A DNA stretch of 64,000 nt from Xenorhabdus mauleonii (lineage in GTDB: Bacteria; Pseudomonadota; Gammaproteobacteria; Enterobacterales; Enterobacteriaceae): contig NZ_FORG01000003.1 in the NCBI RefSeq assembly GCF_900113945.1, positions 186,001 to 250,000 of the forward strand. The letters are read 5' to 3'. Each line of letters opens with the position of its first letter. Within the stretch, counting starts at the first letter, position 1. A model generated the notes under the pieces. That model searched no databases, was not told where the DNA came from, and worked only from the letters and a program-made list of their open reading frames with translations. Positions 1 to 64,000 of the stretch are shown in pieces. Position numbers and translations under genes: made by a program.

Positions 1-279
1 CCAGTTGTCATTTTATTAATCAGTATGGTAAACACCCATAAACTATGTTAATAAGATGGCCTTCCGAGTAAACCGCAGCTACCAAATATAATCATAATGA
101 CATGAAATCATTGAGGTTATTTTTATTCTAGCGATATTAAAACGAATAAAAAAGCATATTTAGTAGACAAAAAAACACTCAGAGAAAAATTTTAAAAACT
201 CACAATCTCAACATATTGAGATAACCAAATATTGAAATTATGAATAATTGGTATATTTATAAACTAGGAACCTTCATCA

Positions 280-1227
280 ATGAAATTTAATTTAGTTACT
301 TTAGGTATTATTGGTCTGGCTGCGGCGCAAGTCGCACAAGCAGCGGAAACAACACAAGCTGAAAATACCAGTACGGCTAGTTTCAATTCAAGCAGTGTAT
401 CAGCCAGTGCTTCATTAGGCATACTTTCAGCTAAGTCAAATGAATATGTATATAGCCCAAACTCAGGGCGTAAGCTCAGTGAATTGAATTGGAGAATTAA
501 GAATACTGCGGTTATTAAAGGTGATCTGGCCTGGGATGCCCTGCCGTATTTAACCCTGAACGCTCGTGGCTGGTATGCATCATCATCCAAAAGTGGAAAA
601 ATGGACGATTATGATTGGGAGAACGGCAATCAATCTAAATGGACTCACTGGTCTCACCACGAAAATACTAAACTGAATAGTGCCAGCGAATTTGATATCA
701 ATGTAAAAGGCTGGATACTGAAACAACCAGAATACAAGCTCGGTGGGGTTCTTGGTTATCAGCAAACTGATTTCAGTTGGGAGGCAAGTGGAGGGCATGG
801 AACTTATGACAATACTCCAATTGCATTCGAGAACAAAACCTTAATTACTTACAAACAAAAATTCAACACTCCTTATCTGGGGCTGGCCGGACAATATCGT
901 TATCAGGATTTTGAGTTTAATACATTGCTGAAATTCAGCCCGTGGGTTAAAGCAAAAGACACTGATGAACATATTCTGGGCAATAAAACTTTCAAAACAA
1001 AAATCAATAACTCACGCTATTACTCAATTGCCGTTGATGCAGGATATTACATTACTCCAAATGTAAAAGTATTCAGTGAACTGAGCTGGAGTAAATTTGC
1101 CAATAATAAAAAAGGAACGTTGGATTATACTGATCATGGTAAATCTAATTCTTTCAGCGTTAATAATGCCGCTGGTATGAGTAATACCAACTACACTATT
1201 TCCGCAGGTGTTCAATATCGCTTTTAA
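280..1227 (+). CDS. Omptin-family outer-membrane aspartyl protease
   Basis: Outer-membrane protease of the OmpT/Pla/PgtE family, which cleaves host proteins and antimicrobial peptides between basic residues at the cell surface. The 315-residue precursor begins with a signal peptide ending near AQVAQA (residues 1-21), followed by a beta-barrel that resembles OmpT along its length. The catalytic pairs are intact: Asp110 and Asp112 in the MDDYDW motif and Asp229-His231 in DTDEH, matching OmpT Asp83/Asp85 and Asp210/His212. The ATG is preceded by AGGA at a slightly long spacing. It stands alone, followed by a repeat-containing spacer and the convergent adhesin gene. In an insect pathogen it could act on host defence peptides; that role is inference, while the family call is firm. 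Confidence 0.95.
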   Translation: MKFNLVTLGIIGLAAAQVAQAAETTQAENTSTASFNSSSVSASASLGILSAKSNEYVYSPNSGRKLSELNWRIKNTAVIKGDLAWDALPYLTLNARGWYASSSKSGKMDDYDWENGNQSKWTHWSHHENTKLNSASEFDINVKGWILKQPEYKLGGVLGYQQTDFSWEASGGHGTYDNTPIAFENKTLITYKQKFNTPYLGLAGQYRYQDFEFNTLLKFSPWVKAKDTDEHILGNKTFKTKINNSRYYSIAVDAGYYITPNVKVFSELSWSKFANNKKGTLDYTDHGKSNSFSVNNAAGMSNTNYTISAGVQYRF

Positions 1228-1782
1228 TCAATCGAGTCGGTGGCGGGATTATTTCCGCCGTCCTCTCACAACACCGTCCTATGCGGGTTGCTATATACCC
1301 TGTTTCCCTGAAACAGACGCGCCTAAACCCGCACAATTGCACTTTCCCTCTTATTCATCGCCAGTTTTAAATTTCCTTAAAAACTTACTGATGTCTCTGA
1401 GAAGATATTCCCTCGGCTTATAACCGCTTATGCCTTTTTTATTTCAAGTTGCCTCTTCGCTAGTAGCGCTACTTTATTCTTTTCTTTGCCAGTACGCTCA
1501 CATTCTTTGCAAGCTCATCCCTGTTGCTATTTTTATATACATACGGTTAGCTGTGCTCTTGGTTTTTCGGCTTTTTATCCAACTCACCCAACAATATATT
1601 CGGCAATAACGGCAGAGAGTAGGCCATTTTATGGCATTCTCCGACACCATTTCTCTGCTCATTACGGTTATTCATCATCGCGCCAGTCAAGGTATCAGCA
1701 TGTCAGCGTAAGCGTTAGGGGATAACTACCATTGCTGACAGAAAACACAGTTTTAGATGCTATGCGCCATGCTTAGTGCAAA
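1228..1782. other. Intergenic spacer with genus-type repeat fragment
   Basis: Convergent spacer between the omptin and adhesin genes. A GGCGG/CCGCC hairpin lies just after the omptin stop (about 1240-1262) but has no clear T-run. The stretch near 1440-1470 contains TTTCAAGTTGC followed by a GCTAGTAGCG-like run; the same type of fragment recurs at about 7211, 38807 and 40975, and I read it as a decayed intergenic repeat. The short open frames here look like chance. Confidence 0.4.
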
Positions 1783-1783
1783 C

Positions 1784-1812
1784 AAAAAAATCAGGCGCCG
1801 ATCGACGCCTGA
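1784..1812 (-). terminator. Rho-independent terminator of adhesin gene 1
   Basis: A 7-bp stem TCAGGCG/CGCCTGA with an 8-nt loop (1791-1812) is followed, on the minus strand, by seven Ts (the As at 1784-1790). It lies 24 bp beyond the adhesin stop codon. Confidence 0.85.
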
Positions 1813-1835
1813 TAAATGGTTATTTTATGCATATA

Positions 1836-4106
1836 TTACCAACCAACTGCAATCCCTGCTCCCATGACTGCACCTTCGTCATTATTCCAGCTGGTAGATG
1901 CCCTGAAATTCACATTTTCAGTCAGTTTAGCCTGTGCACCAACCGCAACCGCACTGCCATCATGATATTTACCCAATCCCACACCCACACTAAAACGATC
2001 AGAATTACTGTATGGAATATTGGTCATTGCCGCAACACCCGCAATACCGGCATTAGCACGCTTTCCTACCCGATTGATTTTGTTATCTAACTTGTTAAAG
2101 CCTTGGCGCATTTCAGTTTCTAATTCAGAGAAGCGCTTATTCGAGCTAGTATGAAACTCTCTAGCATTTGCTTCTAATTCCTTGGCGTATTTATATAATT
2201 CCTCGGATTTATCCTCGATTTTCTTTTCTATCTGCACTGTCTTTTCTTCGACTTTTTGGTCCAGCTGTTCCGTTTTTTCTTCCACCTCTTTAACTTTTTC
2301 TTTGCTGGCTTGCTCGGCCGCTGCCTTGATTTTGTTATCTATTTCTGTTGCGGTTTTTTCAGCCCGGCCTGCTGCTTTTTCCGCTGTGTTTGTATAATTT
2401 TTTGCTTCTTCGACTAAATTTGAAGCTGTCGTTGCTGACTCACTCGCAGCTGTCTCTGACGCTTTCGCGGCTGTTTCCGACGCTTTCGCTTCTGTCTCTG
2501 ACATTTTCGCGGCTGTCTCCGATGCTTTCGCGGCTGTCTCTGACGTTTTTGCGGCGGTCTCTGATGCTTTCGCGGCTGTCTCTGACGTTTTTGCGGCGGT
2601 CTCTGATGCTTTCGCAGCTGTCTCTGACGTTTTTGCGGCGGTCTCTGATGCTTTCGCAGCTGTCTCTGATGCTTTCGCAGCTGTCTCTGACGCTTTCGCT
2701 TCTGTCTCTGAGTTTTTCGCCGAAGCGGCTGACGCTTTCGCCGCATCTTCTGACGCTTTCGCCTCTATTGCCGCTGTTTTCGCCCCTGCTGCCGATGTAT
2801 TCGCCTCCGCTGCCGATGCTTTCGCCTCTATCGCTGACGTTTTCGCCTCTGTTGCCGATGCTTTCGCCTCTGTCGCCGATGTTTTCGCCTCTGTTGCCGA
2901 CGTTTTCGCCTCTGTCGCCGAAGTTGCCGCTGCTGTCGCAGAATCCGCCGCATTTTTCTCAGCTTTTTTCACTTCATCCTTTAGCCCCGTCATAGAGCCA
3001 TTCAATTTTGCTTCTACCTTCGTTAACTGCCCAACAGTCGCTGCATCTTGATCATTTTTACCCTCAGCAACATTGATTAACCGCAATTGCGTCTTGCCAT
3101 CACCAAGTTTTCCATCCTCAAGTATCTCATCACCAAATGACACAACATTGCTCTCATTTGATTTAAAAGAAGGGCTTCCCACATAATATGACGATGTCAA
3201 CGCTGGAGTTTCTGAATCAGTATGCGAAAAAAAGAATATGTTATTTTTCAACTGCCCATAAGTCGCCGCATCATTCATCTTTTCACCATCAGCAATATTC
3301 GTCAGATACTTATTGTTTGTTTCATCTTCACTATTCCCGAATGAAACGGAGTTCTCTCTATCCGTTTTAGAGCCTTTACCGATAGCAACTGAATTAGCAT
3401 AATCAACAGCCGCCCCTTCCCCCAAAGCAATGCCATTTTCTTTAAGCGAAGACGCATTTTGTCCTATTACAATGCTATTTTTTGCAGGGGTATATTCCCT
3501 CTTTTTGTCATCGACATCGTCTTTCAAAACACCCACTTTCGCCCCAGCACCAATAGCCAAAGAATATGGACTATCCCGTCCAACAATCCCGTTGTTAGCG
3601 GCGAAAGAGTGGATACTATATTTATCAACTCTTGAGTTATTCAAAGCGGTAGAGTAGTCAGACTCCTGACCAATAGTCGACTTCCCCATCGCAATACTGT
3701 GTGTAGAATAATACTGAATGGTTGAATTCCCCGATGCAAAAGAGAATTGAGAACCACTCCAAATTGACGATTGGTTCAACGCAGTTGCATAGGGACTGTA
3801 TAGATGAATGTGCGAATTGAGCAACGCCAATGCGCTGTGAGTAGTCTCGGTTACCCTCTCCTTTTCCGGGTAGGGAACCAGATATCCCGACCATGGGTCA
3901 ACAATCGTTGATTTGTTATCTCTTATATTCTCCCTCGTTATCTCCTTCCCATCCTTATCAAGCTGCTTCACATTCCCTTTCCACACAGGAGTAACAATGT
4001 CTATAACAATGTTTGTTTTCTCTTCCTCTTCCGCAAAAGAATATGGCATTAAAACCGCATTAATTAAAAGTACCAGGCTCGTTTTTTTAAATAAAAACTT
4101 TCGCAT
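1836..4106 (-). CDS. YadA-type trimeric autotransporter adhesin (copy 1)
   Basis: A 756-residue trimeric autotransporter adhesin (type Vc secretion). A signal peptide (residues 1-25, ending YSFA) is followed by an unusual acidic N-terminal region. YadA-like head repeats follow (NSIVIGQNASS, NGIALGEGAAVDYANSVAIG, ENSVSFGNS), then neck motifs (DAATYGQL, DAATVGQL). About 23 heptads of SETAAKA/SATEAKT type form a long Ala-rich stalk, then charged coiled coil, and finally the four-strand YadA anchor ending in AVGW with a terminal aromatic residue. It should bind host surfaces or matrix, but the ligand cannot be read from the sequence. A paralogue with almost the same start region and head segment lies upstream. 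The heptads are encoded by 21-bp DNA repeats, so stalk length may vary between strains. The terminator at 1784-1812 ends the transcript. Confidence 0.93.
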   Translation of the reverse strand: MRKFLFKKTSLVLLINAVLMPYSFAEEEEKTNIVIDIVTPVWKGNVKQLDKDGKEITRENIRDNKSTIVDPWSGYLVPYPEKERVTETTHSALALLNSHIHLYSPYATALNQSSIWSGSQFSFASGNSTIQYYSTHSIAMGKSTIGQESDYSTALNNSRVDKYSIHSFAANNGIVGRDSPYSLAIGAGAKVGVLKDDVDDKKREYTPAKNSIVIGQNASSLKENGIALGEGAAVDYANSVAIGKGSKTDRENSVSFGNSEDETNNKYLTNIADGEKMNDAATYGQLKNNIFFFSHTDSETPALTSSYYVGSPSFKSNESNVVSFGDEILEDGKLGDGKTQLRLINVAEGKNDQDAATVGQLTKVEAKLNGSMTGLKDEVKKAEKNAADSATAAATSATEAKTSATEAKTSATEAKASATEAKTSAIEAKASAAEANTSAAGAKTAAIEAKASEDAAKASAASAKNSETEAKASETAAKASETAAKASETAAKTSETAAKASETAAKTSETAAKASETAAKTSETAAKASETAAKMSETEAKASETAAKASETAASESATTASNLVEEAKNYTNTAEKAAGRAEKTATEIDNKIKAAAEQASKEKVKEVEEKTEQLDQKVEEKTVQIEKKIEDKSEELYKYAKELEANAREFHTSSNKRFSELETEMRQGFNKLDNKINRVGKRANAGIAGVAAMTNIPYSNSDRFSVGVGLGKYHDGSAVAVGAQAKLTENVNFRASTSWNNDEGAVMGAGIAVGW
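2451..2950 (-). repeat. 21-bp tandem repeats encoding the adhesin stalk
   Basis: About 23 direct repeats of 21 bp, consensus on the plus strand roughly CTCTGACGCTTTCGCGGCTGT, each encoding one heptad. The 2451-2700 half is nearly uniform (SETAAKA/T); the 2700-2950 half is more diverged (SATEAKT). Unequal recombination would change stalk length in whole heptads and keep the frame. Confidence 0.9.
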
Positions 4107-4680
4107 TATTTCACCATAATATAAATACAGATAAATTCATTAATAAAACCGGAAATACACCGCACAGGTATTCATGAGAATGATTAAACCTGCTCAACCG
4201 GCCTATCTCTTTGTCATGTCAAATTAACATTCTTCAGGTCATATTCATGACGACCCACAATGAAGGGTTACCGCATTTATTTATGCAAACTGTAATATGG
4301 AAAAATTAACCAGTTAAATGCCTTGTTAAGATTAATAAAACAGTTATTATTCCTCACATCAATAATGCAACAACAATAAATAAATATGTTTTATATAGAG
4401 AAAAGTTCAAGCAACCACTTCATGAATTCATTAAAACAGGGGCGAATTAAACACCACAGATATATATAAATCAAGTTTTGCATTCATATGATTCATATAA
4501 CATAACACATTATCAGGCGGTTACCTGATTATAATATTGGTAAAATCACAGTTAATTCAACCAATTAATTAATTGATAGCAATAAGCATCCAATAATAAA
4601 AAAAGCAAATCCAAAGTTAACAATTAGACAAATGAATTATCATTGATAAAACACAATTGTTTTATCTGGAGGAGGATATA
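4107..4680. other. AT-rich spacer and promoter region of adhesin 1
   Basis: A non-coding, very AT-rich spacer between the two adhesin genes. It should carry the adhesin 1 promoter. The bases just before the start codon are almost identical to those before adhesin 2, so the two start regions are paralogous. I see no further gene here. Confidence 0.5.
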
Positions 4681-4713
4681 AAAAGAAAAAAGCAGGCACA
4701 ATAGCGCCTACTG
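4681..4713 (-). terminator. Terminator of adhesin gene 2
   Basis: On the minus strand AGTAGGCGC-TATT-GTGCCTGCT forms a 9-bp stem with two G-T pairs and a 4-nt loop, followed by a T-rich tract (CTTTTTTCTTTTT). It lies just after the stop codon of the second adhesin. Confidence 0.85.
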
Positions 4714-5269
4714 AATATCCCCAAAATATTATATTACCAATCAATCGCAACACTCGCTCCCAATGCCACATTTTCGGCATTGTTCCAGCCTGTAGATGCC
4801 CTGATATTTATGTTCTCGGTCACTTTGGCCTGAGCACCTATCGCAATAGCACTACCATTATTATATTGTCCCAACCCAACTCCAAGACTAAAGCGGCCAG
4901 TATTACCGTATGGAATATTGCTCATTGCCAGAACACTGGCAATACCGGCATTAGCACGTTTCTCTACCCGCTTGATTTTGTCATCTAACTTACCAAAATT
5001 TTGGCGCATTTCGGTTTCCAGGTTATTGAACCTCTTTTCAGTATGAATGTGATATTCACTCATTTTGGTATTCAGATCCTGCGCATAGGTATAGATATCA
5101 CCAGCTTTCGCATCCAGCTTATTCATTCTTTCGTCAGAATCCTTTCTGGCCGCCGTGATTTTTTCATCTAACTCTTTTTTCATTGCAATTGTAACATTTG
5201 CCGTCTTTGAATCATTGACTACCTCCACATTCTGCTCGTCTGTAGCAATTTTCCCTGAATTGGCGAGTG

Positions 5270-5520
5270 TCTGTTGGTCATTCACCTTCTCGGCATCCGT
5301 GGCTACCTGTTTGATTGTGTCTGTCTTGTTGGCCGCTTCACTGATTTTCCCGGCATTGGTCAGTGTCTGTTGGTCATTCACCTTTTCGGCATCCGTGGCT
5401 ACCTGTTTGATTGTGTCTGTCTTGTTGGCCGCTTCACTGATTTTCCCGGCGTTGGTCAGTGTCTGTTGGTCATTCACCTTCTCGGCATCAGTGGCTGCCT
5501 GCTTGAGTTTAGGAGTATTG
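5270..5520 (-). repeat. 96-bp direct repeats in the adhesin 2 stalk
   Basis: Two nearly perfect 96-bp units and a partial third encode 32-residue stalk repeats containing AEKVNDQQTLTNAGKISEAA. Recombination between them would change the stalk length in frame. Confidence 0.85.
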
Positions 5521-6528
5521 TCAACCGCATTATTGATTTCTTTGGTTATATCCCCTGCGTCCTTGAGCGCTCCCATATCCTTTTTCAGTTCATTGAGAAT
5601 AGTATTTTTGACATTATCAAGTTGCCTTTTATTAACTGCATCGTGATCCTTTTCACCATCTGCAATATTCGTCAGAAGTTTATTTTTTGCTATATCTTCA
5701 CTATTCCCGAATGAAACGGAGTTCTCTCTATCCGTTTTAGCGCCTTGACCTATAGCAACTGAATTAGCATAATCAACAATCGCCCCTTCCCCCAAAGCAA
5801 TGCCATTTTCTTTAAGCGAAGACGCTTGTTGTCCTATTACAATACTATTTTTTGCAGGGAAACGTTCCTTCACCTTGCCTTTCTTATCCAGAATAGCACC
5901 AACTGTTGCCCTCCAACCAATAGCTAAAGAATATGGATTATCATTTGCAATAACCGAACCGTTAATAGCCAAAGAATATGGGCTTTTATTTTCAATAATC
6001 GAACCGTTAGCAGAAAAAGATTTTTCATTATCATTATGAATATCCCCATAGCCTAAAGAGACAGACATGCTAGATTTCATACCAATAGCCGAATTAGATA
6101 AGGCGACAGAGTCAAAAGAACTATCACCAATTTTACCGGCTACAATTGCTACAGAATGATATGAATTTTTTCCTATGGAACTTTCCAATAATGCTATGGT
6201 ATTAAACGAAACTAGTTCTTCATCGGTTGTTGGTTCTGTCATATCTATCTTACTATCACTTGATTTAATAATATTAAACTTTGTTTCGTCTTTATTCTTG
6301 TTTATATAGAGACTAGTACGATAAGATTTTAAATAGTCTGTTAAAGTTATCAAATCCTTTTCATTGGACTGTTCCTTCAGTGATTCATTTGGGGATTTAT
6401 TCGGGGATTCACTCGGTGTTTCACTAGGGGATTTATTCGGTGATTCATTCAGTGTTTCACTAGGGGATTTATTCGGTGATTCATTCAGTGTTTCACTCGG
6501 TGATTCACTGAGTGAATCATTATTTAGT

Positions 6529-6539
6529 TCGCTCGCTCG
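6529..6539. repeat. Short TCGC repeat at the adhesin 2 frameshift
   Basis: The plus strand reads TCGCTCGCTCG, 2.75 tandem copies of a 4-bp unit, between the signal-peptide frame and the passenger frame of adhesin 2. Removal of one unit restores the full frame. Classical phase-variable tracts are longer, so the tract may be a decayed or minimal switch. Confidence 0.75.
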
Positions 6540-6621
6540 TCACTTCCGCATAAGCATACGACATGAAAACAGCCTTGATTAAAAACGCCAAGCATGTTTT
6601 TTTAAGAAAATTCCTTCGCAT

Positions 6622-7373
6622 TATTTCACCATAATATAAAAAAGACAAACTCATTCACATGAGAAATGAAATATAAAGAACACTCTCACAATGGTGTTCA
6701 ATTCTATTTCGTTTATTTACATTTTATCTATTGAAACTAATGCTTCCTGGCCATAACCATTATGACTCTACGATAAAAGGCTATTACATTTACTATGAAA
6801 GTAAAAGATACGGAAGCGTTAGCCATTGCAATTCTTATGAAGAGTAATCATTATTATTCATAAGAGTAATTCCTTACACTAAGCTAATTAGTTCCATAAA
6901 AATATAAATTCATATAACCACTTCATGCTTCATTTAAATAAGGAGGGGATTAAATGCTATAGAAATATAAAAATCAAGTTTTTACTCAAAAAATAATATC
7001 CAAGCGTTCAACGTCAAGTTAATAACCCACTTATCAAACTAAAAAACAAGCCATAAATTCACACAGAAAATAGTTTAATTTTAACTAATATTTATTAATG
7101 ATGATTTAGACATCTAAAAAATCACTTAATACGCTATCTTCACTGCACATTAAAATAATAACATTATTATTTATAACTTATCCTGAAATTTACCATGGTT
7201 ATCAATATATGCCTGTTACATTTCAAGTTGCTTCTTTGCTGGCCGTGCTTATCTCAAAGTTCTAAGCTATAACTTTATTGTATATAGCGTTACCCTTTTC
7301 TTGCCATATCATCATTAAAACAACTCTATAAAAAATAAACATATATTTGATATCAATCGATTAGGAAGGTTCT
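6622..7373. other. AT-rich divergent promoter region
   Basis: Divergent spacer between adhesin 2 and the ABC importer, holding both promoters. Near 7210-7245 is another TTTCAAGTTGC repeat fragment, followed by CTTCTTTGCTGGC. I see no coding capacity. Confidence 0.45.
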
Positions 7374-8090
7374 ATGACCCCATCATGGCTCAGTTTAGCG
7401 CTGGATTCCCTATGGCCGATGCTTTACGCCGGCCTGACATTTACTATTCCCCTCACGCTGATTACATTCGCACTTGGGATATCGTTAGGGTTTATCGTTG
7501 CATTGATCAGGCTGTACGGGCCTAAACCGCTGGTTGCTGTCGTTCGGTTTTATGTCTGGCTGATCCGCGGTACGCCGCTGCTGGTACAGCTATTTTTGAT
7601 TTTTTACGCCCTGCCCAGCGTGGGCATTACATTGGAAGCATTCACCTCCGCCGTTATCGGCTTTACACTGAATGTGGGCGCCTATACCTCAGAAGTGATC
7701 CGTGCCGCCTTGATTTCAGTCCCCAAAGGGCAATGGGAAGCCTCTCACTCCATCGGCATGAGCTGGTGGCAATCACTGCGCCGGATAGTACTACCACAAG
7801 CGGCGCGGGTTTCGATTCCGCCTTTGTCCAATACGTTTATTTCGTTGGTAAAAGACACGTCACTGGCTTCCGTCATTACTGTGCCAGAAATGTTTCTGGC
7901 GGCGCAGCGCATTGCAGCAGTCACTTATCAGCCGCTAATTCTGTATACCGAAGCCGCTATTCTCTATCTCCTCTTGAGTTCAGTATTGTCAGCCCTGCAA
8001 GTCCGGTTGGAGAAGAAATTCGCCCAACAAAGCAGTCATCAACAAAATAGCAATAAGGAAGCCAAAGATGATTCAGCTCACCAACATTGA
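7374..8090 (+). CDS. Polar amino-acid ABC transporter, permease
   Basis: Inner-membrane permease of the HisMQ/ArtQ/TcyL family (238 residues). The N-terminal segment carries several hydrophobic helices and the family pattern GTPLLVQLFLIFYALP (about 65-80). The EAA loop that contacts the ATPase is visible as WEASHSIGMSWWQSLRRIVLPQAAR (about 122-146, partly quoted: EASHSIGMS). Only one permease gene is present, so the channel is probably a homodimer, as in cystine-type importers. The stop overlaps the ATPase start by 23 bp, which indicates a single operon with tight coupling. Substrate is likely cystine or another polar amino acid, judged from the binding protein; this is inferred. Confidence 0.92.
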   Translation: MTPSWLSLALDSLWPMLYAGLTFTIPLTLITFALGISLGFIVALIRLYGPKPLVAVVRFYVWLIRGTPLLVQLFLIFYALPSVGITLEAFTSAVIGFTLNVGAYTSEVIRAALISVPKGQWEASHSIGMSWWQSLRRIVLPQAARVSIPPLSNTFISLVKDTSLASVITVPEMFLAAQRIAAVTYQPLILYTEAAILYLLLSSVLSALQVRLEKKFAQQSSHQQNSNKEAKDDSAHQH

Positions 8091-8832
8091 AAAAAGTTTC
8101 GACGGGCAGAAGGTGCTGAAAAATATTAGCCTGACAATTAAGGAAGGCAGCCTGACGGCACTTATTGGCCCCTCCGGTAGCGGGAAAAGTACCTTGCTGC
8201 GTTGCATTAATCTGTTGGAAATTCCACAGGCCGGCAAGCTGGAGATAAGCAAAGAACAAATTACCTTTAATGGTAAGGAGCGGCTGCCACATCGGGAAAT
8301 TCAGCGTTTCAGCCTGCAAACGGGCATGGTATTCCAGAACTTCCAGCTTTTCCCGCATCTGACAGTGATTGAAAACATTATGGAAGGGCTGATTTGGGTA
8401 CAGAAGTGGTCACGCGAACGGGCCAGAAAACGTGCGCTTGAGCTGCTGGAAAAAGTCGGCATGTCCCATAAGGCCGATGCTTGGCCAGCCACGCTGTCCG
8501 GCGGGCAGCAGCAACGTGTCGCCATCGCCAGAGCAATGGCGCCGTCTCCCAAGGTATTGTTGTGCGATGAACCAACTTCAGCGCTCGATCCCGAATTATC
8601 CAAAGAAGTCGTTTCAGTTTTGAAACACTTGGCAGGAGAAGGCACCACCATGTTAATGGCGACACACGATTTACGATTGGCCGCCAATCTTGCCCATGAT
8701 GTCGTTTTTTTGGAGTCTGGTGAAATTGTCGAGTCAGGCCCGGCAAAGACCCTTTTTACCCGCCCCGATAAAGAACGTACCGTTAAATTTATTTCAACCC
8801 TGACAGAAACTCTGCCGGATTGGGAGATATAG
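8068..8832 (+). CDS. Polar amino-acid ABC transporter, ATP-binding subunit
   Basis: ATPase subunit (254 residues) of the GlnQ/TcyN family that energises the importer. Walker A GPSGSGKST is at about residues 32-40, the Q-loop at MVFQNFQLFPH (about 88-98), the ABC signature LSGGQQQR at about 142-149, Walker B VLLCDEPTSALD at about 162-173, and the switch histidine in ATHD (about 198). AAGGAA precedes the ATG at a good distance. It sits between permease and binding-protein genes and overlaps the permease gene, so the three genes form one operon. All catalytic motifs are complete. Confidence 0.95.
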   Translation: MIQLTNIEKSFDGQKVLKNISLTIKEGSLTALIGPSGSGKSTLLRCINLLEIPQAGKLEISKEQITFNGKERLPHREIQRFSLQTGMVFQNFQLFPHLTVIENIMEGLIWVQKWSRERARKRALELLEKVGMSHKADAWPATLSGGQQQRVAIARAMAPSPKVLLCDEPTSALDPELSKEVVSVLKHLAGEGTTMLMATHDLRLAANLAHDVVFLESGEIVESGPAKTLFTRPDKERTVKFISTLTETLPDWEI

Positions 8833-8892
8833 CAAGCAGTCACATTTATACCCCTATTGATGTCAGCAACTTTATTTATCTGGAGAAAAGCA

Positions 8893-9666
8893 ATGAAAAA
8901 ATTTTTGAGTCTGTTACTGGCGGGTGCGACTGCCCTTGCTATTTCTGCCCCAAGTTATGCGGGCAAAGATTTGGATGCCATCAAAGCCTCCGGTGTCTTT
9001 AAGGTTGGCACAGAAGGCACATATCCTCCTTTTACTTATCATGATACCAACAACAAACTGACGGGCTTTGATGTGGATATCGCACGGGAAATCGCACGCC
9101 GTTTGAACGTTAAGCCTGAATTTATGGAAGTAAAATGGGATGGCTTAATTGCCGGATTGGACGCAAAACGTTTTGATGCGGTTATCAACCAAGTGGGCGT
9201 GACCCCTGAGCGGGCAGCAAAATTCAGTTTTTCCATTCCTTACACAACATCTCAGGTGGTGTTGATCACCCGCGACAATAACAACACGATAAAAACGTTC
9301 GCGGATATGAAAGGAAAACGGGCAGCCCAATCTCTGACCAGCAATTACGGGCAATTGGCAACCTCTTACGGTGCGAACTTAGTCAGCACCGACGGATTTA
9401 ACCAAGCCATTGATTTGGTCGCTACAGGGCGCGCAGATGCAACGTTGAATGATCGCCTGTCTTTCCTTGATTTCAAAAAACAACGCCCTAATGCACCGGT
9501 GAAAATTGTTGCCCAACAAGCAGATGCCAGTAAATCAGCCGTATTACTGCGTAAAGGCGATCCGGAATTGGCAGGCGCAATTAATAAGGCGCTGCAAGAA
9601 ATAAAAGATGACGGTACTTATGCCCGCATTTCAGAGAAATATTTTGGCGTGGATATTTCTAAGTAA
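8893..9666 (+). CDS. Polar amino-acid ABC transporter, periplasmic binding protein
   Basis: Periplasmic solute-binding protein of the SBP_bac_3 family (257 residues), closest in feel to FliY/TcyJ-type cystine binders. The ATG at 8893 is chosen because a GGAG lies nine bases upstream and a typical signal peptide follows (MKKFLSLLLAGATALAISAP, then SYA); an ATG 36 bp upstream would add an atypical leader. There is no lipobox. Family patterns are clear: VGTEGTYPPFTYHD near the start of the mature protein, GFDVDIAREIA, and DAVINQVGVTPER. Third gene of the importer operon. The ligand is not certain. Confidence 0.93.
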   Translation: MKKFLSLLLAGATALAISAPSYAGKDLDAIKASGVFKVGTEGTYPPFTYHDTNNKLTGFDVDIAREIARRLNVKPEFMEVKWDGLIAGLDAKRFDAVINQVGVTPERAAKFSFSIPYTTSQVVLITRDNNNTIKTFADMKGKRAAQSLTSNYGQLATSYGANLVSTDGFNQAIDLVATGRADATLNDRLSFLDFKKQRPNAPVKIVAQQADASKSAVLLRKGDPELAGAINKALQEIKDDGTYARISEKYFGVDISK

Positions 9667-9732
9667 AGGCTCTTTACTATCGTCTATAGACAGTAGCATA
9701 TGATCCTAAAATGAATCTTTGATTTAAATAAT

Positions 9733-9756
9733 ATGGGGGCTACGGCCCCATTATTA
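9733..9756. terminator. Convergent terminator between importer and prpF-like gene
   Basis: ATGGGG/CCCCAT stem (9733-9738 with 9746-9751) followed on the plus strand by TATTATTTAAAT and preceded by an A/T-rich run, so it can act in both directions. The stop codon of the minus-strand gene lies within the T-rich tail. Confidence 0.7.
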
Positions 9757-10908
9757 TTTAAATCCATGTTCCTTCATACCATTAATTAATTCATCACTCG
9801 GGTTATAAATAAAAAATTCACCTTTCATCAGAATTTGCGCAGTTCGTTGAACACTTGCATATGCGATATGTTCTCCATTATGTGTAACGCTAAATTCAGA
9901 TATTCCGGATAAATGTTCGATACGCACAACTGAGTTACCATTAACGGCACTGGCATAATATAAATGGCTGGCAACTGTGCCCATAAAGCAACAAGCAGCC
10001 GCTAAGCAACAACCTCCTGATACCGCGATAGAAGCGTGAATCGTTTTTGGGGTGAAGTACCTGACATTAATATTACCTCCCTGTCGAGGTGGAGCAATAA
10101 TAGCAATTTTGGGCTGTGTGATAGACTCCCTTAGCTCCCTCTTATTCATAACCCCGCCACTTTTCTTACCAATTCCCATTGCAATCCCCATGCGCACCCT
10201 GATTTCCATCATTTTTTCTTGTAGTGCTTTATTATCTTTAATTTGATCAGCGCTTTCATAACCTGACAAACCTAGATCAACGGCATTGATAATAATCATT
10301 GGTACAGCAACATCGATGCAAGTCACCTGAATTCCATTAACCTTATCCACTAAATTACCGGTAGGAAAAAGAGCGCTCGTTTTTGAGCAAGCAGGCTCTT
10401 CGAGTGAAATTTGAACTTCCGGAAACACCCCCATGACACCGGGAATATGCACCAGTTGATATTCAGGGTATATATCAGACATAGTACACAAGATATTTTT
10501 CTTGGTATTAATATTATAAATCTTCAATTTTCCATCAGGCATAAGTAATTTTCTCTCTGGAAAATCACTTACCACCAAAGGTATTGATGATGTCATATTT
10601 CCGCAGTTAATATCCCATGATATTTTATTACTTTCATTTTCAAGCTGGGCAAAATGGCTGATGATTCTTTTAGCTTCATAATCCACATCAATGATAAGTA
10701 CCTTATTGCTCGTTGTCGATTCCCTCCCCAATCCATGAGTTTGTTTATTATTCCCATTCCTCCCCTCTAAAGGAACCCCCATAATATGCCGAAGAATCTC
10801 CTCCTTTAGACTTTGTTTTTCTGGCAGATGTTTTTTTAATAAAACAATACCTGTTGAAGTGCCACCTCGAACATAATACAGAGGTATAGTAAAGGATAAA
10901 CGTTTCAT
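9754..10908 (-). CDS. PrpF-family isomerase/tautomerase
   Basis: Member (384 residues) of the PrpF family, which has the diaminopimelate epimerase-like fold. Characterised members isomerise aconitate-type acids (PrpF with AcnD in the methylcitrate cycle) or tautomerise 4-oxalomesaconate (GalD). The family hallmark is the early motif YYVRGGTSTG (residues 11-20); a second motif is ISWDINCGNMTSSIPLVV (about 95-112). No methylcitrate or gallate genes are nearby. It is downstream of the carnitine genes on the same strand but about 380 bp away, with a large hairpin between, so membership of that operon is doubtful. A role on a C4-C6 di/tricarboxylate is possible but unproven. Confidence 0.8.
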   Translation of the reverse strand: MKRLSFTIPLYYVRGGTSTGIVLLKKHLPEKQSLKEEILRHIMGVPLEGRNGNNKQTHGLGRESTTSNKVLIIDVDYEAKRIISHFAQLENESNKISWDINCGNMTSSIPLVVSDFPERKLLMPDGKLKIYNINTKKNILCTMSDIYPEYQLVHIPGVMGVFPEVQISLEEPACSKTSALFPTGNLVDKVNGIQVTCIDVAVPMIIINAVDLGLSGYESADQIKDNKALQEKMMEIRVRMGIAMGIGKKSGGVMNKRELRESITQPKIAIIAPPRQGGNINVRYFTPKTIHASIAVSGGCCLAAACCFMGTVASHLYYASAVNGNSVVRIEHLSGISEFSVTHNGEHIAYASVQRTAQILMKGEFFIYNPSDELINGMKEHGFK

Positions 10909-11179
10909 ATCGTTGTTCTCATTAAGTCATTTCTTTTTTAATGATTCTGCTGTTTTTAATGGCACTAGTATGGATGTAAATATATTTACATTCCGGTGCT
11001 ACCCTAAACAGGGACGATTCAGGAATAATTAATATTATTTATCATGATGTGGTTCATGAAATTTTGGCGTGGTTATAAAATCAAATGTTATTTGAAATAA
11101 TTTATCGAACTGGCAATCAATGAAGTGTAAACAGGAATTAAATATCCCATCCAAGTGGAATATTTAACACAACTGCTCC
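10909..11179. other. Non-coding spacer upstream of the prpF-like gene
   Basis: AT-rich spacer before the PrpF-family gene, expected to contain its promoter. I see no gene or clear operator. Confidence 0.4.
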
Positions 11180-11219
11180 AATCTGATGGCTTGCGATAGA
11201 AGCGGCAAGCCATCAGATT
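11180..11219. repeat. Perfect 15-bp inverted repeat (large hairpin)
   Basis: AATCTGATGGCTTGC and its exact complement flank a 10-nt loop. It lies about 70 bp beyond the CntB-like stop. There is no T-run on either side, so it is not a standard terminator; it may stabilise mRNA ends or be a small mobile palindrome. Confidence 0.8.
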
Positions 11220-11292
11220 CAGGATAAAACTGTACTGCTTTCTGCAAACTTATACTGGCTTATCAAGCCCACCAGCTACCGCGTTTCTTTCG

Positions 11293-12258
11293 TCACAAAT
11301 CCAGCACCAATCGGTTCCCTTTAGCCCGAGAACAACAAATCAGCATGGATGCCTGACCCTGCTTTTCTTCATCACTAAGATATTGATCACGGTGATCCGC
11401 TTCTCCTTCCAAGATAGTGGTTTCACAAGTCCCGCATACACCTTCACGACACAAACTTTCTACACAAGCGGCGTTATTTCTTTCGATAACTTGAAGAATT
11501 GTCGATTCACTGTCAACGTCCAGTTCAACGCCGGATTTCGCCAAAACAACCGTAAACGCATCACCAGTTTTATCTTCAACAGCAAATTGTTCGAAATGCA
11601 ACTGATGAGCAGGAAATCCGGCATTTTGTGCCGCTTGTTTTACGCCATTATTCAATGAGCTTGAACCGCAGGTGTAAACGTGGCTTCCTTCCTGCAATCG
11701 GGAAATCAGCGTATCAAGTTCAAGGCGCGTCCCTTCAGATGAAATATAACAATAGATTTTACCCTTAAGCTCCGCAGCCATTAATTCATGCACAAATGCA
11801 TTTTCATCGGAATAACGGTAGCAATAATGCAATTCATATTCACAATTTTGCTGTTCCAATTCATGCAAATGGGACATAAAAGGAGTTATTCCTATTCCAC
11901 CCGCGATTAAGATATGTTTTTTAGCTTCAGGCACTAATGCAAATAAGTTATTTGGCTCAGAAATAATGAGATTGCTGCCAATAACCACTTTATCGTGCAT
12001 AAATGCAGAACCACCACGGGAATTTTCTTCCCGCTTGACTGCTATTTGGTAGCTGTTTTTATCAAATGGCGAATTTAATAAAGAATACGCATTACTATAA
12101 CGCTTATCTCCATCCTGCATTTGTACAAAAATATGGCTTCCACCGGTAAACACGGGCAATTGCGTATTTTCAGCCGGTATTAATGTAAATCGTTTAATCT
12201 TCGGTGTAATTGACTCAATATTACTGACAATCACATCCATTTTTTGATAATTAGACAT
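11293..12258 (-). CDS. cntB: Carnitine monooxygenase reductase component (YeaX/CntB-like)
   Basis: Electron-transfer partner (321 residues) of the Rieske oxygenase encoded two genes upstream. It is a class IA reductase: an N-terminal FMN-binding ferredoxin-reductase barrel (Tyr-Ser near residues 54-59, KRYSNAYSL), an NAD-binding lobe (HILIAGGIGITPFMSHLHEL, about 114-133) and a C-terminal plant-type 2Fe-2S domain with CREGVCGTC and a distant ICC cysteine. In CntAB the reductase passes NADH electrons to CntA, which cleaves carnitine. Here an aldehyde dehydrogenase gene lies between cntA and cntB, whereas E. coli has yeaW and yeaX adjacent. Pathway assignment rests on the cluster as a whole. Confidence 0.88.
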   Translation of the reverse strand: MSNYQKMDVIVSNIESITPKIKRFTLIPAENTQLPVFTGGSHIFVQMQDGDKRYSNAYSLLNSPFDKNSYQIAVKREENSRGGSAFMHDKVVIGSNLIISEPNNLFALVPEAKKHILIAGGIGITPFMSHLHELEQQNCEYELHYCYRYSDENAFVHELMAAELKGKIYCYISSEGTRLELDTLISRLQEGSHVYTCGSSSLNNGVKQAAQNAGFPAHQLHFEQFAVEDKTGDAFTVVLAKSGVELDVDSESTILQVIERNNAACVESLCREGVCGTCETTILEGEADHRDQYLSDEEKQGQASMLICCSRAKGNRLVLDL

Positions 12259-12337
12259 ACGCCATTCCTGATGATTATATTTTCATCTTTCAATTTGCTC
12301 TTTGTTGGCTGTATCTTGAAATCCATTGGATATATAA

Positions 12338-13786
12338 CTAAATCCCCTGACAGAGATATTTAAGTTCTAAATAATCCTCAATACCGTGGGTAGAGCCTTC
12401 ACGCCCCAGCCCCGACTGTTTTATTCCGCCAAACGGGGCGACTTCATTAGAAATGAGTCCCGTATTAATGCCCACCATGCCATAGTCTAATTTTTCTGAA
12501 ACACGCCAAATACGTTGTGGATTTTCCGTGTAAAAATAAGCCGCAAGCCCATAAATGGTATTGTTGGCAGATTCAATGACGCTCTCTTCATCATCAAAAA
12601 TAACTAGCGGAGCCACTGGCCCGAATATCTCTTCCTCTAATATCAGGCTATTTTTCGCGACATTACCGAGTACCGTAGGCATGAAGAAATTATCACCCAA
12701 AACATGACGCTTACCACCATGTAACAAGTCAGCGCCTTTATTGAGTGCATCATCTAAAAGGAGCTGAACTTTATCTGCGGATTTAATATTAATCAGCGGG
12801 CCTATTTGTACGCCTTGTTCAAAACCGTTACCAACTTGCAGTTTTTGAACTTCTTCAACCAAACGTTGGCTGAATGCCTGATAAATGTCTCTGTGGATAT
12901 ACAAACGATTTGCGCAAACGCAAGTCTGCCCAGCATTACGGAATTTCGCGGCAATCGCCCCTTCCACCGCTTTTTCAATGTCCGCATCTGCAAAAACAAT
13001 AAAAGGCGCATTTCCTCCTAATTCTAAAGAGACTTTTTTTATGTTGTCCGAACATTGCCGCATTAATAAACGCCCAACCTCAGTGGAACCCGTAAAACTC
13101 AGTTTGCGTACACGTTCATCGCTCGTCAGTATTTCACCAATAATACGGGAATGGCCTGTAATGATATTGATCACCCCCACAGGGATCCCTGCCTGAATGG
13201 CTAATTCCACCAGTGCCAAGGCCGTAAAGGGTGTTTCATTCGCGGGTTTTATTATCATGGTACAGCCTGCCGCAAGTGCCGGTGCGGCTTTGCGGGTAAT
13301 CATCGCCGCCGGAAAATTCCAGGGCGTAATGGCCGCACAAACTCCGACGCCCTGTTTAATCACCATCAACCGTTTATCTGCCGCTGGAGACGGGATAATT
13401 TCTCCGTTTGTCCGCTTTCCTTGCTCTGCAAACCACTCAACAAAAGAAGCGGCATAGGTGATTTCACCCTCTGCTTCCCTGAGCGGTTTACCCTGCTCCA
13501 GCGTCATGATTTCTGCCAGTCGCCCTTTATTTTCACTGATGAGGCGAAACCAGTTTTGTAATAGCTGGGCACGTTGATGGCCTGTCAGCGCTTGCCATTC
13601 CGGCAATGCATCGTGTGCGGCTTGAATGGCTTTTTTCGCTTCGGTGGCTGCCATATTGGGTACCTGCCCGATGGCTTTGCCGGTTGCCGGATCAGAGACG
13701 ATTAATGTCTCTTTACTATCTGCATCACACCACTGGCCATTGATGTAAGCCTGCTGGCGAAAGAAAGGGTTTCCTGAAATATTCAC
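12338..13786 (-). CDS. Semialdehyde dehydrogenase (GabD-like), probable malic semialdehyde dehydrogenase
   Basis: NAD(P)-dependent aldehyde dehydrogenase of 482 residues, GabD type. Visible motifs: ITPWNFPAAMITRKAAPALA (cofactor-binding region, about 153-172), the general-base Glu in LELGGNAPF (about 251-259), and the catalytic Cys in GQTCVCANR (about 284-292). GabD itself uses succinic semialdehyde. Its position between cntA and cntB suggests that here it oxidises malic semialdehyde, the four-carbon product of carnitine cleavage, to malate. That substrate is inferred from context. The gene is 53 bp after cntA and 79 bp before cntB, consistent with one operon. Confidence 0.88.
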   Translation of the reverse strand: MNISGNPFFRQQAYINGQWCDADSKETLIVSDPATGKAIGQVPNMAATEAKKAIQAAHDALPEWQALTGHQRAQLLQNWFRLISENKGRLAEIMTLEQGKPLREAEGEITYAASFVEWFAEQGKRTNGEIIPSPAADKRLMVIKQGVGVCAAITPWNFPAAMITRKAAPALAAGCTMIIKPANETPFTALALVELAIQAGIPVGVINIITGHSRIIGEILTSDERVRKLSFTGSTEVGRLLMRQCSDNIKKVSLELGGNAPFIVFADADIEKAVEGAIAAKFRNAGQTCVCANRLYIHRDIYQAFSQRLVEEVQKLQVGNGFEQGVQIGPLINIKSADKVQLLLDDALNKGADLLHGGKRHVLGDNFFMPTVLGNVAKNSLILEEEIFGPVAPLVIFDDEESVIESANNTIYGLAAYFYTENPQRIWRVSEKLDYGMVGINTGLISNEVAPFGGIKQSGLGREGSTHGIEDYLELKYLCQGI

Positions 13787-13839
13787 CTGATAACCTCTTT
13801 GGCTAAACCTGTAATGTCGTTTTCTTACCCGATTCCGTC

Positions 13840-14961
13840 TTATTCTTCGTGGTACGTCTGGGCAATGATATTGTGAAAATGCGCAATGCCGTGTTCGCTA
13901 ATGCCGCTGCCTGTGCTATCCGCCATGATGCGCCCCTGCCCACGATAACCACGCGATTTCAGCCCCTTCTGAACACTTTCAACCAAGCGCAGATCTTCCG
14001 GACGAAAAACGTCACGATACCATTCGATCAACTCTTTCTGCTCTTCTGTAATATCTTCATTCGTAAAGTAAATGTCATAGTTTTGCAGTGTTGTTTCTGC
14101 ATCGACGGGGAATTCATAGATAACCGTCATCATGCCTTTGATCGGCGTTACGTTATACATAGTGCAAGGCCATAACCAAAAACCATGAAATGATGATTCT
14201 CCTTCAAATTTGAAAGATTGATCAGAGGGAATGGCATAGCCAAATTGCAACGACCATTTCTCATGCATGGTATGCCAATAGCGATCAACCTGAACGGATG
14301 TTGAGAAACCCGGGTGCGCAGGGCCGCAGTGGTAGCACTCCAGATAGTTATCAACGATGCTTTTCCAGTTGGCAGGAGTGGCTGTCGTGAAACGCGCCGC
14401 CAGTTTTAAGTCATAAACGTCCGGACAGGCTTCCAATACCTTGGCACCTAGCCCCGGTAATTGCTCTTCAACCGTTCCGGCATTCATGTCCATGTTGATA
14501 AAGATAAAACCCGCATATTCTTCTACTTTTACGGGCGTTAATTGTGCCAATCCTTTGTCGAAATTAGTGACATTCTCGCAGTTACGGGCATGTGCCAAAG
14601 AACCATCCAGCTTGAATGTCCACGCATGGTAAGGGCAAGTGATGACGTTTTTCGCTTTTCCTTCTCCCGCTAATAATTGGTGGCCGCGATGAGGGCAAAC
14701 GTTAAAGAATGCACGCAGTACTTTGTCGCGCCCACGAACAATGACGATACTCTCACCAATAATTTCACGCGTGACATAATCATTGGGGCTGGCAAGCTCA
14801 CTGCTGTGTGCAGCACAGATCCAGCTTTTGGCAAAAACCGCCTCCTTTTCATAATTAAAGACGTCCTGAGAAGTATAGAAACGTGCAGGCATGGTGTACG
14901 CTTCTGCCGGGTTTGCACAAAAATTTTGGGGAAGTGTGAAGTAAGGGTCTTGGATGCTCAT
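13840..14961 (-). CDS. cntA: Carnitine monooxygenase oxygenase component (YeaW/CntA-like Rieske protein)
   Basis: Rieske non-haem iron oxygenase (373 residues) that splits L-carnitine into trimethylamine and malic semialdehyde. The Rieske cluster ligands are Cys89-Pro-His91 (NVCPHRGH) and Cys109-x2-His112 (TCPYHAW). The mononuclear iron site shows His211 and His216 in LECYHCGPAHPGF. The residue that bridges the two metal centres is Glu208, not the Asp usual in other Rieske oxygenases; this Glu is the known hallmark of the CntA/YeaW group and supports the specific assignment. The gene starts 10 bp after the BCCT transporter, so import and cleavage are coexpressed. All catalytic positions are intact. 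Confidence 0.92.
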   Translation of the reverse strand: MSIQDPYFTLPQNFCANPAEAYTMPARFYTSQDVFNYEKEAVFAKSWICAAHSSELASPNDYVTREIIGESIVIVRGRDKVLRAFFNVCPHRGHQLLAGEGKAKNVITCPYHAWTFKLDGSLAHARNCENVTNFDKGLAQLTPVKVEEYAGFIFINMDMNAGTVEEQLPGLGAKVLEACPDVYDLKLAARFTTATPANWKSIVDNYLECYHCGPAHPGFSTSVQVDRYWHTMHEKWSLQFGYAIPSDQSFKFEGESSFHGFWLWPCTMYNVTPIKGMMTVIYEFPVDAETTLQNYDIYFTNEDITEEQKELIEWYRDVFRPEDLRLVESVQKGLKSRGYRGQGRIMADSTGSGISEHGIAHFHNIIAQTYHEE

Positions 14962-14970
14962 ATCAATTCC

Positions 14971-16590
14971 TTAATCGTTTAACGAAATGGGTGCCACTGA
15001 TGAAGCCACGGAAGTTTTTTTCTCTGCCATTGCCTGCGCAGTGATGTGCTCTTGTTGATTTAAACCCTCAATCAGATGCGCAGGAATTGGTGCATAGTCT
15101 TGTTTTATCCAACGGATAAAGCCGTATGTTTTAATCAATAAGATCACTAGAAAGGGCAAGGCAGTCAGTACTACTGTCGTTTTCATCGTTTCTAGCGATG
15201 CTTGCGTAAAGAGAATGGAAAGTGGGATCAGCGTAATCACGACACACCAGAAAAGACGTAATTTCCGGCATGGGTCTTGGCCTTCCCGCAGGTTATGCGT
15301 GCTGGTTGCCGCCATGGTATAAGCCACCGCATCCATATGCGAAGCCAGGAAAATAACCATGATGAAGAGATAAGCAGCAAGGAATAATTGGCCTAATGGC
15401 AATGCACTCAATAATTGATGAACGGCGGTTTCTCCACCCAATGTGTTCAATATTTCAGGCACATTGAGGGCGCCGGTAATGAATTGGTGCATGGCGTAGC
15501 TCTCCAATACACCAAAGAAGAACCAGCAACCAAACGTACTCCCGAGTAACAATGCCCAAATCACTTCCTTAATTTTACGCCCGTGGGAAACCCGAGTGAC
15601 GAACATGGCGACACCGGGTGTATAGGAAACCCACCATAACCAGTAGAATACCGTCCAGCTACGTGTGAATTGGCCGTCTCCCATCGGATCGGTAAATAAG
15701 CTCATTTGCAGGAAATTCTGTGTCGTCAGGCCAACCGCATTAATCATATTGTTAATGGTAAATTCCGTCGGCCCGACTATCAGTACCAGCAATGCAAACC
15801 CCAAGGCGCCCCATCCCACCATTTGGCTCAGGCGCTGCATTCCTTTATCTATGCCGATATAAGAACTCAGGGAAAAGATCAGGGCAGCCAACAAGATAAT
15901 TCCCGCCTGAATGGCAAAATTATTGGGAGTGCCGATAAGTGAAGAAAGACCGCCGCTTAATGTGGCCGCAGTCACCACCAAAGAGATGGTTAATGCGCCC
16001 ACCGTTGCGATTAAATATGTCATATCAATCAAACGCCCCCAAAAACCGTGAGGGTTGATTTTGATAATGGCGGAAATAATGCCTGATAAGCTCAGTCCTT
16101 TATTCTTCCTGACATGGAAATGGTAAGCCATGATCAATGAAGCGAGCGCATAAGTAGCCCAAGCACTCAAGCCCCAATGAAAGAAAGAGTAACTGATACT
16201 GTATTCCAATGCCTTGGGCGTGTGAGGAGAAATATTCAGCCCCGGCGTTTGGTAATAATATGCCCACTCCATGACACCCCAATATAAAGTTGAGGAGCCT
16301 AATCCTGCACAAATAAACATAAACAGCCAAGGAATTGTGGCATATTGGGGTTTTCCTTCACCCAACCGAATATTGCCATATTTGCTTATTGCCAAATAAA
16401 TGACAAACATCAAAGCGACCAGAATCAATATTTGAATTGTCGATCCCAGTAAGCGTGTCAGCCCATTAAAAATTGAATTAGCAATAATGCTTGTTTCTTT
16501 AGGAAATAAACTAAGTGTTATTGCTATTACAACGATACACACCAGACTTATTGTAATTAAAGGAACATCTTTCTTTGTGCTGCTCAACAT
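14971..16590 (-). CDS. BCCT-family carnitine/betaine transporter (YeaV-like)
   Basis: Inner-membrane betaine/carnitine/choline transporter of 539 residues with about twelve hydrophobic helices. The BCCT signature is present: [20 protein letters not shown] then HGRK (about 316-340), plus a [13 protein letters not shown] tract (about 100-112) that matches the conserved Trp-rich region of the family. First gene of a four-gene operon (transporter, cntA, aldehyde dehydrogenase, cntB), which makes carnitine the most likely substrate; gamma-butyrobetaine or betaine are alternatives. The start lies close to the palindromic repeat at 16642-16674. Confidence 0.9.
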
Positions 16591-16641
16591 GAACCCTCCG
16601 TTTTATCACTTTGCCTATACGCGTCGTACTTCAAGGTGCAT

Positions 16642-16674
16642 GTATTATCATCCCGCGACGCGGGATGATAATAC
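16642..16674. repeat. 33-bp perfect palindrome within a genus-type intergenic repeat
   Basis: Two 16-bp arms (GTATTATCATCCCGCG and its complement) around a single A. The flanks (TATACGCGTCGTACTTCAAGG on the left, CCTGAAACTTGG and AGGGTATA on the right) form a looser outer inverted repeat spanning about 16616-16710. It resembles the ERIC-like dispersed elements I know from Xenorhabdus/Photorhabdus intergenic regions. It sits in the 5' region of the carnitine operon and could shape its mRNA leader. Confidence 0.8.
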
Positions 16675-16710
16675 GTTGCTTCCTGAAACTTGGAGTTAAT
16701 AGGGTATATA

Positions 16711-17015
16711 CCCGTTTTGTGTTTAGTCGATAAAAACAAAGTGCTTGTTATTTTTGTTATAGATACGGCCAAAGGAAAAAATCAATAAGTAGAAACGGTA
16801 CTTGTCGCGTTTTTTATTAACCATTAAAATATAATGTTGATACATAATTTAAACAATTGGCCGAATGATAAATAGATAAAACACATATCGTAATGAATGT
16901 TTTGTGATGTGGATTGTAATTAGGCCGGTGTAAATTAAGGGGGATATTAAATAGTCCCATTAATTCATTCAGACTTTATTAATTGAAATCACAATAAAAA
17001 TAAGAATAAAAACAA
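16711..17015. other. AT-rich upstream region of the carnitine operon
   Basis: Non-coding spacer between the dmlA terminator and the palindromic element. It should hold the promoter of the carnitine operon, but I cannot assign boxes with confidence. Confidence 0.4.
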
Positions 17016-17046
17016 AAAGGGCATAATTCTATTAATTACGCCCTTT
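17016..17046 (-). terminator. Terminator of dmlA
   Basis: On the minus strand AAAGGGCGTAATT and AATTATGCCCTTT form a 13-bp stem (one G-T pair) with a 5-nt loop, followed by TTTTGTTTTTATTC. It separates dmlA from the carnitine operon. Confidence 0.9.
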
Positions 17047-17112
17047 ATTTGAATCATTAATTTCTGATAAATAGGGAATCAGCCGTTAATCTGGCATTTT
17101 GCATCCAGTGAC

Positions 17113-18192
17113 TCATAAATGACGAATAATGGCATCCCCGACCTGCTGTGTTGATGCTTCGCCTTTCATATCAGGCGTCACTGTGCCTTCAGCTATCACC
17201 GCTTCAATGGCAGATAAAATATCATCATGGGCATGTTGGTAACGTTCATCATTTTCACCCAAGAACTGGAGCATCATGGCACCAGACCAAATCATCGCAA
17301 TTGGGTTGGCGATATTTCTGCCATAAATATCGGGCGCTGACCCATGAACAGGTTCAAATAAGGAAGGAAAATCTCTTTCCGGATTCAGATTGGCAGAAGG
17401 CGAAAGCCCGATGGTGCCTGTACATGCCGGGCCAAGATCAGAAAGGATATCGCCGAATAAGTTAGAAGCGACAACAACATCAAACCGTTCCGGATTCAAC
17501 ACAAACCGCGCACAAAGAATATCAATATGCTGCTTGTCCCATTTGATTGCCGGATACTGTTTTGCCATCTCCTCAACCCGCTCATCCCAGTAAGGCATAC
17601 TGATCGCAATACCGTTTGATTTAGTGGCAGATGTCAGCAGCTTGCGGGGACGGCTTTGTGCTAATTCAAACGCATATTTCAGTATGCGATCAACACCACG
17701 GCGGGTAAAAACCGACTCTTGGATCACCACTTCATGTTCCGTACCTTCGTGCAAACGCCCACCAATCGCTGAATATTCCCCCTCGGTGTTCTCCCTGACA
17801 ACATAAAAATCGATATCTTCCGGTTTTTTATTGGCCAATGGGCACGGTACGCCCGGCAAGAGACGGACAGGACGTAAATTGACATATTGCTGGAATTCAC
17901 GGCGGAATTTCAGTAATGATCCCCAAAGAGAAATATGGTCAGGCACTTTGTCAGGCCAACCCACCGCACCAAAATAGATCGCATCAAATGCCGTTAGCTG
18001 TTGAAACCAATCCTCTGGCATCATTGTGCCGTGCTTAAGATAATAATCGCAGCTGGCCCATTCAAAATATTCAAACGATAAATGGAGATCCCATTTTTCA
18101 GCTACCGCCTGTAATACCCGGATTCCTTCCGGCAAAACTTCATGACCAATCCCATCTCCCGGAATTGCAGCAATCTTGAACAGTTTTTTCAT
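17113..18192 (-). CDS. dmlA: D-malate/tartrate dehydrogenase (decarboxylating)
   Basis: NAD-dependent beta-decarboxylating dehydrogenase of 359 residues, DmlA/TtuC family, converting D-malate to pyruvate and CO2. The N-terminal IAAIPGDGIGHEVLPEGIRV pattern and the C-terminal SLFEPVHGSAPDIYGRNIAN segment are the family fingerprints; the substrate-loop Arg residues (LKFRREFQQY, LRPVRLLPG) and metal-binding Asp (FGDILSDLGP) are present. It is divergent from a LysR regulator, as dmlA is from dmlR in E. coli. Beside the carnitine operon it would complete the route carnitine to malic semialdehyde to malate to pyruvate, though it has its own terminator. Pathway role is inferred. Confidence 0.93.
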   Translation of the reverse strand: MKKLFKIAAIPGDGIGHEVLPEGIRVLQAVAEKWDLHLSFEYFEWASCDYYLKHGTMMPEDWFQQLTAFDAIYFGAVGWPDKVPDHISLWGSLLKFRREFQQYVNLRPVRLLPGVPCPLANKKPEDIDFYVVRENTEGEYSAIGGRLHEGTEHEVVIQESVFTRRGVDRILKYAFELAQSRPRKLLTSATKSNGIAISMPYWDERVEEMAKQYPAIKWDKQHIDILCARFVLNPERFDVVVASNLFGDILSDLGPACTGTIGLSPSANLNPERDFPSLFEPVHGSAPDIYGRNIANPIAMIWSGAMMLQFLGENDERYQHAHDDILSAIEAVIAEGTVTPDMKGEASTQQVGDAIIRHL

Positions 18193-18296
18193 CAGACATC
18201 TCTCAATTATCAGAATGCAAAATTGACTTTTGAACTATCTTATAATTGACTGATTTGTATTCAATCCAAAAAATGTAGAAACATAATTTACGATAT

Positions 18297-19223
18297 ATGA
18301 ATAATTTGCCTATTTTGCAGGATCTGCGTGTTTTCCTTTTAGTTGCCAAGCGGGCAAGTTTTGCCGCAGCGGCGGAAGAAATGGGCGCATCTCCGGCTTT
18401 TATCAGTAAACGCATTGCAATATTGGAAAACGTATTGAATGTCACCCTGTTGCACCGAACGACGCGCAGGGTTTCAATTACTGAAGATGGAGAGCGAATA
18501 TACGAATGGGCGCACCGTATTCTCAATGACGTGAACCAGATGCTTGATGAACTTTCTGAACTTCGGCAAGAGCCGCAAGGAACAATCCGGATTGTCAGTA
18601 GCTTTGGTTTTGGGCGGCAGTTCGTGGCTCCCGCCCTATCAGCCCTTATCCAGGCTTATCCGCAATTGGAGATCCGGTTTGATGTGGAAGATCGCCTGGT
18701 TGATTTAGTCACGGAAGGCATTGATTTGGACATTCGTGTTGGTGATGATATCGATAATAATCTTATTGCACGCAAGCTCGCATCCAACCGCCGAATTCTC
18801 TGTGCCGCGCCCTCTTATCTCGCCCGCCATCCGATGCCAAAATCACTTAATGATCTCCCTTCCCACTCCTGTCTGGTCATCAAAGAGCGGGATCATCCTT
18901 TCGGCATTTGGCAATTACAAAGCAATGCAGGCGCCCAGTCAGTGAAAATCACCGGGCCGTTGTCCTCCAATCACGGTGAGATTATTCACCAATGGTGTCT
19001 GGATGGGCATGGCATTACGCTTCGCTCTTATTGGGATGTCAGGGAAAATATCAAGTCAGGGGCATTAGTCCATATTTTGCCGGAATATTATCAACCGGCG
19101 AATATCTGGGCGGTATATGTTACCCGTTTGGCAATGTCTGCTCGCATCCGGGTTACCGTTGAGTTTTTGGAACGCTATTTTCAACTCCATTATTCAGATC
19201 AAATTGAAATGAAATCCGTTTAA
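18297..19223 (+). CDS. dmlR: LysR-type regulator (DmlR/YeaT-like)
   Basis: LysR-family transcription regulator, 308 residues. N-terminal winged helix-turn-helix (about 1-60, with FAAAAEEMGASPAFISKRIA as the recognition region) and a C-terminal ligand-binding domain containing IDLDIRVGDD and SNHGEIIHQWCLDGHGITL. In E. coli DmlR activates dmlA in response to D-malate. Divergent orientation and a 104-bp shared promoter region with dmlA match that arrangement. It may also control the carnitine genes, since their breakdown product would supply the inducer; that is inference. Confidence 0.88.
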   Translation: MNNLPILQDLRVFLLVAKRASFAAAAEEMGASPAFISKRIAILENVLNVTLLHRTTRRVSITEDGERIYEWAHRILNDVNQMLDELSELRQEPQGTIRIVSSFGFGRQFVAPALSALIQAYPQLEIRFDVEDRLVDLVTEGIDLDIRVGDDIDNNLIARKLASNRRILCAAPSYLARHPMPKSLNDLPSHSCLVIKERDHPFGIWQLQSNAGAQSVKITGPLSSNHGEIIHQWCLDGHGITLRSYWDVRENIKSGALVHILPEYYQPANIWAVYVTRLAMSARIRVTVEFLERYFQLHYSDQIEMKSV

Positions 19224-19347
19224 TTTCAACATAATTTTATCTGAACACCGTTTCACCTCAGCACCATTTCACCCTAATAGAATATGATATATCCTGCTTT
19301 GTATTATTACGTCCCTATCAATCAACAAAAACGATAAAGAGAAAATA

Positions 19348-19851
19348 ATGACAACTCAAACAACACACAATTACCTTATTCGCCCCATTACCCAGCAAGA
19401 CAATACAGGCATTGCCGCTGTTATCCGTGAAGTTTCCGCCGAGCACGGTTTAACCGCTGATAAGGGCTTTGCGGTTGCTGATCCGATTTTGGACACCCTG
19501 TATGAAGTTTACAGCCAGCCACGCAGCGCTTATTGGGTCGTCGAAATGGATGGCGAAATTGTTGGTGGTGGCGGTGTTGCTCCGCTGGCAGGTGGCGATG
19601 ATGATACCTGTGAATTGCAAAAAATGTATCTTTCTTCGGTATTGCGGGGAAAAGGAGTTGCCAAGCAAATTGTGAAGCAATCTATCGAATTTGGCACAGA
19701 GCAAGGCTTTAAACGCTGCTATCTGGAAACGACGGAAAACTTGAAAGCGGCCATTGCCCTGTATGAAAAATTGGGCTTCGGCTACCTTGATGAACCACTC
19801 GGCAATACAGGCCACAGTGATTGTGAAGTCAGGATGGTAAAAGCACTATAA
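19348..19851 (+). CDS. yjgM: GNAT-family N-acetyltransferase YjgM
   Basis: Cytoplasmic acetyl-CoA-dependent acetyltransferase of 167 residues, the same length as E. coli YjgM and similar along its length ([49 protein letters not shown]). The acetyl-CoA-binding motif A appears as [11 protein letters not shown] (about 107-117). Substrate is not established from sequence. Its location next to rraB and argF matches the E. coli order. A terminator follows at 19870-19900. Confidence 0.9.
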
Positions 19852-19869
19852 CGTTGTCAGGCAAAATCA

Positions 19870-19900
19870 GCCCCACAGTCACAGTGGGGCAGTTTCTTTT
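19870..19900 (+). terminator. Terminator of yjgM
   Basis: GCCCCAC/GTGGGGC 7-bp stem with a 7-nt loop, then AGTTTCTTTTG. It lies between convergent yjgM and rraB and could serve both. Confidence 0.85.
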
Positions 19901-19910
19901 GTCAAAAGAG

Positions 19911-20336
19911 TTAATGAAGTCGTGGTTCATCTTCTTCTGGCGGGAAAAGATCACCGTCATCATCTTCATCTTCTGATGCGTTAGGATCTTCAAAGTACGT
20001 TCCCCAACCGTCGTAATTCACTCCGATCTTTTCAGCCAAATCCATTAGCTGCACAACTTGGGCGTTGATCAAGTCAGCCTCTAAACGGCTTTCACTAATC
20101 ACATCACAGCACATTAAAACGACACGATCTTCCGTTTCCAGCTCTTCCGCATCCGTGATTTCATAGCCTAGCTTAAATGCTTCAACGGCTGCTTTTTCCA
20201 GTTGATCAAAGTCTTCCGCCGAAAAGTGATGTTCAATGATATATGTTGCATCAGGATCGCTGCCATCTTCTAATAACTCTTCGATGATCAAGCGAGTTTC
20301 TTCATACTGTTCTTCTAAAGCATGTGGGTCTGCCAT
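19911..20336 (-). CDS. rraB: Ribonuclease E inhibitor RraB
   Basis: Small acidic protein (141 residues) of the RraB family, which binds RNase E and lowers its activity toward a subset of transcripts. The N-terminal [20 protein letters not shown], the central [20 protein letters not shown] and the very acidic C-terminal tail ([16 protein letters not shown]) are all typical of RraB. Length and divergent placement beside the ornithine carbamoyltransferase gene match E. coli. Nothing is unusual. Confidence 0.95.
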
Positions 20337-20502
20337 GCCAATCCCCTCCGTCAGTTGGCTGTCCTGCTTTGCATTCTCCCATCTTTTCCAAACAAAGGAT
20401 ATATCTATCCCATTTTGCCCAGAGAGAAATACAAACCATAATCGACTGATTCATCAACATTCATATATTTCGCCTCTCACCGGAGGCCAGCCTTTGGCTG
20501 TT

Positions 20503-20525
20503 CAAATTCGTTCCTGACGAATTTG
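20503..20525. repeat. 9-bp inverted repeat upstream of argF
   Basis: CAAATTCGT and ACGAATTTG flank a 5-nt loop in the rraB-argF spacer. No T-run; function unknown. Confidence 0.6.
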
Positions 20526-20561
20526 TCATTCCCTTGCAAACACCGAACCAGCGCTTGCAAT

Positions 20562-20597
20562 TGAATTTTTAATCGATATATAGTGAATATAAATTCA
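20562..20597 (+). promoter_or_regulatory. Tandem ARG boxes (ArgR operator) of argF
   Basis: TGAATATAAATTCA at 20584-20597 is a perfect dyad ARG box. A second, weaker half-match (TGAATTTTTAATCG, 20562-20575) starts 22 bp upstream, close to the usual spacing of paired ArgR boxes. They lie just before argF, so arginine-dependent repression by ArgR is expected. Confidence 0.85.
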
Positions 20598-20623
20598 ATT
20601 TAACATTCATGGAGCCATGAAAA

Positions 20624-21640
20624 ATGAACCCATTTTTTCAACGTTCACTCCTCAGACTGCTTGATATTACGCCAATGGAGCTTAATTCTCTATTAACACT
20701 TTCCCATAAATTAAAAACGAATAAAAAATCAGGTAATGAGTCGCCCTTGCTCAAAGGAAGAAATATCGCGCTGATTTTTGAAAAAGACTCAACCCGCACA
20801 CGCTGTGCATTTGAAGTTGCCGCTCACGATCAAGGCGCGAATGTCACTTACTTAGGCCCAAGTGGCAGCCAGATTGGGCACAAGGAATCCATCAAAGATA
20901 CAGCGCGGGTTCTTGGCCGCTTCTATGATGGCATCCAATACCGTGGCTATGGTCAGCACGTCGTTGAAACATTGGCGCAATATTCAGGGGTTCCGGTGTG
21001 GAATGGTTTGACTGACGCATTCCATCCAACCCAATTACTGGCGGATTTAATGACAATACAAGAACACAGCCAAAAACCGCTGTCTGAAATCAAATTCGCC
21101 TATCTGGGGGATGCCCGCAACAATATGGGCAATACCATGTTGGAAGCTGCCGCATTAACAGGCATGGAACTGCGTTTAGTTGCGCCAAAAGCCTGTTGGC
21201 CAGATGCCATTTTGGTTGCAGAATGCCAAAAACTGGCAGAGAAAACTGGCGGCCAGATCACTCTGACGGAAGATATTGCGCAAGGTGTGAAGGACGCTGA
21301 TTTTCTGTATACCGATGTTTGGGTTTCTATGGGTGAACCCAAGTCAGTTTGGCAAGAGCGTATTTCCTTGCTGAAACCCTATCAGGTGAATATGGATGTG
21401 ATAAAACTGACGGGTAATTCAGACGTCAAATTCCTGCATTGCCTGCCCGCCTTTCACAATGAGGAAACAATTCTCGGCAAGCAACTTGCAGAGGAGTTCA
21501 ATTTATATGGCGGATTAGAAGTGACCAATGACGTGTTTGAATCAAAACACAGTATTGTGTTTGATCAGGCCGAAAACCGCATGCACACCATCAAGGCTGT
21601 GATGGTCGCGACGATGGTGGAAAAGTTGGATGAATGCTGA
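20624..21640 (+). CDS. argF: Ornithine carbamoyltransferase
   Basis: Cytoplasmic enzyme (338 residues) joining carbamoyl phosphate and ornithine to make citrulline in arginine synthesis. The carbamoyl-phosphate motif STRTR is at about residues 56-60, the ornithine-side motif HPTQLLADL at about 134-142, and the catalytic Cys motif FLHCLPAFH at about 271-279. Length is normal for the ArgF/ArgI family. GGAG precedes the ATG in the stretch ATGGAGCCATGAAAA. Paired ARG boxes upstream show control by arginine. It shares carbamoyl phosphate with pyrB downstream. Confidence 0.97.
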
Positions 21641-21762
21641 ATAACTGTGGCTGATTTTTCTATTGGCCTATGGAACCGTTGGAGTACAGCACTTTTGGTT
21701 AACCAGTTGAATACGCTGATTCAGCGTTCCATCTCGTCTTTCACCGTATTAAAGCACAACGA

Positions 21763-21796
21763 ACACTGTCAGATTGAAATCAGGCTCTGACAGTGT
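21763..21796. terminator. Hairpin between argF and the convergent small gene
   Basis: Perfect 10-bp stem ACACTGTCAG/CTGACAGTGT with a 14-nt loop, in the spacer between convergent genes. The T-run is weak, so it is a probable rather than certain terminator. Confidence 0.6.
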
Positions 21797-21833
21797 CAGT
21801 AAGAAGTCTATTTGGCGGGAGAGTTTCATCAAA

Positions 21834-22067
21834 CTAATAAGAATCAGGTTGAGATAACGCGAAAATAATCAAAACGACATAAAGCACCAACATGAAAGCA
21901 GTCACTATCCAATTAGCAATTGCATAATTTTTTTTATTTAAATTGGTGCTTTTTGAAAAACTCCAATAGACTAAAAACACCAAATTAACAACCGGGATCA
22001 TGACGAGAATTATTGTCCAAACCCATTCTCTTGTAGAAATAACCTGTGTTCTATCATTCGGTTCCAT
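21834..22067 (-). CDS. Small two-helix membrane protein, unknown
   Basis: A 77-residue protein with two hydrophobic segments (about 13-35, WVWTIILVMIPVVNLVFLVY; and about 48-72, IANWIVTAFMLVLYVVLIIF) joined by a short basic loop. I do not recognise its function. Such proteins commonly occur singly in enterobacterial genomes. A purine-rich stretch lies before the ATG. It is convergent with argF and has its own spacer of about 360 bp on the other side. Confidence 0.65.
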   Translation of the reverse strand: MEPNDRTQVISTREWVWTIILVMIPVVNLVFLVYWSFSKSTNLNKKNYAIANWIVTAFMLVLYVVLIIFALSQPDSY

Positions 22068-22382
22068 AAATCATCCTGAAAAAATAAATTGATATTCACC
22101 CCCATTGAAGTACATAAATATTATTTATGCAACTCCATTGGAGAAGTCCTTATTTTCCCCGCTGAAAGATTCTTTTGTCTTCGACCCTCTGATTTTTGTG
22201 TCACAGGCTGTTTCATTAAAAACAGGCTTGGCAGGAAGCGGCATCGCGTTCCTTAATTGAATTGCCACCGGTTACAAAAGAACAGCACGAAACTCTTTAT
22301 CCCTGATGAAATTAGGCCGTATTCGTCTTTGTAACAGGCGATTAAAATAATGAAGGAATACAGCCTAGGTAATCGGCAAGAT
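22068..22382. other. Non-coding spacer upstream of the small membrane gene
   Basis: Contains the expected promoter of the small membrane protein; I see no gene or clear regulatory site. Confidence 0.4.
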
Positions 22383-22409
22383 ACCTGAACATACACATTA
22401 TGTTCAGGT
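22383..22409. terminator. Hairpin after the RhtB-family gene
   Basis: Perfect 11-bp stem ACCTGAACATA/TATGTTCAGGT with a 5-nt loop, 18 bp beyond the stop codon. A T-run is lacking, so it may stabilise the transcript end rather than terminate strictly. Confidence 0.6.
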
Positions 22410-22426
22410 TCTATTTACCAAACTAA

Positions 22427-23050
22427 TTACCGGTTACTGACCGCCAACTTGAACGCAAAAAGCAGGAACACCCCGCCGGTCACGCGATTCATCCACTTAA
22501 TGACATTCTCACGACGTAAAATATGGGAGATAGGCCGTGTGGCAGAAATCAATGACAATGACCATAATGTGCCCAGCAATACATGGATAGACACTAAACC
22601 AAATGTCCACAAAATGGGGGAATGCCCAAGAGGTATAAACTGCGGCAGGAATGAGACATAGAACACTCCGACTTTCGGATTAAGCACATTACCCAGCATG
22701 CCTCTGACAAACCAATTCTGGCTTTTCGTCGAGGAAGATGTTTCATCTCTTTCCAGATTACTTTGGGGATGCCAAATCATTTGAATGCCCAACCAGCATA
22801 AATACAAAGCACCACACCATTTCAGTATGTTGAATGCCAGTTCTGATACCGCAATCAATGTACCAAGCCCAAATGCGACCATTGCTCCCCAAATAAAACA
22901 GCCGGCATTAATGCCGAGGGCAGCTTGAAACGCTTTTTTACCCCCTTCCGCTGCGGCTGTTCTTAACACTAATGCGGTATCTAAACCGGGCGTTAATGTG
23001 AGCAATGTAGCTGCCGCAGTAAATGCAAGCAGGGAATCCGTTACTGTCAT
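22427..23050 (-). CDS. LysE/RhtB-family amino-acid exporter
   Basis: Inner-membrane exporter of 207 residues with about six hydrophobic helices. The family N-terminal signature LTPGLDTALVLRTAAAEGGK (about 19-38) is present, as are the ALGINAGCFIWG and KWCGALYLCWLGIQMI stretches typical of RhtB-like proteins. Members export threonine, homoserine, leucine or similar; the substrate here is unknown. It precedes kptA-like genes on the same strand by position only: kptA is transcribed toward it with a 51-bp gap, so the two may share a transcript. Confidence 0.9.
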   Translation of the reverse strand: MTVTDSLLAFTAAATLLTLTPGLDTALVLRTAAAEGGKKAFQAALGINAGCFIWGAMVAFGLGTLIAVSELAFNILKWCGALYLCWLGIQMIWHPQSNLERDETSSSTKSQNWFVRGMLGNVLNPKVGVFYVSFLPQFIPLGHSPILWTFGLVSIHVLLGTLWSLSLISATRPISHILRRENVIKWMNRVTGGVFLLFAFKLAVSNR

Positions 23051-23101
23051 ATTTTTCTCTCTGAAGCTAACCGTAAGATAATAAATGGATTATCGATAAT
23101 C

Positions 23102-23659
23102 CTAACTGACACTCATATATTCAACAGGTATGCTTTTCGTCAGCCAGACTCCGTTATCTGCCTGATGGAATTTGAAGCCCAGTTCATGCATCCGCTGGGC
23201 TGCTATTTTTAGGATAATCACTTTTCCATGACGCTGCCCTACTTTTATGGCTGTTGGTATATCTGCCGATAAGTGCACGTAATGCCGTGTTCCTGCCACA
23301 ATTCCTTGTTTAAAAATAGAGTCTAAAAAGCGGGTCGCTGTGCCGTGGTATAAAATGGCTGGAGGGATTTTCTCTTGGTAACGAATATCTACTTTCTGGG
23401 TTGAATGCCCCTGCACTGCCCTGATACGTTTCTGATCCGCAGAAATAGCAAATCGCTTTTTATCATTGGTATCGACAATTTCTTCAATGAGCGCGTAGTT
23501 CAACTTCTTACCGTGTTTAGCGGCGCATTTGATTAATGCGCCAATATCTGCCCATCCTTCATTATCTAAAACCAAGCCAATAGACTCTGGTTGATGACGC
23601 AATATGTAACTTAAGAACTTACTGGTTTTAGTATCAGCTTGAGCACTGTTTTTATCCAT
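23102..23659 (-). CDS. kptA: RNA 2'-phosphotransferase (KptA/Tpt1)
   Basis: NAD-dependent enzyme (185 residues) that removes an internal 2'-phosphate from RNA via ADP-ribosylation, leaving ADP-ribose 1'',2''-cyclic phosphate. The N-terminal lobe has [14 protein letters not shown] with Arg21-His22; the ART-fold lobe has YHGTATRFL with His105 and the YVHLSAD strand (His129). These match the RNA- and NAD-binding residues of Tpt1. Bacteria have no tRNA-splicing pathway of the yeast type, so its natural substrate is unclear. The rtcB RNA-repair operon only a few kilobases away suggests related RNA-damage chemistry, but they are not in one operon. Confidence 0.95.
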
Positions 23660-24190
23660 TAATTTTCCTTCTTTCTATTTGATTCAACGTGTTATTCAAT
23701 CCTTATTTTATAAAAGCAATAACATTTTTTATGCTCAATATATTCTGCCTTATTAATTGTTCGTTTAATATACATAGTTCATAAGCCAATATTTTTAATT
23801 AAATATCCTCTATGTTTTGACATACTCCAATCAGTTTAATTTATAAGTTAATAAAGGAAAGAATCAATACCCATGATTCAAGGCATCTGGAGTGTTGAGC
23901 AGGTCTGGATTATCGGGTAATTTTTTCTTAAACAGCGTCATTAATGAATTGCATTTATTGGTTTTTTATAGCGATAATTGTCGTTGGTTTCATACATTGA
24001 TTTCGTTATTCGTTTCGCGATAAATATCAAATCACAAATGGAGCTTTTTTTCTCTCTGAATTAACGAGTTACCGCTTAAGATCCTGTATATGATAGTGGA
24101 ATAATAATCTTGACCACTTCACGAGATATTGGACATGCCTTTTAGCTCTTAGACGTTTAACTTGGTGCTGCTGCCGGCAATTCTGGCTGT
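23660..24190. other. AT-rich divergent spacer
   Basis: About 600 bp between divergent kptA and the BrnQ fragment. I find no convincing ORF, tRNA or riboswitch. A TTAGACGTTTAAC stretch near 24149 faintly recalls a MetJ box, but the match is too weak to call. Confidence 0.35.
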
Positions 24191-24207
24191 AATTATCATT
24201 ATCATTC
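24191..24207 (+). promoter_or_regulatory. Possible Fur box
   Basis: The minus strand reads GATAATGATAATT, two exact copies of the Fur hexamer GATAAT, about 75 bp before the BrnQ fragment start. A third, inverted hexamer is missing, so this is a candidate only. Confidence 0.35.
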
Positions 24208-24279
24208 AGAGAATTCAATTACTTGTGATAGTAACTATTATAAGTTAAATTATTTTACAACAATAAGTTAACAATCATT

Positions 24280-24522
24280 ATGATATACCGTTTACCATCT
24301 AAATATATTTGGGCATTGGTTTTTATTACCTTTGCCCTCTTCGCTGGGGTAGGAAATATCATTACCCCGTCTATGGTTAGCCTGCTGGTGGCCGGACATG
24401 TTTGGAGTGCCGCTGCTGTTTGCCTGCTTATGGCTGTTTTTTTGCTAAGGGCTGTCTCTCTGCCAAGAGCAATTAAACGGATTACACATGCTAACAATGC
24501 ATCGATTCGGGGGTTAGCATGA
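24280..24522 (+). pseudogene. N-terminal fragment of a BrnQ-type branched-chain amino-acid carrier
   Basis: An 80-residue ORF whose first 60 residues resemble the N-terminus of BrnQ: ALVFITFALFAGVGNIITPS aligns with the BrnQ stretch reading roughly [20 protein letters not shown], followed by MVSLLVAGHVWSAA. BrnQ itself is about 440 residues; only the first two membrane helices remain, ending in a short basic tail. Its TGA stop overlaps the ATG of the NSS transporter (ATGA at 24519-24522), so translation is coupled. No clear ribosome site precedes its own ATG. It may be a truncated relic that now serves as a leader peptide, or a repurposed small membrane subunit. Confidence 0.75.
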
Positions 24523-25832
24523 GTCAACAATGGACGTCCCGTCTGGGGCATGTATTGGCAGCAACCGGCTCTGCCGTTGGCATTGGCGCCATCTGGAAAT
24601 TCTCGTATGTTTCGGCAACAAATGGTGGCGGTGCATTTCTAATTGTATTTTTATTGTTTAGCTTTGTGATTGGTTTGGCAATCCTGCTGGCTGAAAACAT
24701 CCTGGGAAGCAGTACGAGTGAAGTAGCCGTTAACGCATTCAAAAAATTACTCGGTAAGCACTGGGGATGGGTTGGCTTTATAGGCATATTCAGCTCATGG
24801 TGTATCTATAGCTTCTACAGTGTGGTCGGAGGCTGGACTATCGGTTACACGGTGATGGCGGGTACAGGGCAACTGAATATTACAGACAACTCTCAACTGA
24901 CCTCTATTTTCACCAATTTCATCAGCAATCCATTCTGGCCGATAATCGCCCATCTGGCATTTTCAGGATTAACCTGTTTCGTGGTGTTGTCTGGCGTGCA
25001 AAAAGGATTGGAAAAATCAGTTAAGATCATGATGCCAATGTTATTTTTCATCATGATAATGCTGATTATTGTCGGCATCCGTTTACCCGGTTCATCAGAA
25101 GGTCTGAAATTATTCTTATATCCAGATTTCAATAGCTTAACCGGAAAAGGGGTTTTAGATGCTCTGGGATTGGCATTTTTCTCACTGTCCATCGGCTTAG
25201 GGATCCACATTACATACAGCTCCTATTTGCCGGACAACCGAGGTATTGGTAAATCGAGTGTCTGGGTTGTTATCCTCTCCTGTTTGGTTTGTGTATTGGC
25301 TGGCTTGATGATTTTCCCGGCTTTGGCAGCGGCTGGCTTACAGCCCAATGCAGGCCCCGGATTAACATTTATGACAATGCCTATTTATTTCGCCAGCATT
25401 CCAGGCGGATCAATATTAGCGGTCACATTTTTTTTATTGCTGCTCATGGCGGCACTGACTTCCGCGATTTCATTGCTTGAGCACATTGTTGCTTATGTTC
25501 AGACTCGCTTTAAGTGGCAGCGCCGTAAAGCCAGCTTACTTGTCACCGCCTCTATTATGCTAATGGGAATCCCTGTTTCCTTGTCTTTTGGCCCTCTCAG
25601 CCACATTACTTTGGCAGGTAAGACCATCTTTGATCTGCTGGACTTCATTACTTCCAATGTCCTGATGCCATTATTCGGGATTATTATCTGCCTCGTCTTT
25701 GGCTGGTCACGTAAAGTCAATGAACTCATGCCAGATAATATGCCGTCATGGAGCCGCCATTGCTTGCGGTTTGTGTGGAGATATGTCGGGCCTTTGTGTA
25801 TCGGTGTGATTCTGGTACACGGACTTATTTGA
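24519..25832 (+). CDS. Sodium-dependent NSS-family transporter
   Basis: Inner-membrane Na+-coupled symporter (437 residues) of the neurotransmitter:sodium symporter family, related to LeuT and the bacterial YhdH/YocR group. The N-terminal signature LAATGSAVGIGAIWKFSYVS followed by NGGGAFLIVF (about 13-43) contains the unwound TM1 region that binds Na+ and substrate. About eleven hydrophobic segments are visible. The substrate is unknown; amino acids are likely for the family. Its start overlaps the stop of the BrnQ-like fragment by 4 bp. A strong terminator follows. Confidence 0.92.
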   Translation: MSQQWTSRLGHVLAATGSAVGIGAIWKFSYVSATNGGGAFLIVFLLFSFVIGLAILLAENILGSSTSEVAVNAFKKLLGKHWGWVGFIGIFSSWCIYSFYSVVGGWTIGYTVMAGTGQLNITDNSQLTSIFTNFISNPFWPIIAHLAFSGLTCFVVLSGVQKGLEKSVKIMMPMLFFIMIMLIIVGIRLPGSSEGLKLFLYPDFNSLTGKGVLDALGLAFFSLSIGLGIHITYSSYLPDNRGIGKSSVWVVILSCLVCVLAGLMIFPALAAAGLQPNAGPGLTFMTMPIYFASIPGGSILAVTFFLLLLMAALTSAISLLEHIVAYVQTRFKWQRRKASLLVTASIMLMGIPVSLSFGPLSHITLAGKTIFDLLDFITSNVLMPLFGIIICLVFGWSRKVNELMPDNMPSWSRHCLRFVWRYVGPLCIGVILVHGLI

Positions 25833-25893
25833 TTGTTCAAATAGGTAAAAACGCCTAAGCAGGCGTTCCAACAGATTGAGAAAGCAAATTGAT

Positions 25894-25924
25894 AAAGTGC
25901 TGGTTCATATCCAGCACTTTTTTT
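25894..25924 (+). terminator. Terminator of the NSS transporter gene
   Basis: Perfect 10-bp stem AAAGTGCTGG/CCAGCACTTT, 7-nt loop, followed by a run of Ts. A second small hairpin (AACGCCT/AGGCGTT) lies just upstream at about 25849-25866. Confidence 0.95.
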
Positions 25925-25964
25925 AATCCAGTTACGTTTATCAAACGGTACATTTTGGCCGTCA

Positions 25965-26783
25965 TTAGCCGTTCATGACCCACCGCTTTAAATAACTGTC
26001 CAATAGCTCAGAACTGCGTTCACGCTGATCGTGCAGTTCACAACGCGCCAGTGTTTCATCCAATTCCGATTCAATAAAAGCATGAACCTTCAATTTACGC
26101 GAACCATATTCTGACTCATTCGCCGCCCGCTTAACCCGCAGCAGCTCCTCAATCTCCATTTTTAGTTGCGGATCATCCACGGTTCCGGCGACCAACGTTT
26201 CAAAATCTATCGGTGGTGCCCCCTTGCCCATTTCAATCCAGCGAACAGCAAGCAAGGGGCGCAACACGTAAAAATATTTTTTTAACCGGATGTCATCACC
26301 TTGCAAGTAGCCCTGAAAGTTCTTTTTCGCCATTGAAAGATAGTGATAGCGTGCTTTTATATCCGAAAAGAAGTGCGGCACCATCGTTTTCAGCCCGTTG
26401 GTTGCAGCCGGATCAGCATGATAAATGATGGGGGAATCCAGCCATTCCATTAAGGTCGGGTTTGCCTGCTTCATCAGTTTTAACGCCTTGCGCAGTTCCC
26501 AGCCACTGATATCCAATTCATCGCTGATCGGCAGTTCGATGACATCCCGTCCCTCTTCTACCTGCAAATACCAATCCACGGGGTGAACGTAAATAAACCG
26601 GACATCATAGTCACTGTCCGGTGAGGCAAAGCCCCACCCACGGCTGCCGGATTCACAGGCATACAGTATCCGCACGCCATACTTTTTTTCTATATCAATC
26701 AATTCTTGGCTGATGCGAGCCCGCATGGCCGAGCTGACAGCACCGTCTTCTGGATCCAATTCCATTTCTGCGTCTAATTTCAT
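25965..26783 (-). CDS. RtcB-associated nucleotidyltransferase
   Basis: Protein of 272 residues in the DNA polymerase beta-type nucleotidyltransferase superfamily. The catalytic pattern is ESGSRGWGFASPDSDYDVRF (about 44-63): the G-S turn followed by the metal-binding D-x-D. Most of the remainder is helical. This family is often encoded beside rtcB; its chemistry is not established, but transfer of nucleotides to RNA ends is a reasonable guess. It begins 34 bp after the rtcB stop, so it is the third gene of the sigma-54-driven slipin-rtcB operon. Confidence 0.85.
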   Translation of the reverse strand: MKLDAEMELDPEDGAVSSAMRARISQELIDIEKKYGVRILYACESGSRGWGFASPDSDYDVRFIYVHPVDWYLQVEEGRDVIELPISDELDISGWELRKALKLMKQANPTLMEWLDSPIIYHADPAATNGLKTMVPHFFSDIKARYHYLSMAKKNFQGYLQGDDIRLKKYFYVLRPLLAVRWIEMGKGAPPIDFETLVAGTVDDPQLKMEIEELLRVKRAANESEYGSRKLKVHAFIESELDETLARCELHDQRERSSELLDSYLKRWVMNG

Positions 26784-26816
26784 TTTCTTCCATCCATTTC
26801 TAATTTTTTGGAAAAA

Positions 26817-28058
26817 CTAACCTTTTACACACACCACTTGACGCAAGGTATGCACGATTTCCACCAGCGAAGACTGCGCTTGCATCACAGCGTCGATATC
26901 TTTATAAGCCATCGGGATTTCATCGATGACATCACTGTCTTTACGACATTCCACATGCGCCGTCGCACGTTTTTGGTCACTGATTGTGAAACGTTTTTTC
27001 GCTTCAGTACGGCTCATCACACGGCCTGCGCCATGACTGCACGAACAGAAACTTTCTTCGTTACCCAGCCCACGGACGATATAACTTTTCGCCCCCATTG
27101 ACCCCGGGATAATTCCCATTTGGCCTTTGCGGGCCGATACCGCGCCTTTGCGTGTTACCAAAACGTCTTCACCATAATGCTGTTCACGCTGCACATAGTT
27201 ATGATGACAATTCACGGCTTCCTGCTGTGTTGTGAAAGGTTTTGGGATCTCGCGTGACAACGCTTCAAGCACGCGATGCATCATCACCTCTCGGTTCTGG
27301 CGAGCATAATCCTGTGCCCAGCCGACCGCTTCCATATAATCATCAAAATAACGGCTTCCTTCCTCGAAATACGCCAAATCGCGATCAGGCAAGTTAGCCA
27401 TATGCTGCTGCATATCTTTCTGTGCCAATGTGATAAACAAATTACCAATCGCATTCCCCACTCCACGGGAACCGCTATGCAACATCACCCAGACGCGATC
27501 GGCCTCATCAAGACATAACTCGATAAAATGGTTTCCCGTTCCCAGCGTCCCCAGATGATTATGGTTATTGGTATTTAACAGCTTAGGATATTTATCGCTT
27601 ATACGTTTAAAACCATCTGCCAATGTTCCCCAGTGTTGATCCACAATCTCCGGCGCTTTATTCCAAGAACCTTTATCACGGCCGCCACGATTTACGGTAC
27701 GCCCGTGCGGTACTGCGGCTTCAATGGCATGGCGAATATTCAGCAGGCTATCCGGTAAATCAGATGCCACCAGCGAAGTACGCACGGCAATCATTCCGCA
27801 ACCAATATCGACGCCAACTGCCGCCGGAATAATGGCGCCGCGTGTTGGGATCACACTCCCGATGGTAGAACCTTTACCGACATGGACATCCGGCATGACG
27901 GCAAGATGCTTAAAAACAAACGGCATTTTGGCCGTATTCTGCAATTGAATAATCGCTTTGGGATCAACGGGAACGCCGTTTGTCCACATTTTTACCGGCG
28001 TACCATTCTCTTGCTGCAATAAGTGATAAGCGTTGGTTTTCATCTCTGTCGTTGTCAT
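26817..28058 (-). CDS. rtcB: RNA-splicing ligase RtcB
   Basis: GTP- and Mn-dependent RNA ligase (413 residues) that joins 2',3'-cyclic-phosphate (or 3'-phosphate) ends to 5'-OH ends. It is similar to E. coli RtcB over its whole length. Metal ligands are visible: DIGCGM with Asp84 and Cys87, NCHHNYV, and CSCSHGAGR, whose His (about residue 342) becomes guanylylated. The ATG overlaps the slipin stop (ATGA) and has AAAGGAG upstream, so translation is coupled. The N-terminus is about nine residues longer than in E. coli. No rtcA (RNA cyclase) gene is present in this operon; a slipin and a nucleotidyltransferase take its place. Confidence 0.97.
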   Translation of the reverse strand: MTTTEMKTNAYHLLQQENGTPVKMWTNGVPVDPKAIIQLQNTAKMPFVFKHLAVMPDVHVGKGSTIGSVIPTRGAIIPAAVGVDIGCGMIAVRTSLVASDLPDSLLNIRHAIEAAVPHGRTVNRGGRDKGSWNKAPEIVDQHWGTLADGFKRISDKYPKLLNTNNHNHLGTLGTGNHFIELCLDEADRVWVMLHSGSRGVGNAIGNLFITLAQKDMQQHMANLPDRDLAYFEEGSRYFDDYMEAVGWAQDYARQNREVMMHRVLEALSREIPKPFTTQQEAVNCHHNYVQREQHYGEDVLVTRKGAVSARKGQMGIIPGSMGAKSYIVRGLGNEESFCSCSHGAGRVMSRTEAKKRFTISDQKRATAHVECRKDSDVIDEIPMAYKDIDAVMQAQSSLVEIVHTLRQVVCVKG

Positions 28059-29632
28059 TTTTGTTCTCCTTTAATGTGTACCAATCCGTTTAGAACCTGA
28101 TCTAAACCGCCATATACCGAAATTTGATTAATACGCTCCGCAATACTTTCCAATGTTTCCAATTCCTTTAACCGTAAGGCGATGGGATTGTTTTCCATCA
28201 CTTTCGCGGTATTCAGCAGAGAGCGTGTCGCCGCTGTTTCTTCCCGACGCCGGATCACATTCGCCTGCGCGGATTTTTCCGCTTCAACAACCTGCGATAA
28301 AATGGCTTTCATATCGCCGGGCAAAATAATGTCTTTTATCCCCAGAGAGGCCACTTCCAGCCCAAAATTTTGGGTGACTGCCTGGATTTGCTGGCTGACC
28401 AATTCATCAATGACTTGTTTGTTTTCCAACAACTCATCCAACGAACGGGTTCCGACCACTTCACGCAACACGAATTGCAGCTCCCGATACAGATAAGCCA
28501 CAGGCTCACTCAGTTGCCCGTAAGCCATCAAGACGTCGTGATAACGCCAGTTAGCAGATAAATTGATCCGCAGGTTAACTTTGTCACGGGTCAGAATTTC
28601 TTGCCCGCTCACTTCCAGTGACTGTAAACGGGTATCGATAATTTCAACCGCAACGTCATATCCAACCCGCCAATAACCTTTTATCCCAGGTTGCAATAAT
28701 TCCTGCACCCTGCCATCCACTTTTAAAATACCAACATGCCAAGCAGGGATTTGGGCGATCAAAACACTGTCCCACCCTTTCACGCTGTGTTTGCGTGACA
28801 TGGAAGCCGTCAATAAGGAGACCAGCTCGGGTGATACTTCCAGCTCTGACGTTTTAAACTTCGCAATACGGCGCGGGTTACCATTTTTCCAATATAAGCA
28901 ACGCGTCGCAGGGGATAAAATTTCCATCAGAACATCATGTTCATACAACAATCCCATCTCGTTATCGGCAATCTGGATAACGTCACAATACTGCTCTACC
29001 CAATCACGGTGGTGCTCGCGCAAGTATTCTGCCAAATCTTCTTCCAATTGCTCATGCTCGCGGGTATCAATCACTTTAATCTCAACATCATGCCCAAACC
29101 GCCAATAACCTTGCAGGCCCGGTTGCAATAACTGCTTTACGACACCGTTGATCAACAAAACACCGATATGCCATGCCGGAATTTGAACGAACAGTACGTT
29201 TTCCTGCCCTTTCACATTGCGTTGATCCCGGGCTTTGGAAGGTTGAAATAAAGCCAGCAATTCAGGGGATACTGCCTGCTCTGCTGTATTGAGTACTTCA
29301 ATCCGGCGCTGCCCACCATTTTTCCAATACAAACGGCGTGTTGCAGGTGGCAGGATCTCCACCAGTAAATCGTGTTCATACAGCAATCCCATCTCATCTT
29401 CGGCAAGCTGTATATCTTCGCAATACCGTTCCACCCAAGAGGAATAGTACTGACGCAAGTGTTCTGCCAGTTTTGTTTCAATTTCATATCCATCCAGATA
29501 AAACACCGCCACTTCCAGTTTGTTAAACCAATCATAGAAACGGTATTCACCGGCCACCAAAACCTTTTGAAATTCAGACTCTTTTGCCAATAAGCCAATT
29601 TGCCCCTGCAATATTTTTATTTTTTTTATCAT
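28055..29632 (-). CDS. Slipin (SPFH/band-7 protein) with duplicated N-terminal module
   Basis: SPFH-domain protein of the RtcB-linked slipin type, 525 residues from the ATG at 29632 (chosen for the AAGGAAAA upstream). The N-terminal half holds two copies of a module of about 170 residues: each contains a GEYRFYDW/GYWRFGHDVE-like strand, an acidic helix, LLYEHDxLxEIL, PATRxLYWKNG and, at its end, IPAWHxGVL followed by LLQPGLQGYWR. A third partial copy (GIKGYWRVGYDVAVEIIDTR) leads into the SPFH domain (about 325-450) and an Ala/Glu-rich coiled coil. No signal peptide and no strong N-terminal helix. First protein gene after the sigma-54 promoter; its role in RNA repair is unknown. Confidence 0.88.
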   Translation of the reverse strand: MIKKIKILQGQIGLLAKESEFQKVLVAGEYRFYDWFNKLEVAVFYLDGYEIETKLAEHLRQYYSSWVERYCEDIQLAEDEMGLLYEHDLLVEILPPATRRLYWKNGGQRRIEVLNTAEQAVSPELLALFQPSKARDQRNVKGQENVLFVQIPAWHIGVLLINGVVKQLLQPGLQGYWRFGHDVEIKVIDTREHEQLEEDLAEYLREHHRDWVEQYCDVIQIADNEMGLLYEHDVLMEILSPATRCLYWKNGNPRRIAKFKTSELEVSPELVSLLTASMSRKHSVKGWDSVLIAQIPAWHVGILKVDGRVQELLQPGIKGYWRVGYDVAVEIIDTRLQSLEVSGQEILTRDKVNLRINLSANWRYHDVLMAYGQLSEPVAYLYRELQFVLREVVGTRSLDELLENKQVIDELVSQQIQAVTQNFGLEVASLGIKDIILPGDMKAILSQVVEAEKSAQANVIRRREETAATRSLLNTAKVMENNPIALRLKELETLESIAERINQISVYGGLDQVLNGLVHIKGEQK

Positions 29633-29846
29633 TATTATTTTCCTTCTTATCCACTTTATCTTCCTTTGCATCCTGAAAACTGGGCATCAGGGCGAGGCCA
29701 AGGGGGGAATGCACAGGTACCCAACTGCGGTAGCTCAATCTTCTGCCCTTGACTCAGCAACATCTGCCGAGCTTTCAAGATGGTGGTTCTCAACAGGCAA
29801 CCACAGGATTGTATTTCTTTGTTTTACAGCGTTTTTTACCGGGAAT

Positions 29847-29993
29847 GTAAAAGACATTTCATGTTTCGAACTTGGGATTCGAACCCAACTCGACCATTGT
29901 GTTTACACTGACGGAATACATGCGGCGTAATGGCTCATGCCATCACCCATGCACCGGCTGGATTTTGAATCCATGCTATTTCAGCGTCTTACT
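29847..29993 (-). ncRNA. Candidate tRNA-like RNA in the rtc operon leader
   Basis: Read on the minus strand just after the predicted start of the sigma-54 transcript. In order: a small D-like arm GCT-GAAAT-AGC (29985-29975), a one-base linker, an anticodon-like arm TGGA-TTCAAAA-TCCA (29973-29959) with CAA at the anticodon position, a long variable-type hairpin GTGATGGC-ATGA-GCCATTAC, and a T arm TTGGG-TTCGAAT-CCCAA (29888-29872) whose 7-nt loop is fully canonical. GTAAGAC (29992-29986) can pair with GTCTTTTAC (29855-29847) to close the structure. A normal acceptor stem and CCA end are absent, so it is not a working tRNA. Salmonella places tRNA-like Y RNAs at the corresponding spot in its rtcBA operon. 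Identity is inferred. Confidence 0.6.
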
Positions 29994-30002
29994 CCCTTGT
30001 TA

Positions 30003-30020
30003 TTGCCAATTACGTGCCAA
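30003..30020 (-). promoter_or_regulatory. Sigma-54 promoter of the slipin-rtcB operon
   Basis: Minus strand TTGGCACGTAATTGGCAA: the -24 element TTGGCACG and a -12 GC (TGGC for the usual TTGC) at exactly the required 12-bp spacing. Predicted start of transcription is near 29993. The sigma-54 activator gene rtcR is divergent next to it. Confidence 0.85.
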
Positions 30021-30170
30021 CTTTGGAAAAAAACAGGAATATTTTTTATCGCATTGAAATATAACAATTTTTACTTAAAGATATTTTTAGTGATTGTTTT
30101 TACAGCGCAATTTTTTTATCTTCCTATATCATTGTTTATAAATTTAGATAAACGAAACACAAGAAAGACA

Positions 30171-31763
30171 ATGAAACGCAGAGTTGCTATTGGAATTTTA
30201 GGCACCAAATTAGACAGGCGTGGCAAGAAAGCCAATCGATGGACAAAATGGCGGCCAACCGTCGGAATGTGCCAACAGCCCGAATTGCCGATTGATAGGC
30301 TGGAATTGCTTTACCAATCCAATGATTCTGTTCTTGCCGGGAGGGTTAAAGAGGATATAGAACAGGTTTCACCGCAGACAAAAGTGGTGCTGAATGAAAT
30401 CCAACTCGAAGATCCGTGGGATTTTGAAGAGGTTTATACGGCATTGCTGGATTTTGCCGTTCGCTATCCTTTCGATATTGAAAACGAAGAATATCTGGTG
30501 CATATCACAACCGGTACCCATGTCGCGCAAATTTGCTGGTTTTTGCTGACCGAAGCCCGTTACCTGCCCGCCCAGTTGCTCCAAACTTCTCCCAACAATG
30601 AAGGTGAAGAAAGCCATCCTGAAGGCGTTTGCACCATTATTGATTTAGATCTCAGCCGCTACACAACCCTGACCAGCCGCTTTTTGCATGAGCAGCAGGA
30701 ACAAGTGGCATTTTTGAAATCAGGTATCGCTACCCGCAACGCCAACTTTAACCGCCTGATAGATCAAGTTGAACGTGTCGCCTTGCGCTCCTCTGCCCCT
30801 ATGTTGCTGACTGGGCCAACTGGCGCGGGGAAATCCTTTCTTGCCCGCCGAATCTATCAGCTACGGCAATCACGCCATTTAATCAAAGGGCGATTTGTTG
30901 AAGTCAACTGCGCAACGCTGCGTGGTGACAATGCAATGTCTACGCTGTTTGGTCACATTAAGGGCGCATTTACAGGAGCGATCCAGCCACGCAATGGTTT
31001 GTTGCGTGAAGCCAATGGCGGCATTTTATTTCTCGACGAAGTGGCAGAGCTGGGATTGGATGAACAAGCCATGCTGCTGAAAGCCATCGAGGAAAAAAGC
31101 TTTCTGCCTTATGGTTCAGATAAAGAAGTCCACAGTGATTTCCAATTGATTGCCGGCACACACCGTGACCTGAACGACTGGGTGGCTCAGGGAAAATTCC
31201 GCGAAGACTTATACGCACGCATCAATATGTGGACATATCAATTGCCCGGCCTGGCACAACGCCGTGAAGATATTGAGCCAAACATTGATTATGAACTCGC
31301 CCGCTATGCCCAAGTGCAACAAACACAAGTTCGCTTTGATAAAGAAGCACGGCAACTTTATCTGCATTTTGCCTGTTCAGAGCAAGCCCAATGGCGGGGA
31401 AATTTTCGTGAACTCAGTGCATCCGTGACTCGGATGGCGACGTTTGCCGAAAATGGACGTATCAACCAGCAAGTAGTCACAGAAGAGATCACACGGCTCA
31501 AGCAAAATTGGGGCAAAGAAGAGCCTTTCTCTCTCTTGTCAAACTCCCTCTTGCCAAACCATTTGCCGGAAATCGATCTGTTTGACCGCCAGCAATTAGA
31601 AACTGTGATTAAAGTTTGCCGTAGCGCCAACAGCTTATCAGAGGCGGGCCGCAAACTATTTTCCGTTTCTCGCCAACATAAAAAACAGCCCAATGATGCC
31701 GATAGATTACGCAAGTATCTGGCCCGATTCGGCCTGGATTGGGAAAGCATCCAATGTCATTAG
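30171..31763 (+). CDS. rtcR: Sigma-54-dependent transcription activator RtcR
   Basis: Activator of the RNA-repair operon, 530 residues from the ATG at 30171, matching E. coli RtcR in length; an upstream in-frame start would add about 78 residues overlapping the operon promoter. The N-terminal RtcR/CARF-like sensor domain (about 1-180, VAIGILGTKLDRRGKKANRW, EDYLVHITTGTHVAQICWFL-like) is known to respond to RNA ends with cyclic phosphates. The AAA+ domain has Walker A GPTGAGKS, GAFTGA for contact with sigma-54, and LFLDEVAEL. A C-terminal helix-turn-helix follows. It is divergent from slipin-rtcB and followed 12 bp later by rbn. Confidence 0.96.
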   Translation: MKRRVAIGILGTKLDRRGKKANRWTKWRPTVGMCQQPELPIDRLELLYQSNDSVLAGRVKEDIEQVSPQTKVVLNEIQLEDPWDFEEVYTALLDFAVRYPFDIENEEYLVHITTGTHVAQICWFLLTEARYLPAQLLQTSPNNEGEESHPEGVCTIIDLDLSRYTTLTSRFLHEQQEQVAFLKSGIATRNANFNRLIDQVERVALRSSAPMLLTGPTGAGKSFLARRIYQLRQSRHLIKGRFVEVNCATLRGDNAMSTLFGHIKGAFTGAIQPRNGLLREANGGILFLDEVAELGLDEQAMLLKAIEEKSFLPYGSDKEVHSDFQLIAGTHRDLNDWVAQGKFREDLYARINMWTYQLPGLAQRREDIEPNIDYELARYAQVQQTQVRFDKEARQLYLHFACSEQAQWRGNFRELSASVTRMATFAENGRINQQVVTEEITRLKQNWGKEEPFSLLSNSLLPNHLPEIDLFDRQQLETVIKVCRSANSLSEAGRKLFSVSRQHKKQPNDADRLRKYLARFGLDWESIQCH

Positions 31764-31775
31764 GAGAGCAATAGC

Positions 31776-32693
31776 ATGGAACTGAAATTTTTGGGCACCA
31801 GCGCGGGGATTCCCACCAAAGAGCGCAATGTCACCAGCCTGATCCTCGATTTACAAGGTGTCCGCAATGCACTGTGGATGTTTGATTGCGGTGAGGGGAC
31901 GCAGCATCAGATCCTCCATTCCCCTGTCAAGATATCCAAACTGGAGAAGATTTTTATCACTCACCTGCATGGGGATCATATCTTTGGTTTACCCGGCTTA
32001 TTGTGCAGCCGCTCGATGGGGGGTTCGACCGATCCGCTCACATTGTATGGCCCAACCGGCATACGCCAATTTGTAGAAACTTCGCTGCAATTGAGCAGCT
32101 CTTTTCTGACCTATCCGCTGGACATTATCGAAGTTCAGCCAGGGCAGTTATTTGATGATGGTGAGTTGAAAATCACGGCCTACGCTTTAAACCATCGCGT
32201 GGAATGTTATGGCTACCGCATTGAAGAGCACGATAAACCCGGTGCGCTGGATGCCCAAAAACTGAACCAGGATGCGATCCCCCGTGGCCCGTGGATGCAG
32301 GCATTAAAACAAGGCGATACCGTCACCTTGGAAGATGGCCGCACCATTTGTGGTAAAGATTATTTAGGAACGCCGATCCGCGGCAAGTCACTGGCTATTT
32401 TCGGAGATACTGAACCGACACCGGAAGCCCTGAAAATGGCCGCCGGAGTTGATGTCATGGTGCACGAAATTACGCTGGAAGATGCGTTTGCGGCGAAAGC
32501 CAATGAACGCGGGCACTCCACCACAAAGCAAGCCGCGACACTCGCGCGTGATGCCAAGGTAAAACATTTTATCGCTACCCATATCAGCGGGCGCTACGGC
32601 GTTGAAGATTGCCCGCGATTATTGGCTGAATGTCGGGAAATCTTCCCCAATACCGATCTGGCCGCAGATTTTGCCGTGTTTGCAGTGAAATAA
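31776..32693 (+). CDS. rbn: Ribonuclease BN / RNase Z
   Basis: Zinc-dependent metallo-beta-lactamase-fold nuclease (305 residues, same as E. coli Rbn/ElaC) that processes tRNA 3' ends. The zinc motif is His63-Leu-His65-Gly-Asp67-His68 ([10 protein letters not shown]). Further metal ligands appear in LNHRVE, FGDTEPT and [13 protein letters not shown] precedes the ATG, and only 12 bp separate it from rtcR, so the two are probably cotranscribed. That links tRNA 3' processing with the RNA-repair regulator. Confidence 0.95.
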
Positions 32694-32875
32694 TTATTGC
32701 TCGGAAAATGCATGTTTTCTTATCAATGACGGGCTAATCTTGTTTCACCTTATTTGGATTTTGGCTTGATTATTTTTTGAAAAATAGGGGATGACTGAAT
32801 GAAAACAGGTTTTACTATTTATTCGGCTTGTTAAGTATGACGATGCATTAAAACAAAAATTTCTTCCGGCAAACC

Positions 32876-32903
32876 TTGCGGTGAATGCTATCGTGAGTAT
32901 AAT
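32876..32903 (+). promoter_or_regulatory. pyrL-pyrB promoter
   Basis: A perfect -10 TATAAT (32898-32903) with a -35-like TTGCGG (32876-32881) at 16 bp. It lies 25 bp before the leader peptide start, in the arrangement expected for UTP-sensitive pyr attenuation. Confidence 0.75.
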
Positions 32904-32928
32904 GCGCGACGATTTGCTGGGAGAAAAC

Positions 32929-33051
32929 ATGAAAAATTGCGCGGTCAAAGCCGTTAAAAAACATCAAGCTAACGAAAAACTGTCTGCTGGCAGCGTGGGC
33001 GTATTGTTTTTCCCATTGCATAACCAAACATTTAAAAAGCCCCTCAATTGA
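32929..33051 (+). CDS. pyrL: pyrB leader peptide
   Basis: A 40-codon ORF (starts MKNCAVKAVKK, ends FFPLHNQTFKKPLN) between the pyr promoter and the attenuator. Its C-terminal part resembles the E. coli PyrL FFFPLI segment, encoded by the T-rich pause region. The stop codon falls inside the attenuator hairpin, so a ribosome following RNA polymerase closely would block terminator formation when UTP is low. GGGAG lies before the ATG. Confidence 0.9.
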   Translation: MKNCAVKAVKKHQANEKLSAGSVGVLFFPLHNQTFKKPLN

Positions 33052-33064
33052 GGGGCTTTTTTTT
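33036..33064 (+). terminator. pyrBI-type attenuator
   Basis: Perfect 10-bp stem AAAGCCCCTC/GAGGGGCTTT with an AATT loop and a run of Ts, located 50 bp before pyrB and overlapping the end of pyrL. Confidence 0.95.
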
Positions 33065-33116
33065 GTCTGCCCAGCCCAAGGCTAGCGTCATAAAGTCATA
33101 AAAGAGGAACGTACAC

Positions 33117-34058
33117 ATGGCTAATCCGTTATATCGCAAACATATCATTTCAATTAATGATCTGGATCGTGCAGATCTCGAATTGGTATTGCAGACGGCA
33201 GCTGCATTGAAAGCCAATCCACAGACTGAATTACTGAAACACAAGGTGATCGCAAGCTGCTTCTTTGAAGCCTCAACGCGTACCCGTCTCTCTTTTGAAA
33301 CTGCCATTCAACGGCTCGGCGCTTCTGTGGTGGGTTTTGCTGACAGCAGCAATACCTCATTGGGCAAAAAAGGAGAAACGCTGGCAGATACTATTTCTAT
33401 CATCAGCCAATATGCCGATGCGATAGTCATGCGCCATCCACAAGAAGGAGCCGCTCGTCTGGCATCTGAATTTTCCGGCCATATTCCCATCATTAATGCC
33501 GGCGATGGTGCAAACCAGCATCCAACCCAGACTCTGCTCGATCTTTTCACCATTCAGGAAACTCAGGGTAAACTGGAAAACCTGAAAATTGCTATGGTCG
33601 GTGATTTGAAATATGGCCGTACCGTTCACTCATTGACTCAGGCTCTGGCTAAATTCAACGGCAACCATTTCTGCTTTATCGCGCCGGATGCGCTGGCAAT
33701 GCCCAGTTATATCCTGCATATGCTGGAAGAAAAACAGGTCAGCTATAGCTTGCACAACAATTTTGAAGACGTCCTGCCAGAGCTGGATATTCTGTACATG
33801 ACCCGCGTACAGAAAGAGCGCCTTGACCCATCAGAATATGCCAACATTAAGGCACAATTCGTCCTGCGCGCAGCAGATCTGGTGAATGTGAAAGAAAACC
33901 TGAAAGTTCTGCATCCCCTGCCACGTATTGACGAAATCACAGTTGATGTTGATAAAACGCCATATGCTTACTATTTCCAACAGGCAGGAAATGGCATTTT
34001 TGCCCGTCAGGCATTGCTGTCTCTGGTTTTAAATGAAGAAGTTGTTATCAATCGTTAA
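33117..34058 (+). CDS. pyrB: Aspartate carbamoyltransferase, catalytic subunit
   Basis: Catalytic chain (313 residues) of ATCase, first committed step of pyrimidine synthesis. [17 protein letters not shown] is the carbamoyl-phosphate motif; the aspartate side is marked by [12 protein letters not shown] and HPLPRIDEI. Full length and intact. Controlled by the leader/attenuator upstream. Normally followed within about 15 bp by pyrI, which encodes its regulatory chain; here pyrI lies about 7.2 kb away beyond five unrelated genes, so the two subunits no longer share an operon. Confidence 0.97.
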
Positions 34059-34185
34059 GAAAAACAGACAGTGGTTAATATTATGATTGAGGAAATTTCC
34101 TTGATCATAATATTGTTTCTTCAGCCAGTGTTTTTATTTTTTCTCTTCGCCTGAAAAGGGGTTATGGCGGAATTTTCCATAAAAT

Positions 34186-34968
34186 CTACCATAGCAAGTC
34201 GTCACGGGTTGCCAATTGCCGTCCAGCGTTTTCAAAAGTTTCTTTAACTTCTTGAAATGCTGCCCGTGTATCTTCATGATCATAATAATAGGTCACTTTA
34301 AAACCATATATAACTCCATCCAATTTAACATCGTTGACCAATTGCTTAATCAAATCCAATCTTCCATGCGCATATGTCCATGAGAATATTTTGTAAAATT
34401 TATTTGATTCGACACCTTTCTGTAATTCTTTTGTAGTTATAGAGAATCCACATCTTAAGCAAAAATAGCCATAATTCATCACCCTCTTTTCTCTCGGGAT
34501 TTTATTTTCACTTTTCGAAAATACAGATAAAACTTTTTCATATCTCCCCCGAACAGACATAGCCTCTTTATCATTCAAATCCTTAGTAAGGACATTCCAA
34601 GCCCGTTTATATTGATTTAATTCAAAAAGAACTCTAATCCCATTAACTTCAAGAATATTGCGAGCTAAACTCCTTAATTTTTCTATCGCTGCGATATTAT
34701 TTGGATCAGAGGAATAATCAGAATTTTTTACATCTAACCAGATAAAACAAATTTGCTTAATTGTATCATGCTTAATAATAGACTTAAATATATCTTCTGC
34801 TGTATCACCGTATGACGTTAATAAGCCATCATGATCTGCCCACCACCCTTGTTTCCACGCCGTACAGTCTATCTCAAGTGCATTTGCACCATGGGTTATA
34901 GCCGCAATTACACTTTTCTCTGTTAAAACGCGATGGGCAATTGCATAGAATGGTTTGTTAATTTCCAT
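34186..34968 (-). CDS. Sphingomyelinase D/phospholipase D homologue (spider dermonecrotic toxin family)
   Basis: A 260-residue protein with the GDPD-like TIM-barrel pattern of the Loxosceles SicTox / Corynebacterium PLD family. Catalytic positions correspond: His12 (AIAHRV), Glu32 and Asp34 (ALEIDC), His46 (ADHDGLL), Asp79 and Lys81 (IWLDVKNS) and a late Trp (FSWTYAHGR). The last eight residues, ATRDDLLW, match the C-terminal plug motif described for this family (ATxxDNPW). Members cleave sphingomyelin or lysophosphatidylcholine, producing cyclic phosphates. No signal peptide is visible, so export, if any, must use another route. The gene is more AT-rich than pyrB and lies in the segment that splits pyrB from pyrI, which suggests horizontal gain. 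Activity is inferred. Confidence 0.82.
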   Translation of the reverse strand: MEINKPFYAIAHRVLTEKSVIAAITHGANALEIDCTAWKQGWWADHDGLLTSYGDTAEDIFKSIIKHDTIKQICFIWLDVKNSDYSSDPNNIAAIEKLRSLARNILEVNGIRVLFELNQYKRAWNVLTKDLNDKEAMSVRGRYEKVLSVFSKSENKIPREKRVMNYGYFCLRCGFSITTKELQKGVESNKFYKIFSWTYAHGRLDLIKQLVNDVKLDGVIYGFKVTYYYDHEDTRAAFQEVKETFENAGRQLATRDDLLW

Positions 34969-35241
34969 AACCGCCCCTTTTATTATTGGCCATTTTTAAT
35001 TATTATTTCTTTGAATAATTCAACACTATCTATATTATAAAACCCATTCCAATTCCAACCACTTTATTTTAATTTTGTTGATGTTTAATTTAATCAAATA
35101 TAGGAATCACATGAACATTAATATATTTAATATTCTTCATTGTCATTTTATAAAAATAGAATTAGGCGCTTATTATCAATAGGAAAAAAGATAATAATCA
35201 AGAATAATATAATATTAATTAGGGTGGTGTATTGACCAGCC
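34969..35241. other. AT-rich spacer upstream of the phospholipase D-like gene
   Basis: Very AT-rich sequence with no ORF; it presumably holds the promoter of the toxin-like gene. Confidence 0.4.
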
Positions 35242-35280
35242 CGGTTTTTAATGAAGAACATATTTCATCTTCAAAAACCG
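35242..35280 (-). terminator. Probable terminator of ydeP
   Basis: CGGTTTTT/AAAAACCG outer stem with an inner GAAGA/TCTTC stem, about 50 bp beyond the ydeP stop. No extra T-run follows. Confidence 0.55.
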
Positions 35281-35328
35281 AGCCAGAGACGACGTGTTTA
35301 TAACTAACGAAGTTTAGTCACAGAGATC

Positions 35329-37647
35329 TTATATCAGCCGCTGAAGTCCAGATTTAGGCTGTTCAGTGAGAGATAATCTGACCGGTACTGATTTTGAGGT
35401 AGGTGTGCCCGTCCCACTCCCAATACTTTCCATAGGAACCAGCGGGTTGGTTTCAGGATAGTAAGCAGCAAGGTTTCCACGTGGAATGTTGTAAGGAACC
35501 AACTTGAAACCAGAAATTTTACGCGTAATGCCATCATTCCATACGGTTTCTATATCAACCAAATCACCGGCCTGATAGCCCGATTGCGCTATGTCTTCCT
35601 GGTTCATGAACAAAATTTCCCGCTGACCATAAACCCCACGGTAACGATCATCCAACCCATATATTGTCGTGTTGTATTGGTCATGGGAGCGCAGCGTCTG
35701 CAATGTGAAAGGAACTTCAGCACCTTCAATTTGCGGGAACAGGGTTTTTGGCAATGGGGCATGACTGAATTCGGCCTTTTTGCTCGGTGTCGCAAAACGC
35801 AATTCAGCCGCGGCATTGCCCAAATAGAAGCCACCCGGGTTTTCGCATTTTTTATTAAAATCATTAAAGCCCGGAATGGTCGCCGCAATGTGGTCGCGGA
35901 TTTTATTGTAGTCTCCCGCCAATTCCAGCCAATTGATGGTCTCAGTGTTGCCCACTGCCGCATTGGCGATACCCGCAACAATCGCAGTTTCGGAACGTTG
36001 AGTATCAAATAATGGTTTATTCACCCCTTCTGAGGCATGAACCATGCTGAAAGAGTCTTCCACTGTCACGAATTGTGAACCCGTTAGCTGAATATCACGC
36101 TCAGTACGCCCCAGAGTCGGCAAAATAAGGGCCTCTTTTTTACCGGTAACAAGATGGCTCCGATTTAATTTTGTACTGATGTGTACAGTCAAATCACAAT
36201 GCTGTAAGGCTTCTTCTGTGCGCGGACTATCCGGCGCTGCTGCCGCAAGGTTTCCCCCTAATGTGATCAAGACCCTGACTTCATCACGTAGCATCGCTTT
36301 CAGTGCTTCCACAACATTATGCCCGTGGGCACGAGGGGGTTCGAATCCAAAATGCGCTGCCATGCTATCCAAAAAGGGTTTGCTCGGCTGCTCATTAATG
36401 CCCATCGTCCGATTGCCCTGCACATTACTGTGACCACGCACCGGGCAAAGGCCTGCGCCGGGTTTTCCTAATTGCCCGAACAGCAATTGAAGGTTTGCGA
36501 TTTCACGTACAGTCACTAAAGAGTGTTTATGCTGGGTTATTCCCATTGCCCAAGTACAAATGACACGTTCCGCGTTCTGATAAATCTCCGCAGCTTCGCG
36601 CAGTTGTGCTTCGGTCAATCCTGATTGTTCTTCAATAAATGACCATGTGGTTACCGCAACTTCTTGCAAATAGGCATCCATACCCTCTGTGTGGCCGGCA
36701 ATAAATTCCAGATCAAAAAGACCTGGCTTGCCTTCAGCCAACAGTGAGTTATGAGTCTCCAAAAGTGCCTTGACCATACCACGCACGGCCGCCATATCGC
36801 CGCCCAGTTTTGGCTGATAGTAGCGATGGCTGATTTCCCCGGCCATGGGCGTGATCACTTCGAGTGGTTTTTGTGGATCAGCGAAACGTTCCAACCCACG
36901 CTCACGCAATGTATTAAAAGTGACAATGCGGGCGCCATGTTCAGCCGCATGCCGTAAACTATGCAGCATTCTCGGATGGTTTGTACCGGGATTTTGGCCG
37001 AAGACAAAAATGGCATCCGCGTGATCAAAATCTTGCAGCCGAATGGTGCCTTTCCCGACTCCAAGGCTTTCCAGCAAGCCGTAGCCGCTCGCTTCATGGC
37101 ACATATTGGAGCAATCCGGGAAGTTGTTTGTACCCAATACACGGCCAAACAGTTGGTAGAGCCACGACGCTTCATTGCTGGCCCGACCGGATGTATACAG
37201 CTCAAGCTGGTTTGGGTTATCCATCGCCTTGATGTGGCTGGCGATAAGGGCAAAAGCATTATCCCAGCTAATCGGTTCATAATGATCGGTCTGCGGGTTA
37301 TAGCGCATTGGCTCAACAACCCGACCTTGGTATTCAAGGAAATAATCACTTTGCTGATAGAGGTTACTCACACTGTGAGTCGCGAAAAATTTTCGGTCAA
37401 CATATCGACGGGTCGCTTCCCAAGTAACTGCCTTGGCTCCATTTTCACAGAAACTAAACAAGCTCTTATTGTCATCTCCCCATGCACATCCCGGACAATC
37501 AAACCCTTTGGGCTTGTTCATGCGCATCAGATTAACCATGTTTTTCAATGCTTGTTTGCTGTCAAAGACAAAGCGGGTAGTTGCCTCCAATGATCCCCAA
37601 CCACCAGCAGCCGAGTGATAAGGTTTTATTTTTGATTTGAATTTCAT
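35329..37647 (-). CDS. ydeP: FdhF/YdeP-family molybdopterin oxidoreductase
   Basis: Large cytoplasmic protein (772 residues) of the YdeP group of molybdopterin-bis-MGD oxidoreductases. An N-terminal CPGCAWGD motif (about 46-53) replaces the usual 4Fe-4S binding set. Cofactor-binding stretches include NMCHEASGYGLLESLGVGKG, FGQNPGTNHPRML, LGGNLAAAAPDSPR and a C-terminal molybdopterin dinucleotide-binding domain (TLRSHDQYNTTIYGLDDRYR). In E. coli YdeP is linked to acid resistance, but its reaction is unknown. It is part of the 7-kb segment between pyrB and pyrI. The long upstream region contains a structured element. Confidence 0.92.
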   Translation of the reverse strand: MKFKSKIKPYHSAAGGWGSLEATTRFVFDSKQALKNMVNLMRMNKPKGFDCPGCAWGDDNKSLFSFCENGAKAVTWEATRRYVDRKFFATHSVSNLYQQSDYFLEYQGRVVEPMRYNPQTDHYEPISWDNAFALIASHIKAMDNPNQLELYTSGRASNEASWLYQLFGRVLGTNNFPDCSNMCHEASGYGLLESLGVGKGTIRLQDFDHADAIFVFGQNPGTNHPRMLHSLRHAAEHGARIVTFNTLRERGLERFADPQKPLEVITPMAGEISHRYYQPKLGGDMAAVRGMVKALLETHNSLLAEGKPGLFDLEFIAGHTEGMDAYLQEVAVTTWSFIEEQSGLTEAQLREAAEIYQNAERVICTWAMGITQHKHSLVTVREIANLQLLFGQLGKPGAGLCPVRGHSNVQGNRTMGINEQPSKPFLDSMAAHFGFEPPRAHGHNVVEALKAMLRDEVRVLITLGGNLAAAAPDSPRTEEALQHCDLTVHISTKLNRSHLVTGKKEALILPTLGRTERDIQLTGSQFVTVEDSFSMVHASEGVNKPLFDTQRSETAIVAGIANAAVGNTETINWLELAGDYNKIRDHIAATIPGFNDFNKKCENPGGFYLGNAAAELRFATPSKKAEFSHAPLPKTLFPQIEGAEVPFTLQTLRSHDQYNTTIYGLDDRYRGVYGQREILFMNQEDIAQSGYQAGDLVDIETVWNDGITRKISGFKLVPYNIPRGNLAAYYPETNPLVPMESIGSGTGTPTSKSVPVRLSLTEQPKSGLQRLI

Positions 37648-38044
37648 GAAAATCTCTATTCTTTATGTCGTTATGCTGTGGCCAACACAAATGGCCACAA
37701 AATATACAGGTGAACCAATAACGCCGATCTCATTCATTCGCGGATGACCACCAATGAATCACAGGGGCGGACCGGGTAGCCTTCTTTCGTGATATAACCA
37801 AAACCGGAGCAACGGCTACCTGTTTATAATCATACTCCTATCCGCCCATAGTTGTAGTTATTCCGTGGATACACCATGAAAAAACCGACCCATTAGCGCC
37901 TGTATACCCAAATATTGCTGCTGAATTAATTCAAAAAAGCCTCTTTTGTTCATCCGATTTTTGGGATTACTTTATGATATTCTTTAAATTTTATGAAATA
38001 TAAGCTAGTGATAAAAAAAGATGTAATAACAGAGGTAATAAAAA
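37648..38044. other. Divergent spacer between ydeP and the metallophosphoesterase gene
   Basis: About 400 bp, including the nested inverted repeat at 37766-37846. A short minus-strand frame (37734 to about 37823) reads CSGFGYITKEGYPVRPCDSL before a stop; it has no start codon because a TAA precedes it. Otherwise AT-rich promoter sequence. Confidence 0.4.
37766..37846. other. Nested inverted repeat, possible structured RNA
   Basis: Outer arms GGCGGA/TCCGCC and inner arms GGTAGCC/GGCTACC enclose about 32 nt. On the minus strand it would lie about 120-200 nt upstream of the ydeP start. It does not match a riboswitch class I can name. Confidence 0.4.
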
Positions 38045-38788
38045 ATGAAAGTTATTCACTTAACAGACATACATTTGACCCGAACAAAAGATCAAAAAAT
38101 GTTTAATGTGAATCCTTATGATAATTTTGATTTTGTCTGCCAAGAAATATCCAGAATAAAAGAAATTTCTGAAATAGAGTTAATTATCGTTTCCGGTGAT
38201 ATTACACATGATGGTGATATCGAGGCTTATCGATATTTTTTAGATAAAATGGAGTCACTGAAAAAACCTTATTTTGCCATACTCGGCAATCATGATCTCA
38301 AAGAGAATTTTGATATCGTGCTGGCAGAGGAAAAAAGAGAATATATTGTCAATTCGAAAGAATATAACCATAGCAACTGGCATCTTATGTCTGTTGATAC
38401 TGTTGTTGCGGGAGAAGATTATGGGGCGATATCTAAAAATAATCTGGCCGAGTTAGAAAGAAAACTCATTGAAAAAAGCCATCTTGATCTCGCTATATTC
38501 ATGCACCACCATGCAATGCCGGTCGGCACGCCGCTGGTGGATAGCAGCAAATTAAATAACGGCGAAGCGCTGCTGGCCCTTTGTGAAAAATACAAGGTTA
38601 AATTTATCGGCAGCGGACACGCACACAATGCCCGCATTTGGCATCACAATAATATGACAGTCAGTGTTGCCCCTGCTGTGGTATTCCAATGGTTGCCGGG
38701 TATCGAGACGGTCGAGATATCACAAGGTTTCGGTTTCAATATTATTGATTTTTCATCCGATGTATCCATAACATCCTGCATTTATTAA
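38045..38788 (+). CDS. Calcineurin-like metallophosphoesterase (CpdA/Icc type)
   Basis: Cytoplasmic metallophosphoesterase, 247 residues. All five dinuclear-metal motifs are seen: Asp8-x-His10 (LTDIHLT), VSGDITHDGD, ILGNHD, MHHHAMP and GSGHAHN. The order and spacing fit the class III cyclic nucleotide phosphodiesterases such as CpdA, so hydrolysis of cAMP or another phosphodiester is likely. It differs enough from enteric CpdA that orthology is uncertain. Codon use is AT-rich, and the gene is in the segment separating pyrB from pyrI. A purine-rich ribosome site (AGAGG) is upstream. Confidence 0.85.
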   Translation: MKVIHLTDIHLTRTKDQKMFNVNPYDNFDFVCQEISRIKEISEIELIIVSGDITHDGDIEAYRYFLDKMESLKKPYFAILGNHDLKENFDIVLAEEKREYIVNSKEYNHSNWHLMSVDTVVAGEDYGAISKNNLAELERKLIEKSHLDLAIFMHHHAMPVGTPLVDSSKLNNGEALLALCEKYKVKFIGSGHAHNARIWHHNNMTVSVAPAVVFQWLPGIETVEISQGFGFNIIDFSSDVSITSCIY

Positions 38789-38852
38789 TGCCAGTTTCCT
38801 TTGTCCATCAAGTTGCAGCGTTATTGGCTGCACTTGTTTCTCTCACGGAAGT

Positions 38853-40064
38853 TTATCCCACGACAAAATAAACAAACGTCCCGACGTAATTTCCAATCAC
38901 GTAACCAACGGTTCCGATGACCATAATCGGCCCAACCAGATCAACCCATCCCCGGCTGATTGCCATTGCGGCTGCGGTAGTTGGGCCGCCAATATTGGCA
39001 TTGCAGGCAAGTATGTTTTCTTCAAGACTGAATTTAAATACTTTGCCTGCGGCAAAAGTCAGTATCAGGTTGATCATCGCAATGACAAAGACGAAAGCAA
39101 ATAACAATGGCGCTTGGCTGATGATGACGCGTATGGATGTCGGAATGCCTATCACAACAAAGAACATGTAAATGGCATAAGTGCCCAGTTCTTGAGTGCC
39201 GTTCAGTTTGCTGAAGGTCTCTTTAGAAATTGAAACAATAATAAAAGTGATGGAGGTCAGGAGCAGGTATTTATCCGTGATCAGGCTGAAAAGCAGTTCC
39301 TGATAAATATTATTTGGTTGTCCAAGCAGCGCTTTTAACCCGGCGGCAAGATGAAATGACAAAGTGACAATGAAAATAGACCATGCCAATGATAAGGCTA
39401 TATCTTTCAGGGCAATGTTTTTCGGCTGCCAATAAGCCTCTGCCAGAGTGTGGAACTTGTCCAGGTTGGGATTTTTTTCTACTTTATCCGCATATGGACT
39501 CCCCCAGAATTTCCTCGCTGCGGCCCAGCCGGATAAAGTGATCAGAATGATAAAGTAACCCGCCATCATGAAATTATCGGCGATAATGGCAGAAGCAACC
39601 ATATCCTGAGAAGTCCCCAGTTTGGCTGACATTGCGACAAAGTTAACGCCGCCTCCTGTATAAGAGGCCGCCATCATGCCACTGATTTTATCCAGCTCTG
39701 GAATGTATGATTTAAAGAGATGGAAAGAAACTATCGCCCCGATCATCGTTGCCATAGAAGAAATCAGAAACAGTATCAGTAATCTTCCACTTTCCCTTAT
39801 GATGCGTTGGAAATTAGTTTTGAATAACAGCAAGGGAATCGATAAGGGCAGGACATAACCCCAAACAGCGTCATAAACAGGCGCTTCCGTGGGAATAATA
39901 TGCAGATTGGACGCAGAAACCGCAATGAGCAATGCGAGCACCGATCCCGGTATTTTCGAAGCCCATTTGAAACGCTGTTCTGCCATTATGGCAACAGCCA
40001 CGGCAATCATAATAAAAGCCCAGAGAGTTAATGAATTATCAGCAGCAATCAGTGTATTTTCCAT
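38853..40064 (-). CDS. DUF819-family membrane protein
   Basis: Integral membrane protein (403 residues from the ATG at 40064, which has GGGAG six bases upstream) with about ten hydrophobic helices, DUF819 (YjcL-like) family. Motifs seen: SLPLLLFKTNFQRIIRESGR-like LLLFKTNF, SYTGGGVNFVAMS (about 135-147) and ACNANIGGPTTAAAMA near the C-terminus. The repeated Gly-rich motifs suggest an inverted-repeat transporter, but function is unknown. It is followed by hydrophobic C-terminus ending FVYFVVG. The dipeptidase gene lies 66 bp upstream on the same strand, so the two probably form an operon and may handle related substrates. Confidence 0.85.
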   Translation of the reverse strand: MENTLIAADNSLTLWAFIMIAVAVAIMAEQRFKWASKIPGSVLALLIAVSASNLHIIPTEAPVYDAVWGYVLPLSIPLLLFKTNFQRIIRESGRLLILFLISSMATMIGAIVSFHLFKSYIPELDKISGMMAASYTGGGVNFVAMSAKLGTSQDMVASAIIADNFMMAGYFIILITLSGWAAARKFWGSPYADKVEKNPNLDKFHTLAEAYWQPKNIALKDIALSLAWSIFIVTLSFHLAAGLKALLGQPNNIYQELLFSLITDKYLLLTSITFIIVSISKETFSKLNGTQELGTYAIYMFFVVIGIPTSIRVIISQAPLLFAFVFVIAMINLILTFAAGKVFKFSLEENILACNANIGGPTTAAAMAISRGWVDLVGPIMVIGTVGYVIGNYVGTFVYFVVG

Positions 40065-40130
40065 TAGTTCTCCCGGCATTTTGATATTCACAAAGCGGGT
40101 ATCAACCCGCTTGATCATGGGTAAAATAAC

Positions 40131-40880
40131 TTATTCTTGATTGGTTATTCCATCTATCGCGCCATAAATAGCTGTTTCATTTTTATAGAATGCCCACAGG
40201 GAATTACCATAATCATAGTGCCACCATTCAGTGGGTAAACTACTAAATCCAACCTGTGTCATAACACTATATAACAATCGACGATATTGCGTAGCCGGCA
40301 TATACCTTTCAGGATCGGCTTCTAATGCCGCAGTATAAGAAAGCTCGCTCACTTCATCGAATTCAGTTCCCAAAAACAGAGCTTGCCCAGATTCCATATC
40401 AAAAAGGGTCACATCCACAGCGCCCCCCGTTAGATGAGGGCTGACTTGAACAACATCCGCTGAAGCCGGAGCCACGAATTTCTGCAACATTCGCTGCTGC
40501 TCTTCGGGAGGCAGGTGAGCATATTCAAGTGCAATCTCGGCCTGCATTTGATCTTGCAATGCTTGCTGGGCTTCCCGTGAACGCCAGCCATCCAATACCA
40601 AAATCCCTAGATGTGCGGGTAATAGCTGTGATGCCATGATGAGTTTTTCTGCCACACTCTTTCTCACCTTACAAGACTCAACAGCCCCTTTGACTCCCGA
40701 CTGAAAATAAGCCGCTTTCTGTTTTAGTTTATCTTTATCAATAATTGTTTCTAAAGGTTCATGGCATTCTTCAATGGGAATTTTGTTAATGGTTGGCCAA
40801 TCGACACCTTTTACTGCCCCTGTCATGATTTTTTCCACAGAATCTTCCTTTACAGCGATATTTTCAAAAATAAGCGGCAA
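40131..40880 (-). CDS. D-Ala-D-Ala dipeptidase (VanX/DdpX family)
   Basis: M15D-type zinc dipeptidase, 249 residues. The zinc motifs SPHLTGGAVDVTLFD (S-x-H-x-x-G-x-A-x-D pattern, about 148-162) and EWWHYDYG (about 221-228) are intact, and LVLDGWRSREAQQAL carries the substrate Arg. It should cleave D-Ala-D-Ala or similar dipeptides, for nutrient use (DdpX role) or cell-wall modification. No signal peptide, so cytoplasmic. The frame opens at a TTG with AAGG nine bases upstream; a later ATG is possible but would cut the N-terminus. Paired with the DUF819 membrane protein, which might import the dipeptide; this is inferred. Confidence 0.85.
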   Translation of the reverse strand: MPLIFENIAVKEDSVEKIMTGAVKGVDWPTINKIPIEECHEPLETIIDKDKLKQKAAYFQSGVKGAVESCKVRKSVAEKLIMASQLLPAHLGILVLDGWRSREAQQALQDQMQAEIALEYAHLPPEEQQRMLQKFVAPASADVVQVSPHLTGGAVDVTLFDMESGQALFLGTEFDEVSELSYTAALEADPERYMPATQYRRLLYSVMTQVGFSSLPTEWWHYDYGNSLWAFYKNETAIYGAIDGITNQE

Positions 40881-41217
40881 TAGATTTAACCTTACGCAGA
40901 ATCTTAAATTACATTTTAAGCTGTATCTTAAACCGCATATTGTTATTAACTATTAAATAGACACCCTTCATCTTTTAAGTTGCAGCGTTATTGCCACATT
41001 GTTAGGCCTAACTATTTAAACCTAGCATTTAGATTTATTGGATATAAGCCACTCAAACAACAACACCATTACATATTGACAACACTGGTGTAAAACAACG
41101 GATTTTACGCATGTTTTTTCAATAAGTTAAATCATCTTTTGAGTTAAAGAGTTAATCAGATGAAATGCCAAATAGTCTGTGACAAAATAAGTCAGATTTT
41201 CTGATCCCCTAATATTT
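40881..41217. other. Spacer upstream of pyrI
   Basis: Contains another AAGTTGCAGCGTTATTG repeat fragment (about 40975-40995, compare 38807-38830) and AT-rich sequence that must supply a promoter for pyrI-ridA, because pyrB is 7 kb away. A TCAGA/TCTGA hairpin is at about 41192-41204. No gene seen. Confidence 0.45.
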
Positions 41218-41243
41218 GGAGGAGGAATACCGAGAAGGTATTC
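41218..41243 (+). promoter_or_regulatory. Unusual pyrI ribosome site with bridging hairpin
   Basis: The strong purine tract GGAGGAGG (41218-41225) is 28 bases from the pyrI ATG, too far for normal initiation. Between them GAATACC/GGTATTC (41225-41243, loop GAGAA) can form a hairpin; if folded, the remaining spacing is about 10 nt. A weaker site, GAGAAGG, lies in the loop. Confidence 0.45.
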
Positions 41244-41253
41244 GTAACACAAC

Positions 41254-41718
41254 ATGACCCAAGACCATCAATTACAAGTAGAAGCCATTAAATGTGGCAC
41301 CGTTATCGATCATATTCCTGCACATGTCGGCTTTAAATTATTATCTTTATTCAAACTCACAGAAACAGATCAACGTATTACCATCGGTTTGAATTTGCCT
41401 TCCAACCATTTGGGCAGAAAGGATCTCATCAAGATTGAAAACACTTTCCTGACCGAGCAGCAAGCAAATCAACTCGCGATGTACGCTCCGCATGCCACTA
41501 TTAATAACATTGAAAATTATGTGGTCGTTAAAAAAATGCCCATCAACCTGCCAGAGCAAATCGACAGTATTCTTGTCTGCCCGAACAGCAATTGCATCAG
41601 TCACAATGAGCCGGTCGAAAGCAGTTTTCATGTCGTATCTGCCAAAGATGATGTGGTGCTACGCTGTAAATATTGCGAAAAAGAGTTCGACCGTCAGGCT
41701 GTCATTAAAAACGATTAA
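41254..41718 (+). CDS. pyrI: Aspartate carbamoyltransferase, regulatory subunit
   Basis: Regulatory chain (154 residues) that binds CTP/ATP and organises ATCase. The nucleotide-binding domain reads [20 protein letters not shown] and the C-terminal zinc domain carries four cysteines in CPNSNC and CKYC. Full length and intact compared with E. coli PyrI. It is split from pyrB by about 7.2 kb, while its usual neighbour ridA follows at 118 bp. Expression must come from a local promoter, so stoichiometry with PyrB may be controlled differently from the enteric operon. Confidence 0.97.
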
Positions 41719-41836
41719 AAAAACGTTTCAAGCCATTTAATGCATGTCCAGTATCATTTGATGCAAAACTTGGGATCACTATAATAACTGGCTATCTCAC
41801 AAGATTTTCAATCCAGACGTTAAACAGGAGTTTCTA

Positions 41837-42223
41837 ATGTCACGTTCTATTCATACCGAAAATGCACCAGCAGCAATCGGCCCTTATGTTCAGGGTGTTG
41901 ATCTGGGCAGTATGGTTATCACTTCCGGCCAGATCCCTGTTGATCCAAAAACCGGGGCGATCCCAGAAGAAGTTACGGCTCAGGCGCGTCAATCTTTGGA
42001 AAATGTTAAAGCTATCATCGAGCAATCTGGCCTGAAAGTGGCTGATATCGTCAAAACGACAGTATTTGTCAAAGATTTAAATGACTTTACGGCCGTGAAT
42101 GGTGTTTATGAAGCCTTCTTCAATGAACATAATGCGCCATTCCCTGCCCGCTCTTGTGTTGAAGTGGCCCGTCTGCCAAAAGATGTGAAAATCGAGATCG
42201 AAGCTATCGCCGTCCGCAGCTAG
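41837..42223 (+). CDS. ridA: 2-iminobutanoate/2-iminopropanoate deaminase RidA
   Basis: RidA (YjgF) enzyme, 128 residues, which hydrolyses reactive enamine/imine intermediates from PLP enzymes. The family core IGPYVQGVDLGSMVITSGQI and the C-terminal PARSCVEVARLPKDVKIEIE, including the substrate-binding Arg and catalytic-site Cys/Glu region, are intact. GGAG precedes the ATG. It follows pyrI as in E. coli. A terminator is present at 42290-42324. Confidence 0.97.
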   Translation: MSRSIHTENAPAAIGPYVQGVDLGSMVITSGQIPVDPKTGAIPEEVTAQARQSLENVKAIIEQSGLKVADIVKTTVFVKDLNDFTAVNGVYEAFFNEHNAPFPARSCVEVARLPKDVKIEIEAIAVRS

Positions 42224-42289
42224 TTTGCAACAAGGCTTTTAATTACGGTTAAGATTAGTCTTGATAATTTTTTATCATGATAATGCCCA

Positions 42290-42324
42290 GCCCTGATAGT
42301 TTCTCTGTCAGGGTTATTATTTCC
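42290..42324 (+). terminator. Terminator of pyrI-ridA
   Basis: GCCCTGA/TCAGGGT stem with an 11-nt loop followed by TATTATTT, about 70 bp after ridA. Confidence 0.8.
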
Positions 42325-42405
42325 AGCCTGCCTTTACCTCCCTGTCAGACAACCATCATTTTCTTTGTCTTAGATCAACTTTGTCATTTGTATATTCGCT
42401 CAAAT

Positions 42406-42452
42406 AATCTATATATTGTGTTTAAATACACAAAACACACCATATATGGTAT
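42406..42452 (+). promoter_or_regulatory. Paired NrdR boxes of nrdDG
   Basis: Two 16-bp NrdR boxes, AATCTATATATTGTGT (42406-42421) and ACACCATATATGGTAT (42437-42452), start 31 bp apart, the usual three-turn spacing. The second is a near-perfect palindrome. They mark the nrdDG promoter as repressed by NrdR. Confidence 0.9.
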
Positions 42453-42535
42453 TTATACACAAGATTATCCACACCCCACAAAAAGCGATCACTCATGTCA
42501 TTTGCGCCTGTGGATATCATATTGAGGAGCCTATT

Positions 42536-44410
42536 GTGAATTCCGATAAATGGCATGATCGGTTAGATCAGGAAATTCGTGGTTTGATCGAGCAAAATAA
42601 TGTCTCCCTGCTCAATGAAAATGCGAATAAAGACAGCAAAGTGATCCCAACACAACGCGATTTATTGGCGGGGATCGTCGCCAGGCAGTATGCCAAGCAA
42701 CACATGCTGCCACACGATGTGGTTCTGGCGCATGAAAAAGGCGAAATTCACTATCATGATCTGGATTACGCCCCTTTTTTCCCCATGTTCAATTGCATGT
42801 TGATCGATTTGCAAGGCATGCTGACCAACGGCTTTAAAATGGGCAATGCAGAGATTGAACCACCTAAATCCATTTCTACAGCAACCGCAGTGACCGCCCA
42901 GATTATCGCGCAAGTTGCCAGCCATATTTATGGTGGTACAACGATTAACCGCATTGATGAAGTTCTCGCGCCCTTTGTCAAAGCCAGTTATGACAAGCAT
43001 CTCGCCATTGCCGAAGAATGGAAAATTGCAGATCCGGCTGCCTATGCAGATGCCCGCACCGAAAAAGAGTGTTATGACGCGTTTCAATCTCTGGAGTATG
43101 AGGTGAATACACTCCATACCGCCAATGGGCAAACCCCATTTGTTACTTTTGGGCTTGGGTTGGGGACGTCAAAAGAATCCCGCCTGATTCAAGTTTCTAT
43201 CCTGCGCAACCGGATTGCCGGATTGGGGAAAAACCGCAAGACGGCCGTTTTTCCTAAACTGGTTTTTGCCATTCGGGATGGGTTGAATCATCGATTTGGC
43301 GATCCTCACTATGACATTAAATTATTGGCATTGGAGTGTGCCAGTAAACGCATGTATCCCGATATTCTTAATTATGATCAAGTCGTCCAAGTCACAGGTT
43401 CGTTTAAAACCCCGATGGGATGTCGCAGTTTTCTCAGCGCTTATGAAGAAAATGGTCAGCAAATTCACGAAGGTCGCAATAATTTAGGCGTTATCAGCCT
43501 GAATTTGCCCCGCATTGCACTCGAAGCCAAAGGCCAGGAAGCGGAATTTTGGTCAATTTTGGATCAACGGCTGTCTATCGCCAAAAAAGCGCTGATGACC
43601 CGCATTGATCGCCTCGAAAATACAAAAGCCCGTGTTGCTCCGATCCTTTATATGGAAGGTGCCTGCGGTGTACGCCTGAAGGCCGATGACAATATTGCCG
43701 GGATTTTCAAACATGGCCGGGCTTCTATTTCGTTAGGTTATATCGGCCTGCACGAAACGATAAACGCGTTATATGGTAATCATATCCATCTTTTTGATGA
43801 TGAACGCCGTCAGCAGAAAGCTATCGCTATCATTAAATATTTGCGTAAGGCCGTTGAGCAATGGAAACAGGAAACCGGTTATGGATTCAGTCTGTACAGC
43901 ACGCCAAGCGAGAATTTATGCGACCGTTTCTGCCGTCTGGACATGGCTGAATTTGGGGTGATTCAGGGCGTTACCGATAAAGGCTACTACACCAACAGCT
44001 TCCATCTGGATGTAGAAAAGCGGGTCAATCCTTACGATAAACTGGATTTTGAAGCGCCTTACCCTCCATTGGCAAACGGGGGCTTTATTTGCTACGGCGA
44101 GTATCCCAACCTGCAACATAACCTGAAAGCATTGGAAGATGTCTGGGACTACAGCTATTCGCGCGTGCCTTACTATGGTACTAACACGCCAATTGATGAG
44201 TGTTATCTGTGCGGATTTACCGGAGAATTTGCCTGTACCAGCAAAGGATTCACCTGTCCCCAATGCGGTAATCATGACTCAGCCCAGGTTTCAGTGATTC
44301 GCCGGGTTTGCGGCTATCTCGGCAGCCCCGATGCCCGCCCATTCAACGCCGGCAAGCAAGAAGAAGTGAAACGCCGCGTGAAGCATCTCGGCAATGGGGA
44401 AATAGGATGA
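42536..44410 (+). CDS. nrdD: Anaerobic ribonucleoside-triphosphate reductase lacking the ATP-cone
   Basis: Class III ribonucleotide reductase, 624 residues from a GTG with GAGGAG six bases upstream. From about residue 5 onward it follows E. coli NrdD closely (LNENANKDSKVIPTQRDLLA, HYHDLDYAPFFPMFNCMLID). The C-terminal Zn site (CYLCGFTGEFACTSK, CPQCG) and the glycyl-radical motif RVCGYLGS are intact. E. coli NrdD has 712 residues: the missing 88 at the N-terminus are the ATP-cone, which gives dATP feedback inhibition. The NrdR boxes lie only about 85 bp before the GTG, so there is no room for a displaced cone. The catalytic core looks functional, but allosteric activity control should be absent. 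nrdG follows 4 bp later. Confidence 0.93.
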   Translation: MNSDKWHDRLDQEIRGLIEQNNVSLLNENANKDSKVIPTQRDLLAGIVARQYAKQHMLPHDVVLAHEKGEIHYHDLDYAPFFPMFNCMLIDLQGMLTNGFKMGNAEIEPPKSISTATAVTAQIIAQVASHIYGGTTINRIDEVLAPFVKASYDKHLAIAEEWKIADPAAYADARTEKECYDAFQSLEYEVNTLHTANGQTPFVTFGLGLGTSKESRLIQVSILRNRIAGLGKNRKTAVFPKLVFAIRDGLNHRFGDPHYDIKLLALECASKRMYPDILNYDQVVQVTGSFKTPMGCRSFLSAYEENGQQIHEGRNNLGVISLNLPRIALEAKGQEAEFWSILDQRLSIAKKALMTRIDRLENTKARVAPILYMEGACGVRLKADDNIAGIFKHGRASISLGYIGLHETINALYGNHIHLFDDERRQQKAIAIIKYLRKAVEQWKQETGYGFSLYSTPSENLCDRFCRLDMAEFGVIQGVTDKGYYTNSFHLDVEKRVNPYDKLDFEAPYPPLANGGFICYGEYPNLQHNLKALEDVWDYSYSRVPYYGTNTPIDECYLCGFTGEFACTSKGFTCPQCGNHDSAQVSVIRRVCGYLGSPDARPFNAGKQEEVKRRVKHLGNGEIG

Positions 44411-44414
44411 TGCC

Positions 44415-44879
44415 ATGAATTATCACCAATATTATCCGGTTGATGTCGTCAATGGCCCCGGAACCCGTTGCACGCTGTTTGTATCAGGTTGTGAGCATCA
44501 ATGCCGTGGCTGTTACAACCAAAGCACGTGGCGGCTTGATTCAGGCCAGCCTTTCACCCAGACAATGGAAGATCAGATAATCACTGACTTGCAAGACAGC
44601 CGCATTAAGCGGCAAGGTTTATCATTATCTGGCGGAGATCCCCTGCACCCTCGCAATGTGCCTTGCATACTGAAATTGGTTAAACGTGTTCAGGAAGAGT
44701 GCCCAGATAAGGATATCTGGCTATGGACAGGCTATGTTCTCAGTGAATTAAGTGCAGCTCAACAAGAGGTCATCAATTATCTTCATGTTGTGGTCGATGG
44801 GAAATTCGAGCAAAAACTGTATGATCCCTCGTTAATCTGGCGGGGTAGCCATAATCAGGTTATTCACTATTTAAAATAA
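44415..44879 (+). CDS. nrdG: Anaerobic RNR-activating protein (radical SAM)
   Basis: Radical-SAM activase (154 residues, same as E. coli) that installs the glycyl radical on NrdD. The iron-sulfur motif is CEHQCRGCYN, and SLSGGDPLHPRN is the SAM-binding GGE-like segment. Starts 4 bp after nrdD, so the two are coexpressed. Intact. Confidence 0.96.
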   Translation: MNYHQYYPVDVVNGPGTRCTLFVSGCEHQCRGCYNQSTWRLDSGQPFTQTMEDQIITDLQDSRIKRQGLSLSGGDPLHPRNVPCILKLVKRVQEECPDKDIWLWTGYVLSELSAAQQEVINYLHVVVDGKFEQKLYDPSLIWRGSHNQVIHYLK

Positions 44880-44909
44880 CCCATTACGTTCACTGGGCGG
44901 GCAGAGCCA

Positions 44910-45341
44910 TCAACGCTGCCAATGCAATTTTTTGCCAAAACCCAGCGTGTTATTCACCATTTTGATTTCATTGATATTGAGCTGCCAGATTGGAGATTTG
45001 GCCTTGAGTGCGATCGGAAACCGGCGGCAATAGCGCTTTCGGGCAGTCGCTTCAGCTTCACCTGTCAACGCAATGACTTCGCCCCGGAATTGAATGCCTT
45101 TGATTTGTGCAATGTTGCGTGTTTGCCCTGCAACAGTACCCGCAACAATGGGATTGTTTTGCATCATCTGACCGTGCCGGGTTTCCGATTCAGTCATAAA
45201 CCAGAATGCCATCCCATCAGCATCAAAGACATAAAAACAACTGGCACACCATAAATCTTGTGTTGAAGAAGTGCAAAGCGTGAAGACATGCTGTTTAGCA
45301 AGATACTGGCGGATAGTTAAAATTTCTTTACTTAAATCCAT
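44910..45341 (-). CDS. yhbP: UPF0306 family protein YhbP
   Basis: FMN-binding split-barrel-like protein of unknown function, 143 residues, similar to E. coli YhbP throughout ([49 protein letters not shown]). Part of the conserved yhb gene neighbourhood. Convergent with nrdG. Confidence 0.92.
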
Positions 45342-45456
45342 GTATTTCCGTACCGTTATTTTATTTACCTGCTATAGAACACGAATGGATATTATCCGGC
45401 TTCGTGTTCTAAATTTAGCAAGATACACCAAGAGGGTTGTACGGAAATACTATAAA

Positions 45457-45708
45457 TTATTTATAGATTTCAGCAACACCATTGAGGTTATTTTGCCCAT
45501 GAGCAGCAACGATGCGGAAGTATTTCGCCCCAGCTTCATCAGCTTTTTTGGACAACTTTTGCGTCAGAGTATCAAGTGTTTCTGCGCCAGTAACTGAGAC
45601 AACACCAATTTTGTCGCCTTTAGCATCTTTAACTTCTGTAGCAGCCAATGAGCCAAATGAAACAGCACTTAACGCTAAAACAGCTACGATACTTTTTACA
45701 ACTTTCAT
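45457..45708 (-). CDS. YhcN/BhsA-family small periplasmic protein (DUF1471)
   Basis: An 83-residue exported protein: signal peptide MKVVKSIVAVLALSAVSFGS ending LAA (about residue 23), then a DUF1471 domain (GVVSVTGAETLDTLTQKLS, DEAGAKYFRIVAAHG, LNGVAEIYK). Relatives in E. coli (YhcN, BhsA, McbA) respond to acid, peroxide and other stress. Which member it matches is not certain. It lies between yhbP and yhbQ, an insertion relative to E. coli. Confidence 0.9.
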   Translation of the reverse strand: MKVVKSIVAVLALSAVSFGSLAATEVKDAKGDKIGVVSVTGAETLDTLTQKLSKKADEAGAKYFRIVAAHGQNNLNGVAEIYK

Positions 45709-45977
45709 CTTTCGATCCTCTGTTCATACTTGAAATAGAGCTTATCAACTCGTGATGTTGTACATGTTATACGCCTGTTTCCAAAATGATAATTAGCAAT
45801 TATTGCTATATTATTTCAGTAATTTTGAACAAATAAATTATCGTCGTTCGTTTGATGATATATATTTTTAGATAATTCATCTGGTTACATGATAAGATAT
45901 CGATAATTCAATCTTAAGCAGAATAATCGATAATCCTTATCCACAATAAAATCGTGATAAATTATTAAAAATAAATA

Positions 45978-46361
45978 ATGAATAAAGACTCCCATTGGTA
46001 TATTTACCTAATCAGGACACAAAGCGGTTCCGTTTATACCGGGATCACTACCGATATCTCTCGTCGGTTTATGCAACATGAATCAGGGAAAGGCGCAAAA
46101 GCCCTCAGGGGTAAGGGACCATTGACATTGGTCTATCAATGTTTGGTTAAGGATCGGGGGCTGGCATCGAAAGCCGAGTACCGTGTGAAGCAGCTCAATA
46201 AGCAGCAAAAAGAGAGACTGATCATGAACCAGCCTCCCTGTATAGTGACTTACTTGATGGCAATTGGCTTATCTGAGAAGTTTTTCACTCACTCAGTGAG
46301 TTCTCAAGCAATCATCACTCAGACGGCTACCAGAGAGCCTCAAATTGAGTTGGATACGTAA
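45978..46361 (+). CDS. yhbQ: GIY-YIG nuclease-domain protein YhbQ
   Basis: GIY-YIG domain protein, 127 residues. The fold motif is [20 protein letters not shown] (the GIY-YIG pair as YIY...YTG), followed by [20 protein letters not shown] with the conserved Arg and His. In E. coli YhbQ is about 100 residues; here the C-terminus is about 25 residues longer and overlaps the end of convergent yhbS by 35 bp, probably through read-through of an older stop. Nuclease activity is likely, the target unknown. Confidence 0.88.
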
Positions 46362-46833
46362 CCAGACCTTGATATTCCTTCAGCGAGAAATCAGCCAAAG
46401 GATAAATCAGGAAATATTCCTCACAATCAGGCCACGGGCAATGTAACTGATATTCACTGGCGGGCTTGAAGCCAAAACGAAGGTAATATTCCGGCTCTCC
46501 CAGTACAACAACTGCGCTATATCCAAACTCATTCAGGCTATCTAAGCCTTCATAAACCAATTTTTCACCAAGCCCACGATGACGGTATTGTTCTGCCACC
46601 GCCAATGGCGCGAGACCAACCCATTGACGATCTTCGCCATTGATGTCGACTGGCGTAAAGCCGGCATAACCAATCACTTGACCTTCATCGTCAGTCGCAA
46701 CAATACCCAGTGTCAACAAGCCATCTTCTCTTAATTGTTGAACTAACTCAGCTTCTGCCGATGTCTCAAAAGATTGACGCAATAAACTGTCAATCCCCAT
46801 TGCATCGACTGGAATTTCGACCCTGATTAACAT
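46327..46833 (-). CDS. yhbS: GNAT-family acetyltransferase YhbS
   Basis: N-acetyltransferase of 168 residues, similar to E. coli YhbS. The acetyl-CoA motif appears as [20 protein letters not shown] (about 77-96), and the [20 protein letters not shown] segment is typical of the YhbS group. Start overlaps the end of the yhbT remnant by 7 bp, showing an old operon link. Substrate unknown. Confidence 0.92.
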
Positions 46834-47455
46834 GACGATAATGCGCGATCTTGCTGATCAACGCCCTCTTTCTGTCCCGCTTTGATCAATTCAGCCAGAC
46901 GTAAAAAACCAAAGCGAAGAATGGATGGCCTAAATCTCATATCAATGAGATCCGTCAGATTTTTCACATGCAGTCCCAATTCTGTATTTCCTTCAATCCG
47001 TAAGTGACGCTGAAAAAACAGTGTATCAGGATCTTTTCTGCGGATAGCAATCAGGATGAAATCATTTGCATCACCACTGAAACTGATTTTTTCATTGGCA
47101 TTCTGCCGAACTATCAAACGATTACTCAACACTGCGGCCTCCTTTTCGTGTAAAGCGATCCGCTATTCCGCCAAAACCCTGCTACATTTCCCGATCCTAC
47201 ATCAAGAGTCGATAATAAATCTCTCATAACAAAACGTCTACAGATTGACATACCCCTCGCTCTAAAGGACGAAGATCCCTGCCACGCCCAAATCGATGTC
47301 TGAATCATTTCGGCAAGCGCCAAAACAAAGTTAAAACAATTTTTGAGCATGGGCACAGGAAGTTTGTTCTTGGCGTTGACACATACAGTGAAGGACTGCG
47401 GGGTACAGGAAATGCGGGAGTATAGGAAATAGCCGCATGGCTGACCGGATAGCAC
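46827..47455 (-). pseudogene. ubiT: Disrupted ubiT (yhbT), SCP2-domain ubiquinone factor
   Basis: The C-terminal half is clear: from SNRLIVRQNANEKISF through RRKDPDTLFFQRHLRIEGNT to the end it follows E. coli UbiT (174 residues). Upstream, a different minus-strand frame (to about 47455) still shows a weak UbiT-like stretch (NKLPVPMLKNCFNFVLALAE), and an extra segment of roughly 100 bp separates the two parts, so the N-terminal SCP2 region is broken by an insertion and frame change. UbiT acts with UbiU and UbiV in oxygen-independent ubiquinone synthesis. In E. coli ubiUV lie next to yhbT; here they are absent and an ABC-type export locus follows. The weak N-terminal match is a judgement by eye. 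Confidence 0.65.
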
Positions 47456-47565
47456 ACACTATTTCCACTGTTAACGATTCCTCTGTTAACGACTCCCCTG
47501 ATAACCACTTTGATATTCGCTATTTTTCTACTAACGGAGAAAAAGCTCCACCAGCGGGAAAAATA
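47456..47565. other. Spacer between ubiT remnant and export genes
   Basis: Short non-coding region with a duplicated TGTTAACGA-type stretch (about 47467-47490). It marks the junction where ubiUV would be expected. Confidence 0.35.
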
Positions 47566-48768
47566 CTACTCCGTATGCGTTTTCTGTTTATTGTTATTGG
47601 CAAAAAAGCGTTTGATGCTCTGGGTAACTTCCCTCATTTCCCCGTTACGCAACGTTCCCATCAAAATGCCGAGGAACATATATATCACGCCAAGCAGCAG
47701 CATCATGCCAATATCCTGCAATACACTGTATATCGGCATCCCCATCTGATTGACTCCCGCGATCGCTTTTGTCGCCCAAGTGGATGGCAAAGAAGATGAA
47801 ATCACTTTTACCCAACCAGGCATCGATTGAATCGGCCAGATGGTGCCTGAAATGTAAAAAATGGGGGTCGTAATAAAAGCCAATGTCAGGTAAATCATTT
47901 CCACACTGCGCAAGCACTCGGTGACCAATTTCCCCAATCCCAACACAGCCAGCAGGAATGGAAATGTCAGCAGCAGCACAATATGAATCGACGCATCCTG
48001 CCGGTATCCCAATACCCACGGCCACAGGACAAAGAAAATCACGGATAAGAACAGCCAGATGGGAACCAAAGCAGACAACGCCCCCAAATAAACAGGAAGG
48101 GGGGGCTTGCCCTTGGGAGCGCCTCGTACGGCAATGCTGACGCGAACACAGGCAATCAATAAGGAATGCTGCAACAACATGACCAGCAAACCGGGAAAGA
48201 CTATCGCCGCATAACTCACTCCCGGATTAAATAACCCAATGGTTTCGCCCTTAATCGGTTGCAGCAATATTTTTACCTGTTCCACGCTAAAGCCTGCTTT
48301 CAAAAGCAATACCCCGTTGTATTCAGATAAAAGCTCTTGATAAGCCAGCGCCAAATCCTGTTGGATCTGCCCATTGGCAAGCCGGTTCGTGGCATCCCCG
48401 TACACCGGCACTGTCAAATTTTGCCCATTAATCAGACGCTTTTCAAAATTGACGGGGATGATAATGATGGCGAAAATTTTTCGCTGCAACATGTCACTAC
48501 GCGCGTTATTTAGATTGCTATAGCTTCGGGTTTCAACTTTTGCCGTCGAATCAATGTGGCGAATCAGCGCCCGGCTCGCATGGCTATTGTCCTGGTCGAT
48601 CACCGCAACCGGCAAATCCCATAGGGAAGGACGAACATAAACCAAACTCATTATGCCCAATGAAACTATGAGCAATAGCCACATGGGTTTTTCCAGCATG
48701 CTCAACAATACATTGCGAAATGTTTGCCAGTACAGCTTCCAATTGACTTGTTCATTACCCGGCATCAT
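47566..48768 (-). CDS. ABC-2 type membrane permease (downstream copy)
   Basis: Membrane subunit (400 residues) of a YhhJ/YbhR-like export system: one N-terminal helix, a large periplasmic domain with LPVAVIDQDNSHASRALIRH (about 45-64), then about five C-terminal helices including LTLAFITTPIFYISGTIWPI. The start at 48768 is chosen because ATGA overlaps the stop of the upstream permease and AGAAGGAG lies upstream. No ATPase gene accompanies it here. It may pair with the other permease and the HlyD adaptor to export drugs or other hydrophobic molecules, with an ATPase from elsewhere. Confidence 0.85.
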   Translation of the reverse strand: MMPGNEQVNWKLYWQTFRNVLLSMLEKPMWLLLIVSLGIMSLVYVRPSLWDLPVAVIDQDNSHASRALIRHIDSTAKVETRSYSNLNNARSDMLQRKIFAIIIIPVNFEKRLINGQNLTVPVYGDATNRLANGQIQQDLALAYQELLSEYNGVLLLKAGFSVEQVKILLQPIKGETIGLFNPGVSYAAIVFPGLLVMLLQHSLLIACVRVSIAVRGAPKGKPPLPVYLGALSALVPIWLFLSVIFFVLWPWVLGYRQDASIHIVLLLTFPFLLAVLGLGKLVTECLRSVEMIYLTLAFITTPIFYISGTIWPIQSMPGWVKVISSSLPSTWATKAIAGVNQMGMPIYSVLQDIGMMLLLGVIYMFLGILMGTLRNGEMREVTQSIKRFFANNNKQKTHTE

Positions 48769-49910
48769 GCAACTCCTTCTGGTTGGTTTAATCGTACCCA
48801 TAAACGGTTGCGGATTAAAAACCCACAGACTGCCGGGTAGATAGACAATATCAGGCAAACATGCAGGATAACGCCCAGTGAAACTTCCCGCAGGAAGATG
48901 TCGAACATGGCATTCAAGGCGTGCGTCAATGGCTCAAGGTTAGAAATGATCCTTGCCGGTAATACCATCGATAATTCAGGTACAACCATGCCGGAAAAGG
49001 CCATTGCAATACTGACCAACATCCCGATTAAGGTGTAAGCCGTGATTGCACTGCTGGTAAAAGTAAACAGCAACAAGCCGATGCTTTGTGCCGCGATAAC
49101 ATAGAAGAACCCAACAATCGGCATATACAGTGGGTTGCCTGTCACTTTTGCATCAGAAAAAGCAACCATTGCCGTGATTTCGACTATCAATAACAACGTG
49201 TAAATCAGGGTATAAGGAACCAGTTTTCCCAATAATGCCCCTACGAACGATTTCGTTTTCAGAAGCTGCTTGTCTTTGGACATCGTATAAATGGTCGATG
49301 TCACGACAAAAAGCTGCAATAGGTGGATGATCGCGGCAAATTGTTGGTAGTAAATATAGCTGCCACTGGCATTGAACAAGCTGTCATAAGACATTGTGGC
49401 TTTCGCCAGCGGAGGAAGTTTCTGACCGATTTCTGACGCAATGATTGCACGGTATTTCGCATTTGCTTCCGCCATCAACCCGCTGAAATCTTGGGTGGAA
49501 TAACGGCCGGCCCCATAAAATAACGCATTGTAATACATTCTCACTGTTGGCTGTTTGCCGCTCAATGCGTCTTTTTCAAAGTTTTCAGGAAAATACAGCA
49601 GTGCATAATCCTGCGCACTGCCCAGCCGCTCCAAAGATTTTGACAAGCTATTATCATAATATTTGATATCCGCATGAGGTGCGGCATTCAAATTACGGCT
49701 CAACGTACGTGATAGCGTACTTTGATCATTATCCACCACTGAAACGGGCAGGTTTAACAATGTTCCTTCTGAAAAGTTTGCATTGATGAGGATAAACAGC
49801 AACAAAGGAAACAGCCAACCCAGCCAGTGAAAAATCGGGCTGCGAAGCGCAGCCCTGACTTCTCGTGTAAATGCCTGTTCGAAACTGATCCATGCAGCTT
49901 TTTTGTTCAT
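48765..49910 (-). CDS. ABC-2 type membrane permease (upstream copy)
   Basis: A 381-residue relative of the next gene with the same plan: an N-terminal helix after a basic/amphipathic leader (LRSPIFHWLGWLFPLLLFIL), a periplasmic domain containing LPVSVVDNDQSTLSRTLSRN, and about five C-terminal helices. Sequence divergence from its neighbour suggests an old duplication and a heterodimeric channel. It starts 12 bp after the HlyD-family gene. The periplasmic LPVxVxDxDQS motif is typical of the YhhJ/YbhS group. Confidence 0.85.
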   Translation of the reverse strand: MNKKAAWISFEQAFTREVRAALRSPIFHWLGWLFPLLLFILINANFSEGTLLNLPVSVVDNDQSTLSRTLSRNLNAAPHADIKYYDNSLSKSLERLGSAQDYALLYFPENFEKDALSGKQPTVRMYYNALFYGAGRYSTQDFSGLMAEANAKYRAIIASEIGQKLPPLAKATMSYDSLFNASGSYIYYQQFAAIIHLLQLFVVTSTIYTMSKDKQLLKTKSFVGALLGKLVPYTLIYTLLLIVEITAMVAFSDAKVTGNPLYMPIVGFFYVIAAQSIGLLLFTFTSSAITAYTLIGMLVSIAMAFSGMVVPELSMVLPARIISNLEPLTHALNAMFDIFLREVSLGVILHVCLILSIYPAVCGFLIRNRLWVRLNQPEGVA

Positions 49911-49922
49911 CAGACCGCCACC

Positions 49923-50894
49923 TTACTTATCCCAGACCCACAAGGCACTCATGCCGGGACGTAATCCATCAATGGGTTGCAATGGGTATAACCTGATCTC
50001 AAACGTTCTCAGGTCAAAATCCCCCGTCGCGCGGGTTGCGCGTTTGGTCGCATAATCCCCCATTGGCGCGATATAACGGATTTCCGCTTCAATTTTTTTA
50101 TTGCCCAATGCTGGTACACTCAGTTCAATTTTGTCGCCCTTGCGCACTTTTGCCAGAATATCTTCGCGCAAGTTATAGACAAAATAAGCCTGCGGAATGC
50201 GAACCAGTGTCGCCAGAGGGCTATTGGCATTAAAGAGCTGGCCAACCTCTGCGGGCAACGGCCCGACTTCTCCATCAACAGGCGCCTTGACTTGTAAATC
50301 ATCGTGCTGGATTTTCAATTCTTGCAGCTTTTCGCTCGCTTCATTCAAAGCAGCCCGATACTGTTGCCGCAACTCAATGCGATCGCCATTTTTTCCGGCA
50401 TCCAGCTCTGCTTTCGCCCCTTGCATTTTCTGATAGGCAATATCCCGCGCATTGCGCGCATTGTCCAACTGACTGGCGGAGACATAACCTTTAGACGAGA
50501 CATTACTGAGGCGCTCATATTCACGTTGTGCGTTTTTATATTCCGATTGAGCTTGTGCAAGAATGGATTCCAGATTGCGGAGACTTTCTTCACGTGTTCC
50601 ATGCAAAGACAACTCGAGTTTTGCCTTTACCTGATCACGGGCCGCCTGCGCGGCGGCAACTTTGGCTGCCAGTTCAGGGCTGTCAAGACTCACCATCAGT
50701 TGCCCGGCTTTAATATCATCACCCCGATTAACATGGAGCTGGGTAACCCGACCAGAGGCTTTTGAAGCAACGATGACTTCTGGCGCATCAACTTCTCCCT
50801 GCAATAACAACTCTTGATTTTTAGAGTGAAAAAGCACCGCCATCGCGATCAGGAAGATGATTAGCAATATTGTGAAAAGTGTTCTTTTCTTCAT
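49923..50894 (-). CDS. HlyD-family membrane fusion protein (YhiI/YbhG-like)
   Basis: Periplasmic adaptor of 323 residues: N-terminal anchor helix (about 5-22, LFTILLIIFLIAMAVLF), a biotinyl-lipoyl half-motif (SGRVTQLHVNRGDDIKAGQL), an alpha-helical hairpin (about 75-190), the second lipoyl half (VKAPVDGEVGPLPAEVGQLF) and a beta-barrel domain. First gene of a three-gene export operon with two ABC-2 permeases. Such adaptors connect the inner-membrane pump to TolC. The closest E. coli arrangements, yhiI-rbbA-yhhJ and ybhGFSR, include an ATPase that is missing here. Confidence 0.9.
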   Translation of the reverse strand: MKKRTLFTILLIIFLIAMAVLFHSKNQELLLQGEVDAPEVIVASKASGRVTQLHVNRGDDIKAGQLMVSLDSPELAAKVAAAQAARDQVKAKLELSLHGTREESLRNLESILAQAQSEYKNAQREYERLSNVSSKGYVSASQLDNARNARDIAYQKMQGAKAELDAGKNGDRIELRQQYRAALNEASEKLQELKIQHDDLQVKAPVDGEVGPLPAEVGQLFNANSPLATLVRIPQAYFVYNLREDILAKVRKGDKIELSVPALGNKKIEAEIRYIAPMGDYATKRATRATGDFDLRTFEIRLYPLQPIDGLRPGMSALWVWDK

Positions 50895-51825
50895 TATGTT
50901 CTGTAAGCCCCAAGAATACTGTCAGGTCAAGGTTCTCTATAAAATTGACGGGTTGTAAAAAATAACGGCGTAGTGTGACACTACTAAGCAAGATTCTTTT
51001 TAGAAATCCGTGCGCCTGATCACTGAAAAAATAAAGTTTCCCATTGAAGTACACGAACACAACACTAAAGCGTGTAAACCTTAACCGCACCTCAATTTTA
51101 GCAGCCATCCGGCAAATCGCCCGAATGTTAGCTATAAATATCACCTTAAATAATATATAAGATAATTAATCTTAAATGGAGCACTGGTAAATGCAAATTA
51201 CAGAATTATATTTCGTAAAACCACAATGATTAATATATCATCACGTCAATTTGAAATAGTAAACAACAAAAAATCAGTTAAGTAATTTTGATATTCTTCT
51301 GATATTGAGAAGTGAAATAGGCAGAAAATCGAATTAATTGCTGAATTAAAACATCTGGTTATCATGATAATCAACTAGAATTATTGGTTATCTAATTATT
51401 ACCAATTAATACATATTAACGCTAATGTCATTCTTTTCAAGAAATAGATTTGCGCAAGATATGGAATGGCAGCTTCAAGGCGAGATCAACAAACGATTAT
51501 GAAGAAAAATTTCACATTAAAATTTCACAACAATTAACGATGATATTTTATATATTAATTTTTTTAAGATATTTGAGTGTGACATTCCTTTATTACCCAT
51601 TCTAACCAGCATTTTTGTTATTAAGGTTTCATTGTATTTTCATTAGGGAATATAGGGGCATTTATACCTTATTTGACTTCATTTTATTTCGCGTTTGAGT
51701 TCAATTTAAATAACATACTATAATAATAACAAACCAATAATTGCATATAGAAATAAAAACTCTCGGTATAAAAATCATCTTATTCAGTTTTATAATATTC
51801 CGATACCTTGATGGAATAAATAAAA
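50895..51825. other. AT-rich non-coding desert
   Basis: About 930 bp before the recombinase terminator region with no convincing ORF on either strand. It includes the export-operon promoter and a 12-bp palindrome TTATCATGATAA (about 51359-51370). The low GC suggests a foreign or silenced region. Confidence 0.4.
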
Positions 51826-51857
51826 AAACCGGATAGATACAGTGATCTCTCCGGTTT
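51826..51857 (-). terminator. Rho-independent terminator
   Basis: AAACCGGA/TCCGGTTT 8-bp stem followed on the minus strand by TTTTTTTATTTATT. It is 230 bp beyond the recombinase stop, past the 16-bp tandem array. Confidence 0.8.
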
Positions 51858-51885
51858 AATTTTGATTAATTGACCGAATATTTAT

Positions 51886-51981
51886 TCTATCCAAACATGG
51901 TGTTATTCAAAAATAGCGTTATTCAAAAACCGTATTATTCATAAACCATGTTATCCAAAAGCTATGTTGCCCAAAAGCTAG
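51886..51981. repeat. Six tandem 16-bp repeats
   Basis: Six contiguous 16-bp units with approximate consensus GTTATTCAAAAACCAT; units start at 51886, 51902, 51918, 51934, 51950 and 51966. The unit length is not a multiple of three and no ORF covers the array, so it is non-coding. It lies downstream of the recombinase gene. Confidence 0.8.
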
Positions 51982-52087
51982 GTGTAATTTACCAACAGCA
52001 TTTGGCATCATTGTAAAGAAAAGCGTATACCCTATGGTTTCGAATGGCGTCGAGGCTGCAATAGCCATCTTTCATATAAGCCAGCCA

Positions 52088-52687
52088 TTAAGAGATAAAG
52101 TATGCATTACCTTCTATTTTCAGCTTCTGCTTACGCTGCCAGGCCTTCTGGAAGCGTTCTGGATTACTCGCAGTATAATGCATGGTATGACGTATATTTC
52201 GGTGCCCCAGATAATCCTGAATAAGGCGTGTATCCAGCCCTTGGTTAGCCAATTCGAACCCGCAGGAATGCCGCAATTTATGTGGGTGCAACTTGATGGA
52301 TAACCCCGCCTTTTCGCCATACCGCCCCATTAATACATGTACCCACTGACGGGATAATCTTCCTCCTTTGCGCGAAGGAAATAGCCACGGAGAAGACAGG
52401 TATACTGAGTTGCAATTTCTGACTTGCAACCATTTTAAAATAAGGCTTCTTTCCGTTGTTGAGATGGGATGTGTCGTCGAAAAACCGTTTTTTAATCGCT
52501 TTATATAAATGCTTCTTCCTGTGATATCGATATCGGAGACTTTTAATGCAGTCAACTCACTCACACGCAGGCCATGAATATAGGTTAAGTATAACAAACA
52601 CTGATCGCGTTCTTTATTTACAGAATTATTTAATGTTAATACAGCAAAAACACGCGTCCATTCGTCTTGTGTGATGTATTTTCTCAT
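52088..52687 (-). CDS. FimB/FimE-type tyrosine recombinase
   Basis: Short tyrosine recombinase (199 residues from the ATG at 52687, which has GGAG six bases upstream) of the fimbrial-switch class. Catalytic residues: the first Arg in HGLRVSELTAL, His-x-x-Arg in HPHKLRHSCGFEL, a His in LGHRNIRHT and the nucleophile Tyr in MHYTASN. FimB-like enzymes invert short promoter segments and lack the N-terminal arm-binding domain of phage integrases, as here. No fimbrial genes are nearby; its closest upstream neighbour is the invasin gene, after about 1 kb of AT-rich DNA. I could not find a convincing pair of inverted target repeats by eye. Confidence 0.9.
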   Translation of the reverse strand: MRKYITQDEWTRVFAVLTLNNSVNKERDQCLLYLTYIHGLRVSELTALKVSDIDITGRSIYIKRLKNGFSTTHPISTTERSLILKWLQVRNCNSVYLSSPWLFPSRKGGRLSRQWVHVLMGRYGEKAGLSIKLHPHKLRHSCGFELANQGLDTRLIQDYLGHRNIRHTMHYTASNPERFQKAWQRKQKLKIEGNAYFIS

Positions 52688-52699
52688 GACAATCTCCAA

Positions 52700-53626
52700 T
52701 AAAACGAACCCAGCACTACTCCAATTTCATACTTTATGTTTGAACAAAATACTAACTTGATAAGAATATCGATGTGTCTATTACTCTTGCAGCAATAAGA
52801 TTTCCCCTGACAGAAAAATATCTGTTAATAATGTTGTTGCGATCATTTTTTGGCCTATGACATAAAATATTTATGCCTTATTAATTATATGACCTATATG
52901 CAAATTTGCAGGATATAAACAACATCTAAATCACAAAAAACATATTAACTGGTTGTAAAGCATGATGAACAGTAGTGCCAACCTTACATAATAAATTCTT
53001 AACGCCATTAATAGATCACTTTTTGATCTGTGAAAAATAATTCATCAATTACAAATAGCCATTTATGATAAAAATTAGTATTGCAATAGTGTTATGTGAT
53101 TAATGACTGTACATTATTGCATCAATGATGACAGGAATAAGAAAAGGGAAACACAAACAAAAGAGAGAAATAATAGGACTCGACAAAATGCGTAAATACA
53201 TCATATTTTTTTATATTTTATACAAATCTTATTCCGGTTGGTTTGACGATATATAGATAATATAAAAGAAAATGATAACTATTTGTTTTTACTTAACTAA
53301 TGAAATAAAACATATTTTAATTTCTTATATAATATCTTATTCCACCAAGCCTATTTTTTCCTCCACTCTTTTATTTGTTCAAAATGATTTATAACAAAAG
53401 TTATATTGATCGTTAAATGATTTTATGCTGGAATAAAAAACCTCTCAAAGAACAAAATTCAGATCAATAGTCTGGACATTACCATACTACAAAATTTTTT
53501 AACTGCTTTGAGATATCTCTGATCGGGCAATGACGTGTTGTCATTTTTAATTCCGTCATTACCTGATGTCGTTCCTCCTGATTACATGACTCATGACCAG
53601 CTATAAACAACAGGTAATATCCTGAA
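52700..53626. other. AT-rich divergent region between recombinase and invasin
   Basis: Nearly 1 kb without genes, containing the recombinase and invasin promoters. Visible features are a perfect 12-bp palindrome TGCAAATTTGCA (52899-52910) and an AATGAC-GTGTT-GTCATT hairpin near 53529-53545. The length and composition are compatible with a regulatory or invertible segment. Confidence 0.45.
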
Positions 53627-53686
53627 ATGGATAGGTTTGATGCTGGTTATCGCTTGATGTTTTTTGATTGTTACAGGTTTACAATT

Positions 53687-56686
53687 ATGAACAAAAAATT
53701 CGATAAGCAGTGGTTGCAAAACCAGCAAATCCTGCTGAAACGTGTAGCTTGGGTAAACATTTTCACCCAGCTTGCGTTTCCAGTTGCTAGTGCACTCACT
53801 CCCTCTATCGCCGCGGCTAAAACACACACAATTTTTCAAAATAAAAATGGAGAGTGGGCAATACCAACAGAGCCTTATCTTCTGAAATCCGGGGAAACGG
53901 TTGGTAGCGTCGCGGCACGTTACGGGCTGACAGTGAATGATCTGAGAAAAATTAATCAACAACGTGTCTTTGATAAACCTTTTATAAAACTTGGGGCTGG
54001 CAGTGAAATTGATGTGCCACAACCTCGAAAGAATAAATTCCTGCCTTTCAACTATTCCTCATCAGAACAAGCAGCCGCAACGGATGAAAACCCCCGCCGT
54101 TTGGCCGAAGTCGTTTCTCGTGTTGGCAGCTTGTTAGCCAATGAAAATACGGAGAAAAATGCTGCCGGGGAGTTAAGCAATCTAGCTATCGGCGAAGCAA
54201 ACCAGCAAATTCAAGATTGGTTGGGGCGCTATGGTACAGCACGTATACAGGCCAATATCGATAACCACGGCCGCCTGAATGGCAGCCAATTTGATATGTT
54301 GCTGCCCCTGTATGACACTCCCGGCCAAATCACTTTTACCCAATTCGGATTACGCCGTATCGATAAGCGCAATACCGTCAATATTGGCTTCGGGAAACGC
54401 CATTTATTCCACGATTGGATGTTGGGATATAACGTTTTTATCGATCATGATATCACCGGTGATAACTCGCGCTTTGGTCTCGGTGCAGAATATGCCCGCA
54501 ATTATCTGAAGCTGAGTGCAAACGGCTATTTTCGCCTGAGTAATTGGAAAGAATCCCACCTGCTGACTGATTATGATGAGCGTCCGGCCAACGGATTCGA
54601 TCTGAGAGCGCAAGGTTACTTACCCGCATATCCACAACTCGGTGGAAAGCTGGTGTATGAGCAATACTTTGGTGATGAGGTTGGGTTAATCAATAAAGAT
54701 CACCGCAGTAAAAACGCAGCTGCATTTACCGCCGGAATCAAGTATACCCCTATTCCATTACTGACTTTCGGCGTTGACCGCAGGCAAGATATGTCCGGTA
54801 GCGGAGAAACCCGGTTCAATATGGAATTGAATTATGAAATCAGTACACCGTGGTCAAAACAGATTGATCCGCAGGCCGTGACGTTTAAACGCACGCTGCA
54901 AGGTAGTCGCTATGATCTGGTTGATCGCAATAATCAGATTGTGCTGGAGTACCGCAAGCGTGAAGTGATCTCTTTAGCCATGGACAATCTGGTTATTGGC
55001 CATGACGGTGAGACTAAGCCTCTGAATGTTACAGTAAACAGCAAGTATGGATTTAAAAATATCCAATGGAACAAAGCCAGTCTGGTTGCCAACGGCGGTG
55101 AAATCGTTCATCAGGGCGGTACACACTATCTGCTGACTCTGCCGAGATACCAATATCACGGCAATAACAGTTATACCGTCGGTGCCATTGCTTATGATGA
55201 ACGCGGTAATGCTTCCAAACAAATGGAAATGCAAGTTCAGGTGCTTCCCGCAGAAATCAGTGTCAATCAATCGACTTTCATCGCGAAAGATCCGGAGATG
55301 GCCGCGGATGGTCATTCCACCACCCGTTTGATCCTGACGTTGAAAAATAAGGATAACAAACCAATCAGCGGTATTGCCTCGAATATCAAATTGCTCACTA
55401 ATGAATTAAGCGGGGAAGGCAACGCGCCCAAGATTGAAAGCATGAAAGAAACCCAGCCGGGTATCTATGAATCCCAATTAGTCGCGGGTAAAAAAGTCGG
55501 GGTACTGAAAATTACGCCACAAGTCGATGGCATTACCATCAAACCCGTTGAAATTTTGTTCGTGCATCCTGATGCCCCCCTTGTCAAAAATCTGACCCTC
55601 GTTGGTAAGTTAGAAATGGGGCAGAAATTGAGTGCCACTTATACCTTTAACGCCAATCATGGCGATACAACAGATAAATCCCGCTATATATGGGGCAATA
55701 AAGGGCATACTGACATCACCAAAGGCCATACGATCACTGAATCGGGTAAACTTCCTGACTATACCCTGACTCTGGAAGACGCAGGAACGGTGAAAGAGAT
55801 TGCGGTACAGGCCCAGAATGCACTTGGGATCATCGGAAATACGAAGGTTGTTGATACCGGAATGAGCGCCGAACAAGGCAATTACACCCATGATGGCGGA
55901 AAAAACGGCACTGTCAGAGGGCTTGCCGATAAAATGACGATCACGATGAGCGCCGACAAGGCCAAAAGGGACGACCCAATTACCCTGAAAATACAGACAT
56001 TCAATCACGGGCAGCCAGTCAAAAATGTAGCAACCAGAATCAAGGCCATCAAAGCATTGAACCGCCAAGAGCACAGTGAAAAAATAACTCTATTGCTCAA
56101 TGATGATCTTGGAGAAACCCAAGATTATACGGGTGATCAAGGTGTACTTTCTGTCCGCGTAGCCGATCCGTTTGGACTTGGGGTAAAAACGACGATGTCT
56201 ATCTCGGCTGATGGCACTGTCTCATCCGAATCAAGAGATGCGACTTTTACGGTTGCAACCAGCCCCGACGTATCAGTCGCAAACTTTTGGGGACATATGG
56301 CGGACACCATCACCGTTAATGGCATCACTTTGAGACGTCCAGTACTGGAAGCCGAGCTGATAAAGAATCAGGAACACAGGCATGAAACCATTTTTACTGA
56401 GTACGGTGAAATATGGCCACGCCGCATGAATACAGGTGCCAAGTGGTTCTGCGGGCTGACAAACACCACTGTCCCGACAAAAGACGATTTTCATAATCTG
56501 TACCAAGCCTATTCTGAAAACAGAATTCATGAGCAATTCGGCTGGCCACAAGGCCGCTCTTATCGTACTTCAACACCGGGAATTAACGATAAAGGAAAAA
56601 ATGCCCATTATTCAGTGAACATCAGCGACGGATACGCGCATATCATTGACGAAGATGTCACCGATTATGTTGCCTGTAAGCAATAA
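53687..56686 (+). CDS. Invasin/intimin-family inverse autotransporter adhesin
   Basis: Type Ve secreted adhesin, 999 residues from the ATG at 53687; the frame opens 60 bp earlier but the extra residues do not resemble a signal sequence. Order: a long signal region (to about 44), a LysM peptidoglycan-binding domain (about 63-111, LKSGETVGSVAARYGLTVND), the outer-membrane inverse-autotransporter beta-domain (about 140-400, IQDWLGRYGTARIQ, NIGFGKRHLFHDWMLGYNVF, SGSGETRFNMELNYE), bacterial Ig-like domains, and a C-terminal lectin-like domain (FGWPQGRSYRTSTP ... VACKQ) with two Cys as in invasin/intimin tips. Likely mediates attachment to host cells. The terminator at 56720 ends it; it stands as a single gene. 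Confidence 0.93.
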   Translation: MNKKFDKQWLQNQQILLKRVAWVNIFTQLAFPVASALTPSIAAAKTHTIFQNKNGEWAIPTEPYLLKSGETVGSVAARYGLTVNDLRKINQQRVFDKPFIKLGAGSEIDVPQPRKNKFLPFNYSSSEQAAATDENPRRLAEVVSRVGSLLANENTEKNAAGELSNLAIGEANQQIQDWLGRYGTARIQANIDNHGRLNGSQFDMLLPLYDTPGQITFTQFGLRRIDKRNTVNIGFGKRHLFHDWMLGYNVFIDHDITGDNSRFGLGAEYARNYLKLSANGYFRLSNWKESHLLTDYDERPANGFDLRAQGYLPAYPQLGGKLVYEQYFGDEVGLINKDHRSKNAAAFTAGIKYTPIPLLTFGVDRRQDMSGSGETRFNMELNYEISTPWSKQIDPQAVTFKRTLQGSRYDLVDRNNQIVLEYRKREVISLAMDNLVIGHDGETKPLNVTVNSKYGFKNIQWNKASLVANGGEIVHQGGTHYLLTLPRYQYHGNNSYTVGAIAYDERGNASKQMEMQVQVLPAEISVNQSTFIAKDPEMAADGHSTTRLILTLKNKDNKPISGIASNIKLLTNELSGEGNAPKIESMKETQPGIYESQLVAGKKVGVLKITPQVDGITIKPVEILFVHPDAPLVKNLTLVGKLEMGQKLSATYTFNANHGDTTDKSRYIWGNKGHTDITKGHTITESGKLPDYTLTLEDAGTVKEIAVQAQNALGIIGNTKVVDTGMSAEQGNYTHDGGKNGTVRGLADKMTITMSADKAKRDDPITLKIQTFNHGQPVKNVATRIKAIKALNRQEHSEKITLLLNDDLGETQDYTGDQGVLSVRVADPFGLGVKTTMSISADGTVSSESRDATFTVATSPDVSVANFWGHMADTITVNGITLRRPVLEAELIKNQEHRHETIFTEYGEIWPRRMNTGAKWFCGLTNTTVPTKDDFHNLYQAYSENRIHEQFGWPQGRSYRTSTPGINDKGKNAHYSVNISDGYAHIIDEDVTDYVACKQ

Positions 56687-56719
56687 TCTGTTTATTGGCG
56701 GTTAGCGAAAATAACTGAC

Positions 56720-56753
56720 GAAATTATCCGCCTCCATCCGGGCGGGTAATTTC
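56720..56753 (+). terminator. Terminator of the invasin gene
   Basis: 13-bp stem GAAATTATCCGCC/GGCGGGTAATTTC with one T-G pair and an 8-nt loop, about 35 bp after the stop, followed by a pyrimidine-rich tail. Confidence 0.75.
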
Positions 56754-56909
56754 TCTCCACTCAATCTTGTTCAATTCATTGCCAATCATTTACCCCCCGG
56801 CCATTTGCTACTAACGGCTTGCTCGCCCTGTGAGGCAATGCCCTATTGACGAGGCTAAATTCCACCTTTGATAATGGCTGAATCAATATATTAATCACTC
56901 AATAAAAAT

Positions 56910-58607
56910 ATGTACGAATTTAACCTCGTGTTGTTATTGCTGCAGCAGATGTGTGTCTATCTGGTGATCGCCTGGCTGCTGAGTAAAACACCACTATTCA
57001 TCCCCTTGCTGCAAGTGACCGGTCGCTTGCCTCACAAGTTGATGTGTTACGTTATTTTTTCCATTTTTTGCATTATGGGCACCTATTTCGGGCTGAATGT
57101 TAATGATTCAATCGCAAATACCCGTGCTATCGGTGCAGTACTGGGTGGCTTTCTCGGCGGGCCGACGGTAGGCGCAATGGTAGGATTTACCGGAGGGTTA
57201 CACCGTTATTCCCTCGGAGGAATGACAGCGTTCAGTTGTATGGTATCCACTATTGTCGAGGGCGTATTGGGCGGTCTGGTACATAATTACCTGATGAAAC
57301 GCGGGAGAATTAATAATTTATTGAATCCGTGGACAGCCGCCATTGTTACTTTCTTCGCTGAATGTGCCCAAATGGGCATTATTTTGCTACTGGCAACGCC
57401 TTTCGATGAAGCGCTGAGTTTGGTGAAAAATATCGCCGCCCCCATGATTATCGCCAATAGTATTGGCTCGGCTATGTTTATTCGCATTCTGTTGGATAGA
57501 CGGGCTATTTTCGAAAAATATACCAGCGCTTTTTCTGCCCAAGCGCTGAAAATCGCGGTCTGCACGGAGGGGATACTGCGTAAGGGATTCAATGAAGATA
57601 ACAGTATGCGTGTAGCAAAAGTCATTTATCAGGAATTGGAAATCGGTGCCGTTGCTATCACGGACAGAGAAAAATTACTGGCGTTTATCGGTATTGGCTC
57701 CGACCATCATTTGCCCGGCACGCCCATTGCTTCGGAGCAATCCCGCCGAGCCATTGAAAACAATGAAGTCGTGTATGCTGATGGTAATGAGACGCCTTAC
57801 TGCTGCTCTCTTGACCCAACGTGTAAACTTGGCTCCGCGCTAGTGATCCCTTTACGGGGAGAAAATCAGCAGGTGATCGGCAGCATCAAACTTTACGAGG
57901 CTAAAAATCGTTTATTCAGCTCAATCAACCGCACACTGGGTGAAGGAATTGCCAGTTTGCTCTCTGCCCAAATTCTTGCCGGGCAGTATGAACGTAATAA
58001 ACAGTCTTTGCTGCAATCAGAGGTGAAGCTGCTTCACGCGCAAGTGAATCCTCACTTTTTATTTAATGCCCTAAACACATTACAGGCAGTGATCCGGCGG
58101 GATAAACAGCAGGCAGGCCAACTGGTGCAGTATATTTCAACATTCTTCCGTAAGAATTTGAAGCGACCGGAAGAAATTGCCACGCTGGAAAATGAAATAG
58201 AGCATGTAAATGCTTACTTACAAATTGAGAAAGCCCGTTTTCGTGAGCATCTTCAAATCACCATAGAGATACCCGAATCCCTGCGCTCGGCAAAATTGCC
58301 AGCATTTTCCCTGCAACCCATGGTAGAGAATGCCATTAAACACGGTACTTCACAGTTGCTCGATACAGGAAGAATTACCATCAGAGCCTATCAGGAAGAC
58401 AGTTTGCTCATAGTGGAAATAGAAGACAATGCGGGACTTTATTGCCCCAAACAAGCAGGAGATGGACTTGGGATGAGTCTGGTAGATAAACGTTTACAGC
58501 TTCGTTATGGTAAGCAGTATGGCATCAGTGTTAATTGCCAATCAGAAGAATTTACCCGTGTCATTTTACGTTTACCATTAGAAAAAGAGGCTGAAAAGGC
58601 GGCGTAA
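56910..58607 (+). CDS. btsS: Sensor histidine kinase BtsS (YehU)
   Basis: LytS-type membrane sensor kinase, 565 residues. The N-terminal 5TM-LYT domain (about 1-200, [35 protein letters not shown]) is followed by a GAF-like domain (about 220-355) and the kinase core: phospho-acceptor His382 in [14 protein letters not shown] and the ATPase domain ([20 protein letters not shown]). In E. coli BtsSR senses extracellular pyruvate and activates btsT. No btsT-like carrier gene is seen nearby, so the regulon lies elsewhere. The response regulator gene starts 2 bp after the stop. Confidence 0.93.
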
Positions 58608-58609
58608 AT

Positions 58610-59329
58610 ATGAATGTATTGATTGTTGATGATGAGCCGCTGGCTCGCGAGAATCTACATTGCCTACTGGAAGAAGAAACGGATATTCAAATCATTGGTG
58701 AATGTGCCAACGCCGTAGAAGCGATTGGCGCCATCCATCGACTGAAACCGGATGTCGTTTTCCTCGATATTCAAATGCCCCGCATTACCGGGCTGGAAAT
58801 GGTCGGTATGCTCGATCCTGAGCATCGTCCTCATATTGTTTTTCTGACAGCATTCGATGAATATGCGATACAGGCCTTTGAAGAGCACGCATTTGATTAT
58901 TTATTGAAGCCGCTGGAAAAAGAACGTTTGGACAAAACATTGCAGCGGCTGCGCTCTGGTTATCAAAAGCAAAATCTGGCGGAATTACAGCGCGAAGATG
59001 AGCACCTGAAATATATTCCTTGTACAGGGCACAGCCGAATATGGTTGGTGCCGTTGGATGATGTCCTGTATGTCACTTCTCGCTTGAGTGGTGTGTATGC
59101 AATGAGCACCAGCGGGCAGGAAGGTTTTACTGAGTTAACGCTGAGAACGCTGGAGAACAGAACGCCATTAACCCGCAGTCACCGTCAATATCTGGTCAAT
59201 ATGACCCATTTGCGGGAAATTGTTTTCGGAGAAAGTGGTCAGGCTGAGTTGGTTCTAAGTAATGATGAGCGTATTCCGGTCAGTCGCCGCTATTTACGGC
59301 CACTGAAAGAAGAATTGGGGCTAAATTAA
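58610..59329 (+). CDS. btsR: LytTR response regulator BtsR (YehT)
   Basis: Response regulator, 239 residues, matching E. coli BtsR in length. Receiver domain (about 1-120) with Asp7/Asp8 and phospho-acceptor Asp53 (VVFLDIQMP), Thr in FLTAFDEYA and Lys in [10 protein letters not shown] LytTR DNA-binding domain follows (about 140-239, [43 protein letters not shown]). Two bp from btsS, so cotranscribed. Confidence 0.95.
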
Positions 59330-59344
59330 ACAAAGGAGATATTC

Positions 59345-59746
59345 TTGGCAGATTTTTATTTCAAAATAAAAACAAACCACATGATTCTGAAAGACCTTAA
59401 GACACAAAAAGAGCTAGAGATTAAAGGCAATTTCAGTACCTCACGTTTGCTGGTTGGTGACTTTTATAACGCAACATCTCAGTTGGCTACATTAGTTAAT
59501 CAACATGGTTTCCGTAAAGGGCTAAGAAGGCTTTTAGACAGGAGCCATCGAGTTGTTATTCATCCTTTGGATCAAAGTGAAGGAGGCCTGTGTTCTGTAG
59601 AAGAGCGTGTTTTACTGGAAGTTACTCATGGTGGTTTCAGATGTATTCTAAAGAAAATGGTGATTCATCAAGGTGAGCGCTTACTTTCAGATATCGAAAT
59701 CAAAGAAAAATTGCAATCCAGCCCCAAAAGACCTAAAGGCCACTAA
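59345..59746 (+). CDS. YjaA-like protein
   Basis: A 133-residue protein resembling E. coli YjaA: both share the DL-ks-kE start (MILKDLKTQKELE), SxxRLLVGDFYNA, and the motif EGGLCSVEERVLLEVTHGG. YjaA is a stress-induced cytoplasmic protein of unknown function. Translation probably begins at a TTG with AAAGGAGA nearby, 15 bp after btsR, so it may be cotranscribed with btsSR. That linkage is not the E. coli arrangement. Confidence 0.75.
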   Translation: MADFYFKIKTNHMILKDLKTQKELEIKGNFSTSRLLVGDFYNATSQLATLVNQHGFRKGLRRLLDRSHRVVIHPLDQSEGGLCSVEERVLLEVTHGGFRCILKKMVIHQGERLLSDIEIKEKLQSSPKRPKGH

Positions 59747-59752
59747 TAACTA

Positions 59753-59780
59753 CAAACTGGCGCATACTGACGCCAGTTTG
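59753..59780. terminator. Convergent hairpin after the YjaA-like gene
   Basis: Perfect 10-bp stem CAAACTGGCG/CGCCAGTTTG, 8-nt loop, between two convergent genes. There is no T-run. Confidence 0.6.
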
Positions 59781-59833
59781 CGCATATTGGCGACCATTTA
59801 ATGATATTGCTTCTTATCATCCCGTGAGTGCCT

Positions 59834-60733
59834 CTATCTACGGGCTCCATAATGAAATCTAAAATACTGCCCAAATACCACCCCCACCATATTCGGTACT
59901 TTAATTTCGACTCTAAACAGTCCGCGAAGAATGTCGTTAAATTCGTCATCTGAACTGGCACTTAGAATAACCTTTTGATCTTCCGCGTTTAATTCTCTGG
60001 CTACCTCTATAATTGATAAAGCCAGTCCGTTTAGAATATCTTTTCGGCTATAAAAGCAGAGTGAATGGCGTTTGTATAAATAGAAACGCATGCTTAGAGT
60101 TCGCAGCCCCTCGCGACTTAATCCGCCTATTTGACAGGATGGGGTCTCCAATGTGAGTAGATCCAAAAGAGCCATGGATGAAAAATCAAAAATAGAATTG
60201 GTGAAAGGAATTTTATATAACGTATTTCCGAATCGGCTGCCTTTGCCATCTATCGGATTTTTGCTGGGTTTAAGACCAATTTCCAATGAGAAAAATACAT
60301 TATCGTCACTTGCAATCATGTCTATATCATGGCGGTTTGTGTTTTCTTCCGGAAATGGAATATTTTTTGCGATCAATTTTTTCCTGGAAAATAAAACCAA
60401 ATCTGCTTGGCGGTTCATAACATCTTGGCTATTTGTCGCGTGAACAGCGTAAAAATCAGCACCTAACAACCGCCGGTAGAAATCTCTCTCCTCTATCGTT
60501 AACGGATTTAATCTTGCCTTTAGTTCATCAAGGTTTGTTTTTGATAATGTTGGCAGGGAAAGGTTCCGTTTCCGCCTCCAAAACTTCCCCGTGTTTATCA
60601 TTTTATCATTGGTTTTTGTTGCCACTAAATGGCGGTAACGATCTCTGAACGTCGTACCTGCAATGTCATTTTTCTCTTGATCTGTCAAAATGTTATTTAA
60701 CAATGACTGGGGCTGGCGATATTTCTTAAACAT
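59834..60733 (-). CDS. Unrecognised protein, possible ADP-ribosyltransferase-like effector
   Basis: Protein of 299 residues from the ATG at 60733 (GAGGTG six bases upstream); a farther in-frame ATG would add ten residues. I do not recognise a family with certainty. Visible features: a basic, polar N-terminus (about 1-90) without signal peptide or membrane helix; FYAVHATNS (about 94-102), like the H-x-T strand of diphtheria-type ADP-ribosyltransferases; FSRKKL and NVFFSLEIG strands; RFGNTLYKIPF; and a late acidic strand RVEIKVPN (about 274-281) where such enzymes carry the catalytic Glu. This layout recalls secreted ART-fold effectors such as the OspC/CopC group, but I cannot confirm it. It is a lone gene in an accessory region. 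Confidence 0.5.
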   Translation of the reverse strand: MFKKYRQPQSLLNNILTDQEKNDIAGTTFRDRYRHLVATKTNDKMINTGKFWRRKRNLSLPTLSKTNLDELKARLNPLTIEERDFYRRLLGADFYAVHATNSQDVMNRQADLVLFSRKKLIAKNIPFPEENTNRHDIDMIASDDNVFFSLEIGLKPSKNPIDGKGSRFGNTLYKIPFTNSIFDFSSMALLDLLTLETPSCQIGGLSREGLRTLSMRFYLYKRHSLCFYSRKDILNGLALSIIEVARELNAEDQKVILSASSDDEFNDILRGLFRVEIKVPNMVGVVFGQYFRFHYGARR

Positions 60734-60763
60734 GGGAACACCTCGAGTGAATGCAAATTTCAC

Positions 60764-61080
60764 GTCACAGCTTGAGGTTCTGATTTTCCTTCAAGATCAA
60801 TTGAGTTAAATCCAATCAATGGGGTTCGAGTTGCAGTACGACGGCAAAGGGAAGCTCCATCAACAGCATAGATACCGATAGCGATAAATTTATAAAAACA
60901 GTATCTGGAGCGCAGTTATAAGAAATTGCAGTTTTAGAAAATAGTGTTTGAAAATAACCGGTTCGAAAATAACCGTTTCAAACATAACATAGTGATGAAG
61001 CCAACAAGGCTACAACTTGAACGATGCCGGATAAAAAATATCCCTGCATGGAAACCTTACTATTCCATCCAAGAAAATGA
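60764..61080. other. Spacer between the effector-like gene and deaD
   Basis: Non-coding; includes a 15-bp direct repeat (two GAAAATAACCGGTTC-like units at about 60951-60980). It marks the right boundary of the accessory block. Confidence 0.4.
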
Positions 61081-61111
61081 AAGCCCTTTCTCCTGTTCAG
61101 AGAAAGGGCTT
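61081..61111. terminator. Terminator of deaD
   Basis: Perfect 12-bp stem AAGCCCTTTCTC/GAGAAAGGGCTT with a 7-nt loop, about 75 bp beyond the deaD stop. Confidence 0.85.
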
Positions 61112-61186
61112 ATTTCAATTTAATCTTTCAACATATTATGTGTTGTTGACGCACGTATGATGCCTCAGCCAACAATAAACGATGGA

Positions 61187-63124
61187 TTAAACGTTACCAT
61201 TGCCTTGTGGCTGTTGCTGACGGCGACGTGTTGCTCCGCCATTGGAATCATCGTTGTTGCGACCACGGAAAGAACCACGCTCACCGCCACCACGACGTTC
61301 GTTGTTAAAACGACGACCGCCATTGCCAGCATTATCGCGGTCACGGCGATGACCATTGCCACCGTTGCCGTTTCCATTGCGGCCACCACCACCACGACGC
61401 TCACGGCGTTCGAATGGTTGTGCATCGCCCATCAACTGCATGTTCAGAGGCTTGTTCAGGATGCGAGTACGGGTAAAGTGAGACAGTAATTCGCCTGGCA
61501 TTCCTTTTGGCAGTTCAATCGTAGAGTGAGTTGCAAACAGTTTGATATTGCCGATATAACGGCTGCTGATATCGCCTTCATTCGCAATGGCACCCACGAT
61601 GTGACGCACTTCAACACCATCATCACGGCCCACTTCAATGCGGTACAGTTCCATATCACCCACGTCACGACGTTCACGGCGTGGACGATCACCTCTGTCA
61701 CTGCGATCACCGCGGTCACCGCGATCACGCTCACCGAAACCATTGCTGTTACGGCGACGGTCGTCACGGTCGTTGAATTCACGGCGAGGACGACGGACTG
61801 GATCTGGTGGCAGGATCAATGGACGCTCACCTTGTGCCATTTTCAGCAGGGCTGCGGCCAGTGTTTCCATGTCCAGCTCTTCATGCGTACCCAATTTAGA
61901 CAACAGGGCACGGTATTGATCCAAGTCGCTGCTTTCCAGTTGTTGCTGGACATTGGTAGCAAATTTTTCCAGACGACGCTGGCCCAGCAGTTCCGCATTC
62001 GGCAGTTCAACTTCTGGAATGGTCAGTTTCATCGTGCGTTCGATGTTACGCAGCAAACGGCGTTCACGGTTTTCAACGAACAACAGAGCACGACCCGCGC
62101 GACCTGCACGGCCTGTACGACCAATACGGTGTACATAAGATTCTGCATCCATTGGGATGTCATAGTTGACAACCAGGCTAATGCGCTCAACATCCAGACC
62201 ACGCGCAGCAACGTCTGTCGCGATCAGAATATCCAAACGGCCGTCTTTCAAACGCTCAAGTGTCTGCTCACGCAAAGCCTGGTTCATATCACCATTCAGC
62301 GCCGCAGAGTTATAGCCGTTACGCTCCAGCGTTTCTGCCACTTCCAGCGTTGCATTTTTGGTACGTACGAAAATGATAGCAGCATCAAAATCTTCTGCTT
62401 CAAGGAAACGTACCAGCGCTTCGTTTTTGCGCATACCGTAAACAGACCAGTAGCTCTGGCTAATGTCAGGACGGTTTGTAACGCTGCTCTGAATGCGAAC
62501 TTCTTGTGGATCATTCATGAAACGACGCGTAATACGGCGAATCGCTTCTGGCATAGTTGCCGAGAACAGCGCAGTCTGGTGTTCAGCAGGGATTTGGCTC
62601 ATGATGTTTTCAACATCTTCGATAAAGCCCATACGCAACATTTCGTCGGCTTCATCCAATACCAAACCTTTCAGGTTGGACAGATCCAAAGTTCCGCGTT
62701 TCAGATGGTCAAGCAAACGGCCTGGTGTTCCTACCACAACTTGTGGCCCCTGGCGCAGGGCACGCAATTGAACGTCGTAACGCTGTCCACCATAAAGAGC
62801 GACAACATTCACATTACGCATGTGTTTGGAAAAATCTGAACATGCTTCAGCAACCTGTACCGCCAGTTCACGGGTTGGTGCCAACACAAGGATCTGTGGA
62901 GCTTTAAGTTCAGCATCAATGTTATGCAGCAAAGGCAAACTGAATGCCGCAGTTTTACCACTACCAGTCTGTGCCATGCCCAATACGTCACGGCCATTCA
63001 GCAGGTGAGGAATACACTGTTGTTGAATAGGAGAAGGCTTTTCGTAGCCCATGTCTCCCAGTGCAGAAAGAATAGGTGCCGATAATCCTAAATCAGCAAA
63101 AGAGATTTCAGTCTCAGTGGTCAT
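61187..63124 (-). CDS. deaD: ATP-dependent RNA helicase DeaD (CsdA)
   Basis: Cold-shock DEAD-box helicase, 645 residues, involved in ribosome assembly and mRNA decay at low temperature. Motifs: Q motif near [14 protein letters not shown], Walker [19 protein letters not shown] (VLDEADEML), SAT, and [11 protein letters not shown]. The DbpA-like RNA-binding domain (about 480-560, [20 protein letters not shown]) and a Gly/Arg/Asn-rich C-terminal tail follow. The ATG at 63124 is preferred over one at 63139 because GAGG then sits at normal distance. It lies downstream of yrbN and nlpI as in E. coli, with yrbN overlapping its start. Confidence 0.97.
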
Positions 63125-63194
63125 GTAATGGTGCCTCATTAATCGTGGCGGCCAGTCTACATAACACAGTGAAAAGAATTTCTGTCATTTTCAT
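63114..63194 (-). CDS. yrbN: Small protein YrbN
   Basis: A 26-codon ORF (starts [16 protein letters not shown], ends NEAPLHDH) between nlpI and deaD, in the position and with the sequence character of E. coli YrbN. Its last codons overlap the deaD ATG in another frame (stop at 63114-63116), which suggests translational coupling. Function unknown. Confidence 0.85.
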
Positions 63195-63294
63195 TTAAAA
63201 TGTGAACTGGCTCAAATTATGTTATTAAACGAACAAACAAGCCCTCACCCTTGAAGGTGTGGACTTTAAAATCTGTCGTGAAAATGTTCGTCAG

Positions 63295-64000
63295 CTATTG
63301 TTGGTTCGATTCCGATAAGTCATCTTGTCTTTGGCCCAATAATGCCAATTCCAACAATGCATAGCGGTGCTCAACAAAGTTATGAACGTTGTTAGCTACC
63401 GTCAGCTTGAATAACGCAGATGCGCTATCCTCATCCCCCAGACTTAGGTAATGCTTACCTAAATAGAAGTCAGTTTCACTGAGATGCTCAGCGAGCGAAG
63501 TGTTATCTGTTGAACTCTGTTTCAAACGCTCCATCAATGTTTTCTCACTGATTTTGCCCAAATAGAATTCAACGATATTCCAGCCCCATAGCCCCCGGTT
63601 CGCTTTGTCAATACGATGTGACAAGTTAGTCATTGCAACCTTAGGATCAATTTTTTCTTCCACAAGGTACAACCACAACGAACGGAAGGGATCATTTGGA
63701 TCGTCTTGATAAAACGCCTGCAGATCATCCTGCGCCAATCGATAGCGGCCGCCGTAATACAGAGCAATGCCGCGATTCATTCGCGCGTAGTTGTAAGTTG
63801 GATCAAGCTCTAAAACAGAATCAAACGCTTCATAGGCAGAATCAAAATTGCCTGCCTGCGTAAAATAAATTCCCAGATAATTAAAAATCTCAGGAATATC
63901 AGGGCGAATAGACAAAGCCACCGAAAAATCATTCTGTGCCAGTGCCCTCAGCCCGAGACTATCATACAGCACACCTCGCTCATATAAAAGCTGTGCGTAC
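63295..64000 (-). CDS. nlpI: Lipoprotein NlpI (partial, runs off the window)
   Basis: TPR lipoprotein that acts as an adaptor for peptidoglycan hydrolases and proteases (MepS/Prc) at the outer membrane. The frame stays open to the end of the window ([20 protein letters not shown]), so the signal peptide and lipobox lie outside. Visible TPRs include [20 protein letters not shown] and [20 protein letters not shown]. It follows E. coli NlpI closely to its C-terminus (QQ). Confidence 0.95.

Follow-up and report, generated by a model that had tools for sequence, protein, structure and literature searches.

A covarying leader RNA with a reduced tRNA-like module ahead of the slipin gene of a Xenorhabdus RNA-repair operon

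In the window, the whole stretch of 64,000 nucleotides from Xenorhabdus mauleonii that was analysed, a structured leader RNA with several modules lies between divergently oriented rtcR and slipin genes. Its structure is conserved, it sits at a sigma-54 promoter motif, and it is tightly linked to the slipin gene. From its distribution among genomes, the RNA probably works together with the slipin protein, and the reading preferred here, at a probability of about 0.4, is that it acts as a scaffold RNA with slipin. RNA repair controlled by RtcR has been studied mainly in rtcBA operons and less so in the slipin version, for which the leader provides a concrete molecule with near-complete covariation support, a predicted transcript 5' end and a tie to slipin across families. 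The genes and promoter motif of the locus are as follows.

29847..29993, minus strand: leader RNA region, within the intergenic stretch between divergent rtcR and slipin
28055..29671, minus strand: slipin (SPFH/Band_7; Pfam Band_7)
26817..28058, minus strand: rtcB RNA ligase (Pfam RtcB)
25965..26783, minus strand: RlaP nucleotidyltransferase of the RNA repair pathway (Pfam PF10127)
30171..31763, plus strand: rtcR, a divergent sigma-54 activator with an RtcR domain (Pfam RtcR, Sigma54_activat)
30019-30004, minus strand: sigma-54 promoter motif TGGCACGTAATTGGCA, predicted +1 near 29993

Comparison with relatives places the true start of slipin likely near 29632. RtcA has no match in the genome. 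A sigma-54 start is placed by the usual 12-nt rule, and the core of the leader, M1, begins at this predicted start (from 29992), which bears out the sequence-only reading of a structured RNA running from a predicted sigma-54 start. The region 29400-30300 was scanned for sigma-70-type promoters and terminators, with no site and no terminator-like site found. The transcript of slipin-rtcB-rlaP, driven by RtcR and sigma-54, is predicted to begin with this stretch. Small reading frames also occur within the leader. Its modules would follow one another as M1 core, tRNA-like module (here a T-arm minihelix) and tail module M4, with the parts given below.

29894..29992, minus strand: M1, core of the leader RNA, folded as a three-way junction; covariation at 29 of 32 pairs (44 sequences)
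29986-29981 with 29911-29906, minus strand: closing stem P1 of M1, covariation-supported fold
29992-29990 with 29901-29899, minus strand: window equivalent of the outer GUC/GAC helix of relatives, last pair non-standard here
29976-29970 with 29962-29957, minus strand: hairpin P2 of M1, loop UUCAAAA
29956-29948 with 29922-29912, and 29946-29939 with 29934-29925, minus strand: long hairpin P3 of M1, covariation-supported fold
29866..29893, minus strand: reduced M2, a T-arm minihelix without D or anticodon arm
29888-29872, minus strand: T arm TTGGG-TTCGAAT-CCCAA, five-pair stem, UUCRANN loop
29696..29770, minus strand: tail module M4, hairpin 29770-29766/29758-29754 plus a longer helix, with double changes

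The fold of M1 is carried by covariation. A plain MAFFT alignment of eight enterobacterial leaders (A2) contains 32 pairs, 14 of them with double changes. Compensatory changes, to which the sequence-only reading had looked as a check, occur in 29 of the 32 pairs in alignment A8 of 44 sequences; A8, like A3, is model-based and biased towards the structure of the model, and the unstructured A2 serves as the unfitted check. Model-based alignments were used because aligning enteric leaders together with the others by MAFFT (A1) misplaced the outer stem. In A8, 95.2% of the cells are paired vs a mean of 70.6% after shuffling and at most 45.2% when slid, and none of 500 shuffles matches any of five measures; its 44 sequences were chosen by eye from the 71 loci with an M1 match, mostly by dropping near-identical or weak loci. 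Unconstrained folding recovered 949 of 1330 pairs, with at least 70% of the pairs in 28 of the 44 sequences, and the window stretch 29994-29845 itself folds at z -3.1, 1 of 200 shuffles being equally stable. The tail module M4 shows double changes in 7 of 15 pairs (9 loci). No Rfam 15 family matches M1 at gathering score in the sources scanned.

The arms described in the sequence-only reading are thus largely real elements that belong to a different architecture. Its T arm is present, five pairs and loop, at 29888-29872 on the minus strand. The hairpin taken for an anticodon-like arm exists as P2 of M1, with a loop that differs in length and letters among relatives and a CAA triplet that is not conserved; the variable-type hairpin likewise exists and is P3 of M1, with a two-base bulge, rather than a tRNA arm. 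The supposed D-like arm GCU-GAAAUA-GC dissolves into stem P1 and the base of P2. A single tRNA-like fold of all these arms was rejected, as the covarying fold consists of a three-way junction and the T arm as a separate module. Derivation from a tRNA-Leu-like sequence is not upheld either: the 11 letters GATTCAAAATC shared with tRNA-Leu(CAA) have E 0.074, near chance, and relatives do not conserve the loop. Among the true tRNAs, the leader matches two tRNA-Ser best, over 13 T-arm letters (E 0.005).

Around the T arm, the predicted fold closes M2 by UCGAG (29893-29889) with UUCGA (29870-29866), leaving one bulged base. The locus of X. szentirmaii (L004) shares this T arm and also has a stem of six pairs, TCGAAT/ATTCGA, and a spacer not present in the window. 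The leader of the window has no seven-pair acceptor with CCA, no D arm and no anticodon arm, in agreement with the earlier remark that a CCA acceptor stem is absent, and an acceptor pairing test finds no acceptor-like helix beside its T arm. ARAGORN calls neither a tRNA nor a tmRNA in the window, Rfam gives no match in the window at gathering score, and none of the 70 genome matches of the tRNA model RF00005 lies at the leader. The resemblance to tRNA lies in the T arm of the window and in the fuller modules of relatives, several of which pass the tRNA model, whereas the window element fails this model and the anticodon arms of the relatives are mostly abnormal. A T arm without a normal anticodon arm is also found in the tRNA-like domain of tmRNA (RF00023), which matches the leader weakly and by the T arm only (E 0.94); unlike tmRNA, the leader has no ARAGORN tmRNA call, no full acceptor with CCA and a different gene context.

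Relatives were collected by slipin and by RNA. A slipin scan of genome contigs gave 17 loci, the closest being three Xenorhabdus loci at 82-83% slipin identity; one of 1,621 matching E. coli records and four of seven plasmid-collection records were added, and a slipin profile search at E 1e-60 found 23 of 398 genomes of the phylum, own genome included. The resulting slipin-first set holds 43 loci including the window, with the incomplete L012 and L046 left out. A divergent rtcR lies beside slipin in 14 of the 17 scanned loci; in L019 it lies about 2 kb upstream of slipin with rtcB between, and L012 and L018 have no rtcR in the stretch examined. Model R1, built from the eight enterobacterial leaders, matches 9 of 15 further sources, all in the leader (weakest L023, E 0.28). 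Model R2, trained on those 17, matches 16 of 28 other sources (E <=0.05), in each case within the leader and on the strand of slipin; its three remaining matches have E 0.47 to 1.3. M1 is seen in 33 of the 43 slipin loci; neither model detects it in L017, L019, L033, L034, L036, L038, L041, L042, L044 and L045, all ten of which carry at least one five-pair T arm.

With R2 as the sole query, M1 was found in 18 of 198 genomes of the own family, in 14 of 148 genomes of the family of G843 (presumably Pseudomonas-like) and in 7 of 120 genomes of the family of G1066 (presumably Burkholderia-like). These searches gave 38 RNA-first loci besides the window, and in 37 of them a slipin match follows M1 on its own strand. 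The test is not fully independent, as slipin loci had served to train R2 and slipin had guided the choice of two of the three centre genomes. The exception, L073, combines a weak M1 match (E 6e-4) with neither slipin nor sigma-54 motif. Three of the RNA-first loci (L050, L081, L084) belong to genomes already found via slipin; the 71 M1 loci comprise 33 slipin-first and 38 RNA-first loci with three genomes common to both. The sigma-54 motif lies 11-21 nt ahead of the M1 match in all 37 slipin-bearing RNA-first loci, and the spacing is 11 nt in 15 of the 16 RNA-first loci of the own family. R2 did better than R1, in three families; R1 with strict filters in 369 genomes returned only the window itself, and a whole-leader DNA search of 149 genomes returned self and one 21-nt match taken for chance.

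The partner of the RNA is indicated by loci in which other repair genes are missing. In E. coli (L020) the leader precedes slipin-RlaP with no rtcB or rtcR within the 12.6 kb examined, and in Citrobacter (L021) it precedes slipin-RlaP with no rtcB in the stretch examined. The RNA thus follows slipin rather than RtcB, and its most likely partner is therefore the slipin protein or the slipin mRNA. In a different class of the phylum, slipin genes that lack an rtcB match within 1.5 kb have T arms in 7 of 7 complete loci and M1 in three. An SPFH gene lies within the rtc locus of Pseudomonas aeruginosa (PMC13086221), and deletion of TrcR in Anabaena raises a slipin gene together with rtcB (PMC10272220).

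T arms are a regular, though not a universal, part of these leaders. Five-pair T arms are found within 700 nt before slipin in 38 of the 43 loci, with two or more in 28 loci and three each in L019 and L036; four-pair T arms occur in L006, L020 and L021. Five-pair T arms reach 2.23 per kb in the 700 nt upstream of slipin vs 0.030 per kb over the rest of these loci (both strands), a 74-fold enrichment. The only five-pair T arm of L005 and one of the two in L004 are AT-rich and lie upstream of the promoter, and we take them for chance matches. That the leader as a whole consists of chance hairpins or of a decayed, functionless tRNA gene is scarcely credible: the tRNA-like part of the window is indeed down to a minihelix, but the covarying pairs refute this idea for M1 and the enrichment of T arms in leaders argues against it.

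M1 is kept and the T loop is absent in Xenorhabdus hominickii and two Providencia loci. The leaders of L005, L007 and L010 have no T arm, and no T loop was seen in these or in five further own-family loci, all of them with M1. Among the 16 own-family RNA-first loci (excluding the window and L073), a T arm of at least four pairs is found in 11, and the pattern finds none in five. As M1 is kept where the T arm is absent, M1 and not the tRNA mimic is the constant part in the own family; the tRNA-like part is not essential to every version.

Non-enterobacterial relatives carry one to three fuller tRNA-like units, several of them called tRNA by Rfam and ARAGORN, and enterobacterial relatives carry a minihelix; enterobacterial leaders appear to have lost modules rather than the others having gained them. 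A pattern search of 79 leader regions, with L073 and three duplicate entries of genomes left out, recognises 70 units that combine a D arm with a T arm. Of these, 25 have an anticodon loop of seven bases on a stem of five pairs, and U33 is present in 13 of the 25. From the 43 distinct true tRNAs of the genome the same parser took 15 units, every one of which has U33 in a seven-base loop; 30 T-arm matches fail its D-arm pattern. Some units have tetraloops instead (GAAA in L022 and L023, GCAA in L011). The odd anticodon arms of most units suggest that they mimic the shape of tRNA without decoding, and some of the 13 with a seven-base loop and U33 may be competent for decoding. In the acceptor pairing test, at least six pairs are formed at 34 of 72 T arms, weakly above the control of 28%.

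Within the preferred reading, RtcR would sense tRNA halves and the leader RNA would be made together with slipin. M1 would anchor the RNA to the oligomer of slipin, an SPFH protein. The tRNA-like part would present a tRNA elbow that helps to bring damaged tRNAs, or enzymes that act on tRNA, among them RtcB and RlaP, to the slipin scaffold, in analogy to the Y RNA that tethers Ro to PNPase. It counts against this scheme that in E. coli tRNA fragments bound the CARF domain and not full-length RtcR (PMC9650030), that M1 goes undetected in ten of the slipin loci and that some relatives have no tRNA-like part. Since the RNA is always a leader before slipin, its position fits cis regulation as well as a scaffold. 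A structured 5' UTR that controls slipin-rtcB expression is a possible yet doubtful explanation, including variants in which the leader is cut by tRNA-directed nucleases or processed by RNase P or RNase Z, with an effect on mRNA stability or translation, or in which RtcB could re-seal the cut leader as feedback. It agrees with the strict order of promoter motif, RNA and slipin along one strand, kept in 37 of 38 RNA-first loci, with the lack of a terminator-like site around the leader, and with the gene for RNase Z adjoining rtcR in the window and in the Xenorhabdus/Providencia loci examined.

It is unlikely that the leader serves as a decoy, drawing RNases, toxins or RtcR to itself by competition and thereby either protecting true tRNAs or setting a response threshold. 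The odd anticodon arms of most relatives' units and the GAAA and GCAA tetraloops of some are as expected of an uncleavable mimic, and a role as competitive inhibitor has been suggested for YrlA in Salmonella (PMC7790460). However, the anticodon arm is gone from the window, which makes a decoy for anticodon nucleases unlikely here, and one leader per mRNA would provide few molecules against the tRNA pool. We favour the scaffold over the cis-acting leader and the latter over the decoy, a ranking in which we infer binding, processing and stability.

A bacterial Y RNA of the YrlA type shares tRNA mimicry and the operon context with the leader, as YrlA occurs in rtc operons under RtcR (PMC7790460). 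The earlier description of an rtc operon that lacks Ro but has an RNA with a tRNA-like part is supported: TROVE (Ro60/Rsr) has no match in the whole genome, with 1 of 14 control genomes positive (Deinobacterium chartae). Kinship to Y RNA is very improbable, since the YrlA model RF02553 fails at the leader even below cut-off, the genome has no TROVE match and the partner gene is slipin. Its six sub-cut-off matches in the genome all lie elsewhere, in a search whose sensitivity is not demonstrated by the controls, 0 of 14 control genomes passing the cut-off. In L083, a YrlA match of 33.4 bits, below the cut-off of 69, coincides in part with a tRNA-like unit, but true tRNA genes of the genome match the model equally well.

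A closer counterpart may be a novel tRNA-like molecule that Burroughs and Aravind, in a 2016 abstract, reportedly linked to SPFH/Band-7 modules, by which the RNA class is probably known in outline. The leader likewise belongs to an RNA-repair operon and immediately precedes its SPFH gene; in contrast, the window keeps only the T-arm minihelix, with M1 and M4 as the main parts, and fuller units are found in relatives. On that basis, we rate the leader as a reduced form of this kind of RNA. The accessible parts of the open-licence literature searched hold no description of a slipin leader RNA, and within these searches the serial reduction of tRNA mimics seems new. We propose tentatively, with the odds somewhat against it, that M1 is the core of an undescribed RNA class that forms a ribonucleoprotein with slipin. 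The tRNA mimics, arranged in tandem and for the most part non-decoding, would then be interchangeable additions lost stepwise in enterobacteria, leaving the Xenorhabdus RNA almost down to its protein-binding core. The series from three tRNA mimics to none separates the needs of the core from what mimicry adds, and slipin with its leader could join Ro and Y RNA as a second example of RNA repair in which a protein scaffold is paired with an RNA that mimics tRNA.

Several side observations concern the relatives. U36 is present in 12 of the 13 tRNA-like units with a seven-base loop and U33 (leaders L013, L024, L030, L034-L036, L041-L043, L045, L047, L048); U36 marks ANN-decoding tRNAs, and its excess may reflect shared origin or a signal for modification enzymes. 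An encoded CCA follows the first tRNA-like unit and stands immediately before the second in L018, L030, L031, L042, L044 and L045. Of the 43 loci, 18 have a CCA shortly after the first T arm, though not always at the acceptor end; the second unit often has an acceptor of only 4-6 bp. L020 keeps the sigma-54 motif and the leader without rtcR beside slipin-RlaP; it is the one locus inspected among the 1,621 of 5,426 E. coli genomes with a slipin DNA match. In L041-L048 (L088, L089), tRNA-like units still lie upstream of a slipin without rtcB match within 1.5 kb, and in the two longer stretches, inspected by eye, the frames that flank slipin resemble housekeeping genes.

Others concern neighbouring genes and slipin itself. 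A gene for RNase Z (window 31776-32693) directly follows rtcR, as it does in L003, L004, L005, L007 and L010 (5 of 22 other loci examined), placing a tRNA 3'-end enzyme next to a sensor of tRNA fragments. A KptA/Tpt1 gene (23102-23659) lies at a distance downstream of slipin-rtcB-rlaP, with a transporter-like frame on the opposite strand (24519-25832) between it and rlaP; in L004 and L005, KptA is close behind rlaP. The slipin of the window has 538 aa vs about 375-380 aa in many relatives, and its N-terminal part is apparently duplicated, relatives aligning to it in two overlapping stretches. Long slipin frames are also found in X. vietnamensis (524 aa) and X. hominickii (545 aa).
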